Assembly: GCF_000737595.1 (NCBI RefSeq) | Contig: NZ_CP006271.1 | Span: 682,001-746,000 of the forward strand | From: Synechococcus sp. KORDI-52 | GTDB lineage: Bacteria; Cyanobacteriota; Cyanobacteriia; PCC-6307; Cyanobiaceae | Direction of reading: 5' to 3' | DNA length: 64,000 nucleotides | In this document: one piece after another, positions 1 through 64,000 of the stretch | Numbering within the stretch: position 1 is the first letter of the stretch | Layout: the number at the start of each line of letters is the position of its first letter | Program-made: the position numbers and the translations under genes | The notes under the pieces: model-generated | Seen by the model: only the letters and a program-made list of their open reading frames with translations | What the model was told of the DNA's origin: nothing | The model's database searches: none

Positions 1-184
<184 letters not shown>

Positions 185-233
185 TCATACCTGGCCAGAA
201 TGACGGCAGGTTCACGCTGCACGACGCTCACCC

Positions 234-632
234 ATGCGGATGCTTCACACCATGCTTCGGGTCGCTGATCTGGAGCGGTCTCTGGGCTTCTACACCGAGG
301 TCCTGGGCATGCAGCTTCTGCGCCGGAAGGATTACCCCAGCGGGCGCTTCACCCTGGCCTTTGTTGGCTACGGATCGGAAGAGAATCACACTGTTCTGGA
401 ACTCACCCACAATTGGGACACTGAGAGCTACACCCTGGGTGATGCCTATGGCCACATCGCCCTTGGGGTGGATGACATCCGCAGCACCTGTGCGGGCATT
501 GCCGATAAGGGTGGGCGCGTCGTGCGGGAACCTGGCCCGATGAAGCACGGCACCACCGTCATTGCTTTTGTTGAAGATCCCGATGGTTACAAGGTGGAAT
601 TGATCGAGTTGTCCTCCAAAGCCCCCGCCTGA
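234..632 (+). CDS. gloA: Lactoylglutathione lyase (glyoxalase I)
   Basis: This 132-residue protein has the usual length of a single-domain glyoxalase I. It converts the methylglyoxal-glutathione hemithioacetal to S-lactoylglutathione in the cytoplasm. Seen: the N-terminal metal-ligand His in LHTMLRV, the family segment [11 protein letters not shown], a Glu ligand in [10 protein letters not shown], a His ligand in HIALGV and a C-terminal Glu ligand in GYKVELIEL. All four expected metal ligands are present, so it should be active. An ATG two codons later (240) is an alternative start. The ClpB-like gene begins only 5 bases after the stop, suggesting a shared transcript. Confidence 0.93.
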
Positions 633-637
633 ACAGG

Positions 638-3424
638 ATGACCTCATCCCCAGCTTTGAACGGCAGCCTCACCCATGAGCCGGACCGCTTCAGCGATGCG
701 GCCTGGGATCTGCTACTGAGTGGTCAGGACGTCGCCCGTCGTTGGCGCCATGAGCAGTTGGATGTGGAGCACCTGATCCAGGTGCTGTTCACCGATCCCT
801 CATGCCGCCGCTTGGTGGAGCGCTTGCCCCTCCCGATCGATGCCTTGTTGGATCGCCTGGAGGATGTGCTGGCCGATCAGCCTTCAGGGCGAGGTGATGA
901 GCTGTACATCGGTGATGACCTGGAGCAGCTGCTGGATGCGGCCGAAGCCATTCGTCAGCGCTGGAACGGCGATGTCATCGATCTGCCGGAAGTGCTGATG
1001 GCCATCGGCGCTGATCCAAGGATCGGGGCTGAGTTGTTCGCTGGGCTGGGGCTGTCGGCCGATCAGCTTGAACTGTTGCTCCAGAAGGGTGTTGACGCTG
1101 GGGTGGGCGGTGTTCAATCTCCACCGCAGGGCCGGCCGGGGCCGTCGTCTCCGCAAGAGGCTCCGCGTCGTCAACGGGTAGCTTCTGTTCCCCCCTCCTC
1201 CCGAGCTCTGCGCGAGTCGGCTTCCCCCCAGCCGTCTGTCCTGCCTCGACAGCCGGACCGCCTCGAGCCTTCAGCGGCCTCCGATGCTTCGCTGCAGGAG
1301 CAACCCTCGGCGTTGGAGTCCTACGGGCGGGACCTCACCGAAGAAGCGGAGGCAGGCAGCCTCGATCCTGTGATCGGACGCGATTCCGAAATCCGCAACC
1401 TGATCAAGGTGCTGTCACGCCGGAGCAAGAACAACCCGGTGCTCATCGGTGAACCTGGTGTTGGCAAAACAGCGATTGCGGAGCTGTTGGCCCAGCGGAT
1501 CGTGGCGGGTGAAGTGCCTGAGTCGTTGCAGGGCCTGCGGCTGGTGGCGCTCGATCTTGGGGCCTTGATCGCCGGTGCCAAGTTCAGGGGGCAGTTCGAG
1601 GAACGCCTGCGTTCGGTGCTCGAGGAGGTGAGTGGTTCCGATTCCGGTGTGGTGTTGTTTATCGATGAGCTGCACACCGTGGTCGGCAGCGATCGCAGCA
1701 GCACCGATGCCGGCAGCCTGTTGAAGCCAGCCCTCGCCCGTGGGGATCTGCGCTGCATCGGCGCCACCACGCCTGAGGATTACAGGCTCACGGTGGAGAA
1801 GGATCCGGCCCTCAACCGGCGCTTTCAGCAGGTGGTGATCCGTGAGCCGGACCTGGAGTTGAGTTTGGAGATTCTGCGGGGCCTCAAGGAGCGCTATGAA
1901 CTCCACCACGGCGTCACCATCACCGACGACGCCATCCAGACCGCCAACCGTCTTGCCGACCGCTACATCAGCGATCGCTGCCTGCCGGACAAAGCCATTG
2001 ACCTGATTGATGAAGCGGCGGCGCAACTGAAGATGGAGGTCACCTCCAAGCCGCAGGTGGTGGAGGAGGCCGAGGCGGATCTGCGTCGCGTTGAACTGGC
2101 TCTGCTCGCGGCTGAGCAGGCGCCTGAAGCGGAACGGATTCAGCTCCAGCGCAACCGGCTTGAGGTGTCCACGCGACTGGACGATCTGCGGCGCCGCTGG
2201 CAGGAGGAGCGCGGTCAGCTCGAGGAGCTCGGTCAGCTGCTCCAGCAGGACGAAGACCTGCGCCATGCCATCGCTGAAGCCGAGCGGGATGGCGACCTCG
2301 AGGAAGCGGCCCGCCTTCAGTACGACCAGTTGCATCGGGTGCAGCAGCGCCGGGATGAGCTGGAGGCGTCCCAGGCGGAGGCACAGTCGGCCGGAACGAC
2401 TCTGTTGCGCGAGCAGGTGGAGGCCGGGGACATTGCGGATCTGGTGGCTCGCTGGACCGGGATCCCCGTGCAGCGGCTGTTGGCGGGCGAGCGGCGCAAA
2501 CTCCTGGATCTCGACGCCCACCTCGCCGACCGGGTGATTGGTCAGGCTGAGGCGGTGACGGCCGTTGCTTCTGCCATCCGCCGTGCCCGGGCCGGCATGA
2601 AGGACCCCCGTCGTCCGGTGGGCTCCTTCTTGTTCCTGGGGCCAACCGGCGTCGGCAAAACCGAGCTGGCGAAGGCGCTGGCGGGGTCGCTGTTTGATGA
2701 AGAGGAGGCTCTGGTTCGCCTCGACATGAGCGAGTTCATGGAGAGGAATGCCGTGGCTCGGCTCATCGGTGCTCCCCCCGGCTATGTCGGCTATGAGGAA
2801 GGGGGGCAGCTCACGGAGGCCGTGCGCCGTCGTCCCTACGCGGTGCTGCTTCTTGATGAGGTGGAGAAGGCCCATCCCGATGTTTTCAACCTGCTGCTGC
2901 AGGTGCTGGATGACGGCCGGCTCACCGATTCCCAGGGCCGCACTGTCGATTTCCGCCACACCGTGGTTGTGATGACCAGCAATCTGGCCAGCCCGGCGAT
3001 CCTTGAACATGCCCGTTCGGGATCCACGGATGAGTCAGCCCTGCAACAGCAGGTGGATGCAGCACTCTCCAGCCAGTTCCGGCCTGAATTCCTCAACCGC
3101 ATTGATGAGGTCATTCGTTTCCGCCCCTTGGAGGTGGCCGATCTGGTGCGGATTGTTCAGCTGCAACTGAAGGACCTCGCTGCCCTGTTGGCCGAGCAGG
3201 GTCTTGCCCTTCAGGTGGACGATGCTGTCGCTGAGACCATGGCCCGTCAGGGCCATGAACCGGAGTACGGGGCGAGGCCCCTGCGTCGGGTGTTGCGGCG
3301 CCAATTGGAAAATCCGCTCTCCACCCTGCTGCTTGAGGAGCGCTTTGCCGGAGCCAGTGGCGTGACGGTGCGGCTGGGGGAGGCCGGCACGGATGCCCTG
3401 GTGTTCGATCCGGTGGGGGTTTGA
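638..3424 (+). CDS. clpB2: ClpB-type AAA+ chaperone (ClpB2-like disaggregase)
   Basis: 928 residues. A Clp N-domain (about 15-150) is followed by a Pro/Ser-rich linker (about 155-225), AAA-1 with Walker A GEPGVGKT and Walker B VLFIDELH, a coiled-coil middle domain (about 465-590), and AAA-2 with Walker A GPTGVGKT and sensor region TSNLAS. The long middle domain and the lack of an obvious ClpP-binding IGF loop point to a ClpB disaggregase rather than ClpC. Cyanobacteria commonly carry two ClpB proteins, and the atypical N-domain and long linker here fit the non-heat-shock paralogue (inferred). It follows gloA by 5 bases and precedes the secE-nusG ribosomal cluster. Confidence 0.88.
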   Translation: MTSSPALNGSLTHEPDRFSDAAWDLLLSGQDVARRWRHEQLDVEHLIQVLFTDPSCRRLVERLPLPIDALLDRLEDVLADQPSGRGDELYIGDDLEQLLDAAEAIRQRWNGDVIDLPEVLMAIGADPRIGAELFAGLGLSADQLELLLQKGVDAGVGGVQSPPQGRPGPSSPQEAPRRQRVASVPPSSRALRESASPQPSVLPRQPDRLEPSAASDASLQEQPSALESYGRDLTEEAEAGSLDPVIGRDSEIRNLIKVLSRRSKNNPVLIGEPGVGKTAIAELLAQRIVAGEVPESLQGLRLVALDLGALIAGAKFRGQFEERLRSVLEEVSGSDSGVVLFIDELHTVVGSDRSSTDAGSLLKPALARGDLRCIGATTPEDYRLTVEKDPALNRRFQQVVIREPDLELSLEILRGLKERYELHHGVTITDDAIQTANRLADRYISDRCLPDKAIDLIDEAAAQLKMEVTSKPQVVEEAEADLRRVELALLAAEQAPEAERIQLQRNRLEVSTRLDDLRRRWQEERGQLEELGQLLQQDEDLRHAIAEAERDGDLEEAARLQYDQLHRVQQRRDELEASQAEAQSAGTTLLREQVEAGDIADLVARWTGIPVQRLLAGERRKLLDLDAHLADRVIGQAEAVTAVASAIRRARAGMKDPRRPVGSFLFLGPTGVGKTELAKALAGSLFDEEEALVRLDMSEFMERNAVARLIGAPPGYVGYEEGGQLTEAVRRRPYAVLLLDEVEKAHPDVFNLLLQVLDDGRLTDSQGRTVDFRHTVVVMTSNLASPAILEHARSGSTDESALQQQVDAALSSQFRPEFLNRIDEVIRFRPLEVADLVRIVQLQLKDLAALLAEQGLALQVDDAVAETMARQGHEPEYGARPLRRVLRRQLENPLSTLLLEERFAGASGVTVRLGEAGTDALVFDPVGV

Positions 3425-3494
3425 GGGCATCCGGTAGGGTGTCTGTTTGGCGAAGTGCCCACCGGCACCGTTGTCAACTTCCGGTCCCATCCCC

Positions 3495-3737
3495 GTGACC
3501 AGCCCCATCTCTGAGGACACCACCACTTCCGACGGCTCCAAGGCCGCTGCCGATTCCACCAAATCCGGTGGTTTTCTGGCGGACACGGTTGATGAGCTGA
3601 AACTCGTGGTCTGGCCCAGCCGCCAGCAACTGTTCAGCGAATCCATCGCTGTGATCCTGATGGTCAGCCTTTCGGCGGCCACCATTGCGGCTGTCAGCCG
3701 TCTGTTTGGGTGGGCTTCGTCCCAGGTGTTCCGCTGA
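3495..3737 (+). CDS. secE: Preprotein translocase subunit SecE
   Basis: 80 residues from a GTG at 3495. A Ser/Thr-rich N-terminal tail is followed by the SecE amphipathic segment (FLADTVDELKLVVWPSRQQ) and one transmembrane helix near residues 50-68. SecE stabilises SecY in the Sec and thylakoid translocon; the single-helix form is standard for cyanobacteria. A TTG at 3447 would extend the frame by 16 residues, but the extension looks unlike SecE. nusG starts 21 bases downstream, the classical secE-nusG pairing. Confidence 0.88.
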   Translation: MTSPISEDTTTSDGSKAAADSTKSGGFLADTVDELKLVVWPSRQQLFSESIAVILMVSLSAATIAAVSRLFGWASSQVFR

Positions 3738-3758
3738 CTCGATATCACCTTTCTCGCC

Positions 3759-4427
3759 GTGCCCGACGACCTGACCACACCGGACACCCCTGAGGTGCTT
3801 GATCTGCCGGCCCCGAACGAGGGGGAAGACGGCACCTTGCCTGCGGCGGCTGTCGCCAACACGGCCATCGCCCGTTGGTACGCCATTCAAGTGGCCTCCA
3901 GCTGCGAGAAGAAGGTCAAGGCCACCCTGGAGCAGCGGGCCGTCACCCTCGGGGTGAGCAACCGAATCCTCGAAATCGAGATTCCCCAGACCCCTGCCGT
4001 CAAGCTGAAGAAGGACGGCACCCGTCAGTCCACCGAGGAGAAGGTGTTTCCCGGCTATGTGCTGGTTCGGATGGTGCTGGATGAGGACACGATGATGGCG
4101 GTGCGGAGCACCCCGAACGTGATCAATTTCGTCGGTGCTGAGGACCGGCGCGCCACCGGTAAGGCCCGTGGTCACATCAAGCCTCGTCCCCTCAGCCGCT
4201 CTGAGGTGGATCGCATCTTCAAGCGCGCTGCCGAGAAGAAGACCGTCGTCAAGGTGGATCTCACCGAAGGCGATCAGATCCTGGTGACAGCTGGTCCGTT
4301 CAAGGACTTCCAGGGCGAGGTGATCGAAGTGTCTGGGGAGCGCAACAAGCTCAAGGCGCTGCTCTCCATCTTTGGTCGAGAGACTCCTGTGGAACTGGAG
4401 TTTTCTCAGATCAGCAAACAGAACTGA
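3759..4427 (+). CDS. nusG: Transcription termination/antitermination factor NusG
   Basis: 222 residues from a GTG. After a roughly 35-residue acidic extension come the NGN domain (ARWYAIQVASSCEKKVKATLEQR and FPGYVLVRMVLDEDTMMAVRSTPNVINFVG) and a C-terminal KOW domain (EGDQILVTAGPFKDFQGEVIEV). NusG binds the RNA polymerase clamp and modulates pausing and Rho or ribosome coupling. Length and domain order match bacterial NusG. It sits between secE and rplK as in most bacteria; the 109-base gap to rplK holds a structured leader. Confidence 0.96.
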   Translation: MPDDLTTPDTPEVLDLPAPNEGEDGTLPAAAVANTAIARWYAIQVASSCEKKVKATLEQRAVTLGVSNRILEIEIPQTPAVKLKKDGTRQSTEEKVFPGYVLVRMVLDEDTMMAVRSTPNVINFVGAEDRRATGKARGHIKPRPLSRSEVDRIFKRAAEKKTVVKVDLTEGDQILVTAGPFKDFQGEVIEVSGERNKLKALLSIFGRETPVELEFSQISKQN

Positions 4428-4435
4428 CCTGGCGG

Positions 4436-4528
4436 CGGCCGTCTCCCTGCGGAGGGCGGCCTTGGGAATGGGCAACCATTCCGCCGCACCCGACCCGAGG
4501 GTTTGGTGATCCGCAGCTGTCCAAACCC
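4436..4528 (+). promoter_or_regulatory. Structured leader upstream of rplK
   Basis: The nusG-rplK gap contains a GC-rich hairpin near 4436-4462 and a second inverted repeat in which GGGTTTGG (4499-4506) pairs exactly with CCAAACCC (4521-4528), ending 8 bases before the rplK ATG. In E. coli, ribosomal protein L1 represses its own operon by binding the rplK leader. A similar role here is inferred from position only; no conserved L1-site consensus was verified. Confidence 0.35.
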
Positions 4529-4536
4529 CCCAGCCG

Positions 4537-4962
4537 ATGGCCAAGAAAGTCGTAGCTGTGATCAAGCTGGCCCTAGACGCCGGCAAAGCCAACCCCGCGC
4601 CGCCGGTGGGCCCTGCCCTCGGTCAGCACGGTGTGAACATCATGATGTTCTGCAAGGAGTACAACGCTCGAACGCAGGACAAGGCCGGTTATGTGATTCC
4701 GGTGGAGATCTCGGTCTTCGAAGACCGCAGCTTCACCTTCATCACCAAGACGCCTCCGGCGTCGGTGCTGATCACCAAGGCCGCCAAGATCCAAAAGGGA
4801 TCCGGTGAGTCCGCCAAGGGCAGTGTTGGATCGATCAGTCGGGCTCAGCTCGAGGAGATCGCCAAGACCAAACTCCCCGATCTCAACTGCACAAGCGTTG
4901 AATCCGCCATGCGGATCATCGAAGGCACCGCCCGCAACATGGGCGTTTCCATCAGCGACTGA
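4537..4962 (+). CDS. rplK: 50S ribosomal protein L11
   Basis: 141 residues, the standard length. L11 forms the GTPase-associated centre base on 23S rRNA. Seen: the N-terminal signature ([24 protein letters not shown]), the hinge prolines, the TPPASVLI segment and the C-terminal rRNA-binding region ending GTARNMGV. It is second in the nusG-rplK-rplA-rplJ-rplL cluster, with rplA 71 bases downstream. Confidence 0.98.
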
Positions 4963-5033
4963 CGTCGCTGCATCGCTTCTCCAACCCATTCGGGGGAGGC
5001 ATCACTGATGTCGCCTGAACCCCACCTCTGAAC

Positions 5034-5741
5034 ATGCCCAAAATCTCTAAGCGCCTGGCCAGCCTGGCCGGCAAGATCGAGGACCGTGCCTACGCACCCC
5101 TCGAGGCGATTGCCCTGGTTAAGGACAATGCCAACGCGAAATTCGACGAGACGATGGAGGCCCATGTGCGCCTCGGTATCGATCCGAAGTACACCGACCA
5201 GCAGCTGCGCACCACCGTGGCACTGCCCAATGGCACCGGTCAGACCGTGCGCATCGCCGTGGTGACCCGTGGTGAGAAGGTGGCTGAAGCCAAAGCCGCC
5301 GGTGCTGAACTCGCCGGTGAAGAAGACCTGGTGGAAAGCATCAGCAAGGGCGAGATGGATTTCGACCTGTTGATCGCCACCCCCGACATGATGCCCAAAG
5401 TGGCCAAGTTGGGTCGGGTCCTCGGCCCCCGTGGCTTGATGCCCAACCCCAAGGCAGGCACCGTCACCACGGACCTTGAGGCCGCGATCAAGGAATTCAA
5501 GGCCGGCAAACTGGAATTCCGTGCCGACCGCACCGGCATCGTCCACGTCCGTTTCGGCAAGGCCAGCTTCAGTGCCGATGCCCTGCTGCAGAACCTCAAG
5601 ACCCTGCAGGAGACCATCGACCGCAACAAGCCCAGTGGTGCTAAGGGCCGCTACTGGAAGTCCCTGTATGTGACCTCCACCATGGGTCCTTCCGTTGAAG
5701 TCGATTTCTCTGCTCTGCAGGACATCGAGCAGGGGAGCTGA
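5034..5741 (+). CDS. rplA: 50S ribosomal protein L1
   Basis: 235 residues, the normal length for L1, which forms the mobile stalk at the ribosomal E site and is often an operon repressor. Seen: [23 protein letters not shown] near the N-terminus and the signature [16 protein letters not shown] around residue 127. The N-terminus is canonical (MPKISKRL). It is followed by a 239-base leader before rplJ. Confidence 0.98.
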
Positions 5742-5759
5742 TCCGGCTCTCCTCTACAC

Positions 5760-5980
5760 TTAAAGATTGGCGAAAGCCAAATCGGGCACGCGCCCGGCCA
5801 GAGACAGCAGGATGTCCCTGGGAATGACTTCAGTCCTTCCCGTTGATGTAATCCCTGCCGAGGCAGACGCGACACGGTTTTTGTCCCATCCGGGATTGGA
5901 TCGGCACGCGGCCTCGTCTTCCTCTCGAAGACTCGATCGGCCGTGTGCCCAGCTTGTTCCTTTGATCCGATCCAATCCCT
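5760..5980 (+). promoter_or_regulatory. rplJL leader with start-site-sequestering stem (L10-leader-like)
   Basis: The 239 bases between rplA and rplJ are highly structured. There is a GAAA-tetraloop hairpin at 5765-5783, a small GC hairpin just after it, and a long hairpin centred on GTCTTC...GAAGAC (about 5909-5946). The outermost element is a perfect 13-bp pairing of GGGATTGGATCGG (5892-5904) with CCGATCCAATCCC (5967-5979), which ends one base before the rplJ ATG and would bury the ribosome-binding region. L10-L12 feedback on an RNA leader is known in other bacteria; that this leader does the same is inferred from position and structure. Confidence 0.55.
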
Positions 5981-6508
5981 ATGGGCCGCACGCTGGAGAA
6001 CAAGCAGCAGATCGTCGGAGAGCTCAAAGAGCTCCTCGCCGACGCCGAACTGGCACTTGTCCTTGATTTCAAGGGCCTGTCCATCAAGGAGATGTCTGAC
6101 CTGCGGGATCGTCTGCGGGCCAGCGACAGCGTTTGCAAGGTGACCAAAAACACCTTGATGCGCCGTGCCATTGATGGTGACAGCAACTGGGCCAGCCTCG
6201 ACTCCCTGCTGACCGGAACCAACGCCTTCGTCCTGGTGAAGGGCGATGTTGGTGCCGGTGTGAAGGCCGTTCAGACCTTCCAGAAGGAACTCAAGAAGTC
6301 CGAGACCAAGGGCGGCCTTTTCGAAGGCAAGCTCCTGTCTCAGGACGAGATCAAAGCCATTGCCGATCTCCCCTCCAAGGAGCAGCTCATGGCTCAGATC
6401 GCCGGTGCCATCAACGCCGTGGCCACGAAGGTCGCTGTGGGCATCAACGAGGTTCCCTCTGGTATGGCCAGGGCGCTCAAGCAGCACGCCGAAGGCGGCG
6501 AAGGCTGA
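5981..6508 (+). CDS. rplJ: 50S ribosomal protein L10
   Basis: 175 residues. L10 anchors the L7/L12 dimers to 23S rRNA. Seen: [19 protein letters not shown] at the N-terminus, [33 protein letters not shown] and the C-terminal helix that binds L12. The ATG is directly adjacent to the 13-bp leader stem. rplL follows 54 bases later. Confidence 0.97.
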
Positions 6509-6562
6509 TTCGGCCCTGCCGAGACCACTGTTCATTGATCTGTTGCTTCCCCTTTCAAAACC

Positions 6563-6952
6563 ATGTCTGCAAAAACCGACGAAATTCTCGAATCGCTGAA
6601 ATCCCTTTCCCTGCTTGAAGCTTCCGAGCTGGTCAAGCAGATCGAAGAGGCCTTCGGTGTGTCTGCCGCAGCATCTGCTGGTGTTGTGATGGCTGCCCCT
6701 GGCGCTGCTGGTGGCGGTGGCGAGGCCGCTGAAGAGAAGACCGAATTCGACGTGATCCTCGAAGGCTTCGAGGCTTCCGCCAAGATCAAGGTCCTCAAGG
6801 CTGTCCGTGAAGCCACCGGTCTGGGTCTGGGCGACGCCAAGGCTTTGGTCGAGGCTGCTCCCAAGGCCGTCAAGGAAGGTGTCTCCAAGGAAGACGCCGA
6901 GGCTGCCAAGAAGGCCATCGAAGAGGCCGGCGGCAAGGTCTCCCTCAAGTGA
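6563..6952 (+). CDS. rplL: 50S ribosomal protein L7/L12
   Basis: 129 residues. It has an N-terminal dimerisation helix ([29 protein letters not shown], residues 1-29), an Ala/Gly-rich hinge around 33-57 and a C-terminal factor-binding domain ([37 protein letters not shown]). It is the multi-copy stalk protein that recruits translation GTPases, and the last gene of the ribosomal operon, followed by strong terminators. Confidence 0.98.
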
Positions 6953-6960
6953 TTGCCGCG

Positions 6961-6981
6961 GGAGAGGGCATGTCCCTCTCC
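6961..6981 (+). terminator. Hairpin just after rplL
   Basis: A perfect 8-bp stem, GGAGAGGG (6961-6968) with CCCTCTCC (6974-6981) and a 5-base loop, starts 8 bases after the rplL stop. There is no adjacent T-run, so it may protect the 3' end or add to termination rather than terminate alone. Confidence 0.4.
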
Positions 6982-7001
6982 TCGTTTCCTTGTGTTCAGC
7001 C

Positions 7002-7029
7002 ACCGGCCCTTTCGAGGGTCGGTTTTTTT
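7002..7029 (+). terminator. Rho-independent terminator of the ribosomal operon
   Basis: ACCGGCCCT and AGGGTCGGT form a 9-bp stem with one G-T pair and a TTCG tetraloop. A run of seven T follows at 7023-7029. This is a textbook intrinsic terminator downstream of rplL. Confidence 0.92.
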
Positions 7030-7050
7030 GTATTTTTCTCTGGCCAACAA

Positions 7051-7077
7051 AAAAGCTCCGCCAAAGGCGGAGCTTTT
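7051..7077. terminator. Second, bidirectional terminator-like hairpin
   Basis: AAAAGCTCCGCC and GGCGGAGCTTTT form a perfect 12-bp stem with an AAA loop. The A- and T-ends make it usable in both directions. It may act as a back-up for the ribosomal operon and help separate it from the reverse-strand gene ending at 7226. Confidence 0.75.
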
Positions 7078-7225
7078 GTCGAGAGGAACACGTTCAGGAG
7101 TCTGTCCTTGTTTCGACCCTGAAGAGGCGTTCGGCACTCCTCACACATCCAAAACCTAGGAGCGCTTCCTTTGTTGTCAGCCTTGTTCTGGTCGCTCTCT
7201 CAACTGGCACTGTGACGGTTTGCTG

Positions 7226-7966
7226 TTAGCGGCCGTACGGGATCACCTGTAATCGGATGGGGCCTCTGCTGGCGATTCGCTTGGTTGATGGGCGACTGCT
7301 TGATGTGCGCGTTGCGTTCGCTGAGGGCAGGGGTGGTGGTGCAACCGGTGGCTTCGGTGCCCCCCAAGGCCTGAATCCATACCCTTGGCTGTGGCTGCTC
7401 GCCTTGGCGAGCAGCCGGTTCACCGGTTCCTGGTGGGCAAAGTAAAGGTGATTCAACTTGCGCTCTTGATAGACGCGGCGCTCCAGCTCCCAGCCAGGCT
7501 CCAGCTGCAGGGGGATGAATCCGTTGGCGTCGCGTTTTGCTACGGCGGCCTGACCGACCAGGAGTGGCGCCCGTTGCTGAGGATCGAGGGCTTCGAGCTT
7601 CAGCAACCGACCGGATTGCTTGATCCGGAAGCGGAAGCGTGTGCCCAGATCTTGCCCTCCACTGCGCAGTGAGTAGCCATTGCTGTCGAGGTAGCGCTTG
7701 CAGATCCCGCTGAAATCGAAGCGATTCAGGCTTGGTTCCACCAGTCCATCCGGGCGTGACGTCCAGCAGGACGGTTGGGCCTTGATCTGTTCCAACACCA
7801 GCAGTTTCCATTGGGACCTGCCAATGGGTTGTGCCAGCACAGCGAAACGCTCCTGCGGGACGGCGGTGCTCTCAAACAGCGAACGCGCTACGCCCCCCTG
7901 CGTTAGGCCAGCGCTCAGAAGTCCCACGGCAGTCAGGCCCGCAGCCCGCAGGTAGGTTCGGCTCAT
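7226..7966 (-). CDS. Secreted DUF3747-type protein
   Basis: 246 residues with an N-terminal hydrophobic signal (about residues 5-27). The body contains the cyanobacterial DUF3747 pattern (ERFAVLAQPIGRSQWKLLVLEQI, then CWTSRPDGLVEPSLNRFDFSGIC, then YSLRSGGQDLG), and a Pro/Ser-rich tail ends in RLQVIPYGR. Function is unknown; family members are secreted and cyanobacteria-specific. Two conserved Cys are visible (in PSCW and SGICKRY). It is divergent from rnhA, with 51 bases between the two starts. Confidence 0.75.
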   Translation of the reverse strand: MSRTYLRAAGLTAVGLLSAGLTQGGVARSLFESTAVPQERFAVLAQPIGRSQWKLLVLEQIKAQPSCWTSRPDGLVEPSLNRFDFSGICKRYLDSNGYSLRSGGQDLGTRFRFRIKQSGRLLKLEALDPQQRAPLLVGQAAVAKRDANGFIPLQLEPGWELERRVYQERKLNHLYFAHQEPVNRLLAKASSHSQGYGFRPWGAPKPPVAPPPLPSANATRTSSSRPSTKRIASRGPIRLQVIPYGR

Positions 7967-8017
7967 GCATGGTGACGCCAGAAGCCGTGTTGTACCGAAC
8001 AGTGTTGGGACCGATCA

Positions 8018-8761
8018 ATGGCGGAAGGACGGGGACGGGTTGTGGCTGCAGCGACGGATGGCGCCTGCAGCGGAAACCCAGGTCCGGGAGGTTGGGGTGC
8101 GTTGTTGCGCTTCGAAGACGGCAGCGTTGAGGAATTCGGTGGCCATGCCCCCGACACCACCAACAACCGCATGGAACTGCAGGCGGCTTTGGAGGTGTTG
8201 CAACGGCTTGAGCAGCTGCCCCGTCATCCGGATCTCACCCTGCGTACCGACAGTAAATATCTGATTGATGGGCTGGGCTCTTGGATCAAAGGCTGGAAGC
8301 GAAAAGGCTGGAAAACGGCTGCTGGTAAGCCTGTGCTCAATCAGGACCTCTGGAAGGCCTTGGATGCTGCACGTCTGGATGATGTCCCGCTGCGGTACGT
8401 CAAAGGGCATAGCGGCGATCCAGACAATGACCGGGTGGATCGCATCGCTGTGGCGTTTTCCCATGCGGCCCATCCGGATTTGGCCCTGAAGCAGGGATCA
8501 CCTGAGGCCGCATCAGAGGCTTCATCCGAGCTTGCCCCCAGGCCTCTGCTGCAGTTGTTGTCACGGTTGGAGTTGGCGGATCGGTTGGCGGAGGGTGGCT
8601 ACAGCCTCTCGTTGCTGGAGCTGGCGCAGCTGGTGGAACAGCCGTTCAAACAGCTGGAAACCAAGCAGGAGCGCTGGATCTGGAGGGATTGGATTGTCGA
8701 GCCCCAGCTGGAGGGTCGCTGGATCCTGCAACGTCGCAAGGCAGGATCAGAACAGTCCTGA
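8018..8761 (+). CDS. rnhA: Ribonuclease HI with C-terminal extension
   Basis: 247 residues. Residues 8-150 are a type 1 RNase H: catalytic Asp in [16 protein letters not shown], Glu in [11 protein letters not shown], Asp in [10 protein letters not shown], and [18 protein letters not shown] with the His and last Asp. It degrades RNA in RNA-DNA hybrids. The enzyme is usually about 150-160 residues; here about 95 extra residues follow (Leu-rich, beginning after PDLALKQGS), with no recognised domain. The pyrD start lies 8 bases after the stop. Confidence 0.93.
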
Positions 8762-8769
8762 GGCAGAGC

Positions 8770-9951
8770 ATGTCGCCGTCCTCTTCGGCCGGACCGCTCA
8801 GCAGCGGCGCCTTCTACCAGCGTTGGCTGGGTCCGGTGCTGGCGCGAGATGATGGCCTGGATGCTGAACAGCTGTCGCGCACCGCGCTCACGGCCCTTGG
8901 CCAGGCCAGCCTCAGGCGCCGCTGGCCAGGGGTGTCCACCGTGCTTGATGGCGTCGCGGCCGATCTGCAACGGCGTGATCTGCGCCTGGAGCAGGTGTTG
9001 TTGGGCTGCCGTTTTCCCAACCCGGTGGGTTTGGCGGCGGGATTCGACAAGAACGGTGTGGCGGCAGCGATCTGGGATCGCTTCGGCTTTGGCTTCGCCG
9101 AAGTGGGCACGGTCACATGGCATGGCCAGCCGGGCAATCCCAGACCACGTCTGTTCCGTCTGGCGGACGAGCAGGCCGCGTTGAACCGGATGGGATTCAA
9201 CAACGACGGCGCCAAGGCCCTGTTGAAAACCTTGGAGCGCCAACGGTTGGATCCGCCCGGCCGGCGGCCAGCGGTGCTGGGCATCAATGTCGGCAAATCC
9301 AAGATCACCGATCTGGAGCAGGCCCCAGATGACTATGCGGCCTCCCTGGAGCTGTTGTCTCCGCTGGCGGACTATGCGGTGATTAATGTCAGCTCCCCCA
9401 ACACTCCGGGACTCCGGGAACTGCAGGACACAGCCCAGTTGCGGCGGCTTGTGGAGCGGTTGCGACGACTACCGGCCTGTCCGCCTCTGCTGGTGAAAAT
9501 CGCACCCGATTTGGACGATGAATCGATCGATGCGGTGGCTCGGCTGGCCTTCGAGGAGGGCTTGGCCGGCGTGATCGCGGTCAACACCAGTCTCAATCGG
9601 CTGGGCCTTGAGCAACGGCGTCTGCCGCAGACCGGGCGCACGCTCGCCGAGGAGGCTGGTGGCCTCAGTGGTGCACCTCTGCGTCATCGGGCCCTGGCGG
9701 TGATCCGTCGCTTGCGGGCCAGTGCTGGCCCCGCATTGCCCTTGATCGGTGTTGGTGGGATTGATTCCCCCCAATCCGCCTGGGAGCGGATCACGTCAGG
9801 CGCATCTCTGGTGCAGGTCTACACCGGATGGATTTTTCAGGGGCCGGATCTGGTGCCGCGGATTCTGGAGGGTCTGCTGCTGCAGTTGGATCGCCATGGC
9901 CTGCGCAACATCGCGGAGGCCTCGGGCAGCGGTTTGCCTTGGCTGGATTGA
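8770..9951 (+). CDS. pyrD: Dihydroorotate dehydrogenase (quinone), class 2
   Basis: 393 residues from the ATG at 8770; a longer in-frame start at 8689 would lie inside rnhA. It oxidises dihydroorotate to orotate in pyrimidine synthesis, passing electrons to quinone. Seen: [58 protein letters not shown] (Ser catalytic base of class 2), KIAPDLDD and the C-terminal [15 protein letters not shown] with [11 protein letters not shown]. The N-terminal helices for membrane association are present. Confidence 0.95.
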
Positions 9952-10476
9952 GGACAGCGGATTCGTTCCGTTCATGCTCAGAGTGATTCAACTCTTGAAC
10001 TCTCCTGTTCGCATGCGTTTCGCTCGAAGGAGCTGGCATTGCGAGTGCGTTGTTTGTCCTCTTGCATTCCTGCCTTGAACTGGTTGCTGTGAGGTTTTGT
10101 CTTCATGGCGATAAACATGTCCATTCGCTCCTGTGGGGCTCACTTGTTCTTTTGCCTGGAGGTGAAGGCTTCGCGTTGATGTTTGAATCTGAAGCTATGG
10201 ATGGTCTGCGGAGCTGAGCGATCAGTTCATCCTTTGATTCTCGATCTGCATGCAGTTGCCGTGTGTTGATATCTGTTTTGCGATCTATTGATGCGTGGAT
10301 CATTGATCCCGTTGATTGGTTTTTGGTATGGAACTGATGATTTCCAATCATCCTTGTTTTCTTCCTGTTTTCTGTCTTGAATGACAATGCTGTTCGGTGG
10401 CAGGCCGATCCCGTTTCCAAGTTTGCTCAGCTTTGGTACCGTCTGAACCAAAGCCTTTATTCCGGCGTCGCCACGG
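9952..10476. other. Intergenic region upstream of the pilus operon, no gene seen
   Basis: About 525 bases, T-rich on the + strand, with only short open frames (for example 34 codons from 9974) and no tRNA-like or repeat structure that I can see. A reverse-strand frame of about 100 codons (10103-10420) has non-protein-like composition. It probably contains the pil operon promoter and 5' UTR. Confidence 0.4.
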
Positions 10477-11400
10477 ATGCTGTCTTCATTCCCACAGTGG
10501 CAATCCAGTCGTTTGGCGTGGGACCGTTTGATTCATCCTCGCCCCGTGCTGGTGATGATTTCCAATGGCGGGTTGTCGATCTGCTGGCGGGGTGCCCGGG
10601 GTTGGACCTTCCGTTGTGCTGATCTGTCGGCAGGTTCCTGTCGTGATGGCATGCCCAAGGCCCGTGAGGCGATTGGTGAGTTGATTGCTGATCTGCTGTT
10701 TGATGTGGAGCTGCCTGGAGCCGAATTGGTGCTTTCGCTTCCGCCTGCGGCAGCCTCCTGGCGCGTTCTTGACGGTTTGAGTTGTGATGTTGAAGCCATG
10801 CCTGACTTGCGACGTGAGCTTCCAGGTTCGCTGGATCTTCCGTTCAGCTTGGATCAGAGCTATCTGATGACCAGCGTGATTGGAGATAGTGTTGCGGTGT
10901 GTGGAACATCCCGAGCACTGATCCAGGCCTGGGTGGACATCGTGGAAATCGCAGATTTGCCCCTGCGTCGGATCAGTTGGTCACTCACCGATGCCCTGAA
11001 CGGATTGCGTCAAATCACTCAGGATTGGTCCGGTGATCTTGCTTGGTTGTTGCTCCATGACGGAAGGGCTCGTCTGATCCTGATGCGAGATCGGATTCCC
11101 GAGATTGACCGTACCTTTTCGTCGAACGATGTGGATGTCTGTATCGCCGAGACTCGCGCCTTGATTCGTTCCTGGCAACAGAAACTCAATGCACCAAGAC
11201 CCTTGGGCTGGTGGTTCACGCTTGAGGATCCAAGCCGTCGCGATTGGCTTCAGCTTGTTGATGCGGAGGCTGGTGAACAGAGCTTGAATCGGCCTCTGGC
11301 TTGGTCTCCCGATCCCTGGACCGAATCAGCGGGGGCAGAGGTGCTGTCCCCCCTGGCGCATTTGGTGCTTGGTCAGCTGCATGAGGAGGAGTGCTGGTGA
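10477..11400 (+). CDS. pilM: Divergent PilM-like type IV pilus assembly protein
   Basis: 307 residues. Assignment rests mainly on position: it is directly followed, with overlap, by clear PilN, PilO and PilQ proteins, and PilM is the cytoplasmic actin-like partner of PilN. Sequence resemblance is weak. Segments such as GAELVLSLPPAAASWRVL, DQSYLMTSVIGDSVAVCGTSRALIQAW and DLAWLLLHDGRARLILMRD are compatible with the PilM/FtsA-type fold. There are no transmembrane segments, consistent with a cytoplasmic protein. The ATG at 10477 is the first in the frame. Confidence 0.6.
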   Translation: MLSSFPQWQSSRLAWDRLIHPRPVLVMISNGGLSICWRGARGWTFRCADLSAGSCRDGMPKAREAIGELIADLLFDVELPGAELVLSLPPAAASWRVLDGLSCDVEAMPDLRRELPGSLDLPFSLDQSYLMTSVIGDSVAVCGTSRALIQAWVDIVEIADLPLRRISWSLTDALNGLRQITQDWSGDLAWLLLHDGRARLILMRDRIPEIDRTFSSNDVDVCIAETRALIRSWQQKLNAPRPLGWWFTLEDPSRRDWLQLVDAEAGEQSLNRPLAWSPDPWTESAGAEVLSPLAHLVLGQLHEEECW

Positions 11401-12077
11401 AATCTGTGAGGAGCTCCGTTGGATCAGATTGGCTTCGGGAGGTTCGGCTTGAGCGCGGCTTGCCGTCTGAGCCGGTCGCTCATCAGTCCCTTTATCCATT
11501 GCTGGCCAAAGGCAGTCTGTTGGGGATTGTTCTGGTCTTAACGCCCTTGGTGCTGCTGCTCTTGTTGCACAACCGGCAGAGCCGCCTCACCGCTGAGGTT
11601 GTTGCCTTGGCTCCCGTGGAGGCGCGTCTTGGCGATGCCCAGGCCAGGCTGAAGTCCATGGCCTCCAAACGCGATGTTCTGAAGCAACAGGTTGAAAAGA
11701 TCGCGTCTCAACTAGTGGCGTTGCGATCAAGTTCTGCATTGCTGGAACAGATGCGACAGGTCACGCCAAAGGGTGTTCGTCTGCGCGCAGTGGCAGCTTT
11801 ACCTTCGAAGCTGACCATCACAGGGGAAGCCGAAGGGTCGGATGCGTTCCAGCGCATCAATGCCCTAGCCCTCAATCTTGAGGCGGAGCAGGAGTTCAGC
11901 CTGAACGGAACATCCATCGTGAAGGCCACTGCAGACGATGCGGGTTTGATCGAGTTCAGGCTGGAATCAGCCATCGATTCCACGGCCGGAACCACGCCGG
12001 AACGCCTTCGTGAACTCGGCTCTGATGGTTTGGCGCAACGCTTTGAGTTGCTGCGGGCCAAGGGGGTTGGGCTGTGA
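11397..12077 (+). CDS. pilN: PilN-like type IV pilus inner-membrane protein
   Basis: 226 residues from a GTG at 11397, which overlaps the previous stop as GTGA; a GTG at 11391 is the alternative. Topology is typical of PilN: a short cytoplasmic N-terminus, one transmembrane helix (GSLLGIVLVLTPLVLLLLL, about residues 40-58), a periplasmic coiled coil, and a ferredoxin-like region with LLEQMRQVTPKGVRL. PilN links PilM to PilO in the alignment complex that supports the PilQ secretin. Overlaps at both ends indicate translational coupling. Confidence 0.8.
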   Translation: MKSVRSSVGSDWLREVRLERGLPSEPVAHQSLYPLLAKGSLLGIVLVLTPLVLLLLLHNRQSRLTAEVVALAPVEARLGDAQARLKSMASKRDVLKQQVEKIASQLVALRSSSALLEQMRQVTPKGVRLRAVAALPSKLTITGEAEGSDAFQRINALALNLEAEQEFSLNGTSIVKATADDAGLIEFRLESAIDSTAGTTPERLRELGSDGLAQRFELLRAKGVGL

Positions 12078-12793
12078 CCAATCTTCTGCCTTCGGGACGT
12101 CGCCAGTGGATCACCCGTGGACGTGTGTTGGTGGGTCTGCCCATCATCTTTGGCGTGATTGTGTCGGCGTGTTTGTTCCTGATTGTTCTGCGGCCTGTCT
12201 GGCAGGACGCGAAAGAACTGGAGCGGCGTCGTGATTCTTTGCTGCAATTGCAACGCAACCTTCCTGTAATGGAAGGGCAACTGGAATCGGCCTCTTTTGC
12301 ACTGGAACAGGCTCAACAGCAACAGGATTTGTTGATCGGTTTTCTGGCTGGTCGTGACAAGGTTCAGACCTTTTTGGCGCTTCTCAATCAACAGGCCGTC
12401 TTGTCAGATGTGAAAATTCTTCGGTATGAACCATTGGCGCCCGTAGTTGCTTCGGCGCAACAGCCACAAGCTCAGGATCAAAACCAGAAGGGTGACGAGT
12501 CGTTGGAACCGACGGACCCGCTTCTAGCGCTTGGGTATCAGAAGTCTTCAGTCGCCCTTGCCGTTCGCGGCCCCTACGACGGCTTGCATGCGTTTCTCCA
12601 GAAGATGGAAGCTTTGGAGTTGTTGGTTGAAAGCAGCAACCTTGAGATCACGGCCGTTGAGATTGAGACCAGTGACGAAGATTCAGATCCCCAGCAGCCA
12701 ACAACTCAGTTAACCCTGCAGCTGAACTTCTACGACATTCAGACCGGGGCATCTCCGATCATGGGTCAGTCAGTTGCAAAACTACCTGTCTAG
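12074..12793 (+). CDS. pilO: PilO-like type IV pilus inner-membrane protein
   Basis: 239 residues; the GTG start overlaps the pilN stop by 4 bases. One N-terminal transmembrane helix (GLPIIFGVIVSACLFLIVL, about residues 17-35) is followed by a coiled coil (LERRRDSLLQLQRN). A periplasmic domain carries the PilO-like segment SVALAVRGPYDGLHAFLQKMEALELLVESSNLEI. It is an alignment-subcomplex protein. A Gln/Pro-rich disordered loop precedes that domain. Confidence 0.82.
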   Translation: MTNLLPSGRRQWITRGRVLVGLPIIFGVIVSACLFLIVLRPVWQDAKELERRRDSLLQLQRNLPVMEGQLESASFALEQAQQQQDLLIGFLAGRDKVQTFLALLNQQAVLSDVKILRYEPLAPVVASAQQPQAQDQNQKGDESLEPTDPLLALGYQKSSVALAVRGPYDGLHAFLQKMEALELLVESSNLEITAVEIETSDEDSDPQQPTTQLTLQLNFYDIQTGASPIMGQSVAKLPV

Positions 12794-12851
12794 GACTGGT
12801 TGGTCAGGTTTTTGGCCGATAAGGTCGAGGCATTGATTTGATTGGCCTCAG

Positions 12852-15203
12852 GTGCGGAGCTCATTGGTTCGACGTTCACTTCCACTCGTCGTTCTCCTGG
12901 GCTTGAGTTGCTCCACCGTTGAGATGGTCACAGCGTTGGCTTCGGCGCCGGCTGTCGCTTCAACGACGGTCGCCTTGAAGGTGCGTCGGATGGCAGGCCG
13001 GGTGGATCTGGTGGTGTCTGGCCTTGGGGCCAGCTCGAGGGTGCGGAGTCAGAATCTTTCGTCCTCCAGTTGGACTGGCCGTTTGGAGGGGTCGTCATCA
13101 CGAACGTTGCCGGTTCCACAGGAGGTTTCAATGCCCGAGCTGGGCTTGAAATCAATTCGCTTGAGTCAGAACAGCGACTTTGGCTTTGATCTGGCTGTTC
13201 AGTCAAGCCACAACATCACACTGACCCAGCCTCGGATCAGTGCCAATGGAGAGGAGTTGATTGTTTCTTTTCAAGGACTCTCTGCTCAAGGCAAGACGTC
13301 GACATCTGCTCAACTTGACTTGAGGCGGCCTGGCCGCGTTGCGCAGCCCAGCTTCGTTCCACCGTTGCGATCCCGCGCGAGTGCACCACCTCTCGGAGAT
13401 ATGGCGGTCGGTTCCATGCTTGTAAGTCCCAATAATGTCCTCAATATTTCGGGACCTCCTGTTTCGATGATTCTGAATAATGCTCCGGCCAAGGATGCAT
13501 TAATGGCTTTATCGAAAGTTGGTGGTTTTAACTTCGTTTATGTGGATTCGCTGGATTCAGGTGATCAAGAGCCGGTCGTTAGGCCAGTTAGTGTAGTTTT
13601 TAAAAATGAAGTTTTCGGACGTGCTCTCAACAGTATTTTGTTGTCCTCTGGACTTGAAGGGCGATTAGAAGGTCGCACTTTGCTGGTAGGAAAGTCATTG
13701 CAGAACTCTAGTTTTGCCCCCCAGATGTCGAAAGTTTTTCGTCTTAATCAGGTCAAGCCGGAAACGGCGGCGAATTATTTGTCAAGTTTGGGTGCTAAAA
13801 TGACTAAGGTAATTGAAATCAAAGTAACGACTGGCTCGTCCGCTTCTCTTGGGACAACGGAGCTTAGTAATCAAGTATCTCAAGCTACGGGCATTGAGAG
13901 TTCGATTGAAACTTTGGAGGCACAAGTTGGCCCTCTCAATGGTCTGGTTGGTACCACCGATGGTCGTCTTGGCTCTGTAACACTTGTTGGCGAGCCTCGA
14001 TTGATTGCTTTGGCTGAAAGTTATTTGAAGCAGATTGATCTTCGTAAGAGGCAGGTCGCTGTAAAAGTTCAGATCATAAATGTGGATTTGGATAACGACA
14101 AAAGAATTGATTCAAGCTTTTCTTCTAGGATGGGTAACACGTTCATAGTTAGCGATAAGGGAAAGGCTTTTATCAATTTCGGTGATTACAAACCCGGAGG
14201 TGTTGAAGGTACTGGCATTTATGGAAGTGGAGATTCTGGGGTGCCAGGCACTTACGCCAGATATGGTGAAGAGCCTCAGCAGCGTGTTATTGATCCCGTT
14301 GCCCAGAGACAGCTGGAAGTGCCCAACTACGAAGTGGCTCAGGAGCGTTTTATTAACTCGCAAGGTGAGGTCGAGTTTCGAGATTTAATTGATTCCAGTG
14401 GCCGCAAAGTATATTTTCCTTCGACTGATCCGAATTCCACGCAGACAAGGACTGTCCTTGATAGTAATGGTCAGCCTATTTACGTGTCGTCGACGGATCC
14501 CACGGCGGAACAGGTAAGGCAGCCCGTATACGATGAAAATGGACGGTTGAAATATGTGCCTCGCTCGGACTTGCGTCGGCAGCCAGATAACTCTTTTTAC
14601 TCCTATCTTGAGGCTCAGATTGAGTCCCGTAGTGCCAAAATACTGGCCGAGCCTACTTTGCTTGTAGGAGAGGGGCAGATTTCGGAAGTCAAAACAGGCC
14701 TTGAAGTTTTTACTAATGTAGAGACCGAGATTATCAGTGTAGGTGACATTACATCTGAGAATACTACTTTTGAAACTGAAACCGCGGGTATAACTCTTTC
14801 GGTTGGTGTTGATAGGATCGACGATAATGGTTTTGTGACAATGGATATTACTCCTAAGATTTCTTTGCCTGTTCTTGCGGGCCAAAACGATGGTGTTAAT
14901 ATCTTTAATCTCGACAGTCGTCAATTGTCTGCCAGTGGGATTCGGTTGCGAGATGGCCAAACTCTTGTAATTACTGGTGTGATGTCTGATCAGCAAGTGG
15001 AGGAGGTAAGAAAATGGCCATTGCTTGGAGATCTGCCGCTTATTGGTAGTTTGTTTAGAGGAACAACTTCGGTGCGCGAAAAAAGAGAACTTGTGATCGT
15101 TGTCACTCCTCAAATACTCGACGATGAGCAGGGAGGGGAATATGGTTATGGTTATTACAGACCTGAAACCCCAGATGTCAGGAGGGTTTTAAGGACTTTT
15201 TAA
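12852..15203 (+). CDS. pilQ: PilQ/GspD-type secretin
   Basis: 783 residues from a GTG, with an N-terminal signal/hydrophobic segment (residues 9-36). An AMIN-like region (about 38-150) is followed by an N0/N1 secretin_N region (VSMILNNAPAKDALMALSKVGGFNFVY) and the secretin channel domain (about 580-760: ILAEPTLLVGEGQ, GVDRIDDNGFVTMDITPKIS, ITGVMSDQQVEEVRKWPLLGDLPLIGSLFRG, ELVIVVTPQIL). It forms the outer-membrane pore for type IV pili. Oddities: the 3' three-quarters is visibly more AT-rich than the first 500 bases, and residues 514-573 hold 23-24-residue tandem repeats. The stop lies 3 bases from the stop of the convergent gene. Confidence 0.92.
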   Translation: MRSSLVRRSLPLVVLLGLSCSTVEMVTALASAPAVASTTVALKVRRMAGRVDLVVSGLGASSRVRSQNLSSSSWTGRLEGSSSRTLPVPQEVSMPELGLKSIRLSQNSDFGFDLAVQSSHNITLTQPRISANGEELIVSFQGLSAQGKTSTSAQLDLRRPGRVAQPSFVPPLRSRASAPPLGDMAVGSMLVSPNNVLNISGPPVSMILNNAPAKDALMALSKVGGFNFVYVDSLDSGDQEPVVRPVSVVFKNEVFGRALNSILLSSGLEGRLEGRTLLVGKSLQNSSFAPQMSKVFRLNQVKPETAANYLSSLGAKMTKVIEIKVTTGSSASLGTTELSNQVSQATGIESSIETLEAQVGPLNGLVGTTDGRLGSVTLVGEPRLIALAESYLKQIDLRKRQVAVKVQIINVDLDNDKRIDSSFSSRMGNTFIVSDKGKAFINFGDYKPGGVEGTGIYGSGDSGVPGTYARYGEEPQQRVIDPVAQRQLEVPNYEVAQERFINSQGEVEFRDLIDSSGRKVYFPSTDPNSTQTRTVLDSNGQPIYVSSTDPTAEQVRQPVYDENGRLKYVPRSDLRRQPDNSFYSYLEAQIESRSAKILAEPTLLVGEGQISEVKTGLEVFTNVETEIISVGDITSENTTFETETAGITLSVGVDRIDDNGFVTMDITPKISLPVLAGQNDGVNIFNLDSRQLSASGIRLRDGQTLVITGVMSDQQVEEVRKWPLLGDLPLIGSLFRGTTSVREKRELVIVVTPQILDDEQGGEYGYGYYRPETPDVRRVLRTF
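14391..14574 (+). repeat. In-frame tandem repeats inside pilQ
   Basis: Three imperfect copies of a 23-24-residue unit start at residues 514, 537 and 561 (DSSG, DSNG, DENG). The first two contain Y-x-x-STDP and Q-x-R further on; the third is truncated after YVPRSD. They lie just before the conserved secretin core, where an extended extracellular or periplasmic loop would fit. Confidence 0.7.
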
Positions 15204-15206
15204 ATT

Positions 15207-15983
15207 TCACAAGGGTGATAGTGCGCGAAGTGCCATTGGGCCGATGATTTGTAGGACTGATAACCCTCCAGACAAAATTGTTGACCCAATCCCGGTACCA
15301 CTTTTGGTTGAGGGTGTTTGTGGATCACGGGTCTTCTTACTAGCCAATTCCAGCTGTTCTGCTTTTACCTGATCACCGCTTTCGCTAAACAGAGTTCCGG
15401 CGTATGCAAGGTCCTTGGCAGCAAGGTCGCTTTGACCAAGTTCACCGCGGCTAAGCCCGCGCGCTACCCAGCTCAACGGATCCTCCGGTTTTGCCTTGAT
15501 TGCTTCGCCGAATAATTTTTCAGCCTTTTCCCATTGGCCCTTCTCGGCGGCATCCACCCCGGCATTGTGCAGTGATGCATGGCTGCGGATTCCACTGGCG
15601 ATGCCTCGTGCCCCCTGCCAGTGGCTTTGTTCAAGGGCGTCTGGATCCAACACTGCACCGGAGAGGTCGCTCAGGCGAAGGTCGGTGCCGTAGAGCTTGC
15701 TGCCTCGGAGATCAGCGCCGCGCAGCGACGCCCCCCTCAGGCTGGTGAAGCGGAGATCGGTGTTGCGTAGATCGGCTCCATCCAGCCGCGCCTGAGACAG
15801 ATTGGCGCGTTGCAGTTGCGCCCCGCTCAGATCAGCATCCCGCAGATCAGCGTGCACCAGATCCACATCCGCCAGGCGACAGTCCGGGCAATTCCGTTGC
15901 TGCAGCAGCAGGATCAGATCGTCCGCCCGAGCGGCCAGCGGCGTGGCGAGCAGCAGGGTGAAGAGCAGCACTCGGGCCGTCAT
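15207..15983 (-). CDS. Secreted pentapeptide-repeat protein with TPR-like C-terminus
   Basis: 258 residues from the ATG at 15983, chosen because it directly precedes a signal peptide (VLLFTLLLATPLAARA). An upstream in-frame ATG adds 30 non-signal residues. Residues 25-120 are A(D/N)LxxA-type pentapeptide repeats forming a right-handed quadrilateral helix, with a Cys pair in CPDC at the start. Residues 150-215 look like tetratricopeptide helices (AEKGQWEKAEKLFGEAIKAKPEDPLSW), and a hydrophobic stretch ends the protein. It is probably a periplasmic or lumenal scaffold; the ligand is unknown. Confidence 0.8.
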   Translation of the reverse strand: MTARVLLFTLLLATPLAARADDLILLLQQRNCPDCRLADVDLVHADLRDADLSGAQLQRANLSQARLDGADLRNTDLRFTSLRGASLRGADLRGSKLYGTDLRLSDLSGAVLDPDALEQSHWQGARGIASGIRSHASLHNAGVDAAEKGQWEKAEKLFGEAIKAKPEDPLSWVARGLSRGELGQSDLAAKDLAYAGTLFSESGDQVKAEQLELASKKTRDPQTPSTKSGTGIGSTILSGGLSVLQIIGPMALRALSPL

Positions 15984-16032
15984 GGGCAGTGGTCCACGCT
16001 GGTCATGTCTAAGTGTTGTATCGGGAGTCGGG

Positions 16033-17100
16033 ATGGGCGTCGACCTGCGCCATGGCGGCAACCGCGAAGCCATCGCCGCACGGTTGAACTGCAGGGCATC
16101 GCAGTTGCTGGATGCCAGCGCTTCATTGGCCCCCTGGAGTCCGCGTTGCCCGCGTCTGCCTCTGACCGCGATCCGCGATTATCCCGACCGGGGCCAGATG
16201 GCTCTGCGCCTGGCGCTGGCTGGGCTGCATGGCCTGGATCCTGAAGCTGTGCTGCCCGGCAACGGGGCGGCTGAGTTGTTCACCTGGGCGGCGCGCGATG
16301 CCGCTGCCGTTGGCGTGAGTGGTCTGCTGGCGCCTGGTTTTGCCGATTACCGGCGGGCACTTCAGTGCTGGGACGCCCCATGGATTGATGTTCCCCTGGC
16401 CTTGCATGGGGAACAGGTTGGTCTGCAGCTGCATCCCCCCCTGCAACCGCCGGTGGCTTGGATCTGCAATCCCCACAACCCCACGGGTCAGCTGTGGAGC
16501 CGTGCATCGTTGCAGCTCCTGCTGGCGACCCATGACCTGGTCATCTGCGATGAGGCCTTCCTGCCCCTGGTGCCCGATGGGGAGCTGCAATCGCTGATTC
16601 CGCTGGTGGAGCACCATCCCAACCTGGTGGTGATCCGCAGCCTCACCAAGGTGTTTGGCATGGCGGGCTTGCGCCTTGGCTATGCCATTGGGCACCCCGA
16701 CCGCCTCAAGCGCTGGCGGGACTGGCGGGACCCCTGGCCGGTGAATGGCGTCGCTGCTGCCCTGACCGAGCGGTTGCTGGTTCCTCCTGGGCGGTATCGA
16801 CGCTGGTGCCGACGGGTGCAGCGGTGGACCGCCAGGGAGGGTGCCTGGATGCAACACCACCTGGCCGCCGTGCCTGGCCTCTGCCCCATGCCGTCGAGCG
16901 CCAACTTCCTCTTGGTTTCCGCGGCGGACTCCCTGGTGCCTTTGCGTGAAGCTCTGGAACAGGACCACCGCATTCTCTTGCGCGATTGCCGCAGTTTCGA
17001 AGGCCTTGGTGAATCCTGGTTGCGGATCGGTTTGCAGACCCGTGCCAACAACCGCCGGATCCTCAGAGCGCTGAAGCAGGTTCAGGCCACCAGGGTCTGA
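16033..17100 (+). CDS. cobD: CobD-like threonine-phosphate decarboxylase / PLP aminotransferase
   Basis: 355 residues from the ATG at 16033; the open frame extends upstream but overlaps the divergent gene. Fold type I PLP enzyme: [13 protein letters not shown] at the N-terminus (typical of CobC/CobD), [21 protein letters not shown] and the Schiff-base Lys in [19 protein letters not shown]. It is expected to make aminopropanol phosphate for the cobalamin nucleotide loop. A HisC-like aminotransferase role is the alternative, but a separate hisC lies at 57848. It converges on murG with a 19-base 3' overlap. Confidence 0.8.
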
Positions 17101-18158
17101 AGCAGGGCGGCCAACTGCCGCTCGGCTTCCTGTTCCGCCAGGGTCTGCATGCCTTCACGCATCTGAGGAAGCGGATCGGATTGAGCTGAGGCCTGTCCTA
17201 GACGTGCCTTCAGAAGCCGTTCAATGGTGCTCAGCAACACGGGATGATCCGGGTCGTGCTGGTGCACGATCACCGCTGCGCCAAGGGATGCGGCGCAGGC
17301 GGCATTGGCCTCCTGATGCTGGTCTGCAGCCTGGGGGAATGGCACCAGCACGCTGGGGGTCCCGCAAACCGCCAGTTCACTGAGGCTGCCGGCACCTGCG
17401 CGGCTGATGGCCAGGTCGGCATGCTGCAACAGTCCGGGGATCTCATCGCTGAACCGGCGTTCCACCAGCTGTGGGTGCTGCAGTTGCTGAATGTCGGGAT
17501 CATTGTCGCCGGTGAGGTGCACCACGCGGCAGCCCTGTTTCAGCAGGGCTGGCACCGCAGCCCGCACCATGCGGTTCAGCCCGACCGCGCCTTGGCTGCC
17601 GCCCATCACCACCAAAAGGGGCCCCTTGCCGGAGGGGACCCAGCTCGGCAGGGGTTGGGCTGTCAGGAAGTGGGAACGCACCGGTGTGCCCGTCAGCACC
17701 GGCTGACTGCCCGGGATGCGCTTGGCGGCAGCAGGGAGTCCAATGGCTACAGCGCTGCAGAAGCGGCCCAGCAATCGGGTGACCCGCCCTGGGATGGCAT
17801 TGGATTCATGGAGAACCACAGGGATGCCGCACCAGCGCGCCGCCAGGATTGCGGGTGCGGCGATGTATCCGCCGGTTGTGAACACGACATCGATCGCGTT
17901 CCGGCGGATCACCCGCCGAACGTCGACGCTGGCCAGCAGCAGACGCAGCAGCTGCAGCAGCTTGGTGAGTCCACGCCCCTGCAGGCCTCCGGCGTTCACA
18001 CATACCAAGTTGAAGCGCTCCGGCACCAGACGCGTTTCAAGTCGATCGGGCACCCCCAACCAGCGCACGGGCCACTGGTCTTCAACAGCTTCTGCCACAG
18101 CCAGCGCGGGGAAGAGATGGCCGCCCGTGCCGCTGGCGGCGATCAGAAGCCGGGTCAT
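17082..18158 (-). CDS. murG: UDP-GlcNAc transferase MurG (lipid II synthesis)
   Basis: 358 residues. MurG adds N-acetylglucosamine to lipid I at the inner face of the cytoplasmic membrane. Seen: the N-terminal Gly loop [51 protein letters not shown] (second Rossmann loop), [37 protein letters not shown] (the nucleotide-sugar binding region). The length is normal. It shares a short divergent promoter region with the + strand gene at 18216. Confidence 0.95.
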
Positions 18159-18215
18159 CGCGTCGGCCGTCTCCGCTTATCACCCCTAACTTAATTGGAC
18201 TGTCGCGTTGCGTTC

Positions 18216-18953
18216 GTGCGTCGTTTCCTGGGAGTCACGCTCGTCTCGGCCATGGCGCTGGTGCTGTCGCCGGTCCATGCCCTCGAGCAGCCTGGAGGCC
18301 AGAGCCGTGCCTTGGAGCGTTTCAGCGCGCGCCTGCAAACGGTGTTGAACAGCGGCAGTCCTACAGCCTTCGAGACAGTGGTCAGCAGTGAGCTGCTGCC
18401 TGTCCTGGCCCAGCGCCTTGAGCGTTTCCGGCAGGATTTCCCTGAGGTCATGTGGCAGGTGGAGCCTGCCGAGTCAACGCCGGATGGTCGGCCGACCCTG
18501 AACCTGCGGGTGCGGGGTGCCACGGAATCCGAGGGGCTGACCTACTCCTTGGACGCCACAGAACAGATTGCGATTCGCCTGGAGGCGGGTCAGCTGGTGG
18601 AGCAGGAACTGTTGGCGCAGCAGTCGTTGCTGCGCAGCGGTAAACGCCCCTTGTCGGTCAATCTCGCCATCCCCGATGTGGTACTCACCGGCAGTCGTTA
18701 TGACATCGATCTGGTGGTTGAAGAGCCGCTGGGGAAGGCTCTGGTGGCCGGCGGCCTGATCGACCTCACCGATGCGCAGCTCACGGCTCAGTTCCGCCCC
18801 AACCTGCCTTTGGCACCTCTGGGGGGTGGTGGTTTGTTCAAGAGCGTTCAGGCACCGCAGCAACCCGGTTCGCAGACCTGGGCCGTGATGCTGGTGCATC
18901 CCGATGGGGTGGTGACGGCCACCAAACGGGTGCGGGTGGTCAGCAGCAACTAG
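18216..18953 (+). CDS. Secreted hypothetical protein
   Basis: 245 residues from a GTG at 18216 (a TTG at 18195 is the longer alternative). An N-terminal signal (FLGVTLVSAMALVLSPVHA) is followed by a soluble domain with alternating beta segments (RPTLNLRVRGATES, RYDIDLVVEEPLGKALVAGGLIDL) and a Gly-rich stretch. I do not recognise a domain. It is probably a periplasmic protein restricted to picocyanobacteria (inferred). The 3' end overlaps the convergent dehydrogenase gene by 4 bases. Confidence 0.7.
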   Translation: MRRFLGVTLVSAMALVLSPVHALEQPGGQSRALERFSARLQTVLNSGSPTAFETVVSSELLPVLAQRLERFRQDFPEVMWQVEPAESTPDGRPTLNLRVRGATESEGLTYSLDATEQIAIRLEAGQLVEQELLAQQSLLRSGKRPLSVNLAIPDVVLTGSRYDIDLVVEEPLGKALVAGGLIDLTDAQLTAQFRPNLPLAPLGGGGLFKSVQAPQQPGSQTWAVMLVHPDGVVTATKRVRVVSSN

Positions 18954-19840
18954 CGCCCTTCCTTTGGATGGTTCCATCGATGCAGGGCTGACACGTCCTC
19001 GTCGCCATGGCCATCGTTGATGAGATCGAGTTCCAGCTGTTCCACCAAGGTTGTGACCGGCAGATCCAGCTGCACGGCTCTGGCCGCCTCGAGAGCAATG
19101 TCGAGATCCTTGCGATGCAGGCTGAGCCGGAATCCGAGGGGGTAGCTGCCGTTCAGCATGGCGTCGCTGCGATGGTCGAGGGCCCATGAGCCGGCTGCAC
19201 CGTTTTTGAGGGCATTGATCACCTGGGGCATCGGCAGATCCAGGCTCTGGCCCAGGGCCACGGCCTCCGCCACGGCGGCATAGCTGCCGGCCACCAGCAC
19301 CTGGTTCACCGCCTTCACCTGTTGCCCGCGCCCCACGCCGCCGAAGTGGTGGATCGACGCGCCGATCACCTCGAGGATGGGGCGAACACGCTCCAGTGGC
19401 TCGCTCGCTCCCCCCACCAGCACCGTGAGGCTGCCGCGTTTGGCACCCTCCGTGCCCCCGGTGACGGGGGCATCCAGGTAATGCACGTTTTGGTGGGCCA
19501 GCCGTTCCGCACAGCCTTGAGCTGTGGAGGGAGCAATGGTGGAGCAATCCAGCACCACACTGCCGGCGCTCAGCTGTGATGCAGCTCCGTTCGGTCCGAA
19601 CAGCACGTCCTCAACGGCTGCATCGTCGCTGACGCAAAGCAGGAGAACATCGACGCCGGCGCTGGCGGCCGCGGGATTGGAACACGGAGTCGCATCCTTG
19701 AGGTCCGGATGGGTTTCAGCCCTCCGGCTGCGGGTGTGCACCCGCAGCCGCAAGCCTTCGCGTTGCAGGTTGATCGCCATGGGGAGGCCGAGTGCTCCCA
19801 GCCCCACGAAGCCAAGGCTCAAGTCACATCTGGTCATCAC
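18950..19840 (-). CDS. NAD(P)-binding beta-hydroxyacid dehydrogenase (GLYR/HIBADH family)
   Basis: 296 residues. It has an N-terminal Rossmann fold (LGFVGLGALGLPMAINL), the family substrate-binding signature (YLDAPVTGGTEGAKRGSLTVLVGG, about residues 120-145) and the catalytic-Lys region (GRGQQVKAVNQVLVAG), then an all-helical C-terminal domain with LSLHRKDLDIALE. The family includes 3-hydroxyisobutyrate, tartronate semialdehyde and glyoxylate/succinic semialdehyde reductases. The substrate cannot be decided; glyoxylate reduction is plausible in a photorespiring cell. Confidence 0.85.
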   Translation of the reverse strand: MMTRCDLSLGFVGLGALGLPMAINLQREGLRLRVHTRSRRAETHPDLKDATPCSNPAAASAGVDVLLLCVSDDAAVEDVLFGPNGAASQLSAGSVVLDCSTIAPSTAQGCAERLAHQNVHYLDAPVTGGTEGAKRGSLTVLVGGASEPLERVRPILEVIGASIHHFGGVGRGQQVKAVNQVLVAGSYAAVAEAVALGQSLDLPMPQVINALKNGAAGSWALDHRSDAMLNGSYPLGFRLSLHRKDLDIALEAARAVQLDLPVTTLVEQLELDLINDGHGDEDVSALHRWNHPKEGR

Positions 19841-19894
19841 TCATCGCAGACCATTCAGATCCTGATTGATGGATGACGCCACAGTGAATGCATT

Positions 19895-20278
19895 GTGAAG
19901 GCTTCATTCATGCGCACCTCCACCGTTTCCTTGGCCCTGGCTGCACTGTTGGCCGCACCGGTGATCACGATGGCCCCATCGGGCGCTGTGGGGCGGGAGC
20001 AGTCCCCTGAACAGAGCCAGGTTCTGTTCCAGGCCCGCAAGTCCTGGGCCAAGGACAACTACCAGCGCAGGCTGGATTTGTTGAAGAGCCAGCAGCGCTG
20101 CATCGATGCGTCAACCTCTGCTGCTGAGCTGAAGACCTGTCGCCAGGAGATGAAAAGAGCCCGGAAGTCCCTCAAGCAGGACTACCGGGCGTACATGAAC
20201 AAGGTTCGGAATCAGCTGGGGCTGCCGGCACGCACCCGCAACAAGCGCGATGGGAGAAGCCGGAGGCTCCAGGCCTGA
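19895..20278 (+). CDS. Small basic secreted protein
   Basis: 127 residues from a GTG (or 122 from the ATG at 19910, which directly precedes the signal peptide TVSLALAALLAAPVITMAPSG). The mature part is Lys/Arg-rich and helical with two Cys (QQRCIDAS and LKTCRQEM) spaced for a helical-hairpin disulfide. The composition suggests a small periplasmic helical protein. Function is unknown. Its stop is 8 bases from the convergent pgk stop. Confidence 0.65.
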   Translation: MKASFMRTSTVSLALAALLAAPVITMAPSGAVGREQSPEQSQVLFQARKSWAKDNYQRRLDLLKSQQRCIDASTSAAELKTCRQEMKRARKSLKQDYRAYMNKVRNQLGLPARTRNKRDGRSRRLQA

Positions 20279-20286
20279 GCTGTTGA

Positions 20287-21492
20287 TCAGGCGGCGTCGA
20301 GGGCAGCCACACCCGGCAGCACCTTGCCTTCCAGCAGTTCAAGGCTGGCGCCACCTCCGGTGGAGATGTGGGACATCTTCTCGGCCAGGCCAGCCTTCTC
20401 GACCGCTGCCACGGAGTCACCGCCGCCGATGATGGTGCAGCAGCCTTTGCCGCTCAGGTCGGCCAGGGTGGTTGCGATGGCGTTGGTGCCGGCAGCGAAC
20501 TTGTCGAATTCGAACACGCCCATGGGGCCGTTCCAGATCACGGTCTGACAGTCGGCCAGGGCGTCCTGGAACAGCTTGATCGAGTCGGGGCCGATGTCGA
20601 GACCCATCCAGCCATCGGGAATGGCGTTGATATCAGTGGTCTGGCTGTTGGCGTCGGGGGCGAAGTTGTCTGCCAGCACCACGTCGGTGGGCAGCAGCAG
20701 CTGCACGCCCTTGGCCTTGGCCTTGGCTTCCAGCTCCTTGGCCAGTTCCAGCTTGTCCTCTTCCACCAGGCTCTTGCCCACCGAGAGCCCGCGGGCCTTG
20801 TAGAAGGTGAAGATCATGCCGCCGCCGATCAGCACCTTGTCGCACTTGTCGATCAGGGCCTCGAGCACGCCGATCTTGGAGCTCACCTTGGAACCACCAA
20901 CGATCGCGGCCAGGGGACGCTTGGGCTCATCCACAGCACCCTGCAGGTACTGAAGTTCCTTCTCCATCAGGAAGCCGGCGACGGAGGGCTTGAGGAACTT
21001 GGTCACGCCTTCGGTGGAGGCGTGGGCCCGGTGGGCGGCGCCGAAGGCGTCGTTCACGTACGCCTCGGCGAGGCCTGCAAGCTTCTCAGCGAAACCGGCT
21101 TCGTTCTTCTCTTCCTCGGCGAAGAAGCGAACGTTCTCCAGCAGCACCACATCGCCGTTGGCCATGGCGCCCACCTTGGCTTCGGCGTCGGGGCCGATGC
21201 AGCTGTCGGTCTTGGCCACGGGCTTGCCCAGCAGTTCGCTTAGACGTGCGGCCACTGGGGTGAGGCGCATCGCATCATTCACCTGGCCCTTGGGCCGGCC
21301 GAAGTGAGCCGAGAGGATCACCTTGGCGCCCTTGCCGATCAGGTCGTTGATCGTGGGCAGGGCTGCGCGGATGCGGGTGTCGTCGGTGATCGCACCGGCG
21401 TCGTTCAGGGGCACGTTGAAGTCAACCCGCACGAGAACGCGTTTGCCGCTCAGGTCGCCGGCGTTGAGGCTGGCCAGGGAACGCTTCGCCAT
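20287..21492 (-). CDS. pgk: Phosphoglycerate kinase
   Basis: 401 residues from the ATG at 21492; an upstream ATG at 21528 gives 12 extra non-conserved residues. It catalyses ATP-dependent phosphorylation of 3-phosphoglycerate in the Calvin cycle and the reverse in glycolysis. Seen: [58 protein letters not shown] and [13 protein letters not shown]. It is complete and normal in length. Confidence 0.97.
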
Positions 21493-21646
21493 AGGGTTGT
21501 GTCGTGCGGTAAGAAAACGGGGTGACATTAACCCGTGTGAACGGCAAAGACTCCAGTGCGTTCAAAGTGGATTTGTTTCACGGGACTTTGCTGAGCTCAT
21601 CTGCCTCGGTGATGCAGCGGGTCGTCTGTTCTGTGCGTTTGCGTTC

Positions 21647-22519
21647 GTGAGCACCCCAACGATCCAGTGGTACCCCGGCCACATCGCCAAGGCGGAGCAG
21701 CAGCTCAAGCGCCATCTCGACAAGGTGGATCTGGTGATCGAGGTGCGTGATGCCCGCATCCCTCTGGCCACGGGCCACCCCCATCTCAATCGCTGGTTGA
21801 AGGGCAAACAGCATCTGTTGGTGATCAACCGGCGCGACATGGTCACCGCGGCGGCCAAGGAGGCTTGGGAGGCCTGGTTCAAGGCCCAGGGGCAGCGGAC
21901 GGTTTGGTGTGATGCCAAGGCCGGGACCGGCGTGAAGCAGGTGCAGCAGGCCGCAATCCGTGCCGGCGACCAGCTCAACGAACGGCGCCGCAACCGGGGC
22001 ATGCGCCCTAGGCCGGTGCGGGCTCTCACCCTGGGCTTTCCCAACGTGGGCAAGTCAGCGTTGATCAATCGCCTTGTGCGCCAGAAGGTGGTGGCCAGTG
22101 CCCGGCGGGCCGGGGTGACGCGCACCCTGCGTTGGGTGCGTCTGGGGCAGGACCTGGACCTGCTCGATGCGCCGGGGGTGCTGCCCCCTCGGCTCGATGA
22201 CCAGCAGGCGGCCCTTCGGCTCGCCCTCTGCGACGACATTGGCCAGGCCGCTTATGACGGTGAGTTGGTGGCTCAGGCGTTCTTGAGGCTGTTGATCGAT
22301 GCGCAGGGGCGGGAAGACTCTGGGGTTGTGTTGTCGATCCTTGAGCAACGTTATGGAACGCCAGTGGACGGCCCTACTGCTGACCCAGCATTTTGGTTGG
22401 AGGCAGCGGCCGAAAGACATACCTCTGGGGATACGGCACGGATGTCACAACGTTTGCTGGATGATTTCCGCCGCTCGATGTTGGGCTCCATCGCGTTGGA
22501 GTTGCCCGTTGAGCGTTAG
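21647..22519 (+). CDS. rbgA: RbgA/YlqF-type ribosome-assembly GTPase
   Basis: 290 residues from a GTG at 21647. It is a circularly permuted GTPase: the G4-equivalent (VINRRDMV) precedes G1 (LGFPNVGKSALINRL) and G3 (LLDAPGVLPPR). The N-terminal IQWYPGHIAKAEQQLKRHL is diagnostic of YlqF/RbgA, which promotes late 50S subunit assembly. Length matches the family. The open frame extends upstream to 21323 but lies antisense to pgk and lacks similarity. G4 is NRRD in place of the usual NKxD. Confidence 0.9.
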   Translation: MSTPTIQWYPGHIAKAEQQLKRHLDKVDLVIEVRDARIPLATGHPHLNRWLKGKQHLLVINRRDMVTAAAKEAWEAWFKAQGQRTVWCDAKAGTGVKQVQQAAIRAGDQLNERRRNRGMRPRPVRALTLGFPNVGKSALINRLVRQKVVASARRAGVTRTLRWVRLGQDLDLLDAPGVLPPRLDDQQAALRLALCDDIGQAAYDGELVAQAFLRLLIDAQGREDSGVVLSILEQRYGTPVDGPTADPAFWLEAAAERHTSGDTARMSQRLLDDFRRSMLGSIALELPVER

Positions 22520-22621
22520 AACGAGGGATAGCTGACATTCATTGTTAAGAATGGATTGCGAAAATCACTGCTAAATCCTGAGATTGCTTCAATTATTTTT
22601 TGATGCACATGGAAGTCATCC

Positions 22622-23842
22622 ATGAAGATGCAAGACGCGATAAAGAGTTTCTACCAAGACCCCTGTCTCCCTGGTTGGGATGACCCCTATTCGGTTTATG
22701 CCCAGCTGAGGGAAGAGTCGCCTATTCATTGGTGCGAAGGGCCTCAAATGTGGATGATTGTCGCCTACCGAGAGGCTTCGGAACAATTAAAAGACCATCG
22801 CTTTAGTCGCCAACAGCACCTCGATAAACTGATATCTCGATTTGGTAATGGACATATTTTTGAAAGGCAAAAGAATGATCTTCCATTTCTGGATGGAAAT
22901 GATCATGCGAGAATTCGTCACCATGTCACCAATGCGTATCGAAGAATTGATTTTCCTGCGTTGAAGGAATTTACGGCCTCGTTTTTGGATTCTCGTCTAA
23001 AGAGTTTGTTGAGTCAAAAACAATTTGACGTTGTGCATGAGGTTGCTGATCTTCTCCCTGTCATGGTGGTCAGTGAGCTGTTGGGAGTCCCTGCTGATCA
23101 GCAAGGACAGGTGGGGCGCAAGGTTGGATCATTTGTGCGTGCGAGAGGACTCACGCAAACAGAATCAACAATGGGGAAAGGAGATGATTCAATCGCATTT
23201 TATGAAGAATACTTTTTGCCGATGATCCATGAAAAGCGCAGCAATCCTTCGTGTGATTTATTGAGTCGTTTGATCGCTGATCCAGAGGAGGGTGTCCATC
23301 TATCGGATGAGCAATTATTGTTGATTATTAGCAGTAACTTCTATTCGGCAAGTGTTTTTACGCTTAGGTTATTGGTTAGTACATTGGCCTGGGTGATGGC
23401 GATGAATCCTGATGCTTATGCTCGAGTCCAGGACAACCGTGAGCTCGTTATACCCGCACTGGAAGAGTTGTTGCGTTGGGATCCTCCTGCTCAGGCCACC
23501 AATGCCAGCGTAGCCTTGGAAGATATCGAAATTGCTGGAAAGCTTGTGAAGGCAGGAGACTCATTATCCGTTCTGGTGGGTGCTGCGAACCGAGACCCCA
23601 AGGCCTTCCCTGATCCTGATCAGTTTTTGCTGGATCGCCGCCCCAATTCTCATGTGAGTTTTGCGCCTGGATTACACCAATGTCTCGGTCTTCAAATCGC
23701 GAGGATGGAAGGTCAGGCTGCGCTGAATGCATTCTGTGATCATTTTTCATCGCTGTCAGTGATCGAGTCTGAGAGTCAACGGTTTGTCGGAGATCGCTTC
23801 CGAGGCTTCGATCGATTGATGCTTGAAGTGTCTCATAAATAG
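22622..23842 (+). CDS. Cytochrome P450 (soluble, atypical I-helix)
   Basis: 406 residues, normal for a soluble bacterial P450. Seen: LDGNDHARIRHHVTNAY (C-helix region), the K-helix ExxR (E282-R285 in EELLRW) and the heme-thiolate loop FAPGLHQCLG with Cys354. The I-helix oxygen-activation motif, usually (A/G)Gx(D/E)T, reads SASVFT in NFYSASVFTLRLL, losing the acid, so catalysis may be atypical. The coding sequence is AT-rich compared with rbgA, suggesting transfer. An MFS transporter lies 535 bases downstream on the same strand; substrate unknown. An ATG at 22628 is an alternative start. Confidence 0.9.
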   Translation: MKMQDAIKSFYQDPCLPGWDDPYSVYAQLREESPIHWCEGPQMWMIVAYREASEQLKDHRFSRQQHLDKLISRFGNGHIFERQKNDLPFLDGNDHARIRHHVTNAYRRIDFPALKEFTASFLDSRLKSLLSQKQFDVVHEVADLLPVMVVSELLGVPADQQGQVGRKVGSFVRARGLTQTESTMGKGDDSIAFYEEYFLPMIHEKRSNPSCDLLSRLIADPEEGVHLSDEQLLLIISSNFYSASVFTLRLLVSTLAWVMAMNPDAYARVQDNRELVIPALEELLRWDPPAQATNASVALEDIEIAGKLVKAGDSLSVLVGAANRDPKAFPDPDQFLLDRRPNSHVSFAPGLHQCLGLQIARMEGQAALNAFCDHFSSLSVIESESQRFVGDRFRGFDRLMLEVSHK

Positions 23843-23865
23843 AACCTAAATCGCTGTTATCTGCT

Positions 23866-24030
23866 ATGGATTACATTGAATGTCTCTTTGTTGGTCCTGG
23901 TAATAAGCCTAAGGAGTCTCCCTTAAAAAATAATCTGATTCATTCCGTCGATTCTGCATTGACCCATGTTGGAAGGCTGATGCAGAGAGGCACTTTATGC
24001 AGCGCAGGACGACCGTGGGCTTTTGCATGA
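23866..24030 (+). CDS. Possible small protein, 54 residues
   Basis: An uninterrupted frame from ATG 23866 to TGA 24030, beginning 24 bases after the P450 stop. The product starts MDYIECLFVGPGNK and ends CSAGRPWAFA; no domain or membrane segment is evident. Position and uninterrupted length are the only support. It could be a co-transcribed small protein or a chance frame. Confidence 0.3.
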   Translation: MDYIECLFVGPGNKPKESPLKNNLIHSVDSALTHVGRLMQRGTLCSAGRPWAFA

Positions 24031-24076
24031 CCATCGATCAGTTCATTCCAAGTTGCAGCAGCTGATAAAAGTGAAA

Positions 24077-24379
24077 TCAAGCCGTGGAGGCTTTGACTTT
24101 TTTTAGGCCAGTGATCCATATCTCATCAGCAGCAATCGTGCCAACTTTTTGTTCTAGCTTTCTGATGTCGTCATTGAATAGTCCATCGATGATGACGGCT
24201 ATGGAATCGAGAAGGATCGGCCGGCAAAGGGTAATGATCTCGGCTTGTCTTTTGTTAGGACTTTCCTTCCCAATCTCTGTTAATTCGTGAATCAGACGTG
24301 TTGTCTGTTGCTCATGCGTTAACGGACTGTCTGAATTCGCCGTGTTAGGACTATGAAGATTGACGGTTCCGCCGGCCAT
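24077..24379 (-). CDS. Hypothetical 100-residue protein, divergent from MFS gene
   Basis: The reading begins MAGGTVNLHSPNT and contains regular amphipathic helices (TTRLIHELTEIGKE, IDGLFNDDIRKLEQKVG), which looks protein-like. Its ATG (24379) and the MFS ATG (24378) overlap head-to-head in a single CATG, so at most one promoter arrangement is simple: each gene's 5' UTR would lie inside the other gene. No recognised domain. Either this ORF or the chosen MFS start may be wrong. Confidence 0.4.
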   Translation of the reverse strand: MAGGTVNLHSPNTANSDSPLTHEQQTTRLIHELTEIGKESPNKRQAEIITLCRPILLDSIAVIIDGLFNDDIRKLEQKVGTIAADEIWITGLKKVKASTA

Positions 24380-25559
24380 GAATTCAAAGAGTCAATATCC
24401 CCTCGCCATCTTAGCTGTGGTTATGGGCGTGAATATAGGCAATATGTTTTACTCTCAATCTCTCTTGCCGGTAATATCAAATGGCTATGATTTGCATGAT
24501 GGGCAAGTGTTTTGGGTGCCTGTCTTCTTGCAGTCAGGGCTTTTGACGTCATTGGTGTTTCTATTGCCGGCAGGCGATATCTGGGACCGACGCCTGTTGC
24601 TTCGATGGCTTGCTTTTGGTTGTTCTGCATCAGCTCTAGCGGTGGTACTGAGTTTTAATTATTATCTTGTATTGGCAGCATTTTTCTGTCTTGGATTGTG
24701 TTCTCTGACGTCGTATATGCTTCCGTCTTATCTTTCTGGGCTGATTCCTCAGGCTGAGCGTGGCCATGCTTTAGGTGTGCTTCTTGCTGGGCAGTTTTCG
24801 GGAATTCTTCTTTCTCGCTTTTTTAGTGGTGCTCTCGCTGATTGGTTTGGTTGGAAAAGTATCTATTTACTCTCCTCTTTTTTGATGCTTGCGATTGCCT
24901 TCCTTTGGCCACGGCTCATCCCGAAAGATGGCGAAACAGTTGACGTGTCTTATCGGAGGCTTCTTGCTTCGCAACTCCAGTTAATCAGGAGATTCATTGT
25001 GCTCCGCTGCGCTTGCGCGAGTCAGGGGTTTCAGTTTGCAGCATTTGCGATTGTCTGGACGGGCTTGTCTCTGCATTTGGCAGGCGCTCCTTGGTTCTAT
25101 GGATCAGCCCAAATTGGTGCGTTTGGTCTTGTTGGACTGGCTAGTACTCTCTCGTCGCAGTTTGTGGGCAAGCTGGTGGATCGTTTTGGACCATTTTGGG
25201 TGATCATAAGTTGCACGTTATCAACGTTGATCGGCGTTGTTGGGCTTTTTGGGGTTGGGTCATCAACGCTTGGCCTCTTGGTTTGTTTGTCCTTGATCGA
25301 TTTTGGGGTTCAGGGAAGTTATGTTGCGAACCAGTCTCGGGTGTTCTCGCTTGATCAGGCGTCACGATCACGCCTGGGTAGTTTGCTGTTTGTCAGTGCC
25401 TTCTCTGCAGCGACTGTTTCAGGGCTTTTGCAAGTGCGTCTTTGGCCCGTGTGGGGTTGGTACGGCTTGCTGACGTTTGCCGTGATTTTGGTTGTGATTG
25501 CGTTTGTGACGCAACTCCCTCTACGTCTTCAGCCCCATGCGTCCTTGCGTCAGCCATGA
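24378..25559 (+). CDS. MFS transporter (drug/arabinose-efflux-like)
   Basis: 393 residues with about 12 predicted transmembrane helices. Seen: the MFS loop 2-3 motif in modified form (PAGDIWDRRLLLRW) after the second helix, and a family-typical SLGF-free, Gly-rich helix 5 (GVLLAGQFSGILLSRFFSGALADWFGW). It is probably a proton-driven exporter; substrate unknown. It is AT-rich like the P450 upstream, so the two may have arrived together and the P450 product may be the cargo (inferred). ATG 24378 is preferred to the TTG at 24360. Confidence 0.85.
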   Translation: MNSKSQYPLAILAVVMGVNIGNMFYSQSLLPVISNGYDLHDGQVFWVPVFLQSGLLTSLVFLLPAGDIWDRRLLLRWLAFGCSASALAVVLSFNYYLVLAAFFCLGLCSLTSYMLPSYLSGLIPQAERGHALGVLLAGQFSGILLSRFFSGALADWFGWKSIYLLSSFLMLAIAFLWPRLIPKDGETVDVSYRRLLASQLQLIRRFIVLRCACASQGFQFAAFAIVWTGLSLHLAGAPWFYGSAQIGAFGLVGLASTLSSQFVGKLVDRFGPFWVIISCTLSTLIGVVGLFGVGSSTLGLLVCLSLIDFGVQGSYVANQSRVFSLDQASRSRLGSLLFVSAFSAATVSGLLQVRLWPVWGWYGLLTFAVILVVIAFVTQLPLRLQPHASLRQP

Positions 25560-25569
25560 GACCGATCTT

Positions 25570-26562
25570 GTGAATTCTCCTAGCGGCCCCACGGAAACTG
25601 ATTTGCATCATTCCTTTGGGGAAGGGGAGGGCACGCTTGTCACGCTGACCTATCCCAAGCCGTTGCCGATGCGGCTGGACCGGTGGCTGGTGAGCCAGCG
25701 TAAGGAGCAGAGCCGGGCCCGGATTCAGAAATTCATCGACGCGGGCTACGTGCGCGTCAACGGCAAGACCGGCAAGGCTAAAACGCCCCTGCGCCAGGGC
25801 GATGAGGTGCAGCTGTGGATGCCTCCACCGGAACCGCTGCCTTACCTCAAGCCGGAGCCGATGGATCTGGATGTGTTGTTTGAGGACGACCATCTGATTG
25901 TGCTCAATAAGCCGGCCGGGTTGACGGTGCATCCGGCGCCGGGCAACAAGGACGGCACGCTGGTGAACGGCCTGCTGCATCACTGCCCGGACCTGCCCGG
26001 CATCAGCGGCAAGCTGCGGCCGGGGATCGTGCACCGTCTCGATAAAGACACCACCGGCTGCATCGTGATCGCCAAGAGCCAGGAAGCCCTGGTGCGGCTG
26101 CAGGTGCAGATCCAGAAACGGATCGCGTCACGCGAGTACTTCGCCGTCGTCCATGGCGTGCCCGGCGGCGATTCCGGCACGATCGTCGGCGCCATCGGTC
26201 GCCATCCGGCGGATCGCAAGAAATATGCCGTGGTGAGCTCTGAAAACGGTCGTTACGCCTGCACCCACTGGACCTTGGTGGAGCGTCTTGGCGACTACTC
26301 CCTGTTGCGGTTCAAGCTCGATACCGGACGCACCCATCAGATCCGCGTCCACTGCGCCCATATGAATCATCCTGTGGTGGGGGATCCCACTTACAGCCGT
26401 TGCCGCAAATTGCCGATGGACCTGCCCGGTCAGGCCCTGCATGCCGTGCAGTTGGGGCTGGATCACCCGATCACCCGGGAGCGGATGGTGTTTGAGGCGC
26501 CCCTTCCTCCGGTGATGGAGAAATTGCTGGGGCTGTTGCGGCGGCGCGTTGTGTCCTGTTGA
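25570..26562 (+). CDS. rluD: RluA/RluD-family pseudouridine synthase
   Basis: 330 residues from a GTG at 25570; an ATG at 25537 overlapping the MFS gene is possible. An S4 RNA-binding domain (MRLDRWLVSQRKEQSRARIQKFIDAGYVRVNG) is followed by the catalytic domain, with the Asp in GIVHRLDKDTTGCIVIAK, NKPAGLTVHP and the C-terminal LDTGRTHQIRVHCAHMNHPVVGDPTY. It isomerises uridine in 23S rRNA; the exact site is not determined by sequence alone. GC content returns to core level here. Confidence 0.9.
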   Translation: MNSPSGPTETDLHHSFGEGEGTLVTLTYPKPLPMRLDRWLVSQRKEQSRARIQKFIDAGYVRVNGKTGKAKTPLRQGDEVQLWMPPPEPLPYLKPEPMDLDVLFEDDHLIVLNKPAGLTVHPAPGNKDGTLVNGLLHHCPDLPGISGKLRPGIVHRLDKDTTGCIVIAKSQEALVRLQVQIQKRIASREYFAVVHGVPGGDSGTIVGAIGRHPADRKKYAVVSSENGRYACTHWTLVERLGDYSLLRFKLDTGRTHQIRVHCAHMNHPVVGDPTYSRCRKLPMDLPGQALHAVQLGLDHPITRERMVFEAPLPPVMEKLLGLLRRRVVSC

Positions 26563-26739
26563 TGGCAACGATCCGGGTCAGCATTCCCTGGCAGGTGTGC
26601 AGCGGCTGAGATCAGCGTCATCGCGCAGAAGCCAGTGGCCGAGCGGTATGTGAGTGCTTGAAGTGCAGGGGGTGTTGGAGAGAAGGATCCCATCCCCGCT
26701 GGACAAGCCCTGAATCTGCCGTTTGATAGCTCGTCATCC

Positions 26740-26877
26740 ATGGGCCGATCAATGGTCATACGGGTTCGTTGCCGCAGGACTTGGCTGTCCGCACTGATCC
26801 GTTCGGTTCGCCGCGAGGTCTTGCCTGATGCCCTGCGCCGGCATCTGATCGTGGTTGACCTTCCGAAGGGCGTCTGA
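26740..26877 (+). CDS. Possible small basic protein, 45 residues
   Basis: The frame from ATG 26740 to TGA 26877 gives an Arg-rich protein (MGRSMVIRVRCRRTW ... LPDALRRHLIVVDLPKGV). The regular ending and basic N-terminus look gene-like, and it fills an otherwise empty gap between the pseudouridine synthase and the reverse-strand ABC gene. No domain is recognised. The stop is 2 bases from the convergent ABC stop. Confidence 0.4.
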   Translation: MGRSMVIRVRCRRTWLSALIRSVRREVLPDALRRHLIVVDLPKGV

Positions 26878-26879
26878 GC

Positions 26880-28475
26880 TCAGCGCGGCAGCCGGGGACA
26901 GGCCTCCACGAGGGTCTGGCTGATTGGCGCCTGGGGCGAACTGAAGATTCTGTCCCCTGGCCCCTGCTCCACCACCTTGCCTTGGTCCAGCACCATCACC
27001 CGATGGCAGAAGCCACTGGCCACTGAGAGGTCGTGGGTGATGAACACGATGGCAAGCCCCAGCTCCTGTTGCAGCTTCCGCAGCAGAGCGAGCACATCTG
27101 CCTGCACCTCCGCATCGAGCATGCTCACGCTCTCGTCGCAGATCAGCACCTTGGGCTTCAAGGCCAGGGCGCGGGCGATGGCCACCCGCTGTTGTTGGCC
27201 ACCAGAGAGCTGCTTGGGCAGTCGGTTTTGAAACTGCTCTGCGGGGCTGAGTCCGACCCGCTCCAGCAGGCGACGGGCTTCCTCCCTGGCCGCGGCTTTG
27301 GAGCAGAGGCCATGGATCAGCAACGGATCGGCGATGGCATCCGCCACCTGCAGGGCGGGATTCAGGCAGGCCAGAGGGTCCTGAAACACCATCTGGAGGG
27401 CCCGACGGACTGTCCGCAGCGCCTCTCCACGCAGGCTCAGAAGGTCCTGGCCGAGCAGGTCGACCCGTCCGCCGCGGATCGGATTCAGTCCCATCAGGGC
27501 CCGGCAAAGGGTGCTCTTGCCACAGCCGGAGGCCCCAACCACCCCAAGACTTTCTCCGGCCTTGAGCTCAAAACTCACCCCATCCACCGCTTTCAGCCAG
27601 ACGGGCGACCAAGGGGCGCCACCCACGGCATGCCAGCAGCGGAGTTCCTCCACCCGCAGCACTCTGGTGGTGTCGGGGCGTTCCGGCGACTGTCCCCCTT
27701 CCCTGGCCTGCGCGGAGGCGACCAGCCGTTGCCCTACCGATGATTGCGGCCGGGTGAGCAGCTGACGGCTGGGTCCGTCCTCCACCTTGCGTCCGCCGTC
27801 GAGCATGGCCATGCGGTCGCACCAGCGGGCGGCCATGGCGAGGTCATGGCTGATCAGCAGCAGGGCACTGCCCAGCTCCTGGCAGAGACCGCTTAGCTCG
27901 GCCATCACCTGCCCCGCCACCGCCACATCCAGGCTGGTGGTGGGTTCATCGGCGATCAGCAGCGGTGGCTTCAGAGCGATAGCCAGGGCAATCGCCAGGC
28001 GTTGGCGCATGCCGCCGCTGAGTTCATGGGGGTAGGCACGGAAGCGGTTGGCACCAATGCCCACCCGTTCCAGCAGGTCCCGGGCCCGTTCCTGGTGGGT
28101 AGCGGTGCTGGTCCCAGGGCGGTGGGCCCTGAGGGTGTCGATCAGGTGTCCACCCACGCTCATCAGCGGATTCAGCCGCGTCATCGGGTCCTGGAACACC
28201 AGACCCACGGCCTCACCCCGCAGCTGGCGCAGCTGCGGTCGCCTGAGCTGGCGTGGATCCTGACCGGTCAAGGTGAGGCGTCCTTCACAGACCGTGCCCC
28301 GCGGGAGGAGTTGCATCACAGCCCGGGCCACGGTGCTCTTGCCGCAGCCCGAGGATCCCACCAGGGCCAGGGTTTCCCCAGGATCGAGGCTCAAATTCAG
28401 CCCATCGAGCGTCCATCGCTCACTGCTGGGGTAGCGCAAGCGCAGCTGTTCGAGTTCCAGGACAGGCCGGCCCAT
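26880..28475 (-). CDS. Fused double ATPase of a peptide/nickel-type ABC transporter
   Basis: 531 residues from the ATG at 28475. Two ABC domains lie in tandem: the first with GSSGCGKST and LSGGMRQRLA, the second with GASGCGKST and LSGGQQQRVA, plus IADEPTTSLD and ICDESVSMLD Walker B regions. The arrangement equals DppD-DppF or OppD-OppF fused (like GsiA/YejF). It would energise import of oligopeptides or a related solute. No permease or binding protein is adjacent, so the partners must be elsewhere. Confidence 0.92.
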   Translation of the reverse strand: MGRPVLELEQLRLRYPSSERWTLDGLNLSLDPGETLALVGSSGCGKSTVARAVMQLLPRGTVCEGRLTLTGQDPRQLRRPQLRQLRGEAVGLVFQDPMTRLNPLMSVGGHLIDTLRAHRPGTSTATHQERARDLLERVGIGANRFRAYPHELSGGMRQRLAIALAIALKPPLLIADEPTTSLDVAVAGQVMAELSGLCQELGSALLLISHDLAMAARWCDRMAMLDGGRKVEDGPSRQLLTRPQSSVGQRLVASAQAREGGQSPERPDTTRVLRVEELRCWHAVGGAPWSPVWLKAVDGVSFELKAGESLGVVGASGCGKSTLCRALMGLNPIRGGRVDLLGQDLLSLRGEALRTVRRALQMVFQDPLACLNPALQVADAIADPLLIHGLCSKAAAREEARRLLERVGLSPAEQFQNRLPKQLSGGQQQRVAIARALALKPKVLICDESVSMLDAEVQADVLALLRKLQQELGLAIVFITHDLSVASGFCHRVMVLDQGKVVEQGPGDRIFSSPQAPISQTLVEACPRLPR

Positions 28476-28531
28476 GAACAGTGCGGCAGGAGCGACGGGG
28501 GGTCCTGCACTGAATACCATGGATTGACCCG

Positions 28532-30874
28532 ATGGGTCGGATGCTCAACGCTGCCTCCACACCCAAAGAGCCCCGAACCGATGCCGGTTCGGCAAGGGTT
28601 GGCTGCGTGTTGCCGGAAGTCCGGCGCCATCCCATACGCCATCCGGATGACTACGCCATCCCACTTCCGGACTGGTTGCGTGAGTGCATTGCCAATGTGC
28701 CCCCCGGCATCGGCCAGAGCTGTCCCACCGATGCCGAGGCGCTGCTGGTGTCGGCCTTTGATTTCGGCTTTCAGCTCCACGAAGGTCAGTTCCGGGCCAG
28801 TGGTGATCCCTACATCGTTCATCCGGTGGCCGTCGCCGATCTGTTGCGCGATATCGGCGCCAGCGCCCCGGTGATTGCCGCTGGCTTTCTCCACGACGTG
28901 GTCGAAGACACGGACGTCACCCCTGATCAGATCGAGCAGTACTTCGGTTCCGAGGTGCGGGAACTGGTGGAGGGGGTCACCAAACTCGGCGGTATTCATT
29001 TCAACGACCGCACGGAAGCTCAGGCCGAGAATCTGCGGCGGATGTTCCTGGCCATGGCCAGTGACATCCGCGTCGTGCTGGTGAAGTTGGCGGATCGGCT
29101 GCACAACATGCGCACCCTCGGTGCCCTGAAAGAGGAGAAGCGCCAACGGATCGCCCGTGAAACCCGTGAGATCTATGCACCCCTAGCCAACCGGCTTGGC
29201 ATCGGACGCTTCAAGTGGGAGCTGGAGGATCTGGCCTTCAAATTGCTGGAACCGGAGGCCTTCCGTGAGATTCAGGAGGAGGTGGCGACCAAGCGCAGTG
29301 AGCGGGAGCAACGGCTTGGCGTCACGGTGGGGCTGCTGAATGAACGGCTGGAGCGGGCCGGCTTGGAGAGCTGTGAGGTGAGTGGTCGTCCCAAGCATCT
29401 CTACGGCATCTGGAGCAAGATGCAGCGTCAGCAGAAGGAGTTCAACGAGATCTACGACGTGGCGGCGTTGCGGATCCTCACCACCAGTGTTGAGAGCTGC
29501 TATCGCGCTCTCGCCGTGGTTCACGACACCTTCCGTCCGATCCCCGGCCGCTTCAAGGACTACATCGGGTTGCCCAAACCCAATGGATATCAATCCCTGC
29601 ATACGGCCGTGATCGGTCGGCACCGCCCGATCGAAGTGCAGATCCGCACGCTTGAGATGCACCACGTGGCCGAATTCGGGATTGCGGCCCACTGGAAATA
29701 CAAGGAGGGGGGATCTCCCGCCAGCAGCAGCAGTAATGCGGAGCGGTTCAACTGGCTGCGTCAACTGGTGGATTGGCAGCAGGAAGGCGGTAACGATGAT
29801 CACAACGACTACCTCTCGTCGATCAAGGAAGACCTGTTTGACGAAGAGGTTTTCGTGTTCACCCCGAAGGGCGATGTGCTCGGTTTGCGCAAGGGGGCAA
29901 CAGCCGTCGATTTTGCTTATCGCATCCACTCCGAAGTGGGCAACCACTGCCATGGCGTCCGCATCAACGATCGGCTATGCCCCCTGGCGACACCGTTGCA
30001 GAACGGTGATTTCGTTCAGGTGCTCACCAGCAAGACGGCGCACCCGAGCCTGGATTGGCTGAACTTTGTGGCCACGCCGACGGCGCGCAATCGCATTCGC
30101 CAGTGGTACAAGCGCAGCCACCGTGACGAGACGATTGAACGGGGCAAGGATCTGCTGGAGCGGGAGCTGGGGCGTGATGGCTTCGATGCCCTGCTGAACA
30201 GTGAAGCGATGCAGCGGGTGGCCCAGCGCTGCAATGTGCCCACCACCGAGGATCTGCTGGCGTCACTGGGGTTCGGTGATGTCACGCTCCAGCAGGCACT
30301 CAACCGTTTGCGGGAAGAAATGCGCCTGCTGGCGGAACAGCAGCAGGCCCCACCCAGCAACGAAGACGTTGCCGCGGCGCTGGTGCCATCGCGGGATCTG
30401 GCGCCCGACCGTTCTGGAGGCGAAGGGGCGATCCTTGGGCTCGAGGGATTGGATTACCGCCTTGGTGGCTGCTGCAGTCCGTTGCCGGGAGAGCCGATTG
30501 TGGGCACGGTCGCCCTCGGCAACCACGGCATCACCATTCACCGGCAGGACTGCTCCAACGTGGAGACGATGCCCCGGGAACGGCGGCTGCCTGTGCGTTG
30601 GAACACCACCCACGCCGATCGGGAGAAACATCGGTTCCCGGTGCAGCTGCGCATCGAAGTGATCGATCGTGTGGGCATCCTCAAGGACATCCTGCTGCGC
30701 CTCTCCGATGGCGCCATCAACGTCAGTGATGCCCGGGTCACCACCGCAGCGGGCCGGCCAGCCCGGATTGATCTCCGGGTTGAACTGGAGGGTGCCGATC
30801 AGCTCAGCCGCACCATGGACCAGATCCGCTCGATGGCGGATGTGATTGGGATTGCCCGGGTGGGATCGGCCTAG
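28532..30874 (+). CDS. spoT: Bifunctional (p)ppGpp synthetase/hydrolase
   Basis: 780 residues. The HD hydrolase domain (about 70-220) keeps its metal ligands (YIVHPVAVADLL, FLHDVVEDTDVT, KLADRLHNMRTL). The synthetase domain (about 260-390) has RFKDYIGLPKPNGYQSLHTAVIG. A TGS domain (VFTPKGDVLGLRKGATAVDFAYRIHSEVG) and a C-terminal ACT domain follow. It sets the stringent-response alarmone level. An intact HD plus synthetase fits the single long RSH typical of cyanobacteria. The ATG at 28541 is an alternative start. Its 3' end overlaps the convergent gene by 71 bases. Confidence 0.96.
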   Translation: MGRMLNAASTPKEPRTDAGSARVGCVLPEVRRHPIRHPDDYAIPLPDWLRECIANVPPGIGQSCPTDAEALLVSAFDFGFQLHEGQFRASGDPYIVHPVAVADLLRDIGASAPVIAAGFLHDVVEDTDVTPDQIEQYFGSEVRELVEGVTKLGGIHFNDRTEAQAENLRRMFLAMASDIRVVLVKLADRLHNMRTLGALKEEKRQRIARETREIYAPLANRLGIGRFKWELEDLAFKLLEPEAFREIQEEVATKRSEREQRLGVTVGLLNERLERAGLESCEVSGRPKHLYGIWSKMQRQQKEFNEIYDVAALRILTTSVESCYRALAVVHDTFRPIPGRFKDYIGLPKPNGYQSLHTAVIGRHRPIEVQIRTLEMHHVAEFGIAAHWKYKEGGSPASSSSNAERFNWLRQLVDWQQEGGNDDHNDYLSSIKEDLFDEEVFVFTPKGDVLGLRKGATAVDFAYRIHSEVGNHCHGVRINDRLCPLATPLQNGDFVQVLTSKTAHPSLDWLNFVATPTARNRIRQWYKRSHRDETIERGKDLLERELGRDGFDALLNSEAMQRVAQRCNVPTTEDLLASLGFGDVTLQQALNRLREEMRLLAEQQQAPPSNEDVAAALVPSRDLAPDRSGGEGAILGLEGLDYRLGGCCSPLPGEPIVGTVALGNHGITIHRQDCSNVETMPRERRLPVRWNTTHADREKHRFPVQLRIEVIDRVGILKDILLRLSDGAINVSDARVTTAAGRPARIDLRVELEGADQLSRTMDQIRSMADVIGIARVGSA

Positions 30875-31343
30875 CTGCCCTGGCTGCCGATGGGCCTGGC
30901 CTTCGCCGCTGAAACAGGCGGTAGGCGATCCAGCCGCTGGCGATGGCCAGCACCATCCCCACGACGCTCGAGCCCAGCAGGATGCGCTGGGTGAAGTCCC
31001 ATCCCTGGGCCCACAGGCTGCTGCGATTGAGCTCCGCCGGGTTGATCCCGCTCCGGCCAGGGCCCAGCAGCTGACAGCCCACCAGGTAGTTGAACCAGTA
31101 CAGAGGCAGATAGGTGAGGGGATTGCTCACCAAGGTTCCCGCTGCAGCGAGCAGGTGGTTGCCACGAACAACGGTGGCGACGCCCACGCTGAGGAAGATC
31201 TGCAGCCCGAAGAAGGGGTAGCAGCCGCAGAACACGCCGGCGGCCAGGCCGCGGGCCCGTTGCCCAGGGGTTCCTTCCTGCCTCCACAACCAGAGCACCC
31301 CGCGGCGCATCCGGAGGCGTCCGAGGCGCAGCAACCGGCGCAT
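30804..31343 (-). CDS. DUF2062 membrane protein
   Basis: 179 residues from the ATG at 31343. Seen: the DUF2062 pattern GTPGQRARGLAAGVFCGCYPFFGLQ, then SNPLTYLPLYWFNYLVG, with three to four transmembrane helices and a Pro/Ser-rich tail. Function is unknown; family members are small inner-membrane proteins. The last 71 bases are antisense to the 3' end of spoT, encoding the low-complexity tail. The mnmE start lies 54 bases away on the other strand. Confidence 0.78.
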   Translation of the reverse strand: MRRLLRLGRLRMRRGVLWLWRQEGTPGQRARGLAAGVFCGCYPFFGLQIFLSVGVATVVRGNHLLAAAGTLVSNPLTYLPLYWFNYLVGCQLLGPGRSGINPAELNRSSLWAQGWDFTQRILLGSSVVGMVLAIASGWIAYRLFQRRRPGPSAARAARPIPPGQSQSHPPSSGSGPWCG

Positions 31344-31397
31344 GAACCCAGCAAATGACGGCTGGATCCTAGGTATGGAGCACCGGAGGCGAATGCT

Positions 31398-32750
31398 GTG
31401 CCCAGCACCGACACGATTGCAGCGGTGGCCACTGCCGTGGCGCCAGGGCAGGGTGGGATCGCTGTGATTCGTCTGTCCGGCCCTGATGCGGAAGCGACAG
31501 GACGCAGCGTGGTGCACTGTCCGGGTTGTCAGGCCTGGGGGTCGCACCGGGTGGCCTATGGCCACGTGATTGATGGCGAAGGCCGGCGACTTGATGAGGT
31601 GCTGTTGCTGCTGATGCGCGGGCCGCGGAGTTTCACTGGCGAGGACGTGGCGGAGATCCACTGTCATGGCGGGGTGATCGCGGTGCAGCGGGTGCTCGAA
31701 CAGGTGCTGCGGCAGCCGGGAGTGCGCCGGGCCCAGCCAGGAGAGTTCAGCCAGCGGGCCGTGCTCAACGGGCGGCTCGACCTCACCCGCGCGGAGGCGT
31801 TGAGTGAGCTGGTGGCGGCCCGCAGCCGCCGGGCGGCCGAGTTGGCGATGGCGGGCCTCGATGGCGGCATTCAGGCCCAGATCACGGCGCTGCGGGAACG
31901 GCTGCTGGACCAGCTCACTGAGTTGGAGGCCCGGGTCGATTTCGAGGAGGACCTGCCACCTCTTGATGGCAATGCCCTTTTGCAGCAGCTGAACGCCGTG
32001 CGCCTTGAGCTTCAGCAGTTGGTGCGGGATGGCGAGCGGGGGGATGCCCTGCGTCAGGGGCTGCGGGTGGCGTTGGTGGGTCGGCCCAATGTGGGGAAGA
32101 GTTCCCTGCTCAATCGGCTCAGCCGCCGCGAGCGGGCGATCGTGACCGATCTGCCGGGCACCACCAGGGATCTGCTGGAGAGCGAGATCGTTCTGGAGGG
32201 CGTGCCGATCACCCTGCTCGACACCGCCGGCATCCGCAGCACCGACGATGCGGTGGAGCAGCTGGGGATTGCTCGCAGCGAGGAAGCGCTGGCCACGGCG
32301 GATGTGGTGCTGTTGGTGCTTGATGGCCATGCGGGCTGGACCAGTGAAGATGCGGCCTTGCTGGCGCGCATCCCGCAGCAGATCCCCAGGATCCTGGTTG
32401 CCAACAAGGCGGATCTCCCTGCGGGGGCCTTCCCTCAGCCGGTGGATGTTCAGCTGTCGGCGTTGGAGGGCACGGGGGAAGCGGACCTGGTACAGGCCCT
32501 GCTCGAGCGTTGTGGTGCGGCAGGCACCGACGGCATGTTGGTGGCACTGAATCAACGCCAACGTGATCTGGCGGCGCGGGCGGCTGAGGCGCTAGCCCGC
32601 AGCCAGGAGGTGGCGGCCCAGCAGCTGCCCTGGGACTTCTGGACCATCGACCTGCGCGAGGCGATCCGGTCTCTAGGGGAGATCACCGGGGAAGAACTCA
32701 CCGAAGCGGTGCTGGACCGTGTGTTCTCCCGCTTCTGTATCGGCAAGTGA
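31398..32750 (+). CDS. mnmE: tRNA modification GTPase MnmE
   Basis: 450 residues from a GTG. An N-terminal folate-binding domain (DTIAAVATAVAPGQGGIAVIRLSG) is followed by a helical domain, an inserted G domain (LVGRPNVGKSSLLN, DLPGTTRD, DTAGIR, NKAD) and the invariant C-terminal FCIGK. With MnmG it installs the (carboxymethyl)aminomethyl group on U34 of certain tRNAs. All motifs are present at normal spacing. Confidence 0.97.
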   Translation: MPSTDTIAAVATAVAPGQGGIAVIRLSGPDAEATGRSVVHCPGCQAWGSHRVAYGHVIDGEGRRLDEVLLLLMRGPRSFTGEDVAEIHCHGGVIAVQRVLEQVLRQPGVRRAQPGEFSQRAVLNGRLDLTRAEALSELVAARSRRAAELAMAGLDGGIQAQITALRERLLDQLTELEARVDFEEDLPPLDGNALLQQLNAVRLELQQLVRDGERGDALRQGLRVALVGRPNVGKSSLLNRLSRRERAIVTDLPGTTRDLLESEIVLEGVPITLLDTAGIRSTDDAVEQLGIARSEEALATADVVLLVLDGHAGWTSEDAALLARIPQQIPRILVANKADLPAGAFPQPVDVQLSALEGTGEADLVQALLERCGAAGTDGMLVALNQRQRDLAARAAEALARSQEVAAQQLPWDFWTIDLREAIRSLGEITGEELTEAVLDRVFSRFCIGK

Positions 32751-32755
32751 GCCGC

Positions 32756-33289
32756 CTAAGGCAGACGGCCTGAAGCCTGCAGTTCCTCCTCAAACCCGAA
32801 GGCTGTCGGCGATTGCAGGCGATCTGGGAAGAGCACGCCGTCGAGGTGATCGCACTCGTGCTGCATCACCCTGGCTTCGAAGCCGCTGAAGTGTTCGCGG
32901 TGGCAGCGGCCTTGCAGATCACGCCATTGCAGTCGGATGTTGGCCCAGCGGGCCACCTCGCCCCGCAGGCCCGGCACGCTCAGGCAGCCTTCCCAGCCCG
33001 CGATGGTCGTCTTGCTCAGGGGAGTGATCAAGGGATTGATGATCACCCGCTCCGGCACCGGCGCTGCATCGGGATAGCGGGGATTGTGGGCCATGCCCAC
33101 CACCACCACACGCCAGGGTGCATGGATCTGCGGGGCGGCCAGTCCTGCTCCGGAGCGGGCGGTTTTGGTGTCGATCAGGTCGTTGATCAGGGCCTGGAGA
33201 TGTTCGGAACCGAACCAGCTCTCTGGCACCTCAGTCGCCCGCTGGCGAAGGGCAGGATCACCAAGGCGAAGAACGGGTCGAATGCTCAT
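32756..33289 (-). CDS. def: Peptide deformylase
   Basis: 177 residues from the ATG at 33289. The three metal motifs are present: GAGLAAPQI, EGCLS and HECDHLDG. It removes the formyl group from nascent N-termini. The start overlaps the stop of the upstream permease gene (TGATG arrangement on the reverse strand), so the two are probably translationally coupled. Convergent with mnmE, 5 bases apart. Confidence 0.95.
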   Translation of the reverse strand: MSIRPVLRLGDPALRQRATEVPESWFGSEHLQALINDLIDTKTARSGAGLAAPQIHAPWRVVVVGMAHNPRYPDAAPVPERVIINPLITPLSKTTIAGWEGCLSVPGLRGEVARWANIRLQWRDLQGRCHREHFSGFEARVMQHECDHLDGVLFPDRLQSPTAFGFEEELQASGRLP

Positions 33290-34878
33290 CGCTCTCCTTT
33301 TTGGCGAGGCATCAGCCTGGCGATCAGGATCAGCAGCGTGATGGCCGTGTAAGCCACAGCCCACGGTTCACCGGTGCCCCACCCCAGGTTCAGCACGGTG
33401 TCGGCGCTGGAGAACCGCCAGGCATGCAGGATCCCGAACCAAGCCAGAACCGCGGCCGATCCGCTGCAGGCTGCCGCTGCCAGAAAGCGGCCTTCGATGG
33501 CGAACACCAGCAGGGCTGCCAGCAGCATCGCCGTGATGATCTGCCCCTGCTCCAGGGCAAAGGCCCCGGCCGCCCACACATCGCCTGAGGCCAACTGAGT
33601 GACCAGGGCCTCGCTGAAGGGTCGGGCCTCGCTGCCGAGGCCGCCCGTGCGCAGCCCCGCCTTCAGCAGTTGGGCGCCCCAGCCGGCCAGCCCCGGAAGA
33701 ATGCCTAATACAACGGCCGGAGCATGGCGGGCAGGCGTGGCCTGAAACGCCTGGGCGGTCATGGCGATGCCGATGTAGAGCACGATCGCCATGCCGGCAT
33801 CAATCGGGATCAGCAGCGCCACAACGCCAAAGAGCCCCAGGACGCAGGCGGAGGCCATCACCACACCGTTCAGCCAGGAATAGCCCGATCGGGCACCGAG
33901 ATCCTTGAACCCCGAGTGACCGATGTAGATGGTGGTGGGGAAGCAGGATCCCAGGGCCGCGGCACTCAGGGTGCCGATCCCGTCGATCAGCAGGCAGCTG
34001 CGGGTGGCGTAGCGATCACCGGCGGCTTCGGCGCTGTCGAGGTTTTGCAGCGATCCGATCACGTTGAACAGCCCCATCGGCAGGATCACCCCCAACCAGG
34101 GCATCAGATCGGTGCGGTTGGTCCAGAGTGCACCCAGCTGCAGGGTTGGTGCTTGCAGCCCCACCGTGATGAGGCCCGACTGCCAGGCGCTGTCGTCTGG
34201 ACCGATCAGCCCGCTGCTCCACGCGAGCACCATGCCCACCAGCACGGCCATCAGGCCAGTGGGGAGCGGCCACTTCACCTTGGCGTAGGTGCCAAGCAGG
34301 ATCACGGCCAGGCTGGTGAGCCCCACCAGGGGATGGGCATAGCTCCGCAAAAGGAACCCCAGGGCGATGTAGCCCAGGGCAATGCCTGCCAGGGTGGAGA
34401 GCAGGGCGGCCCGGGGCAGCCAACGCCGCAGGCGATCCGCGCAGAAGGCACCGGCCGTTTCAATCAGGCCTGAGCCCATGCAGGCGACCATGCCGGCATG
34501 CCAGGACCGGGTCACAGCGTCGGCCTCGCTCATGCCGCCGTTGAGCGAGGCCAGTTTCACCGGCAGCATCACCAGGAAGATGTAGGCGAACAGGCTGACG
34601 GTGTTGATGCCGTAGGGCAATGCCGTGCAGTCGTCGCGCTCTTCCCGCGCTCCCAGACGGCGCGCCAGATGGCTGTAGGCGAGATTGCCCACCAGCAGGC
34701 TGACACCGGCGGCTGGGAGGATTTGCCCGAAGATCAGGGCGTCGGGATAGCCCAGAACCCCGCGGCACAGGCTGATGATCAGCAGGATCTGAATCAGGTT
34801 GTTCAGCCCCAGGGCGAGGAAGCCATCCAGATCGCCGGGACGCCACGGGCCCAGAACGCGATGTAGAGATGCAGGCAT
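33286..34878 (-). CDS. NCS2-family nucleobase permease
   Basis: 530 residues from the ATG at 34878, directly before MPASLHRVLGP. About 12-14 transmembrane helices. Seen: DCTALPYGINTVSLFAYIFLVMLPVK, which resembles the AzgA-type NCS2 signature, and a central SLQNLDSAEAAGD segment. It probably imports a purine or pyrimidine by proton symport; the specific base is unknown. It is the first gene of a two-gene reverse operon with def. nadC is divergent, starting about 25 bases away. Confidence 0.82.
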   Translation of the reverse strand: MPASLHRVLGPWRPGDLDGFLALGLNNLIQILLIISLCRGVLGYPDALIFGQILPAAGVSLLVGNLAYSHLARRLGAREERDDCTALPYGINTVSLFAYIFLVMLPVKLASLNGGMSEADAVTRSWHAGMVACMGSGLIETAGAFCADRLRRWLPRAALLSTLAGIALGYIALGFLLRSYAHPLVGLTSLAVILLGTYAKVKWPLPTGLMAVLVGMVLAWSSGLIGPDDSAWQSGLITVGLQAPTLQLGALWTNRTDLMPWLGVILPMGLFNVIGSLQNLDSAEAAGDRYATRSCLLIDGIGTLSAAALGSCFPTTIYIGHSGFKDLGARSGYSWLNGVVMASACVLGLFGVVALLIPIDAGMAIVLYIGIAMTAQAFQATPARHAPAVVLGILPGLAGWGAQLLKAGLRTGGLGSEARPFSEALVTQLASGDVWAAGAFALEQGQIITAMLLAALLVFAIEGRFLAAAACSGSAAVLAWFGILHAWRFSSADTVLNLGWGTGEPWAVAYTAITLLILIARLMPRQKGER

Positions 34879-34902
34879 TGGCGACGCTTGCGACACCTCA
34901 GC

Positions 34903-35805
34903 ATGGACGGCATGGCAGAACCTCTTTCCAGGGCTCCCTCCCCTCTGATGATCACCCCCCAGCTGCGTCGTCAGCTGGGGGATTGGCTGCAGGAGGATCT
35001 CGGGCGTGGCGATCTCAGTGCAGTGGCGTTGCGGGGACGGCAGGGGCAGGCCCACTGGATGGCGAAGGCCGATGGCGTGTTCTGCGGGGGGGTGCTGCTG
35101 GAGCCATTGCTGCGGGCGTTGGAGCCAGCGGATGCAACCTGGCAACTGCGCCTGCTGGCGGCCGATGGCGCGGTGGTGAAGGCCGGTGATCGCTTGTTGG
35201 AGCTGGAAGGGCCGGCTGGGGTGCTGGTGGCGCTGGAGCGCACGGCCCTGAATCTGGCGATGCGGCTGTCGGGCATTGCAACCGCCACCGCTGCGTTGGT
35301 GGCGGATCTTCAGGGAACGGGTGTGGCGTTGGCGGACACCCGCAAAACCACCCCCGGGCTGCGGACCCTGGAGAAATACGCCGTGCGCTGTGGTGGCGGG
35401 GTGAATCACCGCCTCGGCCTTGATGACACCGCCATGCTCAAGGAGAACCACCTGGCCTGGGCTGGAGGGGTGGAGCCGGCGATCGCGGCTGTGCGTGCTG
35501 CAGCTCCCTGGCCGTCTCAGGTGATCGTGGAAGCGGAAACCGAGGCGGAAGCGATGGCAGCGGTGGCTGCCGGAGCCAATGGGGTGCTGCTCGATGAGTT
35601 CACCCCTGAGCAGCTCACGCAGTTGGTGCCACGGTTGCGGCAGCTGGCGAGGGAGCGACCGGGAGCTGGATCAGTGGTGCTGGAAGCATCTGGCCTTCAG
35701 CCTTCACAGTTGCGGGCCTATGCCGCCACCGGCATCGATCTGATTTCGACCAGTGCACCGGTCACCCGCAGCCGTTGGCTCGACCTCAGCATGCGGTTCA
35801 GCTGA
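34903..35805 (+). CDS. nadC: Nicotinate-nucleotide pyrophosphorylase
   Basis: 300 residues from the ATG at 34903 (34888 TTG and 34912 ATG are alternatives). It converts quinolinate and PRPP to nicotinate mononucleotide in de novo NAD synthesis. Seen: LQEDLGRGDLS, ERTALNLAMRLSGIATAT, DTRKTTPGLRTLEKYAVRCGGGVNHRLGL (substrate-binding Arg/Lys) and the C-terminal VLEASGL, IDLISTSAPV. Complete. Confidence 0.95.
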   Translation: MDGMAEPLSRAPSPLMITPQLRRQLGDWLQEDLGRGDLSAVALRGRQGQAHWMAKADGVFCGGVLLEPLLRALEPADATWQLRLLAADGAVVKAGDRLLELEGPAGVLVALERTALNLAMRLSGIATATAALVADLQGTGVALADTRKTTPGLRTLEKYAVRCGGGVNHRLGLDDTAMLKENHLAWAGGVEPAIAAVRAAAPWPSQVIVEAETEAEAMAAVAAGANGVLLDEFTPEQLTQLVPRLRQLARERPGAGSVVLEASGLQPSQLRAYAATGIDLISTSAPVTRSRWLDLSMRFS

Positions 35806-35855
35806 GGCCTGCGCGGCGGATGGTTGGATTGGAGTCTGCATTTCTTGGCTGATCG

Positions 35856-36146
35856 ATGCACGTCACTTGCGTTCACGTTCACGTGAAACCCGATCGGATC
35901 GAGGAGTTTCGTCAGGCGTCCATCCTCAATCACCAGGAATCCATCCAGGAACCTGGCAATCAACGCTTTGACATCCTCCAAAGCAAGGACGACCCCACTC
36001 GGTTTCTGCTTTACGAGGCGTACGAATCCGAAGCGGCCGCAGCAGCCCACAAGAGCACGCCGCATTACCTGAAGTGGAGGGAAACCGTCGCCGATTGGAT
36101 GGCTGAACCGCGGAAGGGTGTTCCCTACCAATCGGTTGCCCCATGA
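35856..36146 (+). CDS. Antibiotic-biosynthesis-monooxygenase-type (LsrG-like) protein
   Basis: 96 residues forming one ABM ferredoxin-like domain: VHVKPDRIEEFRQASILNHQESIQEPGNQRFDIL and FLLYEAYESEAAAAAHKSTPHYLKW. These small dimeric proteins include heme-degrading, quinol-oxidising and phospho-AI-2-degrading (LsrG) members. The pattern is closest to the LsrG/YgiN style, but no catalytic residue decides this. The alcohol dehydrogenase gene begins 12 bases later, so the pair is likely co-transcribed and may act on the same carbonyl compound (inferred). Confidence 0.82.
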   Translation: MHVTCVHVHVKPDRIEEFRQASILNHQESIQEPGNQRFDILQSKDDPTRFLLYEAYESEAAAAAHKSTPHYLKWRETVADWMAEPRKGVPYQSVAP

Positions 36147-36158
36147 CGCGACGGACCC

Positions 36159-37346
36159 ATGACAATGGCGTTTTCCTTTGCACGGGTCCCGCCGATTCAC
36201 TGCGGTATGGGAACGCTCAAACAGATCACCACTTGGCTGCAGTCGCATCAGGTGCAATCGGTCTTGCTGGTGACCGGACGAGCCTCGCTGGAGGCGATGG
36301 GTCACCTGAGCCTCGTGGAGCGTTTGATCAACGATGCTGGAGCCAGTCATCACCATGTGGTTTGTGACGGTGAACCCAGCACGGAGCTGGTGGATCGCAC
36401 CACCCAGCAGTGGTTTGATCAGGGCCTGGACGCTGTGATCGGCATCGGTGGCGGCAGCGTCATCGATTTCGGTAAAGCAATTGCTGCGATGCTCCCCCAC
36501 GGAAACTCTGTGCTCGATCACCTCGAGGGTGTGGGCCGTGGTCTGGTCCACAGTGGAATCACGCTGCCTTTCCTGGCGATTCCCACCACCTCAGGCACCG
36601 GTGGAGAGGTATCGAAAAACGCCGTCCTCAGTGATGTGGGTCCGGAGGGTTACAAGAAGTCGTTGCGTCACGACAACTTTGTTCCCAATGCCGTGATCCT
36701 GGATGGTTCGCTGCTCACCGGTGCCGCTGCTGATGTGACGGCAGCCTGCGGTATGGATGCCTTCACGCAGTTGCTGGAGCCATTTCTTTCCCCAACCGCA
36801 TCCCCGTTGAGTGACGCGATCGTCTGGAGCGGGCTCCAGCACGTGGTGCCGAATCTGCGGCGTGCCTGTGGAGAGGAGGGAGCCGCCGATCCGCAGGTGC
36901 GCTTGAGCATGGCCTACGGCGCCCTCTGCTCAGGCATCGGATTGGCGAATGCCGGCCTTGGCATTGTTCACGGTCTGGCGGGGCCGATCGGGGGCTGGTT
37001 TCCGATTCCCCACGGTGTGGTTTGCGGAACCTTGATGGCTGCCGCTCAACAGCAGAACTGGCGCGCTCTGCAACAACGCGATCCCAACCACCCTGCCGTT
37101 GAACGCATGGCCCGTGTTGGCCGGTTGATGCCCGATGGCAGCGGCCTCAGTGAGAACAAGGCTGCTGTGGATCATTTCACGAACAGCTTGCTCGATTGGG
37201 TTGAGGAACTGAGGATCCCCCGCCTGGGTGACTACGGCATCACTGCTGCTGATCTGGACCGGATCGTTGAGTCCGCCAGTAACCGCAACAACCCAATTGC
37301 GCTGACCCCATCAGAGATCAAGGCCTTGCTGCAAACAAGGCTTTAA
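36159..37346 (+). CDS. Iron-containing alcohol dehydrogenase
   Basis: 395 residues. Group III ADH: the dinucleotide loop GIGGGSVIDFGKAIAA, PTTSGTGGEVSKNAV, the metal region DAFTQLLEPFLS and NAGLGIVHGLAGPIGGWFPIPHG with the ligand His residues. It oxidises or reduces an alcohol/aldehyde pair with NAD(P); substrate unknown. All metal ligands expected for the family are visible. It follows the ABM protein closely on the same strand. Confidence 0.9.
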   Translation: MTMAFSFARVPPIHCGMGTLKQITTWLQSHQVQSVLLVTGRASLEAMGHLSLVERLINDAGASHHHVVCDGEPSTELVDRTTQQWFDQGLDAVIGIGGGSVIDFGKAIAAMLPHGNSVLDHLEGVGRGLVHSGITLPFLAIPTTSGTGGEVSKNAVLSDVGPEGYKKSLRHDNFVPNAVILDGSLLTGAAADVTAACGMDAFTQLLEPFLSPTASPLSDAIVWSGLQHVVPNLRRACGEEGAADPQVRLSMAYGALCSGIGLANAGLGIVHGLAGPIGGWFPIPHGVVCGTLMAAAQQQNWRALQQRDPNHPAVERMARVGRLMPDGSGLSENKAAVDHFTNSLLDWVEELRIPRLGDYGITAADLDRIVESASNRNNPIALTPSEIKALLQTRL

Positions 37347-37357
37347 GCAAGGTTGGA

Positions 37358-38014
37358 TCAAGTGCTTGCACCAGCCTGGTCAAGGGCGGTGGCAAATTTT
37401 TTGGCATAACCCTCAATCAGATCGGCTTTGTCCATGCCGTTGATGATTTTGCGGGCGTGGAAGTAGTCCACAATTTGCCCCTCGAGAGGATCACCGATGA
37501 AGTTCTTGAGAGCCCATCCTGTGAACACCCCACAAAACATGCCGTTAAACATGATCACTGCTGCATAGCGGTCATCCTTCACAGCATCGGGGTGTTTTGT
37601 GAAATCGGGCGCGTCAGGAAAAATTGATTGCACAACACCTGTCATGGCGGTGTAGTTCGCCCGGCCTGTGAGTTGCACAAATCCCCGCCCGTGAAACCTG
37701 GCTCCATCTCCAGGTTCCGTGTTGCCGAGGTCGGATCGGTTTTCATACATCTGTGTGAAATAAGCGGTATCTCCGTATTCATCAATGGGCTGCATGGTGG
37801 CAGCTGTTTCATGTTTTGTGGTGGCGAGCATGTAGGCCAGCCAGCCGATGGAGCGGATGTCCCAGTTGGTTTTGAAGTCCCCTTGTGGTGGCTTGGGTGG
37901 TGCGTCCCAGAAGTTCAGGATGGCTTCCATTCCATCCACGTGCTGCTGCCGGAGCACGCCGTTGAACAAATCATCCCGAATGCATGTGTAGAAGATCTTG
38001 CGGTCCAATCGCAC
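37358..38014 (-). CDS. GH19 chitinase/endolysin-like glycoside hydrolase
   Basis: 218 residues from a GTG. The catalytic Glu lies in LATTKHETAATMQPIDEYG, followed by the GH19 substrate groove segment GARFHGRGFVQLTGRANYTAM. The N-terminal helix (KIFYTCIRDDLFNGVLRQQHVDGMEAIL) matches phage-type GH19 endolysins. It lacks a signal peptide. It would cleave chitin or peptidoglycan; size and start favour the phage lysin type. No holin or phage structural gene is nearby, so it is either a lone remnant or a domesticated lysin. It converges on the alcohol dehydrogenase, 11 bases apart. Confidence 0.85.
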   Translation of the reverse strand: MRLDRKIFYTCIRDDLFNGVLRQQHVDGMEAILNFWDAPPKPPQGDFKTNWDIRSIGWLAYMLATTKHETAATMQPIDEYGDTAYFTQMYENRSDLGNTEPGDGARFHGRGFVQLTGRANYTAMTGVVQSIFPDAPDFTKHPDAVKDDRYAAVIMFNGMFCGVFTGWALKNFIGDPLEGQIVDYFHARKIINGMDKADLIEGYAKKFATALDQAGAST

Positions 38015-38160
38015 CCCTTGGATGAGATCGGAGGGTAGGTGGCTTGTTCAGTGCTGGCATGGTTGTCCCTTGGATCTGCAGCTGGCCTGATCAGGCCCTG
38101 AGGGTGCATTCCCGCGCCGGGAGATGATCAGGAGCTGACTCCGATCACCGGCTGCTGTCC

Positions 38161-39951
38161 ATGCTGCGCATCGCCAACGCCCTCCACACCCAGTTGCGCG
38201 GTGCGATGCAACGGGCCTTCCCCGAGGCCTGGGCGTCTGCGGCGGGTGCCGGCCTCGACCCCCAGCTGGCCCCGGCGAGCAAGCCTGAGTTCGGCGACTT
38301 CCAGGCCAACGGCGCCCTGCCGCTGGCCAAACCCTTGAAGCAGGCGCCTCGTCAGATCGCCACTGCGATCGTGGCGCAGCTGCAGGCCGATCCCGCCTTC
38401 ACCGACCTCTGCCTGGAGCCCCAGATCGCCGGGCCCGGTTTCATCAACCTCACGATCCGCTCGGAGCGGCTGGCATCGGAGGTGGCTGCGCGGCTTGGGG
38501 ATAAGCGCCTCGGGGTCCCCTCCGTGGAGAACCCGGCGCCGGTGGTGGTGGATTTTTCCAGCCCCAACATCGCCAAGGAGATGCATGTGGGGCATCTGCG
38601 TTCCACGATCATCGGCGACTCCCTGGCCCGGGTGCTTGAGTTCCGCGGCCACCCTGTGTTGCGCCTGAACCACGTGGGCGACTGGGGCACCCAGTTCGGG
38701 ATGCTGATCACCCACCTCAAGCAGGTGGCCCCGGAGGCGTTGGAGACGGCCGATGCGGTGGACCTCGGCGATCTGGTGGCCTTCTACCGGCAGGCCAAGA
38801 AACGCTTCGATGACGACGAGGCGTTTCAGACCACCTCCCGCGAGGAGGTGGTGAAGCTCCAGGGGGGTGATCCGCTGTCGTTGAAGGCCTGGGGCCTGCT
38901 CTGTGACCAGTCGCGGCGTGAATTCCAGAAGATCTACGACCGGCTCGACATCCGCTTGAGCGAGCGGGGCGAGTCGTTTTACAACCCCTTCCTGCCGGCG
39001 GTGATTGAAGGACTCAAAGCCGCCGATCTGCTGGTCACTGATGACGGGGCCCAGTGCGTGTTCCTTGAGGGCGTGCAGGGCAAGGACGGCAAGCCGCTGC
39101 CGGTGATCGTGCAGAAGAGCGACGGTGGTTTCAACTACGCCACCACTGATCTGGCGGCGATCCGCTATCGCTTTGCGGCAACGCCGGAGGGGGATGGGGC
39201 CCGGCGGGTGATCTACGTGACTGACGCCGGCCAGGCCAATCATTTCGCCGGCGTGTTCCAGGTGGCGGAACGGGCCGGTTGGATCCCCGATGGATCCCGG
39301 CTGCAGCATGTGCCCTTTGGGTTGGTGCAGGGGGAGGACGGCAAGAAGCTCAAGACCCGGGCCGGCGACACGGTGCGTCTGCGGGATCTGCTTGATGAAG
39401 CCGTCGAGCGCGCCGAAACCGATCTGCGTTCACGCCTGAAGGACGAAGAGCGCAGCGAGCCTGAGGCGTTCATCAACCATGTGGCCAGCACCGTGGGCCT
39501 GGCGGCGGTGAAATATGCCGACCTGAGCCAGAACCGGATCACGAATTACCAGTTCTCCTTTGATCGGATGCTGGCGCTGCAGGGCAACACGGCGCCCTAT
39601 CTGCTCTATGCCGTGGTGCGTATCGCTGGAATTGCGCGCAAGGGGGGTGATCTGGATGCGGCAGCAACGGCGCAGTTGCAGTTCAGCGAGCCGCAGGAAT
39701 GGGCGCTGGTGCGGGAACTGCTCAAGTTCGATGCGGTGATCGCTGAGGTGGAGGAGGAGTTGCTGCCCAATCGCCTTTGCAGCTACCTGTTTGAGCTCAG
39801 CCAGGTGTTCAACCGCTTCTACGACCAGGTGCCGGTGCTCAAGGCTGACGCGGAGGCACTTCCTTCACGTCTGGCCCTGTGCCGGCTGACGGCCGACACG
39901 CTCAAGGCCGGCCTCGGGCTGCTGGGAATAGCCACGCTGGAGCGGATGTGA
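38161..39951 (+). CDS. argS: Arginyl-tRNA synthetase
   Basis: 596 residues. An N-terminal additional domain is followed by the class I catalytic core with HVGH ([20 protein letters not shown]), DWGTQFGML, a KMSKS-equivalent region ([17 protein letters not shown]) and a C-terminal anticodon-binding DALR domain ([14 protein letters not shown] ... [16 protein letters not shown]). Full length. It is the last GC-rich core gene before the accessory island; base composition drops within about 130 bases of its stop. Confidence 0.97.
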
Positions 39952-40320
39952 GCGGGAATCCAGGAGCGCTCGAGGTCCCTCATTGTTGGAATACGGATTC
40001 AGATCTGTACAGCTGCGCTGCTGTTTTGGCACCTGGCCATTGGTGTGTTCGCTTGAAGATTGTCGGCAGGGTGGTGTTGGGGGCTTCCTGAAAAACCAGT
40101 GATTTTCCACTTAAATTTTACTGAAACAGGGGCGATTGGTTGGTTTTGCGAGTATATAATCTGCCTGTAAAGCATTGTGCATGGCAGCTATCTTTTCGAG
40201 CTAAGGCCGTCAACTACCCATTGCTATTGTTGCCCTAAATATTGTGTCAATCATTAACTATTGGATGATTGAAGCTATGCTTTGCATTCTTATTGGCTGA
40301 CCTGCGAAAAATTTTGCTAT
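39952..40320. other. Island boundary, non-coding
   Basis: The first about 130 bases keep the core composition; from about 40090 the sequence is strongly AT-rich. No tRNA, direct repeat or integrase is visible at this border. A TATAAT box at 40155-40160 is a candidate -10 for the following gene, but I see no convincing -35 at the right spacing. Confidence 0.45.
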
Positions 40321-42015
40321 ATGCCTAGCACCTTTCCCAAAATAAGCTTTGAATTAATTGCCTCAACGTTGGGGTGTATTGGCGACGCTGTTTTAATTAC
40401 AAGCGAAAGTAGAGAAACTTTGTATTACAATGAGAAGCTCTATAGGATTTGGGGAGTAGATGAAAAGGTGATCTCTGAGTACACTTCGGGGCATAAGGAG
40501 ATAGGCTGTAAATATGCGGATAAATACCTCAAGCATCCTGATGAATTCGTTGAGATTGTTCACCGCGTTCAAGGAACGCTTCAGGAAACCAACGACACGA
40601 TTGAATTTATAGATGGGCGTATATTTAAGCGGCGTGGAGTAGGGATCAAAGATGAGGTCCATGGCATTTGTAGAATATGGTTCTTTACTGATGTAACTGA
40701 AAAAAAATATATTAATACTGACTCGTTGACAAAATGCCTCAATCGAGCTGCTTGGGATGAATTCACGCAAAATCAACCAAGCCATGAAAAGGCCATTGGC
40801 GGCTATGCAGTTGCTGTGATTGATGTCAATAATTTCAAACTTATTAATGATGAATTTGGTCATGAAGCGGGAGACAAAGTTTTAAGAAGGGTAGGCAGCA
40901 CCCTCCTTTCGGTGGCACGAGATCAGGATCTAGTGTTTAGAATTGGTGGTGATGAATTTTGCCTGGTCGTTCCAACACGTCAAGATATTAATCAGTTAAT
41001 AGAGCAGCGGATTGCCCATTGCTTGATCTCATCTGGAATCAATGCGTCTGTAGGGATTGCAATGGCCTCTGAGCATGGTCAGATTTTAGAGGCATTTCGA
41101 AAAGCAGATGTGAACATGCTTCGGTACAAAAAAGATGGCAAGATCAAGGCGCAATCGCTACCCGTTCACCATGTCTTACCACAAGCAAGAATAACAAGAA
41201 CAGACGAAGAGTTGGAGTTGTTGTCAGAATTAAATGTGGCTCTAGAAAAGCGTGAAATTTATCAACTCTATCAGCCAATTGTTGATGTCAACGGTTGTAT
41301 CTCGTCGGTTGAGGTGCTGATGAGATGGAACAAAAATGGTGTGTCTGTTCCACCCAGCACATTCATTCCTCTTGCAGAAGAAAGTGGCTGCATCCATGCG
41401 ATATGGAATGCAAGCTTGCTGGAATCTGTTACTCAATTGGCAGCATGGAAGAAAAAGAATATGGTTCTCCCAGCACTTCGCTTGAATTTCTCTGGCGCTC
41501 AGGTTGAATACGCAAAGAATTCAGGCCATTCCTACGCAAAGCAAATTAGTTCAATATGTGAATTGAATGGAATCCCTCCTTCCTTGATTAGGATTGAGTT
41601 AACGGAGACGGTCTTGCTTCAAGACTTGGCTAAGGCGAAAGAAATTTTTGAAGAGCTTGCCGCAATTGGAGTTCACCTGAGCATTGATGATTATGGAACG
41701 GGATTTTCATCATTATCAGTGATTAAAATGCTGCCCGTCACCAGCATTAAAATTGATGGCTCGTTTGTCCACGGGCTTCCCGACTCAGCGCCGGATTGTT
41801 CAATCGTATCCACCTTAATTTCACTTGCCAGGGCGATGGACATCATTGCGGTAGTGGAATGTGTGGAGTCGTCTGATCAATACGATTACATCAAGAGTCT
41901 TTCTGAAAGTTGCTCGGGTTCGGGCATGTCTTGTGAAACTTTATTCCAAGGCTATCTGTTCTCCAAGCCCGTGCACGCAGAGGCATTAGAACAAATGCTG
42001 CCAATCATCGACTGA
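40321..42015 (+). CDS. PAS-GGDEF-EAL protein (cyclic-di-GMP synthase/phosphodiesterase)
   Basis: 564 residues from the ATG at 40321 (a TTG at 40282 is possible). The PAS domain is about 1-120. In the GGDEF domain the signature is intact (RIGGDEF, G209-F213), with an RxxD inhibitory site (RDQD) five residues before it. The EAL domain has E331 in EVLMRW, LNFSG, IRIELTETVLL, DDYGTGFSS and FQGYLFSKP, so both domains could be active. It makes or degrades c-di-GMP in response to a PAS signal. No transmembrane segment. AT-rich, first gene of the island. Confidence 0.92.
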   Translation: MPSTFPKISFELIASTLGCIGDAVLITSESRETLYYNEKLYRIWGVDEKVISEYTSGHKEIGCKYADKYLKHPDEFVEIVHRVQGTLQETNDTIEFIDGRIFKRRGVGIKDEVHGICRIWFFTDVTEKKYINTDSLTKCLNRAAWDEFTQNQPSHEKAIGGYAVAVIDVNNFKLINDEFGHEAGDKVLRRVGSTLLSVARDQDLVFRIGGDEFCLVVPTRQDINQLIEQRIAHCLISSGINASVGIAMASEHGQILEAFRKADVNMLRYKKDGKIKAQSLPVHHVLPQARITRTDEELELLSELNVALEKREIYQLYQPIVDVNGCISSVEVLMRWNKNGVSVPPSTFIPLAEESGCIHAIWNASLLESVTQLAAWKKKNMVLPALRLNFSGAQVEYAKNSGHSYAKQISSICELNGIPPSLIRIELTETVLLQDLAKAKEIFEELAAIGVHLSIDDYGTGFSSLSVIKMLPVTSIKIDGSFVHGLPDSAPDCSIVSTLISLARAMDIIAVVECVESSDQYDYIKSLSESCSGSGMSCETLFQGYLFSKPVHAEALEQMLPIID

Positions 42016-42199
42016 ACTTACCCAAGGGTTTTGGGTATAAACAGAGGTGAATTTGAAAGGTATCACTATTATCATTTCAATCGATCTTGGTGGATTCGAA
42101 TTGTTCTGCTTGCCTCAATGCAATAATCAGGCCTTGGCCCATTGATCGTAGGATTCACAGCTTACAGAACCATTTCTGCAGAAATGGACAGGCTGGGTC
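42016..42199. other. Intergenic, with an 18-bp palindrome and a weak hairpin
   Basis: ACCCAA (42020-42025) and TTGGGT (42031-42036) form a weak hairpin just after the GGDEF-EAL stop. CCATTTCTGCAGAAATGG at 42170-42187 is a perfect palindrome. Nothing else is recognised here. Confidence 0.4.
42170..42187. repeat. Perfect 18-bp palindrome
   Basis: CCATTTCTGCAGAAATGG reads the same on both strands with no central spacer. Such sites are typical of dimeric regulator operators, though it could also extrude as a hairpin. It lies between the first GGDEF-EAL gene and the region before the five-gene operon. Confidence 0.6.
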
Positions 42200-42361
42200 T
42201 TGTTATGTTTAAGCATCGTCGTTCAGCGGCCGCTAGGCGATGTCAATTTGGATGACTTGGCAATAGGGCCTTTGGGCACAATGTTTATGGTCGCCTGCCA
42301 AAGTCTTGAAATCTTTGATCGGCAATTACATCAAATAGTGGCGACTTCAGTGGCTACTTAA
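42200..42361 (+). CDS. Possible short or truncated ORF, 53 residues
   Basis: From a TTG at 42200 the frame reads LLCLSIVVQRPLGDV..., continues through MFMVACQSLEIFDRQLHQIVA and stops at 42361. It remains open about 12 codons upstream of the TTG. The product has one hydrophobic start and looks protein-like, but no ATG precedes it. It could be a small membrane protein or the tail of a decayed gene. Confidence 0.25.
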   Translation: MLCLSIVVQRPLGDVNLDDLAIGPLGTMFMVACQSLEIFDRQLHQIVATSVAT

Positions 42362-42388
42362 CAGTAGAGAGTTCAGGACATAATTATT

Positions 42389-42748
42389 TTACTCTTTATT
42401 TTGCTCGCAGAACATGAACGAAAGGTTCAAGCCGTTTGGGGTCCTGAAGATAATAGATGGATCCCAGGTTTCTTTATATGGCTTAAAGGTGCCGAGGTTC
42501 AGATGGGTTAGGCCATCTTTTTCGATGATGAATGAAAGACTATTGTTGGCAGGAAGGAATGACACACTGATCGATATGGCTTCTCCATTCGGCAACTCTA
42601 AAGGCTCTTGATCAAGGCCAAAAGGACTGCATTCGTCTTGGATGGTCTCGGCGGGCAAGAGGTTCTCGTAGGGGGTGAGTGGGATCGACGCTAGTTCTTC
42701 CCACTGTCCACTCTCTTTATGTCCGTATGAAACGTGCACGAACAGCAT
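42389..42748 (-). CDS. Hypothetical protein, possibly the 3' part of a frameshifted gene
   Basis: 119 residues (MLFVHVSYGHKES ... LSFMFCEQNKE), beta-rich and protein-like, with no recognised domain. A different reverse frame just upstream (from ATG 42894, MPKIYTINSSKDG ... IDWRKRNPAK) also looks protein-like and runs into it. One extra A in the AAA run near the junction would join them as NPAK-EPQMLFV, giving about 168 residues. Either the gene is frameshifted or the upstream frame is coincidental. Confidence 0.5.
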   Translation of the reverse strand: MLFVHVSYGHKESGQWEELASIPLTPYENLLPAETIQDECSPFGLDQEPLELPNGEAISISVSFLPANNSLSFIIEKDGLTHLNLGTFKPYKETWDPSIIFRTPNGLNLSFMFCEQNKE

Positions 42749-43006
42749 CTGGGGCTCTTTGCAGGGTTGCGCTTACGCCAGTCGATTGAAGCAGCTTGCA
42801 TGGGATGTGTGCAATGAAGCCAATCCAATTGGGCCTCCGATGAATTTAATGGTGAGCCATCTTTGCTGGAGTTGATGGTGTAGATCTTAGGCAAGGCTTA
42901 AATTTTTCTCAATTCTGCGAAGCTGAATAACCTTTTGTGATCAACCTGCTGCATTGTCAGCGAATGATGATGGTGTTGGGACTTCTGTCACTGGATCTCA
43001 GTCTTC

Positions 43007-43026
43007 ATGCAGCCATAAAGCTGCAT
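43007..43026. repeat. 7-bp inverted repeat upstream of the operon
   Basis: ATGCAGC (43007-43013) and GCTGCAT (43020-43026) flank a 6-base loop. No T-run follows. It is a candidate operator or a structured 5' UTR element. Confidence 0.45.
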
Positions 43027-43064
43027 CCCCGCTCACACTGAGGAATCAAGGCTTTGGTCCTTCT

Positions 43065-43097
43065 TTTGATTCAGGCGATGCATACACCTGAATCAAA
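43065..43097. repeat. 11-bp perfect inverted repeat upstream of the operon
   Basis: TTTGATTCAGG (43065-43075) and CCTGAATCAAA (43087-43097) are exact inverted copies separated by 11 bases, centred about 90 bases before the first ATG. The half-site spacing of two helical turns between arm centres suits a dimeric transcription factor. No T-run follows on either side, which argues against a terminator. Confidence 0.65.
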
Positions 43098-43170
43098 GGT
43101 AAAGATTTGTTTCATTTAAGTTGGTACCAATTTGCGTTTCTAAGATTTTTCTTAGGAGCTTTTTTTTTGC

Positions 43171-43803
43171 ATGCCGCTGAGCGACATTGTTGGCAAATCT
43201 TACGCCTTGACGGTTGTCACTCCTCTGTGGTGGTCATGGATCAACCGTTTTTTGTTTGGCTTATATCGATCACTTCCGGCTCAGTTTTTTCCTTTGGTTA
43301 ATCTTGAAATGATCCATTTTGCAAGATGGGTGATTTTGCCAAAAGATCGATGGCCTGGTCGACCAGACAACTTTGAGACGCGTTATTCGTATCTCTTATT
43401 TGCTTCTAATTTTAATGGAACCTGGGATGTTTATTTGGATGAGTTCTCGGATGTAATCTCGTTAGGGATGGATACAATGTGGTATCGAAGTATTGGATTT
43501 CCAAAGTCGATCCCTAGCAGCCCTTTTAAATCTTACATCGACGACAACTCAATTGAGAGTTCTTACTATTACAACGCGCTGCCAGGTTTTTCACTCCGAG
43601 ATGTTGCCAGTGCTTTGAAGGTTCGCAAAGCAATTCATTACTTGGAGGAGCAGATGCTTCATATCAATCAGGATCAGGCTACTTCTGCGGAAACCAAGAA
43701 TGATCTGTTTTTTCAACAGTTTGAGTCTGTCATGACGAATCTAGTGAACCATTTGCCCTCTACAGGAAAGCCGCCTCCGCATTCACCTGACAGCTCTGAT
43801 TGA
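43171..43803 (+). CDS. Unknown protein with HFAR motif (operon gene 1)
   Basis: 210 residues, no recognised domain. The hydrophobic N-terminus (SYALTVVTPLWWSWINRFLFGLY) may be membrane-associated. The core MIHFARWVILP ... YSYLLFASNFNGTWDVYLDEF, followed by ALPGFSLRDVASALKVRKAIHYLEEQ, resembles an alpha-beta sandwich. The HFAR[WF]V plus YLL segment recurs in the next gene. A Pro/Ser-rich C-terminal tail follows. It starts the operon, with 41 bases to gene 2. Confidence 0.8.
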   Translation: MPLSDIVGKSYALTVVTPLWWSWINRFLFGLYRSLPAQFFPLVNLEMIHFARWVILPKDRWPGRPDNFETRYSYLLFASNFNGTWDVYLDEFSDVISLGMDTMWYRSIGFPKSIPSSPFKSYIDDNSIESSYYYNALPGFSLRDVASALKVRKAIHYLEEQMLHINQDQATSAETKNDLFFQQFESVMTNLVNHLPSTGKPPPHSPDSSD

Positions 43804-43844
43804 TTTTCTTTCCTAAAAAAATCATCTAATGGAGGTTTTTAAAG

Positions 43845-44984
43845 ATGCCGAGCAATGAAGCGGGTTTTTATCAGTTGACAGCTTTACTCCCGATCAAGGC
43901 CGGACCATACACCAGTTTGAATCCCGACGAGAGTGATGCAGGGACAAGAAATAATCCGGAATCTTATGTCCGTCACCTTAAAGCTTTCTTGAATCAACTT
44001 TCTGACTCTTTTCTTGAGAATATTGACCTTAAGCAATCAAGCGAAGATCATCGGCATTTATTCGATCACACACGCTGCACACACTTTGCGCGATTTGTTG
44101 TTATCGATCAGCTTTTTTATAATGGACGGCGAAGGAACGACTCCTTGATCGATTTCCTGAGGGTTCTGTTTGTTAATGGTGATTTTTTATCCAAAAAAGA
44201 CGAGATTGACGAACTTGATTTGCCCTATTTGCTGATAACGATTGATTTTGATTGCGATCCCGATTCATCGTCTTGCGTTCAAGACTATCTGTCAGAGCTT
44301 TGGCCTTACGCGAATGAATACTTGACTGAAATATTTCATCACTGCCAGGGTTTTTCTCTTCCATCTCCTCCACAGGACCAACTTTTAGAGCCGCATCATG
44401 CAGATTGGCATGCTTATCACACGGTGGAACGGATGCTTCTTTCTCACGAGGTTGAGACGACCTATCCATACTCCGCCTATTTTTGGGCTGCTGACAAAGT
44501 GCAACGTTGGGACCCATGTACTGATGAAGTATCACCTTCGGCATTTAAAAATCGATGGGGCCTCATCATTATCGGAATTTTGCCCCTTATTTTAGTTGTG
44601 GTGGCAATTCTGATTCTACTTTTTCGTCTTGTGAGTTTGTTATTTAATCCCTTGTATTACACAGCATTCCTCCGATGGGGGCTTGTTAGCTTTGGATTGA
44701 CTGTTACTTCTCTGATTTTATTTATGTTTGCGTGGCGCTATTTTATCGACAGCGCAAATACGCCACTGCCCAAAATCAATGGAGTTGATTTGAAGTCAAT
44801 TTCCAAGGCCTTGTATCTTCAAGCTAAGTTGCTTGAAATGTATGACGATTGGCAAGAGATAGATAGTTTCGATAAAGCCACGCTCCGCCAGCGCTTTGCG
44901 TCCTTCCTGGACGTCAACAAGCCTTCTGATCTGCATTCGCCTTCCTTGCAGCTTGGCAAGTATTTTCAATCAGCTAAGTCATGA
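43845..44984 (+). CDS. Unknown membrane protein with HFAR motif (operon gene 2)
   Basis: 379 residues. The N-terminal soluble domain (1-200) contains TRCTHFARFVVIDQL and LDLPYLLITIDFDCDP ... VQDYLSELW, parallel to the gene 1 core, and ends with YLTEIFHHCQGF. Two adjacent transmembrane helices follow (about 244-268, LIIIGILPLILVVVAILILL; and about 278-300), then a soluble tail. Several His and Cys residues could bind metal or heme (speculative). A GGAGG site precedes the ATG. The stop overlaps the DyP start as ATGA. Confidence 0.8.
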   Translation: MPSNEAGFYQLTALLPIKAGPYTSLNPDESDAGTRNNPESYVRHLKAFLNQLSDSFLENIDLKQSSEDHRHLFDHTRCTHFARFVVIDQLFYNGRRRNDSLIDFLRVLFVNGDFLSKKDEIDELDLPYLLITIDFDCDPDSSSCVQDYLSELWPYANEYLTEIFHHCQGFSLPSPPQDQLLEPHHADWHAYHTVERMLLSHEVETTYPYSAYFWAADKVQRWDPCTDEVSPSAFKNRWGLIIIGILPLILVVVAILILLFRLVSLLFNPLYYTAFLRWGLVSFGLTVTSLILFMFAWRYFIDSANTPLPKINGVDLKSISKALYLQAKLLEMYDDWQEIDSFDKATLRQRFASFLDVNKPSDLHSPSLQLGKYFQSAKS

Positions 44985-46891
44985 CAATAACTTTTGACCG
45001 GCTTGATATCCAGGGAAACATCTTGCTTCCCTATGGGCGATCTTCTTATCCTGTTGTGCGCCACTTTATTTTTCACGTGGTCGACCTGGAAGAGGCTCAG
45101 CATTTTTTGAGTTGGATTCTGCCTTTAATTACTACAGCTCAGTTTTTTCCGTCAAAGCGATCTGTTCAGATGCAGATTCCTGCTGATCAGCTCAGAAAAG
45201 ATAGCCCAGAGCTTCTCTACAATATAGCTTTTACAGCTTCAGGTTTAAAGGCTTTAGGGCTTCCCGACTCAGTTCTCCGTCAATTTCCTGATGCTTTTTT
45301 AGATGGAATGTGGAAACGAGCTCACATGTTGAATGATAATCGTCCTGATTGGGATAACGCTTGGAAGGATGATGAAGACGACAAAATTACTCATATGATG
45401 CTCAGCTTACGTGCGTCATTTAATTCTTGCTTGAAAAGAGTTTGCCTGGAGCGAAAAGATACCTTTTCAAAGTCTGATTATCAGTGTCAGGAGACTTTTG
45501 AGTCTGCACGATCCATGATGCTTGAAAATCTCGACCATGAGTCCCAGCGTTTGTTGGAACAGGCTGCAGACCATGGTTTGGCTGCACTGACAGGGCACAC
45601 GAGCCATGATCCTGATTCGAAATGGCTCGAATGTGAATCATTGGTTCACTCGCGTCTCCAAGACCTTGCTATTTCTGGGAAGAGCGAACACCAGTGTTTG
45701 GCTCAACTTCACAAACAGATTGAGCTAGCTCATGTTCCACCAAATGCAAAGCTTACAGATTTAAGATATAGCGAATATGAACACTTTGGCTTCTTTGATG
45801 GAAGCGGAGACCCTGTTTTTGAGGGCCAATATCCAAAGTCTTTTCAAGACGAGATGGCCCAAGGCCAAGGTCATCTTTCCTGTGGTCAGTGGAGACCCCT
45901 TGCCCCAGGAGAATTTCTTCTGGGTTATCCCAATGAAGCACAAGAAACAACATGTCACCCTATCCCTTACACGTTCAGTAGAAATGGAACATTCATGGCT
46001 GTCCGGAAATTGGAGCAGAATGTATCGGCATTCCATAATGCCCTAGCAGATCAGGCTCCATTGATGCAGAAATGGCTTGATAACGTAGAAACTTCGTCTT
46101 CATCTGATCAATCCTCCGTTGGTGATTCATTCTCTCAAGCCTTAAAGACTCTTCGTGCCAAAATCGTTGGACGTTGGGACGATGGAACGCCATTGGTCCA
46201 TGCTCCAACGTATGAATCATGGCTTCGCTTTCGAAAACGTCTTCTCACCCTGGCGGGTGAAGCTAGAAAGGGTGGCCCAGTTGCCAAAGCAGCCTGGAAA
46301 AAATTCAAGATTCAATTTACACTTTTCACATTCGAGACTGATGATGCAAAAGGAATAAGATGTCCATTCGCTTCGCACATCCGTCGGAGCAACCCTCGCG
46401 ATAGTGGGGATCCGTCGGTCCGGAATGATTCCGATCCATCAGAAACGTCGCAAGCAAGTTCACTGCTTGTGAATCGTCGACGAATCTTAAGGCGTGGTAT
46501 GACCTATGGACCCCCCTCGGGTCTGAAGTGTGAACATTCCAGTCATCATGATCAATCCACTTCTGTTGATTCAGAACGGGGTACTTTTTTCGTTGCCCTA
46601 TGTGCTGACCTTGCCAGACAGTTTGAGTTTATGCAACAGCAGTGGTTGAACTACGGATCTGATTTCAATCTTGGCAATGATATCTGTCCCATTGCTGGTG
46701 CACTTCATCCCTCTGATGCAAGTGAAACGAAGAATACAAAAGTGATGATCTCTACCAACCGGCCCGATGGTTCCCCTGCACTTCCATTTGTTGCCAAGCC
46801 CTCTTCGCAGCCTGTGGTGTGCCGTGGTGGAGCTTATTTCTTTATCCCCAGTCTTTCAGCGATTCGGTTGCTCGCTGAGAACCGTTTCTGA
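44981..46891 (+). CDS. DyP-type heme peroxidase (operon gene 3)
   Basis: 636 residues, in the long DyP class. Seen: the N-terminal FDRLDIQGNILLPYGRSSYP typical of the family, the catalytic Asp273 in GFFDGSGDP (GxxDG), the proximal heme ligand His466 in CPFASHIRRSNPR and distal Arg505 in LRRGMTYGP. All key residues are present, so it should use hydrogen peroxide; physiological substrate unknown. No signal peptide is seen. Insertions relative to shorter DyPs lie around 130-235 and 335-390. It overlaps both neighbours (ATGA before, TGATG after), implying a fixed production ratio with the P450. Confidence 0.93.
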   Translation: MTITFDRLDIQGNILLPYGRSSYPVVRHFIFHVVDLEEAQHFLSWILPLITTAQFFPSKRSVQMQIPADQLRKDSPELLYNIAFTASGLKALGLPDSVLRQFPDAFLDGMWKRAHMLNDNRPDWDNAWKDDEDDKITHMMLSLRASFNSCLKRVCLERKDTFSKSDYQCQETFESARSMMLENLDHESQRLLEQAADHGLAALTGHTSHDPDSKWLECESLVHSRLQDLAISGKSEHQCLAQLHKQIELAHVPPNAKLTDLRYSEYEHFGFFDGSGDPVFEGQYPKSFQDEMAQGQGHLSCGQWRPLAPGEFLLGYPNEAQETTCHPIPYTFSRNGTFMAVRKLEQNVSAFHNALADQAPLMQKWLDNVETSSSSDQSSVGDSFSQALKTLRAKIVGRWDDGTPLVHAPTYESWLRFRKRLLTLAGEARKGGPVAKAAWKKFKIQFTLFTFETDDAKGIRCPFASHIRRSNPRDSGDPSVRNDSDPSETSQASSLLVNRRRILRRGMTYGPPSGLKCEHSSHHDQSTSVDSERGTFFVALCADLARQFEFMQQQWLNYGSDFNLGNDICPIAGALHPSDASETKNTKVMISTNRPDGSPALPFVAKPSSQPVVCRGGAYFFIPSLSAIRLLAENRF

Positions 46892-48804
46892 TGGCCATGG
46901 ACATTCAGATCATTCACCCTGTCGCTTCTGTGTTGATGCAACCGTCCACTTTGTCATCCATGCTTTCAGATGATATGACTGCATTCCTTTACGCTTTGAC
47001 AGCCAATGTCTGGACTTATATTGAGACTTTAGCCTTTAAGCTAAAGCCTTGGCTTAATTCCTTGATTTCTCATTATCAGTTACTCATACTTGCCGCTGCT
47101 CTTGTCTATTTTGTGGCGCGTTCGTCGCGTATGGTTTTTTTATACAGCCTTCAATGGATTGAATTTGCAGTTCGCTTGCTCCGCTTCCTTGGTGATGCGT
47201 TCTCTCAGTTGTTCTGGGTGAATCCCCGTTATCGTACCCGTCGTGCAATTCAATGTTCGTCTCAGGCTAGCTTCTCTTTTGGCTTTATATTTTCTCGATT
47301 TATCAGAGAAGGATTGTGGCTGCCTGTTGACTGGATTCGTTCGCTTGGATTTACTGATGTTTTTGCTCCCGAGCCACTCGCACAAGATAAGTGTTACGAC
47401 AAGAGAGCGTTTTATCCGTCATTCCCTCAGCGCTTCCTCATAGTCAAGAATAAGCACCTCACGATTTATTTTTTTCTGTCATTAATTCGTTTGTTTGTTC
47501 ATCGGTTTACGGTGCCAAGCTGGATACCTGGGATCACCATCAAGGAAAACAGCCACGGTGACGAATTTCCTGTCATGCGACAACTTCATCTCTTGAAGCG
47601 TCATGACGTGGAGGAAGTTTTGGAACGTTCTGAGGATTTTTCTGTCATTTATGGACCAAGAATGTGTGATGTTACACAAAATGGGCGATCCTCAGGTAAT
47701 TTCCTCCTTGGCATGCAAGTGTCATCGTCAACCTACACTCGTGACATATCCAACATGCGATTGATCTTTCGTCGAGATGACGTGGATCGTTGCCAAATGA
47801 TTGCTGCCAACGCATCTCAGGACAGTTTTTTTGTCTTTGAGGAGAGAAAGGACGTGAAGCGTGATCTTGATCGGGGTAAAGTTTTGAGCTTGCCAAATGA
47901 TCTCGTTCAACCTGTTATCAAATCGTTTGTAGAGCACTATTTTGGTATCAGTCTTCCAATGCAGGCACAGAATGCTAATGGAACAACATCAACTGATTTC
48001 AACCTGACTTGGTTCGCCGATCTCTTTTACTACATTTTTTACGATATCAATGGCGATGACAGTCGAGAAGCGGCGTTGGCTTCTGCAGATTTATTGAATC
48101 AGGATCTGGATCGTCAGATTGCCGCTGCAAAGGAACCGTCCATGAATGATTTAGAGAATGTTGACACTGTGCTGCATCGATGCCTAAAGCTACAGCGATC
48201 AGATACCCCTGGCATGGATGATCTATCCATCCGAATCAATCTCACGGGATTTCTTGTGGGAGCCGTGTTGCCTTTGCAAAATACAATCTGTCAGGTGATT
48301 GATCAGTTGCTTGCTCGGCCTCATATTCTTCAACAAGCGGTGACGGCCGCTGATCACAATGAATGGGAGATGTTGCAGGGATTTGTCTTGGAAGCATTGC
48401 GTTTTTCCCCTGGTGATCCTGTGATTTATCGCCATTGCAACACTAAAACCGAGTTGGTCTCCGCTTCCTACCGCTCGCCGGTTTCACCTAACACTTTAGT
48501 GATGGCCTGGAATTCTTCGGCAATGTTTGATCCAAAGTATGTTGATCAACCTTGGCAATTCAATCCAAAACGACAGACCCGTGATTACCTGCACTTTGGT
48601 CATATGCATCACGTCTGTGCTGGAAAATATATTGTGATGTCAGTCATACCTGCTGTTGTTCGTGAACTTCTTTCTTGTTATGAACTGGCTAGAATACCCG
48701 GAAGATGCGGTTATCCTGTTAAAAAAGGAATCACAGTCTCTGAGTTTGATGTTCTTGTTCGCCTCCGCGATTCCGATGATTCCTTGAGGGATAAGTTTCC
48801 ATGA
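46891..48804 (+). CDS. Membrane-anchored cytochrome P450 (operon gene 4)
   Basis: 637 residues, longer than usual. Residues 1-150 hold hydrophobic segments (clearest LLILAAALVYFVA, about 64-76) before the P450 fold. Seen: ExxR as E501-R504 in LEALRFSP and the heme loop HFGHMHHVCAG with Cys576. The I-helix reads LVGAVLPLQNT, lacking the (A/G)GxxT oxygen-activation motif. This recalls P450 domains that rearrange hydroperoxides rather than activate oxygen (family knowledge; assignment inferred). The start overlaps the DyP stop by one base; ATG 46897 is an alternative. The GGDEF-EAL gene follows after 7 bases. Confidence 0.9.
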   Translation: MAMDIQIIHPVASVLMQPSTLSSMLSDDMTAFLYALTANVWTYIETLAFKLKPWLNSLISHYQLLILAAALVYFVARSSRMVFLYSLQWIEFAVRLLRFLGDAFSQLFWVNPRYRTRRAIQCSSQASFSFGFIFSRFIREGLWLPVDWIRSLGFTDVFAPEPLAQDKCYDKRAFYPSFPQRFLIVKNKHLTIYFFLSLIRLFVHRFTVPSWIPGITIKENSHGDEFPVMRQLHLLKRHDVEEVLERSEDFSVIYGPRMCDVTQNGRSSGNFLLGMQVSSSTYTRDISNMRLIFRRDDVDRCQMIAANASQDSFFVFEERKDVKRDLDRGKVLSLPNDLVQPVIKSFVEHYFGISLPMQAQNANGTTSTDFNLTWFADLFYYIFYDINGDDSREAALASADLLNQDLDRQIAAAKEPSMNDLENVDTVLHRCLKLQRSDTPGMDDLSIRINLTGFLVGAVLPLQNTICQVIDQLLARPHILQQAVTAADHNEWEMLQGFVLEALRFSPGDPVIYRHCNTKTELVSASYRSPVSPNTLVMAWNSSAMFDPKYVDQPWQFNPKRQTRDYLHFGHMHHVCAGKYIVMSVIPAVVRELLSCYELARIPGRCGYPVKKGITVSEFDVLVRLRDSDDSLRDKFP

Positions 48805-48811
48805 TTCTGCC

Positions 48812-50644
48812 ATGACTCATCCTGATCTGCCGTCTGGCGACATTCTGAAGGACCAAGGTCAGGTTCGAACGGACATCGTTGACCTTCTCAGGCGAGCTGG
48901 CGTTGAGTTTTTTCGATTTCCTTTGTCACCAGAAGGAAAGGAAATGCAGGACTACTTTAAGTCTGACGACTATATTCATTGCCACTTTACCGATCAGTCG
49001 TTTGTTGAAAGTGGATCAGCAAAAAAGCTGCTTCATGCGTTTTTAGAAGATGTCCATCCCGACGATCGAGACTATATGACAAATGTGGCGGGGCAGTTGT
49101 TGGCCAGTGATGGATATGGTCATGACGTCACGAGCCGCCCCTTTCGTGGTGTTTCGCCGGATGGACGCTGGTCCTGGTATGAAGTACGGATGAGTGTGCG
49201 TCGGCAACAGAATCTTCTGATCTGCGAAGGCCTCATGGTTAATGTCGACCTTCAGCAGGATTCGTTGCTCAAATTACAGGCCAGTCTTTATCGCGATCAA
49301 CTAACTGGTCTTGGAAATCTAAAGAGTGCAGATCCTTTGCTACAGGGTCTAATTTCCGACTCCGTCACTTTGTCACTGGTTTGGATTGATTTAAAGGGTT
49401 TTGGTCGGCTTAACACATACCTTGGACGAGAAACAGGTGACGAAATTCTTCGAGCTGCCGCAAGTGTCTTGCAGAACTGGCTGCAAGAAGGAGATCATTT
49501 GATTCGGCCTGATTCAGATGAGTTTTTAATTATTTTACCTGGTCGTGATTCAAAGGCTGCACAGTCAGCAGCCCTTCAATTGCGCCGGCAATTTCCATCA
49601 TTGTTGGAAAATCTTGGAAACGGCTTTTATGGCCTTGGTTTTCATGCAGGTGTTAGTTCTTTCCCAGAACATGGAGACAATGAAGCTTCAATTTTGGCTC
49701 ATGCAGCGTCTGCCTTGGATCAGGCTAGAAGGATTAATTCTCCCACTGAGCCTGTTGTTGTTTTTGGAGAAGAAATTCCATCAAGAACTGCCGAATTATT
49801 GAATCTGGAAATGAGTCTTCGCCAAGCTGTGCTCCAGGACGAATTTCGTCTTGTTTATCAGCCGCAATGGAATGTTTCAGGTCAGATCATTGGTGCTGAA
49901 GCACTTTTGCGTTGGGAGAGTGGGAGCCTTGGCTCCGTGAGTCCTGGATCGTTTATTCCCCTGGCTGAGCAGACTGGCCAAATCCATTTGATTGGTGAAT
50001 GGGTGATCGAAGCTGCCTGCCGTGCTCTTTCATCATTTCGTGGGGATGAGAACCTACCTCCTCCACTTTCTATTAATATTTCCGCCAGTCAACTTTCTTC
50101 TCGCCAGCACGATGTCTTGGAGACGTTGTTGTTGAATTTGCATCGGTTTGAGGTTCCAGTGCATCTTCTGTATATCGAGATTACTGAGTCAGGATTCTTG
50201 GATGATCTTGCTATTCGACGGTTGAAGGGAATTCATGAAGCTGGTATCCGCCTTCATATTGATGACTTTGGTACTGGTTTTGCTAGTCTTTCCAGTCTTC
50301 TTTCCTTGCCAATTCACTCCCTCAAGCTTGATCAGAGTTTCGTTGCAAATATGCATTCTGCCAATCACAGAGAGCATAGTTCATCTGAACCTGCAGAACC
50401 TTCTGTCGCTATCTTGAATGCGAGTCTTGCTCTTGCATCGTCGATTGGGGCTTCTGCGATCGTTGAAGGGGTTGAGACCGCAGAGCAATTCAGTGTTCTT
50501 CGCGACATGGGATATCAAGTGTTTCAGGGCTATTACTTTTCTCGGCCAATCGAGTTTTCTGAATATTGTCTGCTTCTGGAACATCAGACCGACAAAGCCT
50601 TGCTTTTTTCTTTGCCTGAAGATGGAGCAAATAACCAGAGTTGA
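48812..50644 (+). CDS. PAS-GGDEF(degenerate)-EAL protein, probable c-di-GMP phosphodiesterase (operon gene 5)
   Basis: 610 residues. A PAS-like N-terminus (with VHPDDRDYM) is followed by a GGDEF-like domain whose signature is DSDEF (D234-F238) and which lacks an RxxD site, so synthesis is unlikely. The EAL domain is intact: E363 in EALLRW, NISASQL, IEITES, DDFGTGFAS, the Lys in LKLDQSF, EGVET and FQGYYFSRP. It probably hydrolyses c-di-GMP, perhaps with GTP bound to the dead GGDEF as activator. It sits 7 bases after the P450 stop, so it is part of the operon. Confidence 0.92.
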   Translation: MTHPDLPSGDILKDQGQVRTDIVDLLRRAGVEFFRFPLSPEGKEMQDYFKSDDYIHCHFTDQSFVESGSAKKLLHAFLEDVHPDDRDYMTNVAGQLLASDGYGHDVTSRPFRGVSPDGRWSWYEVRMSVRRQQNLLICEGLMVNVDLQQDSLLKLQASLYRDQLTGLGNLKSADPLLQGLISDSVTLSLVWIDLKGFGRLNTYLGRETGDEILRAAASVLQNWLQEGDHLIRPDSDEFLIILPGRDSKAAQSAALQLRRQFPSLLENLGNGFYGLGFHAGVSSFPEHGDNEASILAHAASALDQARRINSPTEPVVVFGEEIPSRTAELLNLEMSLRQAVLQDEFRLVYQPQWNVSGQIIGAEALLRWESGSLGSVSPGSFIPLAEQTGQIHLIGEWVIEAACRALSSFRGDENLPPPLSINISASQLSSRQHDVLETLLLNLHRFEVPVHLLYIEITESGFLDDLAIRRLKGIHEAGIRLHIDDFGTGFASLSSLLSLPIHSLKLDQSFVANMHSANHREHSSSEPAEPSVAILNASLALASSIGASAIVEGVETAEQFSVLRDMGYQVFQGYYFSRPIEFSEYCLLLEHQTDKALLFSLPEDGANNQS

Positions 50645-50815
50645 TGTGACTTAACTTGTTGTTCGGCTCATGTAATTTAGTTGCCACTTTTGTCATGAAT
50701 TTTGGACTTCCTGTTTTAAGTTGATCGCTAGACCGGCTTGTTGTGACTTGATCTTTAGGCCTTGTTGTCTAATAGCTGTATTTGGCTTGGCTTGAGGCGT
50801 TCCTCGGATTCTGTG
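50645..50815. other. Intergenic after the operon
   Basis: 171 T-rich bases between convergent genes with no clear hairpin plus T-run and no ORF that I can support. Confidence 0.35.
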
Positions 50816-51217
50816 TTATTCCGTGCTGATGCTTACATTGTTTTGGCAGCATTGAGGAGCTCCTCCGTTGGAGACGCTATTGAAAATTGCGTTTTGACTG
50901 GCATCGGTTTCTAGTGTGTTCTGGGCATATCTCGTGGCTCCGGTTTCAGTGCAACGGGATACAGCCTTGAATAATATTTGTCTTTCCAGGTTCTTGATCG
51001 GCGGAGCCTGGTAAGGCCAGTTTGTCTGCTCGTTTTGGTGTTGATGGGCAGGGGGTGGCTCTGAGTATGGTTGATTTGGTCCGGCTACAGGGTGTGCCTT
51101 GGACAGGCTAAAGGTTATTACTCCGATAGCAGTGATTAGACCAGTAATGCCAATAATCAATCCAGTCGTGCTGTTAACTATCCAGTAAGCCCTGATGCTT
51201 CCTGGGTTTTTTCTCAT
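50816..51217 (-). CDS. Hypothetical single-pass membrane protein preceded by a poly-G tract
   Basis: 133 residues. A short basic N-terminus and one transmembrane helix (about 17-39, TGLIIGITGLITAIGVITFSL) are followed by a Pro/Gln-rich stretch and a soluble tail with three Cys (SRCTE, QCCQN). Function unknown. On the coding strand, 16 consecutive G (51224-51239) end 6 bases before the ATG, exactly where a Shine-Dalgarno sequence sits. Expression could therefore vary with tract length. Confidence 0.55.
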   Translation of the reverse strand: MRKNPGSIRAYWIVNSTTGLIIGITGLITAIGVITFSLSKAHPVAGPNQPYSEPPPAHQHQNEQTNWPYQAPPIKNLERQILFKAVSRCTETGATRYAQNTLETDASQNAIFNSVSNGGAPQCCQNNVSISTE

Positions 51218-51223
51218 CGATTG

Positions 51224-51239
51224 CCCCCCCCCCCCCCCC
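51224..51239. repeat. 16-bp poly-C/poly-G homopolymer
   Basis: Sixteen uninterrupted C on the + strand. On the reverse strand the G-run lies 6 bases before the ATG at 51217. In-frame codons upstream of the tract contain no start codon before a stop at 51296-51298, so it is 5' UTR, not coding. Such tracts mutate readily by slipped-strand mispairing; assembly length is also uncertain. Confidence 0.85.
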
Positions 51240-51651
51240 TGTAGGTATGGGTGGGCTTTGGATTGGTGTCGAGAACACTTGTGCGCCGCCTCTGTTTATT
51301 GAATTGCATTAATGGTGTTTAGCTATGTTGTTAATTCTTCTGCGTTAAGGATTTTTGTGCATTTGGAGACTCATGGCAAATAATTGTCTCTCCTGGGTTG
51401 GCTTTCGAGATCTTCGCATTGTGTTTTCCATCTGTCGCTTCGTGCCTGACCTTTCTCCACTCGAGGCAATAACTGCTTAGGCTTTTTTAGGCGCTTTCTC
51501 GCCACCAGTCTGCTATGTCGTTTATAGGCGTCTGTGACGTTCTTTCTCGCACAATTGTCGTAAGGCTTTGTGAATGTTGCTGTTCATCGGCTGACGTTGA
51601 TCGCCCGTATGTTCATGGTTATGGAGTCGTGATTCATCGGATTTGACGCTC
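51240..51651. other. Intergenic upstream of mscS, no gene seen
   Basis: About 410 bases of AT-rich to mixed sequence with short frames only. It probably carries divergent promoters for the reverse-strand membrane protein and for mscS. No repeat or RNA gene recognised. Confidence 0.35.
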
Positions 51652-52485
51652 ATGGGGTTGTACCCGTTAGCACTGGCGACGTTCAGTATCGACAGTGTTT
51701 CCGCTCTCATCGTTCCTTTTCTGTTCAAACTTCTCGGTGCTGCTGCCCTTTGGATTGTTGGCGGCTGGCTGATCGGTTTGGCGATCCGTCTGCTTCGCCA
51801 GTTCTTCAGGAAGGGTGCACTTGATCCCACTCTTGTGAATTATCTGTTGAGCATCATCGGTGTGGTGCTCAGGGTTGTTCTTGTTGTTGCCATTCTCGGC
51901 TTCTTCGGCATCGAAACCACCAGTTTTGCCGCTCTGCTCGCTGGTGCTGGTATTGCCATTGGTGCTGCCTGGAGTGGGATGCTGGGCAATTTTGCCGCTG
52001 GGGTCTTTCTTCAGTTGTTTCGCCCGATCTCCGTTGGTGACTACATCGAGGGCGGAGGAGTGGTTGGTACTGTGAAGGAGCTAGGCATGTTTGTTACTTC
52101 GATCACTTCTGACGACAATGTGGTGAACATTGTCGGTAATGCCAAGCTGTTCGGAGACACAATCAAGAATTATTCAGCGACGCCATACCGTCGCGTTGAG
52201 CTTGTTGCGCAACTCGACAACAGTGCCGATGTGCCGCAAGCGATCAGTGTGCTGAAGGCTGGTCTCAAGAACGTCCCGAACCAAGCCAGTGGCGTTGATG
52301 CTGATGTTGAAGTTCTTGAGTTCAGCGAGCGTGGGCCCCGTTTGGCCGTCCGCCCTTACACCCACACCAGCAATTATTGGCAGGTTTATTTCGATACCAA
52401 TCGCATGATTGTTGATGTGCTGGGTCAGGCTGGGTTTCCCGTGCCCCGAATTCCTGTGGAGATGCAACGCAATTCATTGAACTAA
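51652..52485 (+). CDS. mscS: MscS-type small-conductance mechanosensitive channel
   Basis: 277 residues from the ATG at 51652 (TTG at 51643 also possible). Three transmembrane helices; the pore helix TM3 has the Gly/Ala pattern (GAGIAIGAAWSGMLGNFAAGVFLQLFRPISVGDYIEGGGVVGTV) that continues into the beta domain. The C-terminal vestibule domain follows. It releases osmolytes under hypo-osmotic shock. Its length matches E. coli MscS. It lies inside the island but with composition nearer the core. Confidence 0.92.
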   Translation: MGLYPLALATFSIDSVSALIVPFLFKLLGAAALWIVGGWLIGLAIRLLRQFFRKGALDPTLVNYLLSIIGVVLRVVLVVAILGFFGIETTSFAALLAGAGIAIGAAWSGMLGNFAAGVFLQLFRPISVGDYIEGGGVVGTVKELGMFVTSITSDDNVVNIVGNAKLFGDTIKNYSATPYRRVELVAQLDNSADVPQAISVLKAGLKNVPNQASGVDADVEVLEFSERGPRLAVRPYTHTSNYWQVYFDTNRMIVDVLGQAGFPVPRIPVEMQRNSLN

Positions 52486-52560
52486 TCCGTCTCTGGTCTT
52501 GAAAGCATATTTCTTTGCTCCAGGATGATGCTCAGCCGCCCCGGGCGATGCGTGCCGTTG

Positions 52561-52584
52561 CTGGAGCCCCGCTCCAGGGGCTCC
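52561..52584. repeat. Overlapping alternative hairpins between convergent genes
   Basis: GGAGCCCC (52563-52570) pairs perfectly with GGGGCTCC (52577-52584). Alternatively CTGGAGC (52561-52567) pairs with GCTCCAG (52571-52577). The two are mutually exclusive. Lying between the 3' ends of mscS and the reverse-strand oxygenase gene, it may act as a bidirectional 3' end, but no T-run follows. Confidence 0.45.
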
Positions 52585-52633
52585 CGACATTTGATCCGAT
52601 TGAACTGACGATCTGCCACGTCGCTCAAGCGTT

Positions 52634-53539
52634 TCATGTCTCCATGTCATCCCGATGATTGGCGCTGTTCAATCGCGCCAACATTGAGGGTGGGCCCAGT
52701 TGGTTCAAGTTGAACTGTGATCCATAGCTTGGCGTCGCTCGCTCTGAGAAAAAGCGTCGTCTCCTGGGAGTTCTGAACTGGCGAGTTGCTCTCAGGATGA
52801 GGCCGCGGTACTGGAGTGCCATTCGAACGGTTTTGCTTTGCCACTCAGGTGCCTTTGGCCAGTTGAGGCTCCGCAGTGTCTTTGGATCCAGCAGGCTGCA
52901 CACAATGGATCGCAGCCATGGATGCATTGGAGCGGGCCAGGGGGTTAGCAGCATCGTTACCGTGGCATCCGCGATGTGTTGGTTGCTTGCAGCACAGCCA
53001 AAGAGTTCAACATCGGCGTTCTGATTGAGCTCCATCAACTCCCGCAGACTGCGTGGACGTTGCTCGATCTGCATCAGGCTGCCCACATGATCCCAGAACA
53101 GGAACAACGCCTTTTGTTCCTCCGGCTGTAGAGCTCTCCAGCCGTAATTCTCGATCCAGCGAATGGGCTCGGCCACGAAACCTGAGAGCACGTAGGCGTA
53201 ATCCGACTGGCGAATGGCGTAGCTGCCATGAATTCGATTGAGGCGCTGGATGATGGCCTTGCCCCCGGGACTGTCCGGACCGAGCCGTACCAGTTCTGCC
53301 ACGATCAGGGCCGTGTCGTCGTAGCGCTTTCGAGGGCGTTGTTCGAATTCGCCGGTCTGGTGCAGCAACCCTGAAATCGATGGAAGACAGAAGGTCTTCA
53401 GCAAGGCCAGCTCCAGTGCCCGGTTCATGTCCCACGGGAAGAGGAGCCCCACCAGATCCCTGCACCGTTCCAGAATGATGGGATCCAATGTCCTGTCCAT
53501 GTCTTGATCCGAGCTTCGCTCTGACCCAGAACGCGTCAT
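52634..53539 (-). CDS. MpaB/DUF2236-type oxygenase
   Basis: 301 residues from the ATG at 53539 (GTG 53569 and ATG 53500 are alternatives). The segment RLNRIHGSYAIRQSDYAYVLSGFVAEPIRWIENYGWRAL ... EEQKALFLFWDHVGSLMQI matches the helical MpaB/latex-clearing-type family, in which a b-type heme is bound by a conserved His (here probably in RIHGSY). Family members cleave isoprenoid double bonds or are uncharacterised. It lacks a signal peptide. It lies on the same strand as the haloperoxidase, about 590 bases downstream of it. Confidence 0.65.
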   Translation of the reverse strand: MTRSGSERSSDQDMDRTLDPIILERCRDLVGLLFPWDMNRALELALLKTFCLPSISGLLHQTGEFEQRPRKRYDDTALIVAELVRLGPDSPGGKAIIQRLNRIHGSYAIRQSDYAYVLSGFVAEPIRWIENYGWRALQPEEQKALFLFWDHVGSLMQIEQRPRSLRELMELNQNADVELFGCAASNQHIADATVTMLLTPWPAPMHPWLRSIVCSLLDPKTLRSLNWPKAPEWQSKTVRMALQYRGLILRATRQFRTPRRRRFFSERATPSYGSQFNLNQLGPPSMLARLNSANHRDDMET

Positions 53540-54125
53540 GGAAAGGATGTTCGTAACCCGCCTGTTCACAAGCTTTACTCTAACGATATGTGCTGGCTCT
53601 AGTGCAAGAAAGATCTGGCAGTTTCTTTCTTCAGGTCGCTTTTTATTTTCGGCAAAGCTCTCTTTTGTTTCAAGTGTTGAGTTTCTGGAGGTGGTTCTTC
53701 GAGTCTGTATTTGTCAGCCTTTTTCTCCATAGGACTCCGTCCGTTTGTGTTGCTGGTAACTGTTTCATGTGGCTAAGATAGCATCTTTTACGTTTTGCCT
53801 GGAGTTATATCCTAATGCGGGACGCCAGCATGCTGGTCTTCTCAACATGGATGGTTTTAAATTTCCATCCCCTGTTCTTGATTCCCTCTTGGATTGAGCG
53901 GTTCGAAGCTTCGCTCTTGAATGCCTTTCGTCTTGATCAGATGCTTCACTGTTGTCAATGTGTGCCTTGCTGTGTTCGAAGACCAGCTCTTCAGGCTCCT
54001 CAAGTCTTCTTTGTTCAGCGGTCCCGCTTTGCTTCCCATAGGAAAAATCAGCGGCCGCGTTGGTAGCGCGATCCGCTGATTGCTTTGACATGTTGGAATC
54101 AATCTCGATTCACCTAAGCCAGGAC
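53540..54125. other. Gap between oxygenase and haloperoxidase genes
   Basis: About 590 bases. The best candidate is a reverse frame from ATG 54091 to 53765 (108 codons, MSKQSADRATNAAADFSYG..., highly charged), 35 bases downstream of the haloperoxidase stop. I see no ribosome-binding site or domain and give it low weight. The rest appears non-coding and T-rich. Confidence 0.3.
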
Positions 54126-55994
54126 CTATCGCTGGCCGATGCGCCGCACAGTCCCATCGAATGTCGGCACAGAGAGAACAAAGGGGTCTGTCTTGTAGCA
54201 GAGGGCTTGTTCTTCGAGGATGCCCAAGGCAATTTCCTCTCCCAGTCGTAGGCTGTCGTAGTAATCCGAGAAGTAGTGCACCCCGGCCATGTTGCGGCCA
54301 ATGGAGATGTTTGCTGCCAGCTTGTTGAGTTCACCCTCCAGGGTCAGAGGAGAGCAAGGTTGGTTGGCTTGCCCATCTGGCTTGAATGTGGCGTACTTTT
54401 CATCGTTCAACTGGAACGAACCACAGCGTTTGAACTCCAGTCTCTTGCCGCAGTCTGTGACTTGATAAGCCCCTGCTTCGACTGAATCACCACACTTGAG
54501 GCGAGCAATGATGTGTTGCTTGCTGTAGAAGCCAGCTGCGTCATTGATCTTGACGAACAGTGCGGACGTGTTGAAGAAAGCTTTCAGAATGGTCACACAA
54601 GCACCGGCAACGGTGGCATGTCCGGCCCCATAGGCAGGGTGCATTGGCGAACCTTCCGCGAAGGCCATCGGCAACAGGGCCGTGGCCTCTCCAGCGAGCG
54701 TCTGGTTGTGATCGCGAATCAACGCCACCGTCTCGCCCAACGCCCTGGCCATCCCGCTGAAGCAACCACAGGCCTCTGGGAAGCGGGTTTCAATCTCCTG
54801 CGCTTTTTCAATTCGTGCAGCCAAGGCTTCCGGGCGCAGACGCAGATGATTGTTGAACTTCTGGTAGCGCACGGCCTTGAGTCCGCGTGTTGCCACCTCC
54901 GTCACCAGGCTGAGCACATGGGGGCCGCCCCAAAGGGCAAAGCCACCGGCATTCAAGGCAACTTTCTGCCCACTGGCAGGGTCATGCAGCAGGCCTTCTC
55001 CGCCACCCGAGAGACGATCGAAACCTGGATCAAACGGTGTTCCGTTGCCAAGCAACAGCAGGCAGGCGTTGAGGTAGGCCTGATACAGCGCATCCACGTG
55101 CACATAGGTCGCCAGATCACGGGGGGTGTGAATGAAGCGACGCTCGCCCGTGAAGGCCTGCCCTGCAGTTTGGGGTTTGCAGGGATCGAAACGATCGGAT
55201 CGGACGTCATAACCCTGCTGAACCCGGTGCCATTCAGCCCACCTCATCATGTAGTCGTCGTGCTGCTTCGCCTCCAGCACGCGCTGGTCGATCCTCTGGG
55301 CACCGAAGTTGATAAAGCCTTGCTCCGGCGTGATGCCCTCACTCGGACTGGCATTGCCGATGAGCATGAATTGGGAGAGGTAGGGGCCGCGATCCACTCC
55401 CGGACTCGAACCGCGAAAGACGGTCTGTGCGTCGAGCTGATCGCTGCTGTTGGTGGTGCGCGGCCTGCTGTTGAAGCCCTCCTGGGCGTAGGCAAGGCTA
55501 TTGAGGCGTGTGGTCGCACCAGTCAGTGCAGCTGAGCCACCCCCCGCAACGAAGGCGTTGAAAGGCACATCGCGCAACAACGCGAGTTCGTAAACCTCCG
55601 CCATTTCAAAGGTCAGTTCATCGCTGCACAGTGCTGGAGCAGGCGGGATGGTGACCGCCTGGGGGTCAGGCCCTTGAAGTTCGTAGACCGTTCCCGCCGT
55701 GGGGGCCTCCCATTGACGGCGCGGTTCATCACGTGGAACCGCCACCTGACGGGTGAAGTCTTCGGCAAAGCCGTTGTCGATCGCGGAACGGAACGCCTTG
55801 AAATCACCTGATCGCTCCACCAAGCCAGTTGTGACGTCGTGAGCAAGCCCTTTGGTGAAGCTCATCGGGTAGTGCGCGGATTCATAGCGCTGCTCATCGC
55901 CGTTCGCTTGATGGAGTGGATGATCGCGGCGGGCAGCGAGATCGGTCGCGTCCTGCCGGACCCGTTGCGCCGTCAGCTTGCGTTCGTCTGTCAT
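54126..55994 (-). CDS. Vanadium-dependent haloperoxidase (bromoperoxidase-like)
   Basis: 622 residues from the ATG at 55994 (an upstream in-frame ATG at 56051 adds 19 residues). The vanadate site is visible: Lys in YQKFNNHLRLRPEAL, the SGH-equivalent loop HPAYGAGHATVAGA with His459, Arg567 in NISIGRNMAG and the covalent-ligand His573 in VHYFSDYYDSLRLGE. It oxidises halides with hydrogen peroxide. Functional vanadium bromoperoxidases are known in some marine Synechococcus, and the length fits them. It is more GC-rich than the DyP operon, so it was probably acquired separately. No signal peptide is obvious. Confidence 0.93.
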   Translation of the reverse strand: MTDERKLTAQRVRQDATDLAARRDHPLHQANGDEQRYESAHYPMSFTKGLAHDVTTGLVERSGDFKAFRSAIDNGFAEDFTRQVAVPRDEPRRQWEAPTAGTVYELQGPDPQAVTIPPAPALCSDELTFEMAEVYELALLRDVPFNAFVAGGGSAALTGATTRLNSLAYAQEGFNSRPRTTNSSDQLDAQTVFRGSSPGVDRGPYLSQFMLIGNASPSEGITPEQGFINFGAQRIDQRVLEAKQHDDYMMRWAEWHRVQQGYDVRSDRFDPCKPQTAGQAFTGERRFIHTPRDLATYVHVDALYQAYLNACLLLLGNGTPFDPGFDRLSGGGEGLLHDPASGQKVALNAGGFALWGGPHVLSLVTEVATRGLKAVRYQKFNNHLRLRPEALAARIEKAQEIETRFPEACGCFSGMARALGETVALIRDHNQTLAGEATALLPMAFAEGSPMHPAYGAGHATVAGACVTILKAFFNTSALFVKINDAAGFYSKQHIIARLKCGDSVEAGAYQVTDCGKRLEFKRCGSFQLNDEKYATFKPDGQANQPCSPLTLEGELNKLAANISIGRNMAGVHYFSDYYDSLRLGEEIALGILEEQALCYKTDPFVLSVPTFDGTVRRIGQR

Positions 55995-56559
55995 TTTCAA
56001 AAGTGCAAATGGTTGAATCGAGCGGACGTAATGCCCCGCTGCATGCACCATTGCTGGTTCAAATGATCACTTGATGATCCCAATCAGTGCAGGTTGTGAT
56101 TCTGCTCACAGGGGTAATCGAACATAGCTCTTGAGATGAGTCGTTCTTTTGCTCTCTGTTCGTTGGCTTGGAAATGGCACCCATAAACATATTCTTTGTT
56201 CAAAAGTGAGTGGCAGAGTCCATCTGCAGTGCTGTGCTTTTAATACGTGCTTCTAACGGTTCATGAAATTCTTTTCGTCATAAGGTTGCCAAATTGTCGT
56301 TCGCTCGACGGCTTCGGCAGGGCTTGGCTTTGGTGAGCGGTGTGATCTTTCTTGGCAGCCATGTCTAAAAGCCTCAAGTCCAGCTTAAAAGCACCCCCAG
56401 AGAATCCAGTGAGAGCCATAAGGTGGTTCCGGATGGACAGTTGTTCAATTTTTCACCTGATGGGCTTAATGCCCTTACGTACTACGAGGACGACAACCAG
56501 TATGTCTTGTCGAACCCTTCTTTGGATCGCTAGCCGCTCAGTAGGTTGAGCTATCTGAT
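55995..56559. other. Gap upstream of the haloperoxidase gene, with a gene remnant
   Basis: About 565 bases. The first 200 should hold the haloperoxidase promoter. Near 56415-56533 a + strand frame reads VVPDGQLFNFSPDGLNALTY... and ends at a TAG after SNPSLDR. It looks coding but has no start and is closed upstream by a stop near 56365, so it is probably a decayed gene fragment. Confidence 0.35.
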
Positions 56560-57588
56560 TCAGTGCCCTGGGAAAACGATCGGCTTTCCTGTTGCATAGT
56601 TGATTCGATCGAGCGACTCTCCTTTGTATTGGTCAACCAGCAAGTTGACTACCTGATCTCCATATTGCTGAAACCAGAATTCACCCATATTTCTTAGTTT
56701 CGTGATGTTTTCTGGGGTCACTTCGTCCATTTCTTCTTTGGGGGCGTCGTCGTCGTGCAACCCATGATGATATTTGATCTGCGAATCAACCCGAATGTAA
56801 CTTCCTGGCTCGGCAATTGTGATGGCCTGATAGGCCACAACGTGCTCATCACTCAGGATGTCGAGAATTTTCCCTCGCGTAAACCATCCTATTGCTCCCC
56901 ATCTCTGAGATTTTTTCCCGTCAACTGTTTTCGATCGATGGCCTGTTCCAATGGAAACCACTTTCAGCTGTTCAAGCGGAAGCTTCCAGGTCCGCTTCGC
57001 TTCGGCGATGGCGCACATGGTCGGATTGTTGGCGGTCACCCCACCGTCAACCAGCCAGGTGCTCTCGTCTTCGTGTGATAGTTGAACTTCTTTGGTTGGG
57101 AAAAATGTTGGAGCCGCGCTTGAGGCGTCTGCGGCTTGATAAGCAGCCAATCCGTGATATTTGTCTTTCGTTGACTTGATGACCTTTGGCCTTCTGTCCT
57201 CGAGAGAGTACGCCATGACGAGGATGTGCTTGCCTTCTTCCACTGAATTAATTGTGCGATCACCCAGGCATTCTCGAAGGACTCTTGTCTTCCCTGATGC
57301 TTTGTATTTAGGCATTGAATAACCTCGGCTGACCAGTCGACGTGCAAAAATCTCAGAGGCGTTGTTATAGCTGTAAAGTTCATCGATTTTTCTGGTGGAA
57401 AGATCTGTGGTCGCAAGCGCCAGCGCAATGATGCTGCCGGTGCTGGTTCCCGCATAGAAATCAACGCAGTCGCGCAGCGATTTGTTGTGGTCTGCCTCAA
57501 GTTTTTCCTCCACTCGCTTGAGGAACCGTGCGCTTGCTGCTCCCCTGATTCCACCCCCATCCAGCGACAGGATCAGTTTGCTTGTCAC
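56560..57588 (-). CDS. Patatin-like phospholipase
   Basis: 342 residues from a GTG at 57588 (TTG 57594 also possible). Patatin catalytic dyad: oxyanion loop DGGGIRG, nucleophile Ser49 in GTSTG, and Asp181 in VDGGV. It would hydrolyse membrane lipids, releasing fatty acids. C-terminal helices after about 210 are less conserved. The frame stays open and protein-like for about 30 codons upstream of the start (to a TAG) without a standard start codon, so the true N-terminus is uncertain. It resembles stand-alone bacterial patatins; no nucleotidyltransferase of an anti-phage system is adjacent. Confidence 0.9.
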   Translation of the reverse strand: MTSKLILSLDGGGIRGAASARFLKRVEEKLEADHNKSLRDCVDFYAGTSTGSIIALALATTDLSTRKIDELYSYNNASEIFARRLVSRGYSMPKYKASGKTRVLRECLGDRTINSVEEGKHILVMAYSLEDRRPKVIKSTKDKYHGLAAYQAADASSAAPTFFPTKEVQLSHEDESTWLVDGGVTANNPTMCAIAEAKRTWKLPLEQLKVVSIGTGHRSKTVDGKKSQRWGAIGWFTRGKILDILSDEHVVAYQAITIAEPGSYIRVDSQIKYHHGLHDDDAPKEEMDEVTPENITKLRNMGEFWFQQYGDQVVNLLVDQYKGESLDRINYATGKPIVFPGH

Positions 57589-57847
57589 GCTCAATTGCGA
57601 ATCTGAATGTTCTTCTTTAATCGCCTTCGTGTCGATGCCTTCTTCGTCTAAGAAATTTTTTAGTTTCTTGATTGTCTGATCTGGCTAGCTGATTTTGAAC
57701 GTCTCCTGTTCGACGACTGCGTCGCTCCCGCTTCCACCGGCTGACTTGATCCTTGGATCCTCATTCCTCCAGGCTGCTTGGCGGACCGGGCGCACTGTTC
57801 GTCGGCAAGACACTGCTTCAGACTTCCCATGATGGGCGACTGCACCG

Positions 57848-58987
57848 ATGGCCATGCCTGAACCTGCCGCGACTGGGGGCACCTCTGCTGAGCCTGGTAA
57901 GTGCGTTCCCCCGGCGCGTCCTGAGGTGGAGCGGCTGAAGGCCTATAGCGCGCCGTTGGAGGGGCGTCGGGGCATGTTGCGGCTTGATTTCAACGAAAAC
58001 ACGATTGGCCCCAGCCCTCTGGTGGCCCAGGTGCTGCGCAACTTCAGCACCGAGGAGATCGCCGTTTATCCCGAATACGACGGACTGCGGGAGGCCTTGG
58101 TCCAGAACCTGCTGGAAACCGGCTGCCGCCCCGGTCTGCTGCCCGAGCAGGTGGGCCTGTTCAACGGCATTGATGCTGCCATTCACGCCGTGTTCCAGGC
58201 CTATGGCTCTGCCGGAGAGACGTTGCTGACAACATCACCCACCTTCGGCTACTACACACCCTGTGCCGGCATGCAGGGCATGACGATCGAGGCGATCCCC
58301 TACCAAGGCGAGACGTTCGACTTTCCCCTGGCTGCAATTCAGGAGGCATTGGCGGCTCGTGCGCCGCGGTTGCTGTTGATCTGCAACCCCAACAATCCCA
58401 CTGGCACGCGTCTGCCAGCGGATCAGCTGATTGCTTTGGCGGCCTCAGCTCCGGGCTCGTTGGTGGTGGTCGACGAGCTCTACGAGGCCTTCACTGGAGA
58501 CAGCGTGCTGCCGTGCGCTGATTTCACGGCCACACCAAATCTGCTGGTGTTTCGCTCCCTAGCCAAGACGGCCGGTTTGGCGGGTCTGCGTATCGGTTTT
58601 GCCATCGGCCATGCCGATGTTGTTGATCGGGTGAGCCGTGTCACCGGCCCCTACGACGTGAACAGCGTGGCGGTGGCGGCGGCCTTTGCCGCCTTGGCCG
58701 ATCAGCCCTATGTGGATGCCTACGTGGCGGAGGTGTTGCGGGCCCGCGACTGGACCCTGGAGGCGCTGCGCCAGGCCGGTGTTCGCCACCACTGCGCTGG
58801 TGGCAATTACCTGTTGATCTGGCCCCAGCGCCCGGTGGCTGAGGTTGATGGGGCCCTACGTCGTGAGGGCATCCTGATTCGCCCCATGGCGGGCAAGCCA
58901 CTGATCGATGGCTGTTTCCGGGTGAGCATCGGCACCACCAGCCAGATGCAGCGCTTCATGGCGGCCTTCCTCCCCCTGGAGCGATGA
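57848..58987 (+). CDS. hisC: Histidinol-phosphate aminotransferase
   Basis: 379 residues. Fold type I PLP enzyme: LRLDFNENTIGPSP at the N-terminus, ICNPNNPTGTRL, VVVDELYEAF, Lys in RSLAKTAGLAGLRIGFAIG, and VSIGTTSQMQRFM at the end. It converts imidazole acetol phosphate to histidinol phosphate. It is distinct from the CobD-like paralogue at 16033. The stop overlaps the asparaginase start (ATGA). It marks the return to core GC composition after the island. Confidence 0.9.
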   Translation: MAMPEPAATGGTSAEPGKCVPPARPEVERLKAYSAPLEGRRGMLRLDFNENTIGPSPLVAQVLRNFSTEEIAVYPEYDGLREALVQNLLETGCRPGLLPEQVGLFNGIDAAIHAVFQAYGSAGETLLTTSPTFGYYTPCAGMQGMTIEAIPYQGETFDFPLAAIQEALAARAPRLLLICNPNNPTGTRLPADQLIALAASAPGSLVVVDELYEAFTGDSVLPCADFTATPNLLVFRSLAKTAGLAGLRIGFAIGHADVVDRVSRVTGPYDVNSVAVAAAFAALADQPYVDAYVAEVLRARDWTLEALRQAGVRHHCAGGNYLLIWPQRPVAEVDGALRREGILIRPMAGKPLIDGCFRVSIGTTSQMQRFMAAFLPLER

Positions 58988-59976
58988 AGCGCCTGCTGCT
59001 GCTTGCCACCGGCGGCACCATCGCCGGCTGCGCCGACGACCGGGCAACGCTGAACAACTACACCGCGGGCGTGCTCGGGGGTGATGCCCTGCTGGCAGCG
59101 GTGCCTCAGCTTCGGGAGCTGGCGGCGATCGACGTGGAGCAGATCGCCAATGTGGACAGCGCTGATCTGCTCTTCGAGCATTGGCGCCTGCTGGTGGGGC
59201 GCATTCGTGAGGCCTTGGCAGCAGACCCTGAGCTGAGCGGGGTGGTGATCACCCATGGCACTAACACCCTCGAGGAAACCGCTTGGTTGCTGCAGTTGTT
59301 GATCGAGGATCCCCGGCCGGTGGTGCTGGTGGGGGCCATGCGACCGGCCACCGCCCTCAGCGCTGATGGTCCGTTGAATCTTTATCAGGCGGTGCAGGTG
59401 GCCCTGAGCCGTGAAGCCCGCGGCCATGGTGCGCTGGTGGTGATGGATGGCCAGATCCATGCTGCTCAGTGGGTCAGCAAGCTGGCCACTCAGGGGGTGG
59501 GCGCTTTTGCCAGCCCCGGCAGCGGGCCTTTGGGTTGGGTGGATGACGTTGGCGTTCATCTGCCCATGGCGAGCGGATCCCGGCAGGTGCCCTTCGCCAA
59601 TCTTGATTTACCCGAGCAATGGCCCCAGGTGCCGATTGTCTATGGGTGTGTGGAGCCCGAGCCGCTCCTGCTCACGGCATGTCTCAATGCCGATGTTGCG
59701 GGTCTGGTGCTCACCGGCACCGGCGCCGGCCAGTTGTCGGCGGCTGAGCGTTCGGCTCTTCAGGATTGGTCAGGACGGCGGCCGTTGATGCTGCGGGCCA
59801 ACCGCTGTGGGTCTGGCCCCGTGCACCACCATCCCGGGGATGAACGTCTTGGGCTCCTGCCCGCAGGCAGTCTCAATCCCCAGAAAGCGCGGGTGTTGCT
59901 GCTGCTGGCGTCGATCGCAGGCTGTGATGGTGTGGCTTTGGCAGGGTTGATTGCTCAACGTCAGCTCATCAGCTGA
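58984..59976 (+). CDS. ansA: L-asparaginase
   Basis: 330 residues. Both type I/II asparaginase active-site threonines are present: the first in LLATGGTIAG, the second in VITHGTNTLEETA. YPxVPI-like and LVLTGTGAGQLS segments follow. It hydrolyses asparagine to aspartate and ammonia. No signal peptide, so it is cytoplasmic. It overlaps hisC by 4 bases, suggesting one transcript. Confidence 0.92.
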   Translation: MKRLLLLATGGTIAGCADDRATLNNYTAGVLGGDALLAAVPQLRELAAIDVEQIANVDSADLLFEHWRLLVGRIREALAADPELSGVVITHGTNTLEETAWLLQLLIEDPRPVVLVGAMRPATALSADGPLNLYQAVQVALSREARGHGALVVMDGQIHAAQWVSKLATQGVGAFASPGSGPLGWVDDVGVHLPMASGSRQVPFANLDLPEQWPQVPIVYGCVEPEPLLLTACLNADVAGLVLTGTGAGQLSAAERSALQDWSGRRPLMLRANRCGSGPVHHHPGDERLGLLPAGSLNPQKARVLLLLASIAGCDGVALAGLIAQRQLIS

Positions 59977-59992
59977 TGCCCGGCAGTGGCCA

Positions 59993-60133
59993 ATGTTGAA
60001 GGTACCGCCGCAGGACTGGGGTCTGGAACTTGAAGGCATCGGCTGGTTTTTTTGTATGGAACAGCGCTGGAGCGCGAGGGTGAGGCGAGCCTGCCGGTGG
60101 GCCATGAAGTTGCTGAAAAGTTGTGCAAGATAG
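59993..60133 (+). CDS. Possible small protein, 46 residues
   Basis: ATG 59993 to TAG 60133, 17 bases after the asparaginase stop. The product is Trp-, Cys- and Arg-rich (MLKVPPQDWGLELEGIGWFF ... RRACRWAMKLLKSCAR), with an acidic start and basic amphipathic end. The composition is unusual for chance sequence, but there is no domain. It could be a small co-transcribed protein. Confidence 0.35.
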   Translation: MLKVPPQDWGLELEGIGWFFCMEQRWSARVRRACRWAMKLLKSCAR

Positions 60134-60144
60134 ATGTCTCTAAG

Positions 60145-61011
60145 TCAATGGAACTTTCGACTCGACCTGGATAATGTGATCAACTGAAAAAAGATGAGAA
60201 CACATAAGGCTGAAATTCCAGCTAGCCCTGCAATAGGCTTGTTCTGCGGACCAATTAGCCATAAGGGAGTGGTGGGTGACCAATCAAGAAGTCCAGATTG
60301 AAGTGCATGCCATCCTCCAGCTAGTCCTCCATGGAGCCCTATGGACCCCCAAAGAGAGTATTGGTTTTGACGTCGTCTGATAGCCAAAACCATTGCAAAT
60401 AGAAAGAGTCCAACTATAGATCCCAGCTTCCAAATTCCTTGTATGTTGGGATCGGTGAAGAACAAACTAAAGATGATTGCCTGGGCTGGTAATGCACGCT
60501 GCGGCCCAATTAACAGGTTGAGCTCGCCCCATAGCCAGCCACGGAATACTATTTCTGCGGCCATCCCCATGCTTATTCCCAGTACTAAAGCGTTCACTAA
60601 TTTAGAAATTTCAATATCGCTGATCCAATTGGCCCAGCTTCCGCCTAGGCCGGCTATGCAGATTTTTAAAAGAAATGCTGCGGCTATGCAAAGTCCCGTC
60701 AGGAAGTAAGTTAGTGAGCTAAGGCGAGGAACATTCCTTAATCCCAGTTCGCTCCATGGGTCTTTCTTGTTCCAGCGAATTCGCAGCCAATTGGGTAAGA
60801 TTAAAGCAAATATCGTAAGGCTAATTGTTTTGCTTAGAAGATCATGATTAGCGGTTGCTATAGAGCTTGAAAATTGAATCGAAATCTTTCTGGCGATTAA
60901 ATCCAGGGCGTAAAGGGTTGGAAGTGCTGTAGCAATGGGAATCCATCGGGATCTTTGGAATAGCCAACTCGCCCCAATAGACTTCAAGTGCTGGAAAAAA
61001 GATTTGACCAT
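60145..61011 (-). CDS. CPBP-family intramembrane protein
   Basis: 288 residues with about eight transmembrane helices. The CPBP/CAAX protease motif 1, usually EExxxR, reads AEIVFRGWLWGEL, keeping the second Glu and the Arg. The usual FxxxH motif 2 is seen only as AIIFSLFF without His. A His-bearing motif is present in GSIGLHGGLAGGWHAL. It may therefore be a protease-dead or atypical member. AT-rich relative to its neighbours. A second frame from 61108 overlaps its N-terminus, so its exact start is unsure. Confidence 0.75.
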   Translation of the reverse strand: MVKSFFQHLKSIGASWLFQRSRWIPIATALPTLYALDLIARKISIQFSSSIATANHDLLSKTISLTIFALILPNWLRIRWNKKDPWSELGLRNVPRLSSLTYFLTGLCIAAAFLLKICIAGLGGSWANWISDIEISKLVNALVLGISMGMAAEIVFRGWLWGELNLLIGPQRALPAQAIIFSLFFTDPNIQGIWKLGSIVGLFLFAMVLAIRRRQNQYSLWGSIGLHGGLAGGWHALQSGLLDWSPTTPLWLIGPQNKPIAGLAGISALCVLIFFQLITLSRSSRKFH

Positions 61012-61166
61012 AGAGCAGAGGTTTTGCCTCAGGGGGCTTTATTGGTGAAATCTCTGAAAGTGACTTTGCTGAAAGTGGATGAATGAACTCAGTGGCAAAT
61101 TTGTTCAAGAAATCATTGTGATTGATATCACCCGTGGAGTTGTGCTGATTGGGTTGTTTCTTTGAC

Positions 61167-62147
61167 TCAGAAAAGATGAAGATGGCTCAATAAGCTGCCC
61201 GATTGAGGCGCCCCAAGGAATTGCCAGGGAACGAATAGCATTGAAAAAATTAGAACAGAAAGGAGAGTTATTGCGGGGAAAATATTTTCTTTTAGGCGTC
61301 CAATTATCGAAAAAGGAATAACAATAAATGCTATTAGGAGTAGATAAGTGATTATTCCGGCTGCGTCGACAGGGGCCTGAGTTGAGGTTGTAAAAGAATG
61401 GCCGCTAAGATGAATGAACAAGCATACGAAGCGATATAAGGCTGCAGAGCAAAGCATAATAAAAGCCGAATAAGTGTAATCCAAGTGAGAGGTATAGTTG
61501 CCTTTGATTGCCCTTCTAATTGAAGTTATCAAGCAGCCTGATATGATCAGTGGAAGGGCGCCATATGTTACTTGGTTGAAGGGGGTAAGTAGCACATAAA
61601 TGGTACTCAGGATTCCAGATGCCGCCATGGTCGGGAGAACGATAAATGCTGTGAATGTGCCAATACGTCGATGCCATAGAATAGTTTGGGGGCTCCTATG
61701 CTCGCGCAGCATAATGATCCACTGAAAAGTTATCAGACAAGCAAGAAGTATGGCGCTGAATGCGTGGATTGTGACCATGTGCTCGCTATCGATGGGAATG
61801 CCCAGTGGATAAACGGTGCGGGAGGGCACGTAGAATTGATTGACACCCCAAACATTTGTGTCATACCAGTGTTTTACTGATGGAATAAAAATGATATTGC
61901 TGTACCCGGCTACGCCCATGAAGGCTAGAGCTGTTGGCGTAATGGCTGATCCCTCGTGATTGCCCGACTTTCTCATGGCAATCAAAGTCAGGGGCATGAT
62001 GATAAATCCTGCAAATCCGAGCCAATGCCACGAGCCTTTGAGGGGAGTAGCCCAGAGCATTCCACAGATAAATATGACGAGCCCTAGATATACGGCCAAG
62101 GCTGAGCGCCAGCTTAGTAAAGGCAAAGATGCGGTGGTCTTAGCCAT
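61167..62147 (-). CDS. Multi-pass membrane protein, possibly DUF2306-like
   Basis: 326 residues with eight to nine hydrophobic helices. The His-containing pair SEHMVTIHAFSAILLACLITFQ and TILWHRRIGTFTAFIVLP resembles the DUF2306/heme-like membrane pattern in which His residues on adjacent helices face each other. Function unknown. AT-rich, like the CPBP gene 155 bases downstream on the same strand; the two may form a small transferred unit. Confidence 0.65.
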   Translation of the reverse strand: MAKTTASLPLLSWRSALAVYLGLVIFICGMLWATPLKGSWHWLGFAGFIIMPLTLIAMRKSGNHEGSAITPTALAFMGVAGYSNIIFIPSVKHWYDTNVWGVNQFYVPSRTVYPLGIPIDSEHMVTIHAFSAILLACLITFQWIIMLREHRSPQTILWHRRIGTFTAFIVLPTMAASGILSTIYVLLTPFNQVTYGALPLIISGCLITSIRRAIKGNYTSHLDYTYSAFIMLCSAALYRFVCLFIHLSGHSFTTSTQAPVDAAGIITYLLLIAFIVIPFSIIGRLKENIFPAITLLSVLIFSMLFVPWQFLGAPQSGSLLSHLHLF

Positions 62148-62291
62148 TAGAAAAATAGTATTTATAAATTCAAGCTAATAAAAGGTTTCAGGTAATCAAC
62201 CTATTGGTTTGAATAAACAACAATGTAAGTGCTGCTAGGTATTAGGTCAGCTCGTGATTGAGTGAACGCTTACCGCTCCATTCAGATCCCG

Positions 62292-63014
62292 TTATTGCAT
62301 CACTGTGATCACGGTGGTGTCGTCAAGGCTGCCCGGCAGAGTCTGCGTCCGGCCCACACGGCGCACGGCGGTGCCGCCCATGGCATTGAGGAAGGGTTGC
62401 ACACCCTCTTGATCACAGCCTTCGGGGGCCTCGCCGTTGACGTACTGCACTGGAATCACCCGCTTGGGATTCAACTGGTTCACCACCGCCGCGGCTTCTT
62501 CGGCGTTGTAGATCTTGCTGCCGCCGCCCACGCCGATGATCAGCACATCGGGGTTGCCCAGCAGCACCCGGTCAGCGGCGCTGAGTTCACCAGCGGTGGC
62601 ACCAAGGTGGGCAAAGCTGAGGCCCCCTTGCTGCCAGCGCCAGAGGGTGGCATTGCCAAACCGACGTCCGCCGATCCGGTCGTGGGGGCTGGAAAAGCCC
62701 TCCAGGTTCAGGCCGCCGATGCGATACGACCCCGGTTCCGCCAGAAAGCGGCCGCCGGCGACGTTGCGGGCCCCCTCATCGGCAAGTTCGGAGTTGGCCA
62801 GCACAACGCCCGCCGTCAGCCGGGGTTCCGGCAGGCCAGCGGCACAACCCACCGACTTGTAGGGGTTGAGCAGCACCGACTGGCCGCCGCCCTGGATCAG
62901 CAGGGCCCGTTGCCCGTAGCTGCTAATCGACACTCCACCGCCCGCGAAGGCCGTAGATGTGAGGCTGATTGCCAGGCCTGCAGCGGCGGTCACAGCGGAA
63001 CGCAGGACGGACAT
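62292..63014 (-). CDS. Secreted metallo-beta-lactamase-fold protein
   Basis: 240 residues from the ATG at 63014, preceding a signal peptide (AVTAAAGLAISLTSTAFA). Seen: ISSYGQRALLIQGGGQSVLLNPY, VVLANSELAD, FSSPHDRIGG, FAHLGATAGELS, LIIGVGGGSKIYNAEEAAAVVNQLNPKRVIPVQYVNG. This matches the UPF0173-like MBL fold, but the usual first metal motif HxHxDH is replaced by NSELAD, so metal binding may be lost. It is third in a dgkA-trpG-MBL reverse gene row. Confidence 0.78.
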   Translation of the reverse strand: MSVLRSAVTAAAGLAISLTSTAFAGGGVSISSYGQRALLIQGGGQSVLLNPYKSVGCAAGLPEPRLTAGVVLANSELADEGARNVAGGRFLAEPGSYRIGGLNLEGFSSPHDRIGGRRFGNATLWRWQQGGLSFAHLGATAGELSAADRVLLGNPDVLIIGVGGGSKIYNAEEAAAVVNQLNPKRVIPVQYVNGEAPEGCDQEGVQPFLNAMGGTAVRRVGRTQTLPGSLDDTTVITVMQ

Positions 63015-63049
63015 GGGCGGCAGTGAACTGGCTCTGGACGCTAACAGCG

Positions 63050-63643
63050 TTATCCCTCGGCTTCCCGCAGAAAGTTCGCCAGCAGTTGGTGGCCCTGATC
63101 GGTGAGCACGCTTTCGGGGTGGAACTGCACCCCCTGCAGGTGGTGATGCTCCCGGTGCCGCAGGCCCATGATGGTGCCGTCCTCGAGCCATGCGGTGACC
63201 TCGAGGCAGTCCGGCAGGGTGTCGCGTTCGGCGATCAGGGAGTGGTAGCGGGTGGCCGTCAGCGGTTGGGGAAGGCCGGCGAACACGCCGTCGCCCTTGT
63301 GCAGCACCGGTGAGGTTTTGCCGTGCATCTGCTGCTGGGCGCGCACCACCCGGCCGCCGTACACCTGGGCGATGGCCTGATGGCCCAGGCATACCCCCAG
63401 CGTGGGCACCGTTGCTGAAAGCTCTTTGAGGATGTCGAGGCAGACGCCCGATTGATCCGGGTCGCCAGGGCCCGGCGACAACAGGATCGCGTCCGGCTTC
63501 AGGGCACGGATCTGCTCGAGGCTGATGGCGTCGTTGCGATGCACCTGCAGATCCGCCGCCAGCGGATGCTGGGCGGCGAGTTCACCGAAGTACTGCACCA
63601 GGTTGAAGGTGAAGCTGTCGTAGTTGTCGATGACCAGCAGCAT
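63050..63643 (-). CDS. trpG: Anthranilate synthase component II (glutamine amidotransferase)
   Basis: 197 residues. Class I amidotransferase: [31 protein letters not shown], catalytic Cys in [15 protein letters not shown] and the His-Glu pair in VQFHPESVL. It supplies ammonia for anthranilate (tryptophan) and often also 4-amino-4-deoxychorismate (folate) synthesis. dgkA ends 14 bases upstream on the same strand. Confidence 0.95.
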
Positions 63644-63657
63644 CAGCGAATCGGGAG

Positions 63658-64000
63658 TCAGAGCCCCAGGCGGAGCAGGAGCGGCGGAAGCAGGAGAAAC
63701 AGAGCGATCAGCAAGGAGCTGATGGCAGCTGTCAGCACGGCGGCAGCAGCACAGTCTTTGGCGATGCGGGCCAAGGGGTGGTAGCGCCGGCCGATGGCCA
63801 GATCCACCACCGCTTCCATGGCTGTGTTCAGCAGTTCCAGCACCAGCACGGCCGCCACCGTAAGCACCAGCACGGCCAGGCGGATCAGATCCAGTTGCAG
63901 CCAGGCGGCCAGACCAAACACCACCACGCCCGTCACCACATGGATGCGGAAGTTGCGCTGGGTGAGGAAGGCATAGCCGAGGCCCTGGGCGGCATAGCGA
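63658..64000 (-). CDS. dgkA: Diacylglycerol/undecaprenol kinase, partial (start beyond window)
   Basis: The reverse frame is open from the window edge to the stop at 63658. The family signature [15 protein letters not shown] is followed by [20 protein letters not shown], with three transmembrane helices and upstream [11 protein letters not shown]. It is a small integral-membrane kinase of the DgkA/undecaprenol kinase type. The first residues are missing. Confidence 0.92.

Follow-up and report, generated by a model that had tools for sequence, protein, structure and literature searches.

The chemistry of oxidised fatty acids supplies lipid signals in both plants and animals. The closest described systems, given here from excerpts of the papers cited, combine haem enzymes in several ways. 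Nostoc punctiforme has a linoleate 10S-dioxygenase and a catalase-related 10S-hydroperoxide lyase (Brash et al. 2014, cited in PMC13049297 and PMC9579011), and CalDOX and LepDOX are cyanobacterial fatty-acid alpha-dioxygenases (PMC8720084). In corals, a catalase-related allene oxide synthase/hydroperoxide lyase is fused to a lipoxygenase (PDB 1u5u and 3dy5; PMC5617202). The fungal dioxygenase-P450 proteins (LDS/AOS/EAS), and COX followed by thromboxane or prostacyclin synthase, pair a peroxide-forming haem protein with a P450 acting on the hydroperoxide (PMC13049297). Finally, the FadCcp enzymes of the Pseudomonas aeruginosa oleate-diol synthase are di-haem, RoxA-related proteins that act on fatty acids (PMC4496055).

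The five-gene cluster described here, from Synechococcus sp. KORDI-52, is a local version of a widespread bacterial gene cluster, built around HFAR and DyP-type peroxidase genes, that seems not to have been described. As in the N. punctiforme system, an animal-peroxidase-superfamily haem dioxygenase gene and a separate catalase-related gene are found in some filamentous cyanobacteria, where they flank HFAR-DyP; the KORDI-52 locus instead carries a P450, our searches found no dioxygenase gene, and the excerpts of PMC13049297 and PMC9579011 do not mention HFAR or DyP for Nostoc. Coupling of a haem protein to a P450 is shared with the fungal and COX cascades, in fungi by fusion (PMC13049297), but here the haem partner is a DyP with HFAR domains rather than a COX-like protein, the host is bacterial and the substrate is a putative one. 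Coral allene oxide synthase is the closest PDB match, by profile and by VIA-align fold, of the catalase-like protein (CAT) encoded by relatives of the cluster. Their CCP genes resemble the FadCcp enzymes (PA2077/PA2078) in kind, and the haem-peroxidase genes neighbouring three relatives are, like CalDOX and LepDOX, of the alpha-dioxygenase type, being nearest the plant enzymes. Unlike these systems, the KORDI-52 genome yielded no CAT, CCP or alpha-dioxygenase-type gene, and a P450 is present instead of CAT. The words 'gene cluster', 'operon' and 'neighbor' are absent from the text of PMC8720084 covered by a word search. The initial annotation knew of no described system of this kind, and we recognised no description of an HFAR-DyP arrangement among the matches listed in the open-licence PMC literature.

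The operon of Synechococcus sp. KORDI-52

The window, which is the whole 64,000-nucleotide stretch analysed, contains five ORFs on the + strand with intergenic gaps of 41, -4, -1 and +7 nt, exactly the coordinates and gaps first reported (Table 1). The hairpin upstream has a fold z of -1.8, with 10 of 200 shuffles equally stable, and in that form it is not conserved in family genome G253; its terminator- or attenuator-like role is putative. A known RNA element upstream was also considered and rejected, Rfam giving nothing at gathering scores across 42000-51300.

Table 1. Features of the operon and its upstream region.
Feature	Coordinates	Strand	Basis or remarks
Hairpin + T-run, AGGAG within stem	43136..43168	+	just 5' of HFAR1 start
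HFAR1	43171..43803	+	one HFAR domain, nearest C-terminal half of tandem HFAR proteins
HFAR2	43845..44984	+	one HFAR domain + hydrophobic hairpin region; nearest N-terminal half of tandem HFAR
DyP-type peroxidase, 636 aa	44981..46891	+	Pfam DyP_N, Dyp_perox_C; GxxDG Asp, CPxxxHxRR His, later Arg
Cytochrome P450, N-terminal hydrophobic segment	46891..48804	+	Pfam p450; haem Cys, ExxR; without I-helix acid/alcohol
PAS-GGDEF-EAL protein, optional part	48812..50644	+	Pfam EAL, GGDEF; motifs read in translation

HFAR1 matched no Pfam family, and HFAR2 gave insignificant Pfam matches only (E 0.29 and 0.59). HFAR1 matches the HMMs of both domains of tandem HFAR proteins (C-domain, E 1.7e-15; N-domain, 1.8e-14), while HFAR2 matches the N-domain HMM at 5e-10 and the C-domain HMM merely at 0.013. 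Judged by these profiles, the two proteins are the split halves of a single family that elsewhere forms a tandem protein. Since the same HMM set matches both, we rejected the notion that the two proteins, called unknown in the initial annotation, are unrelated. A strong hydrophobic stretch is present in HFAR2 (aa 233-298) and absent from HFAR1. Among 45 tandem HFAR members searched against Pfam at E 0.1, no family was common to two, and 11 families matched one each; relatives of known structure sought by sequence gave a best E of 0.15, which is not credible. A model of a tandem relative, rather than of the window proteins themselves (pLDDT 87.2), aligned with WhiE-ORFI (Z 14.1, 225 residues, rmsd 3.8) and with the polyketide decarboxylase Abx(+)O (Z 11.2, 197 residues, rmsd 4.4), and the predicted fold of this relative is thus ABM/SchA-like, a dimeric or tandem ferredoxin-like alpha+beta fold.

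The domains and residues of gene 3 point to a DyP-type peroxidase. It matches Pfam DyP_N (2e-13) and Dyp_perox_C (7e-4), with PF21105 at 51 bits (cut-off 27.5), PF20628 at 19.9 bits, just below the cut-off of 20, and TIGR01413 at 70 bits, below the cut-off of 100.5; its best match to DyP chains of known structure is 9e-27. The GxxDG Asp, proximal His and distal Arg, which we take to be the DyP catalytic residues, are kept in all 93 aligned rows, the window included; these rows comprise 78 of 80 distant loci (see below) and 15 others, L101, whose DyP is joined to CAT, and the truncated L112 being omitted. The DyPs linked to P450 fall in two separate places in a DyP tree from which 26 of 97 rows were left out and Sulfitobacter is absent. 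DyPs are known as peroxidases; to our knowledge, their natural substrates are largely unknown.

Gene 4 matches Pfam p450 (3e-7; PF00067 30.2 bits, above the cut-off of 22.8) and has a hydrophobic stretch at aa 57-84. Its motifs are EALR (ExxR) and HVCAG, the Gly of FxxGxHxCxG being replaced by Met. The haem-ligand Cys is present in all 11 HFAR-linked P450s and the I-helix acid is missing from all 11, whereas both other P450s aligned retain the acid. The I-helix alcohol is also missing from the window P450; a Thr is kept there in 5 of the 11. The alignment bears out the earlier suggestion of a P450 lacking the oxygen-activation acid, and the window protein lacks the acid-alcohol pair of an O2-activating P450 monooxygenase.

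Finally, gene 5 matches EAL (2e-60; PF00563 204.5 bits) and GGDEF (3e-22), and a PAS_3 match lies below its cut-off. With the EAL motif intact (EALLRW) and the GGDEF motif degenerate (SDEF), it is probably a c-di-GMP phosphodiesterase.

Conservation and exchange of partners

HFAR1 was found in 10 of 400 genomes of the window's family, a patchy distribution. The initial annotation had suggested counting how often the gene order recurs: HFAR1-HFAR2-DyP is kept in nine of these ten genomes (the window included), with a full P450 in seven and the EAL gene in six, and the order is maintained in diverged genomes (HFAR1 of G330 has 46% identity). Core-only loci occur in two of the ten, and also in Granulicella, Nostoc ATCC 53789 and Rhizobium. 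Beyond the family, an HFAR gene is followed by a DyP gene on the same strand, at 9-157 nt, in 80/80 distant loci (the best 80 of 453 relatives) from ten phyla. These distances were taken between domains because ORF starts were called mechanically, and four of the loci (L046, L047, L048 and L073) are the same places as L028, L032, L031 and L033 of a separate set from other cyanobacteria. HFAR without DyP was seen at L035, one of 12 stretches of other cyanobacteria, but there the contig ends inside HFAR. The proposed co-oriented unit is thus conserved, and the opposite outcome, homologues scattered with no shared neighbourhood, is clearly contradicted by this adjacency and by the order within the family.

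The EAL gene accompanies the cluster only occasionally. An EAL-type ORF was found anywhere in 2/80 distant loci, and together with the family count this speaks against the earlier suggested link to c-di-GMP as a general feature; we rejected c-di-GMP as a core part of the system.

A CAT gene is present in 64/80 distant loci, and 55 of these 64 genes lie no more than 100 nt from the block; no match was found in the other 16, some of which are short contigs. Pfam matches of CAT are weak in some members and absent in others. The best PDB match of the CAT profile is coral allene oxide synthase (3e-8), true catalases reaching 0.0035 at best. One member was modelled (pLDDT 90.3), and VIA-align placed it nearest the allene oxide synthase-lipoxygenase (Z 28.3, 303 residues, rmsd 3.0) and allene oxide synthase (Z 27.9, 308 residues, rmsd 3.4), with true catalases at Z 25-26, just 2 to 3 lower; the top Foldseek rank went to a mycobacterial catalase-related protein, not to allene oxide synthase. 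R-x3-Y, which we take to be the proximal motif, is present in 36/36 members, while the presumed catalase distal His position is changed in 14/36. The predicted structure thus combines the catalase fold with the proximal R-x3-Y of catalase-related allene oxide synthase, and a plain catalase was rejected on the profile, the fold and the altered distal position.

The window's family, like some alphaproteobacteria, has the P450 instead of this protein: seven family loci and four alphaproteobacterial plasmid loci carry a P450 in place of CAT, with no CAT match in the stretches examined. Two cyanobacteria (L025 and L026) have a fusion of CAT and HFAR, joined at the HFAR end to which the P450 is attached elsewhere. 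In Novosphingobium, Sulfitobacter and Pararhizobium, P450-HFAR-HFAR-DyP forms a single chain of about 1,420 to 1,620 residues, and no match to APX or CCP was found in the ~12 kb examined of each.

APX (an animal-haem-peroxidase gene) occurs in 44/80 distant loci and CCP (di-haem, weakly RoxA-like) in 28/80, kinship ignored. Both are present in one locus and neither in nine, four of these nine being contigs of <10 kb. In the three APX loci examined, of 44, the protein is nearest plant fatty-acid alpha-dioxygenase (Stenomitos 5e-121, Streptomyces 2e-112, Sedimenticola 2e-54). The initial annotation correctly saw an oxidative haem-enzyme set with a probably membrane-associated partner, in agreement with the Pfam matches and hydrophobic stretches; it had missed that dioxygenase-type haem genes adjoin the module in most other lineages examined, and that the P450 occupies the place of an allene-oxide-synthase-like catalase.

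In the KORDI-52 genome, PF03098 (animal haem peroxidase) had no match, a positive control being detected. Lipoxygenase (PF00305) gave none either, in a search without a working positive control. NF040606 is insensitive for CCP in this genome, so a protein search was used; it returned no homologue and detected its positive control. No CAT gene was detectable. Unlike an oxylipin cluster with a dioxygenase gene of its own, the KORDI-52 genome yielded none in these searches, and no dedicated source of hydroperoxide is in evidence.

Proposed function and alternatives

Catalase-related proteins and P450s without the oxygen-activating acid are the two classical fatty-acid-hydroperoxide enzymes, and for this reason we propose, with about an even chance of being right, that the operon is a membrane-tethered oxylipin-type module converting lipid (fatty-acid-type) hydroperoxides into oxylipins. 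For the widespread cluster as a whole, the production or conversion of oxidised fatty acids is the probable function. Points against this proposal are that no hydroperoxide source was detected in KORDI-52, that core-only loci and distant loci with no CAT match exist, and that the fold of CAT separates allene oxide synthase from true catalases by a small margin, Foldseek not ranking allene oxide synthase first. The scheme that follows includes the substrate, direction of flow, complex formation and membrane location that we infer. HFAR1 and HFAR2 would form a pair of ferredoxin-like (ABM/SchA-like) proteins, the set would be held at the membrane through HFAR2 and the N-terminus of the P450, and DyP would make or handle peroxide. 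The P450 may then isomerise, dehydrate or cleave the hydroperoxide without NADPH or O2, by analogy with CYP74 and thromboxane synthase, which convert hydroperoxides in this way. In most other bacteria examined, the catalase-fold protein resembling coral allene oxide synthase would fill the place of the P450, with hydroperoxide supplied by the alpha-dioxygenase-type or RoxA-like di-haem enzyme encoded nearby; that CCP dioxygenates fatty acids is suggested by analogy. Since the dioxygenase families sought were not found in KORDI-52, DyP/HFAR itself would have to supply the hydroperoxide there, unless photo-oxidised lipid is its source. The EAL protein would be a local regulatory accessory.

A rather unlikely alternative is detoxification, in which lipid and hydrogen peroxides are destroyed at the membrane and the photosynthetic cell is protected without a signal being made. 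Retention of the DyP Asp, His and Arg, the catalase fold of the usual partner and the lack of a detected dioxygenase partner in KORDI-52 would all suit such a role. The altered distal position in the catalase-like partners does not, and the patchy occurrence of the module is odd for a general stress defence. Further, APX or CCP is present in 71/80 loci and the APX examined are alpha-dioxygenase-like, so hydroperoxides are probably made nearby and not merely removed.

The tailoring of a specialised metabolite we likewise rate as rather unlikely. HFAR would then be a decarboxylase/cyclase-like domain that needs no cofactor and works together with DyP and a P450 driven by peroxide, the substrate being polyketide-like, aromatic or a peptide. 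WhiE-ORFI and Abx(+)O are the best structural matches of the HFAR model, a SARP regulator adjoins the Novosphingobium fusion gene, a GMC oxidoreductase gene occurs in 26/80 distant loci, and in Gloeothece TOMM leader-peptide-binding and SagB-type genes lie upstream of one HFAR-DyP pair that has no CAT or P450. The last two observations also count against the oxylipin-type module, since neighbouring genes do not prove a shared pathway. Against tailoring, the annotations of nine plasmid regions name no gene for polyketide or peptide synthesis, Gloeothece excepted, none of that type turned up among those conserved neighbours of which a representative was scanned, and the alpha-dioxygenase-like genes indicate fatty acids.

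It is unlikely that HFAR-DyP is a new lipid-hydroperoxide synthase and HFAR-DyP-P450 a self-contained bacterial oxylipin synthase, with CAT and P450 mutually replaced as between corals and plants; such a synthase would share no sequence kinship with the dioxygenase-P450 fusions of fungi or the cyclooxygenase-thromboxane pair, but would function as they do. That HFAR-DyP is specifically a new fatty-acid dioxygenase, making HFAR/DyP/P450 a complete dioxygenase-P450 oxylipin synthase comparable to the DOX-CYP fusions of fungi, is quite unlikely. The single-chain proteins with no APX or CCP match nearby are consistent with it, as is the KORDI-52 genome, which has these three parts alone, other dioxygenase families not being found. 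Against it, DyPs are known as peroxidases, we know of no DyP that is a fatty-acid dioxygenase, and the separate dioxygenase-type gene in 71/80 loci would be redundant.

An accidental operon of unrelated genes, which patchy presence and GC content (0.45 against 0.57 for the window) might suggest, is extremely improbable and for HFAR-HFAR-DyP-P450 is refuted by the order kept in diverged family genomes and the HFAR-DyP adjacency across ten phyla, while the EAL gene may still be there by chance.

Convergence of catalase-fold and P450 enzymes between corals and plants is known. If the cluster makes oxylipins, as we propose, a catalase-fold protein and a P450 alternating in the same place would offer a clear natural example of this convergence, and bacteria would have a further haem pathway to lipid mediators in addition to lipoxygenase and the P. 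aeruginosa diol synthase. Although the cluster occurs in ten bacterial phyla or more, it has apparently escaped description, perhaps for want of a family name for its marker protein, and through it the DyP peroxidases gain a testable set of physiological partners.

The operon and its HFAR proteins

The five open reading frames claimed by the initial annotation, with gaps of 41, -4, -1 and +7 nt, were matched exactly by an ORF check. Pfam domains mark the final three products as DyP peroxidase, P450 and GGDEF-EAL protein, the last with a PAS match below threshold; HFAR1 and HFAR2 have no significant match. Residues 233-298 of HFAR2 form a hydrophobic hairpin region, and a hydrophobic segment is present at the N-terminus of the P450. 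The window lies at G000:C1:682001-746000 in a single-contig genome of 2.57 Mb. The GC content of the operon is 0.45, against 0.57 for the whole window; that of the operon in family genome G253 is also 0.45 (flanks 0.56 and 0.52), and in G330, another family genome, it is 0.69, similar to the flanks. Low-GC patches, mostly 0.42-0.50 per kb, are found in the window at, for example, 13-15, 23-25, 40-51 and 60-62 kb, and outside them GC is mostly near 0.60-0.67. The window DyP has 636 aa versus ~450-510 aa for most relatives' DyP matches, and therefore carries large insertions.

Features of the operon and its surroundings in the window
Feature	Coordinates	Strand	Remarks
Second P450	22622-23842	+	PF00067, E 1e-16; within another low-GC patch
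Second GGDEF-EAL gene	40282-42015	+	just upstream of operon; GGDEF motif intact
Hairpin	43136-43168	+	encloses AGGAG, then nine T; ends immediately before HFAR1 start
HFAR1	43171-43803	+	
HFAR2	43845-44984	+	
DyP	44981-46891	+	
P450	46891-48804	+	
EAL	48812-50644	+	PAS-GGDEF-EAL

The hairpin preceding HFAR1 is a candidate terminator/attenuator-like or RBS-sequestering element. At the matching position, genome G573 (locus L133) has a different hairpin and G253 has none in that form. Unlike the second GGDEF-EAL gene, the operon EAL protein has a degenerate GGDEF motif (SDEF). By eye, the I-helix region of the second P450 (SSNFYSASVF) also seems to lack the acid-alcohol pair.

Other cyanobacteria encode a tandem HFAR protein beside a DyP, the latter seen in 11 of 12 fetched stretches; in the remaining one (L035) the contig breaks off within HFAR. 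HFAR1 and HFAR2 are assigned to one HFAR family because HMMs of the tandem halves match both, HFAR1 matching best the C-half (1.7e-15) and HFAR2 the N-half (5e-10). No Pfam family is common to two of the 45 tandem members. A Granulicella plasmid carries split HFAR-HFAR-DyP genes, as in the window, and Gloeothece and Nostoc plasmids carry a single HFAR adjoining DyP. On a Rhizobium leguminosarum plasmid (L044), HFAR-HFAR-DyP is one 976-residue chain near restriction-modification genes, with P450 and CAT (the catalase-like partner described below) absent within the 12 kb examined.

A structure model of a tandem relative, built from 45 sequences (pLDDT 87.2), predicts two beta-alpha-beta-beta-alpha-beta units with a long helix between them. 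Its best structural match is the SchA-like WhiE-ORFI (Z 14.1, 225 residues, rmsd 3.8), and the polyketide decarboxylase Abx(+)O also matches (Z 11.2, 197 residues, rmsd 4.4); lower matches are two putative monooxygenases (Z near 9) and single ABM-type domains (~7 or lower). The modelled fold is also compatible with polyketide-type chemistry by HFAR. On a Gloeothece verrucosa plasmid (L038), a single HFAR and a DyP, with neither CAT nor P450, lie downstream of genes for a TOMM leader-peptide-binding protein and a SagB-type dehydrogenase, possibly another use of the HFAR-DyP pair.

A cluster across phyla and its alternating haem partners

Searching 84,980 species genomes for the HFAR C-domain returned 453 relatives; the counts out of 80 given below refer to the best 80 of these. 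They span ten phyla: Pseudomonadota (28), Actinomycetota (24), Acidobacteriota (13), Cyanobacteriota (5), Chloroflexota (5) and five more with one locus each. In 80 of 80, DyP is co-oriented with HFAR and lies 9 to 157 nt 3' of the HFAR domain. Other neighbours were sought with purpose-built HMMs, each based on one to three seed sequences. SML, a small protein of ~148 aa without a Pfam match, is present at 72/80 loci, sharing one open frame with HFAR at 10 actinobacterial ones. CAT is found at 64/80, within 100 nt of the HFAR-DyP block in 55 of the 64, and a GMC oxidoreductase at 26. The animal-haem-peroxidase gene APX occurs at 44/80 and CCP, a di-haem, weakly RoxA-like gene, at 28/80; since both are present at one locus and both absent at nine (counts uncorrected for kinship of loci), they look like alternatives to each other. 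Two CAT genes flank the block in L092, L095, L102, L103, L105, L110, L111 and L114, also in L056; the upstream copy is short (~350 aa) and, where aligned, bears only a distant likeness to the downstream one.

The APX proteins of Stenomitos, Streptomyces and Sedimenticola, the three tested, have plant fatty-acid alpha-dioxygenases as their closest matches (E 5e-121, 2e-112 and 2e-54). Such enzymes form 2-hydroperoxy fatty acids and occur in cyanobacteria (PMC8720084). CCP appears alike in kind to the di-haem fatty-acid enzymes of P. aeruginosa, which PMC4496055 describes as RoxA-related. The first match of the CAT profile is coral allene oxide synthase (AOS; 3e-8); true catalases score no better than 0.0035, and the profile also matches one unrelated repeat protein (5e-6). 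A model of one member (pLDDT 90.3) aligns in VIA-align with coral AOS-lipoxygenase (Z 28.3), coral AOS (27.9), a 33 kDa mycobacterial catalase-related protein (27.0) and true catalases (25-26). AOS ranks second in Foldseek, behind the mycobacterial protein. True catalases lie only slightly farther from the model than AOS does. R-x3-Y, which we take to be the proximal motif, is invariant in 36/36 aligned CAT proteins. At the position presumed to hold the catalase distal His, 14/36 have another residue, and the preceding residue is Thr in 32/36. In coral AOS, a Thr adjoins the distal His.

At some HFAR-DyP loci a P450 stands in the place of CAT. It accompanies HFAR and DyP at seven family loci (full P450) and in Novosphingobium, Sulfitobacter, Pararhizobium and Skermanella, and the stretches of these 7 + 4 loci contain no CAT match. 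P450, HFAR and DyP form one chain of ~1,420 to 1,620 residues in Novosphingobium, Sulfitobacter and Pararhizobium; in two cyanobacterial loci (L025, L026) CAT is fused at the N-terminal end of the tandem HFAR, the same end as P450, and in L101 DyP and then CAT share one frame. Among the best 80 loci, three contain a P450 ORF, at a distance of over 2 kb from the block, and two of these loci also have CAT; one of the three P450s was aligned and is of the ordinary AGHETT type. None of the 11 HFAR-linked P450s has the I-helix acid; Pro is at or adjoining its place, and 5/11 retain a Thr. Both other P450s in the alignment retain the acid. A Methylobacterium radiotolerans plasmid (L045) encodes a related P450 that retains the acid, two genes after a di-haem cytochrome c peroxidase gene, and lacks HFAR and DyP matches within the 13 kb examined. 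P450-linked DyPs branch at two distinct positions in a DyP tree that includes 71 of 97 rows. When rows lacking both partners are left out of account, two partner changes suffice; counting them raises the number to five for the P450 label. Lacking an outgroup, the tree is unrooted and sets no order between CAT and P450.

Distribution within the family

Ten of 400 family genomes, belonging to 3 of 59 genera, gave an HFAR1 match. Counting the window, nine of the ten carry HFAR1-HFAR2-DyP, seven a full P450, one P450 fragments and six the EAL gene. G607 and G594 hold the HFAR-HFAR-DyP core only, with neither P450 nor EAL within the 19 kb examined. In the tenth genome (G696), which is 64% complete, a contig of 7 kb carries a short HFAR1-P450 open frame and then EAL. 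The nine fetched family loci and the window gave no match to the catalase-like protein, APX, CCP or the small protein. A tie of the operon to c-di-GMP is suggested by EAL, and only at those family loci that carry it.

Proposed function

Fatty-acid hydroperoxide rearrangement has two classic haem catalysts, hydroperoxide-converting P450s and catalase-related proteins. Both partner haem dioxygenases, according to PMC13049297 and PMC9579011. Because P450 and CAT alternate in a cluster that in most cases includes a dioxygenase-type gene as well, the simplest reading is that the substrate of the module would be a lipid hydroperoxide. Points against this reading are the 16 of the best 80 of 453 loci without a CAT match, the core-only family loci, the HFAR fold that would suit polyketide-type chemistry, the Gloeothece pair beside TOMM/SagB-type peptide genes and the small distance of the CAT model from true catalases. 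The module could also be protective, not biosynthetic.

DyP is presumably active, since its Asp, His and Arg are retained in 93/93 aligned rows. In the lipid-hydroperoxide scheme it would either reduce the hydroperoxide or form it, the weakest link, and HFAR2 and the P450 N-terminus would keep the set at the membrane. Searches of the window genome, whose positive controls worked, found no animal-haem-peroxidase, CCP or CAT gene, and a search without a positive control found no lipoxygenase. In that genome, DyP/HFAR or non-enzymatic lipid oxidation would supply the hydroperoxide; otherwise the substrate would be a different one.

Among open-licence papers, with most subscription journals outside the search, none was recognised as a description of HFAR, of its pairing with DyP or of the fusion to a P450. 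Haem oxylipin systems are already known as a kind, and the HFAR-DyP arrangement would be a new variant among them.
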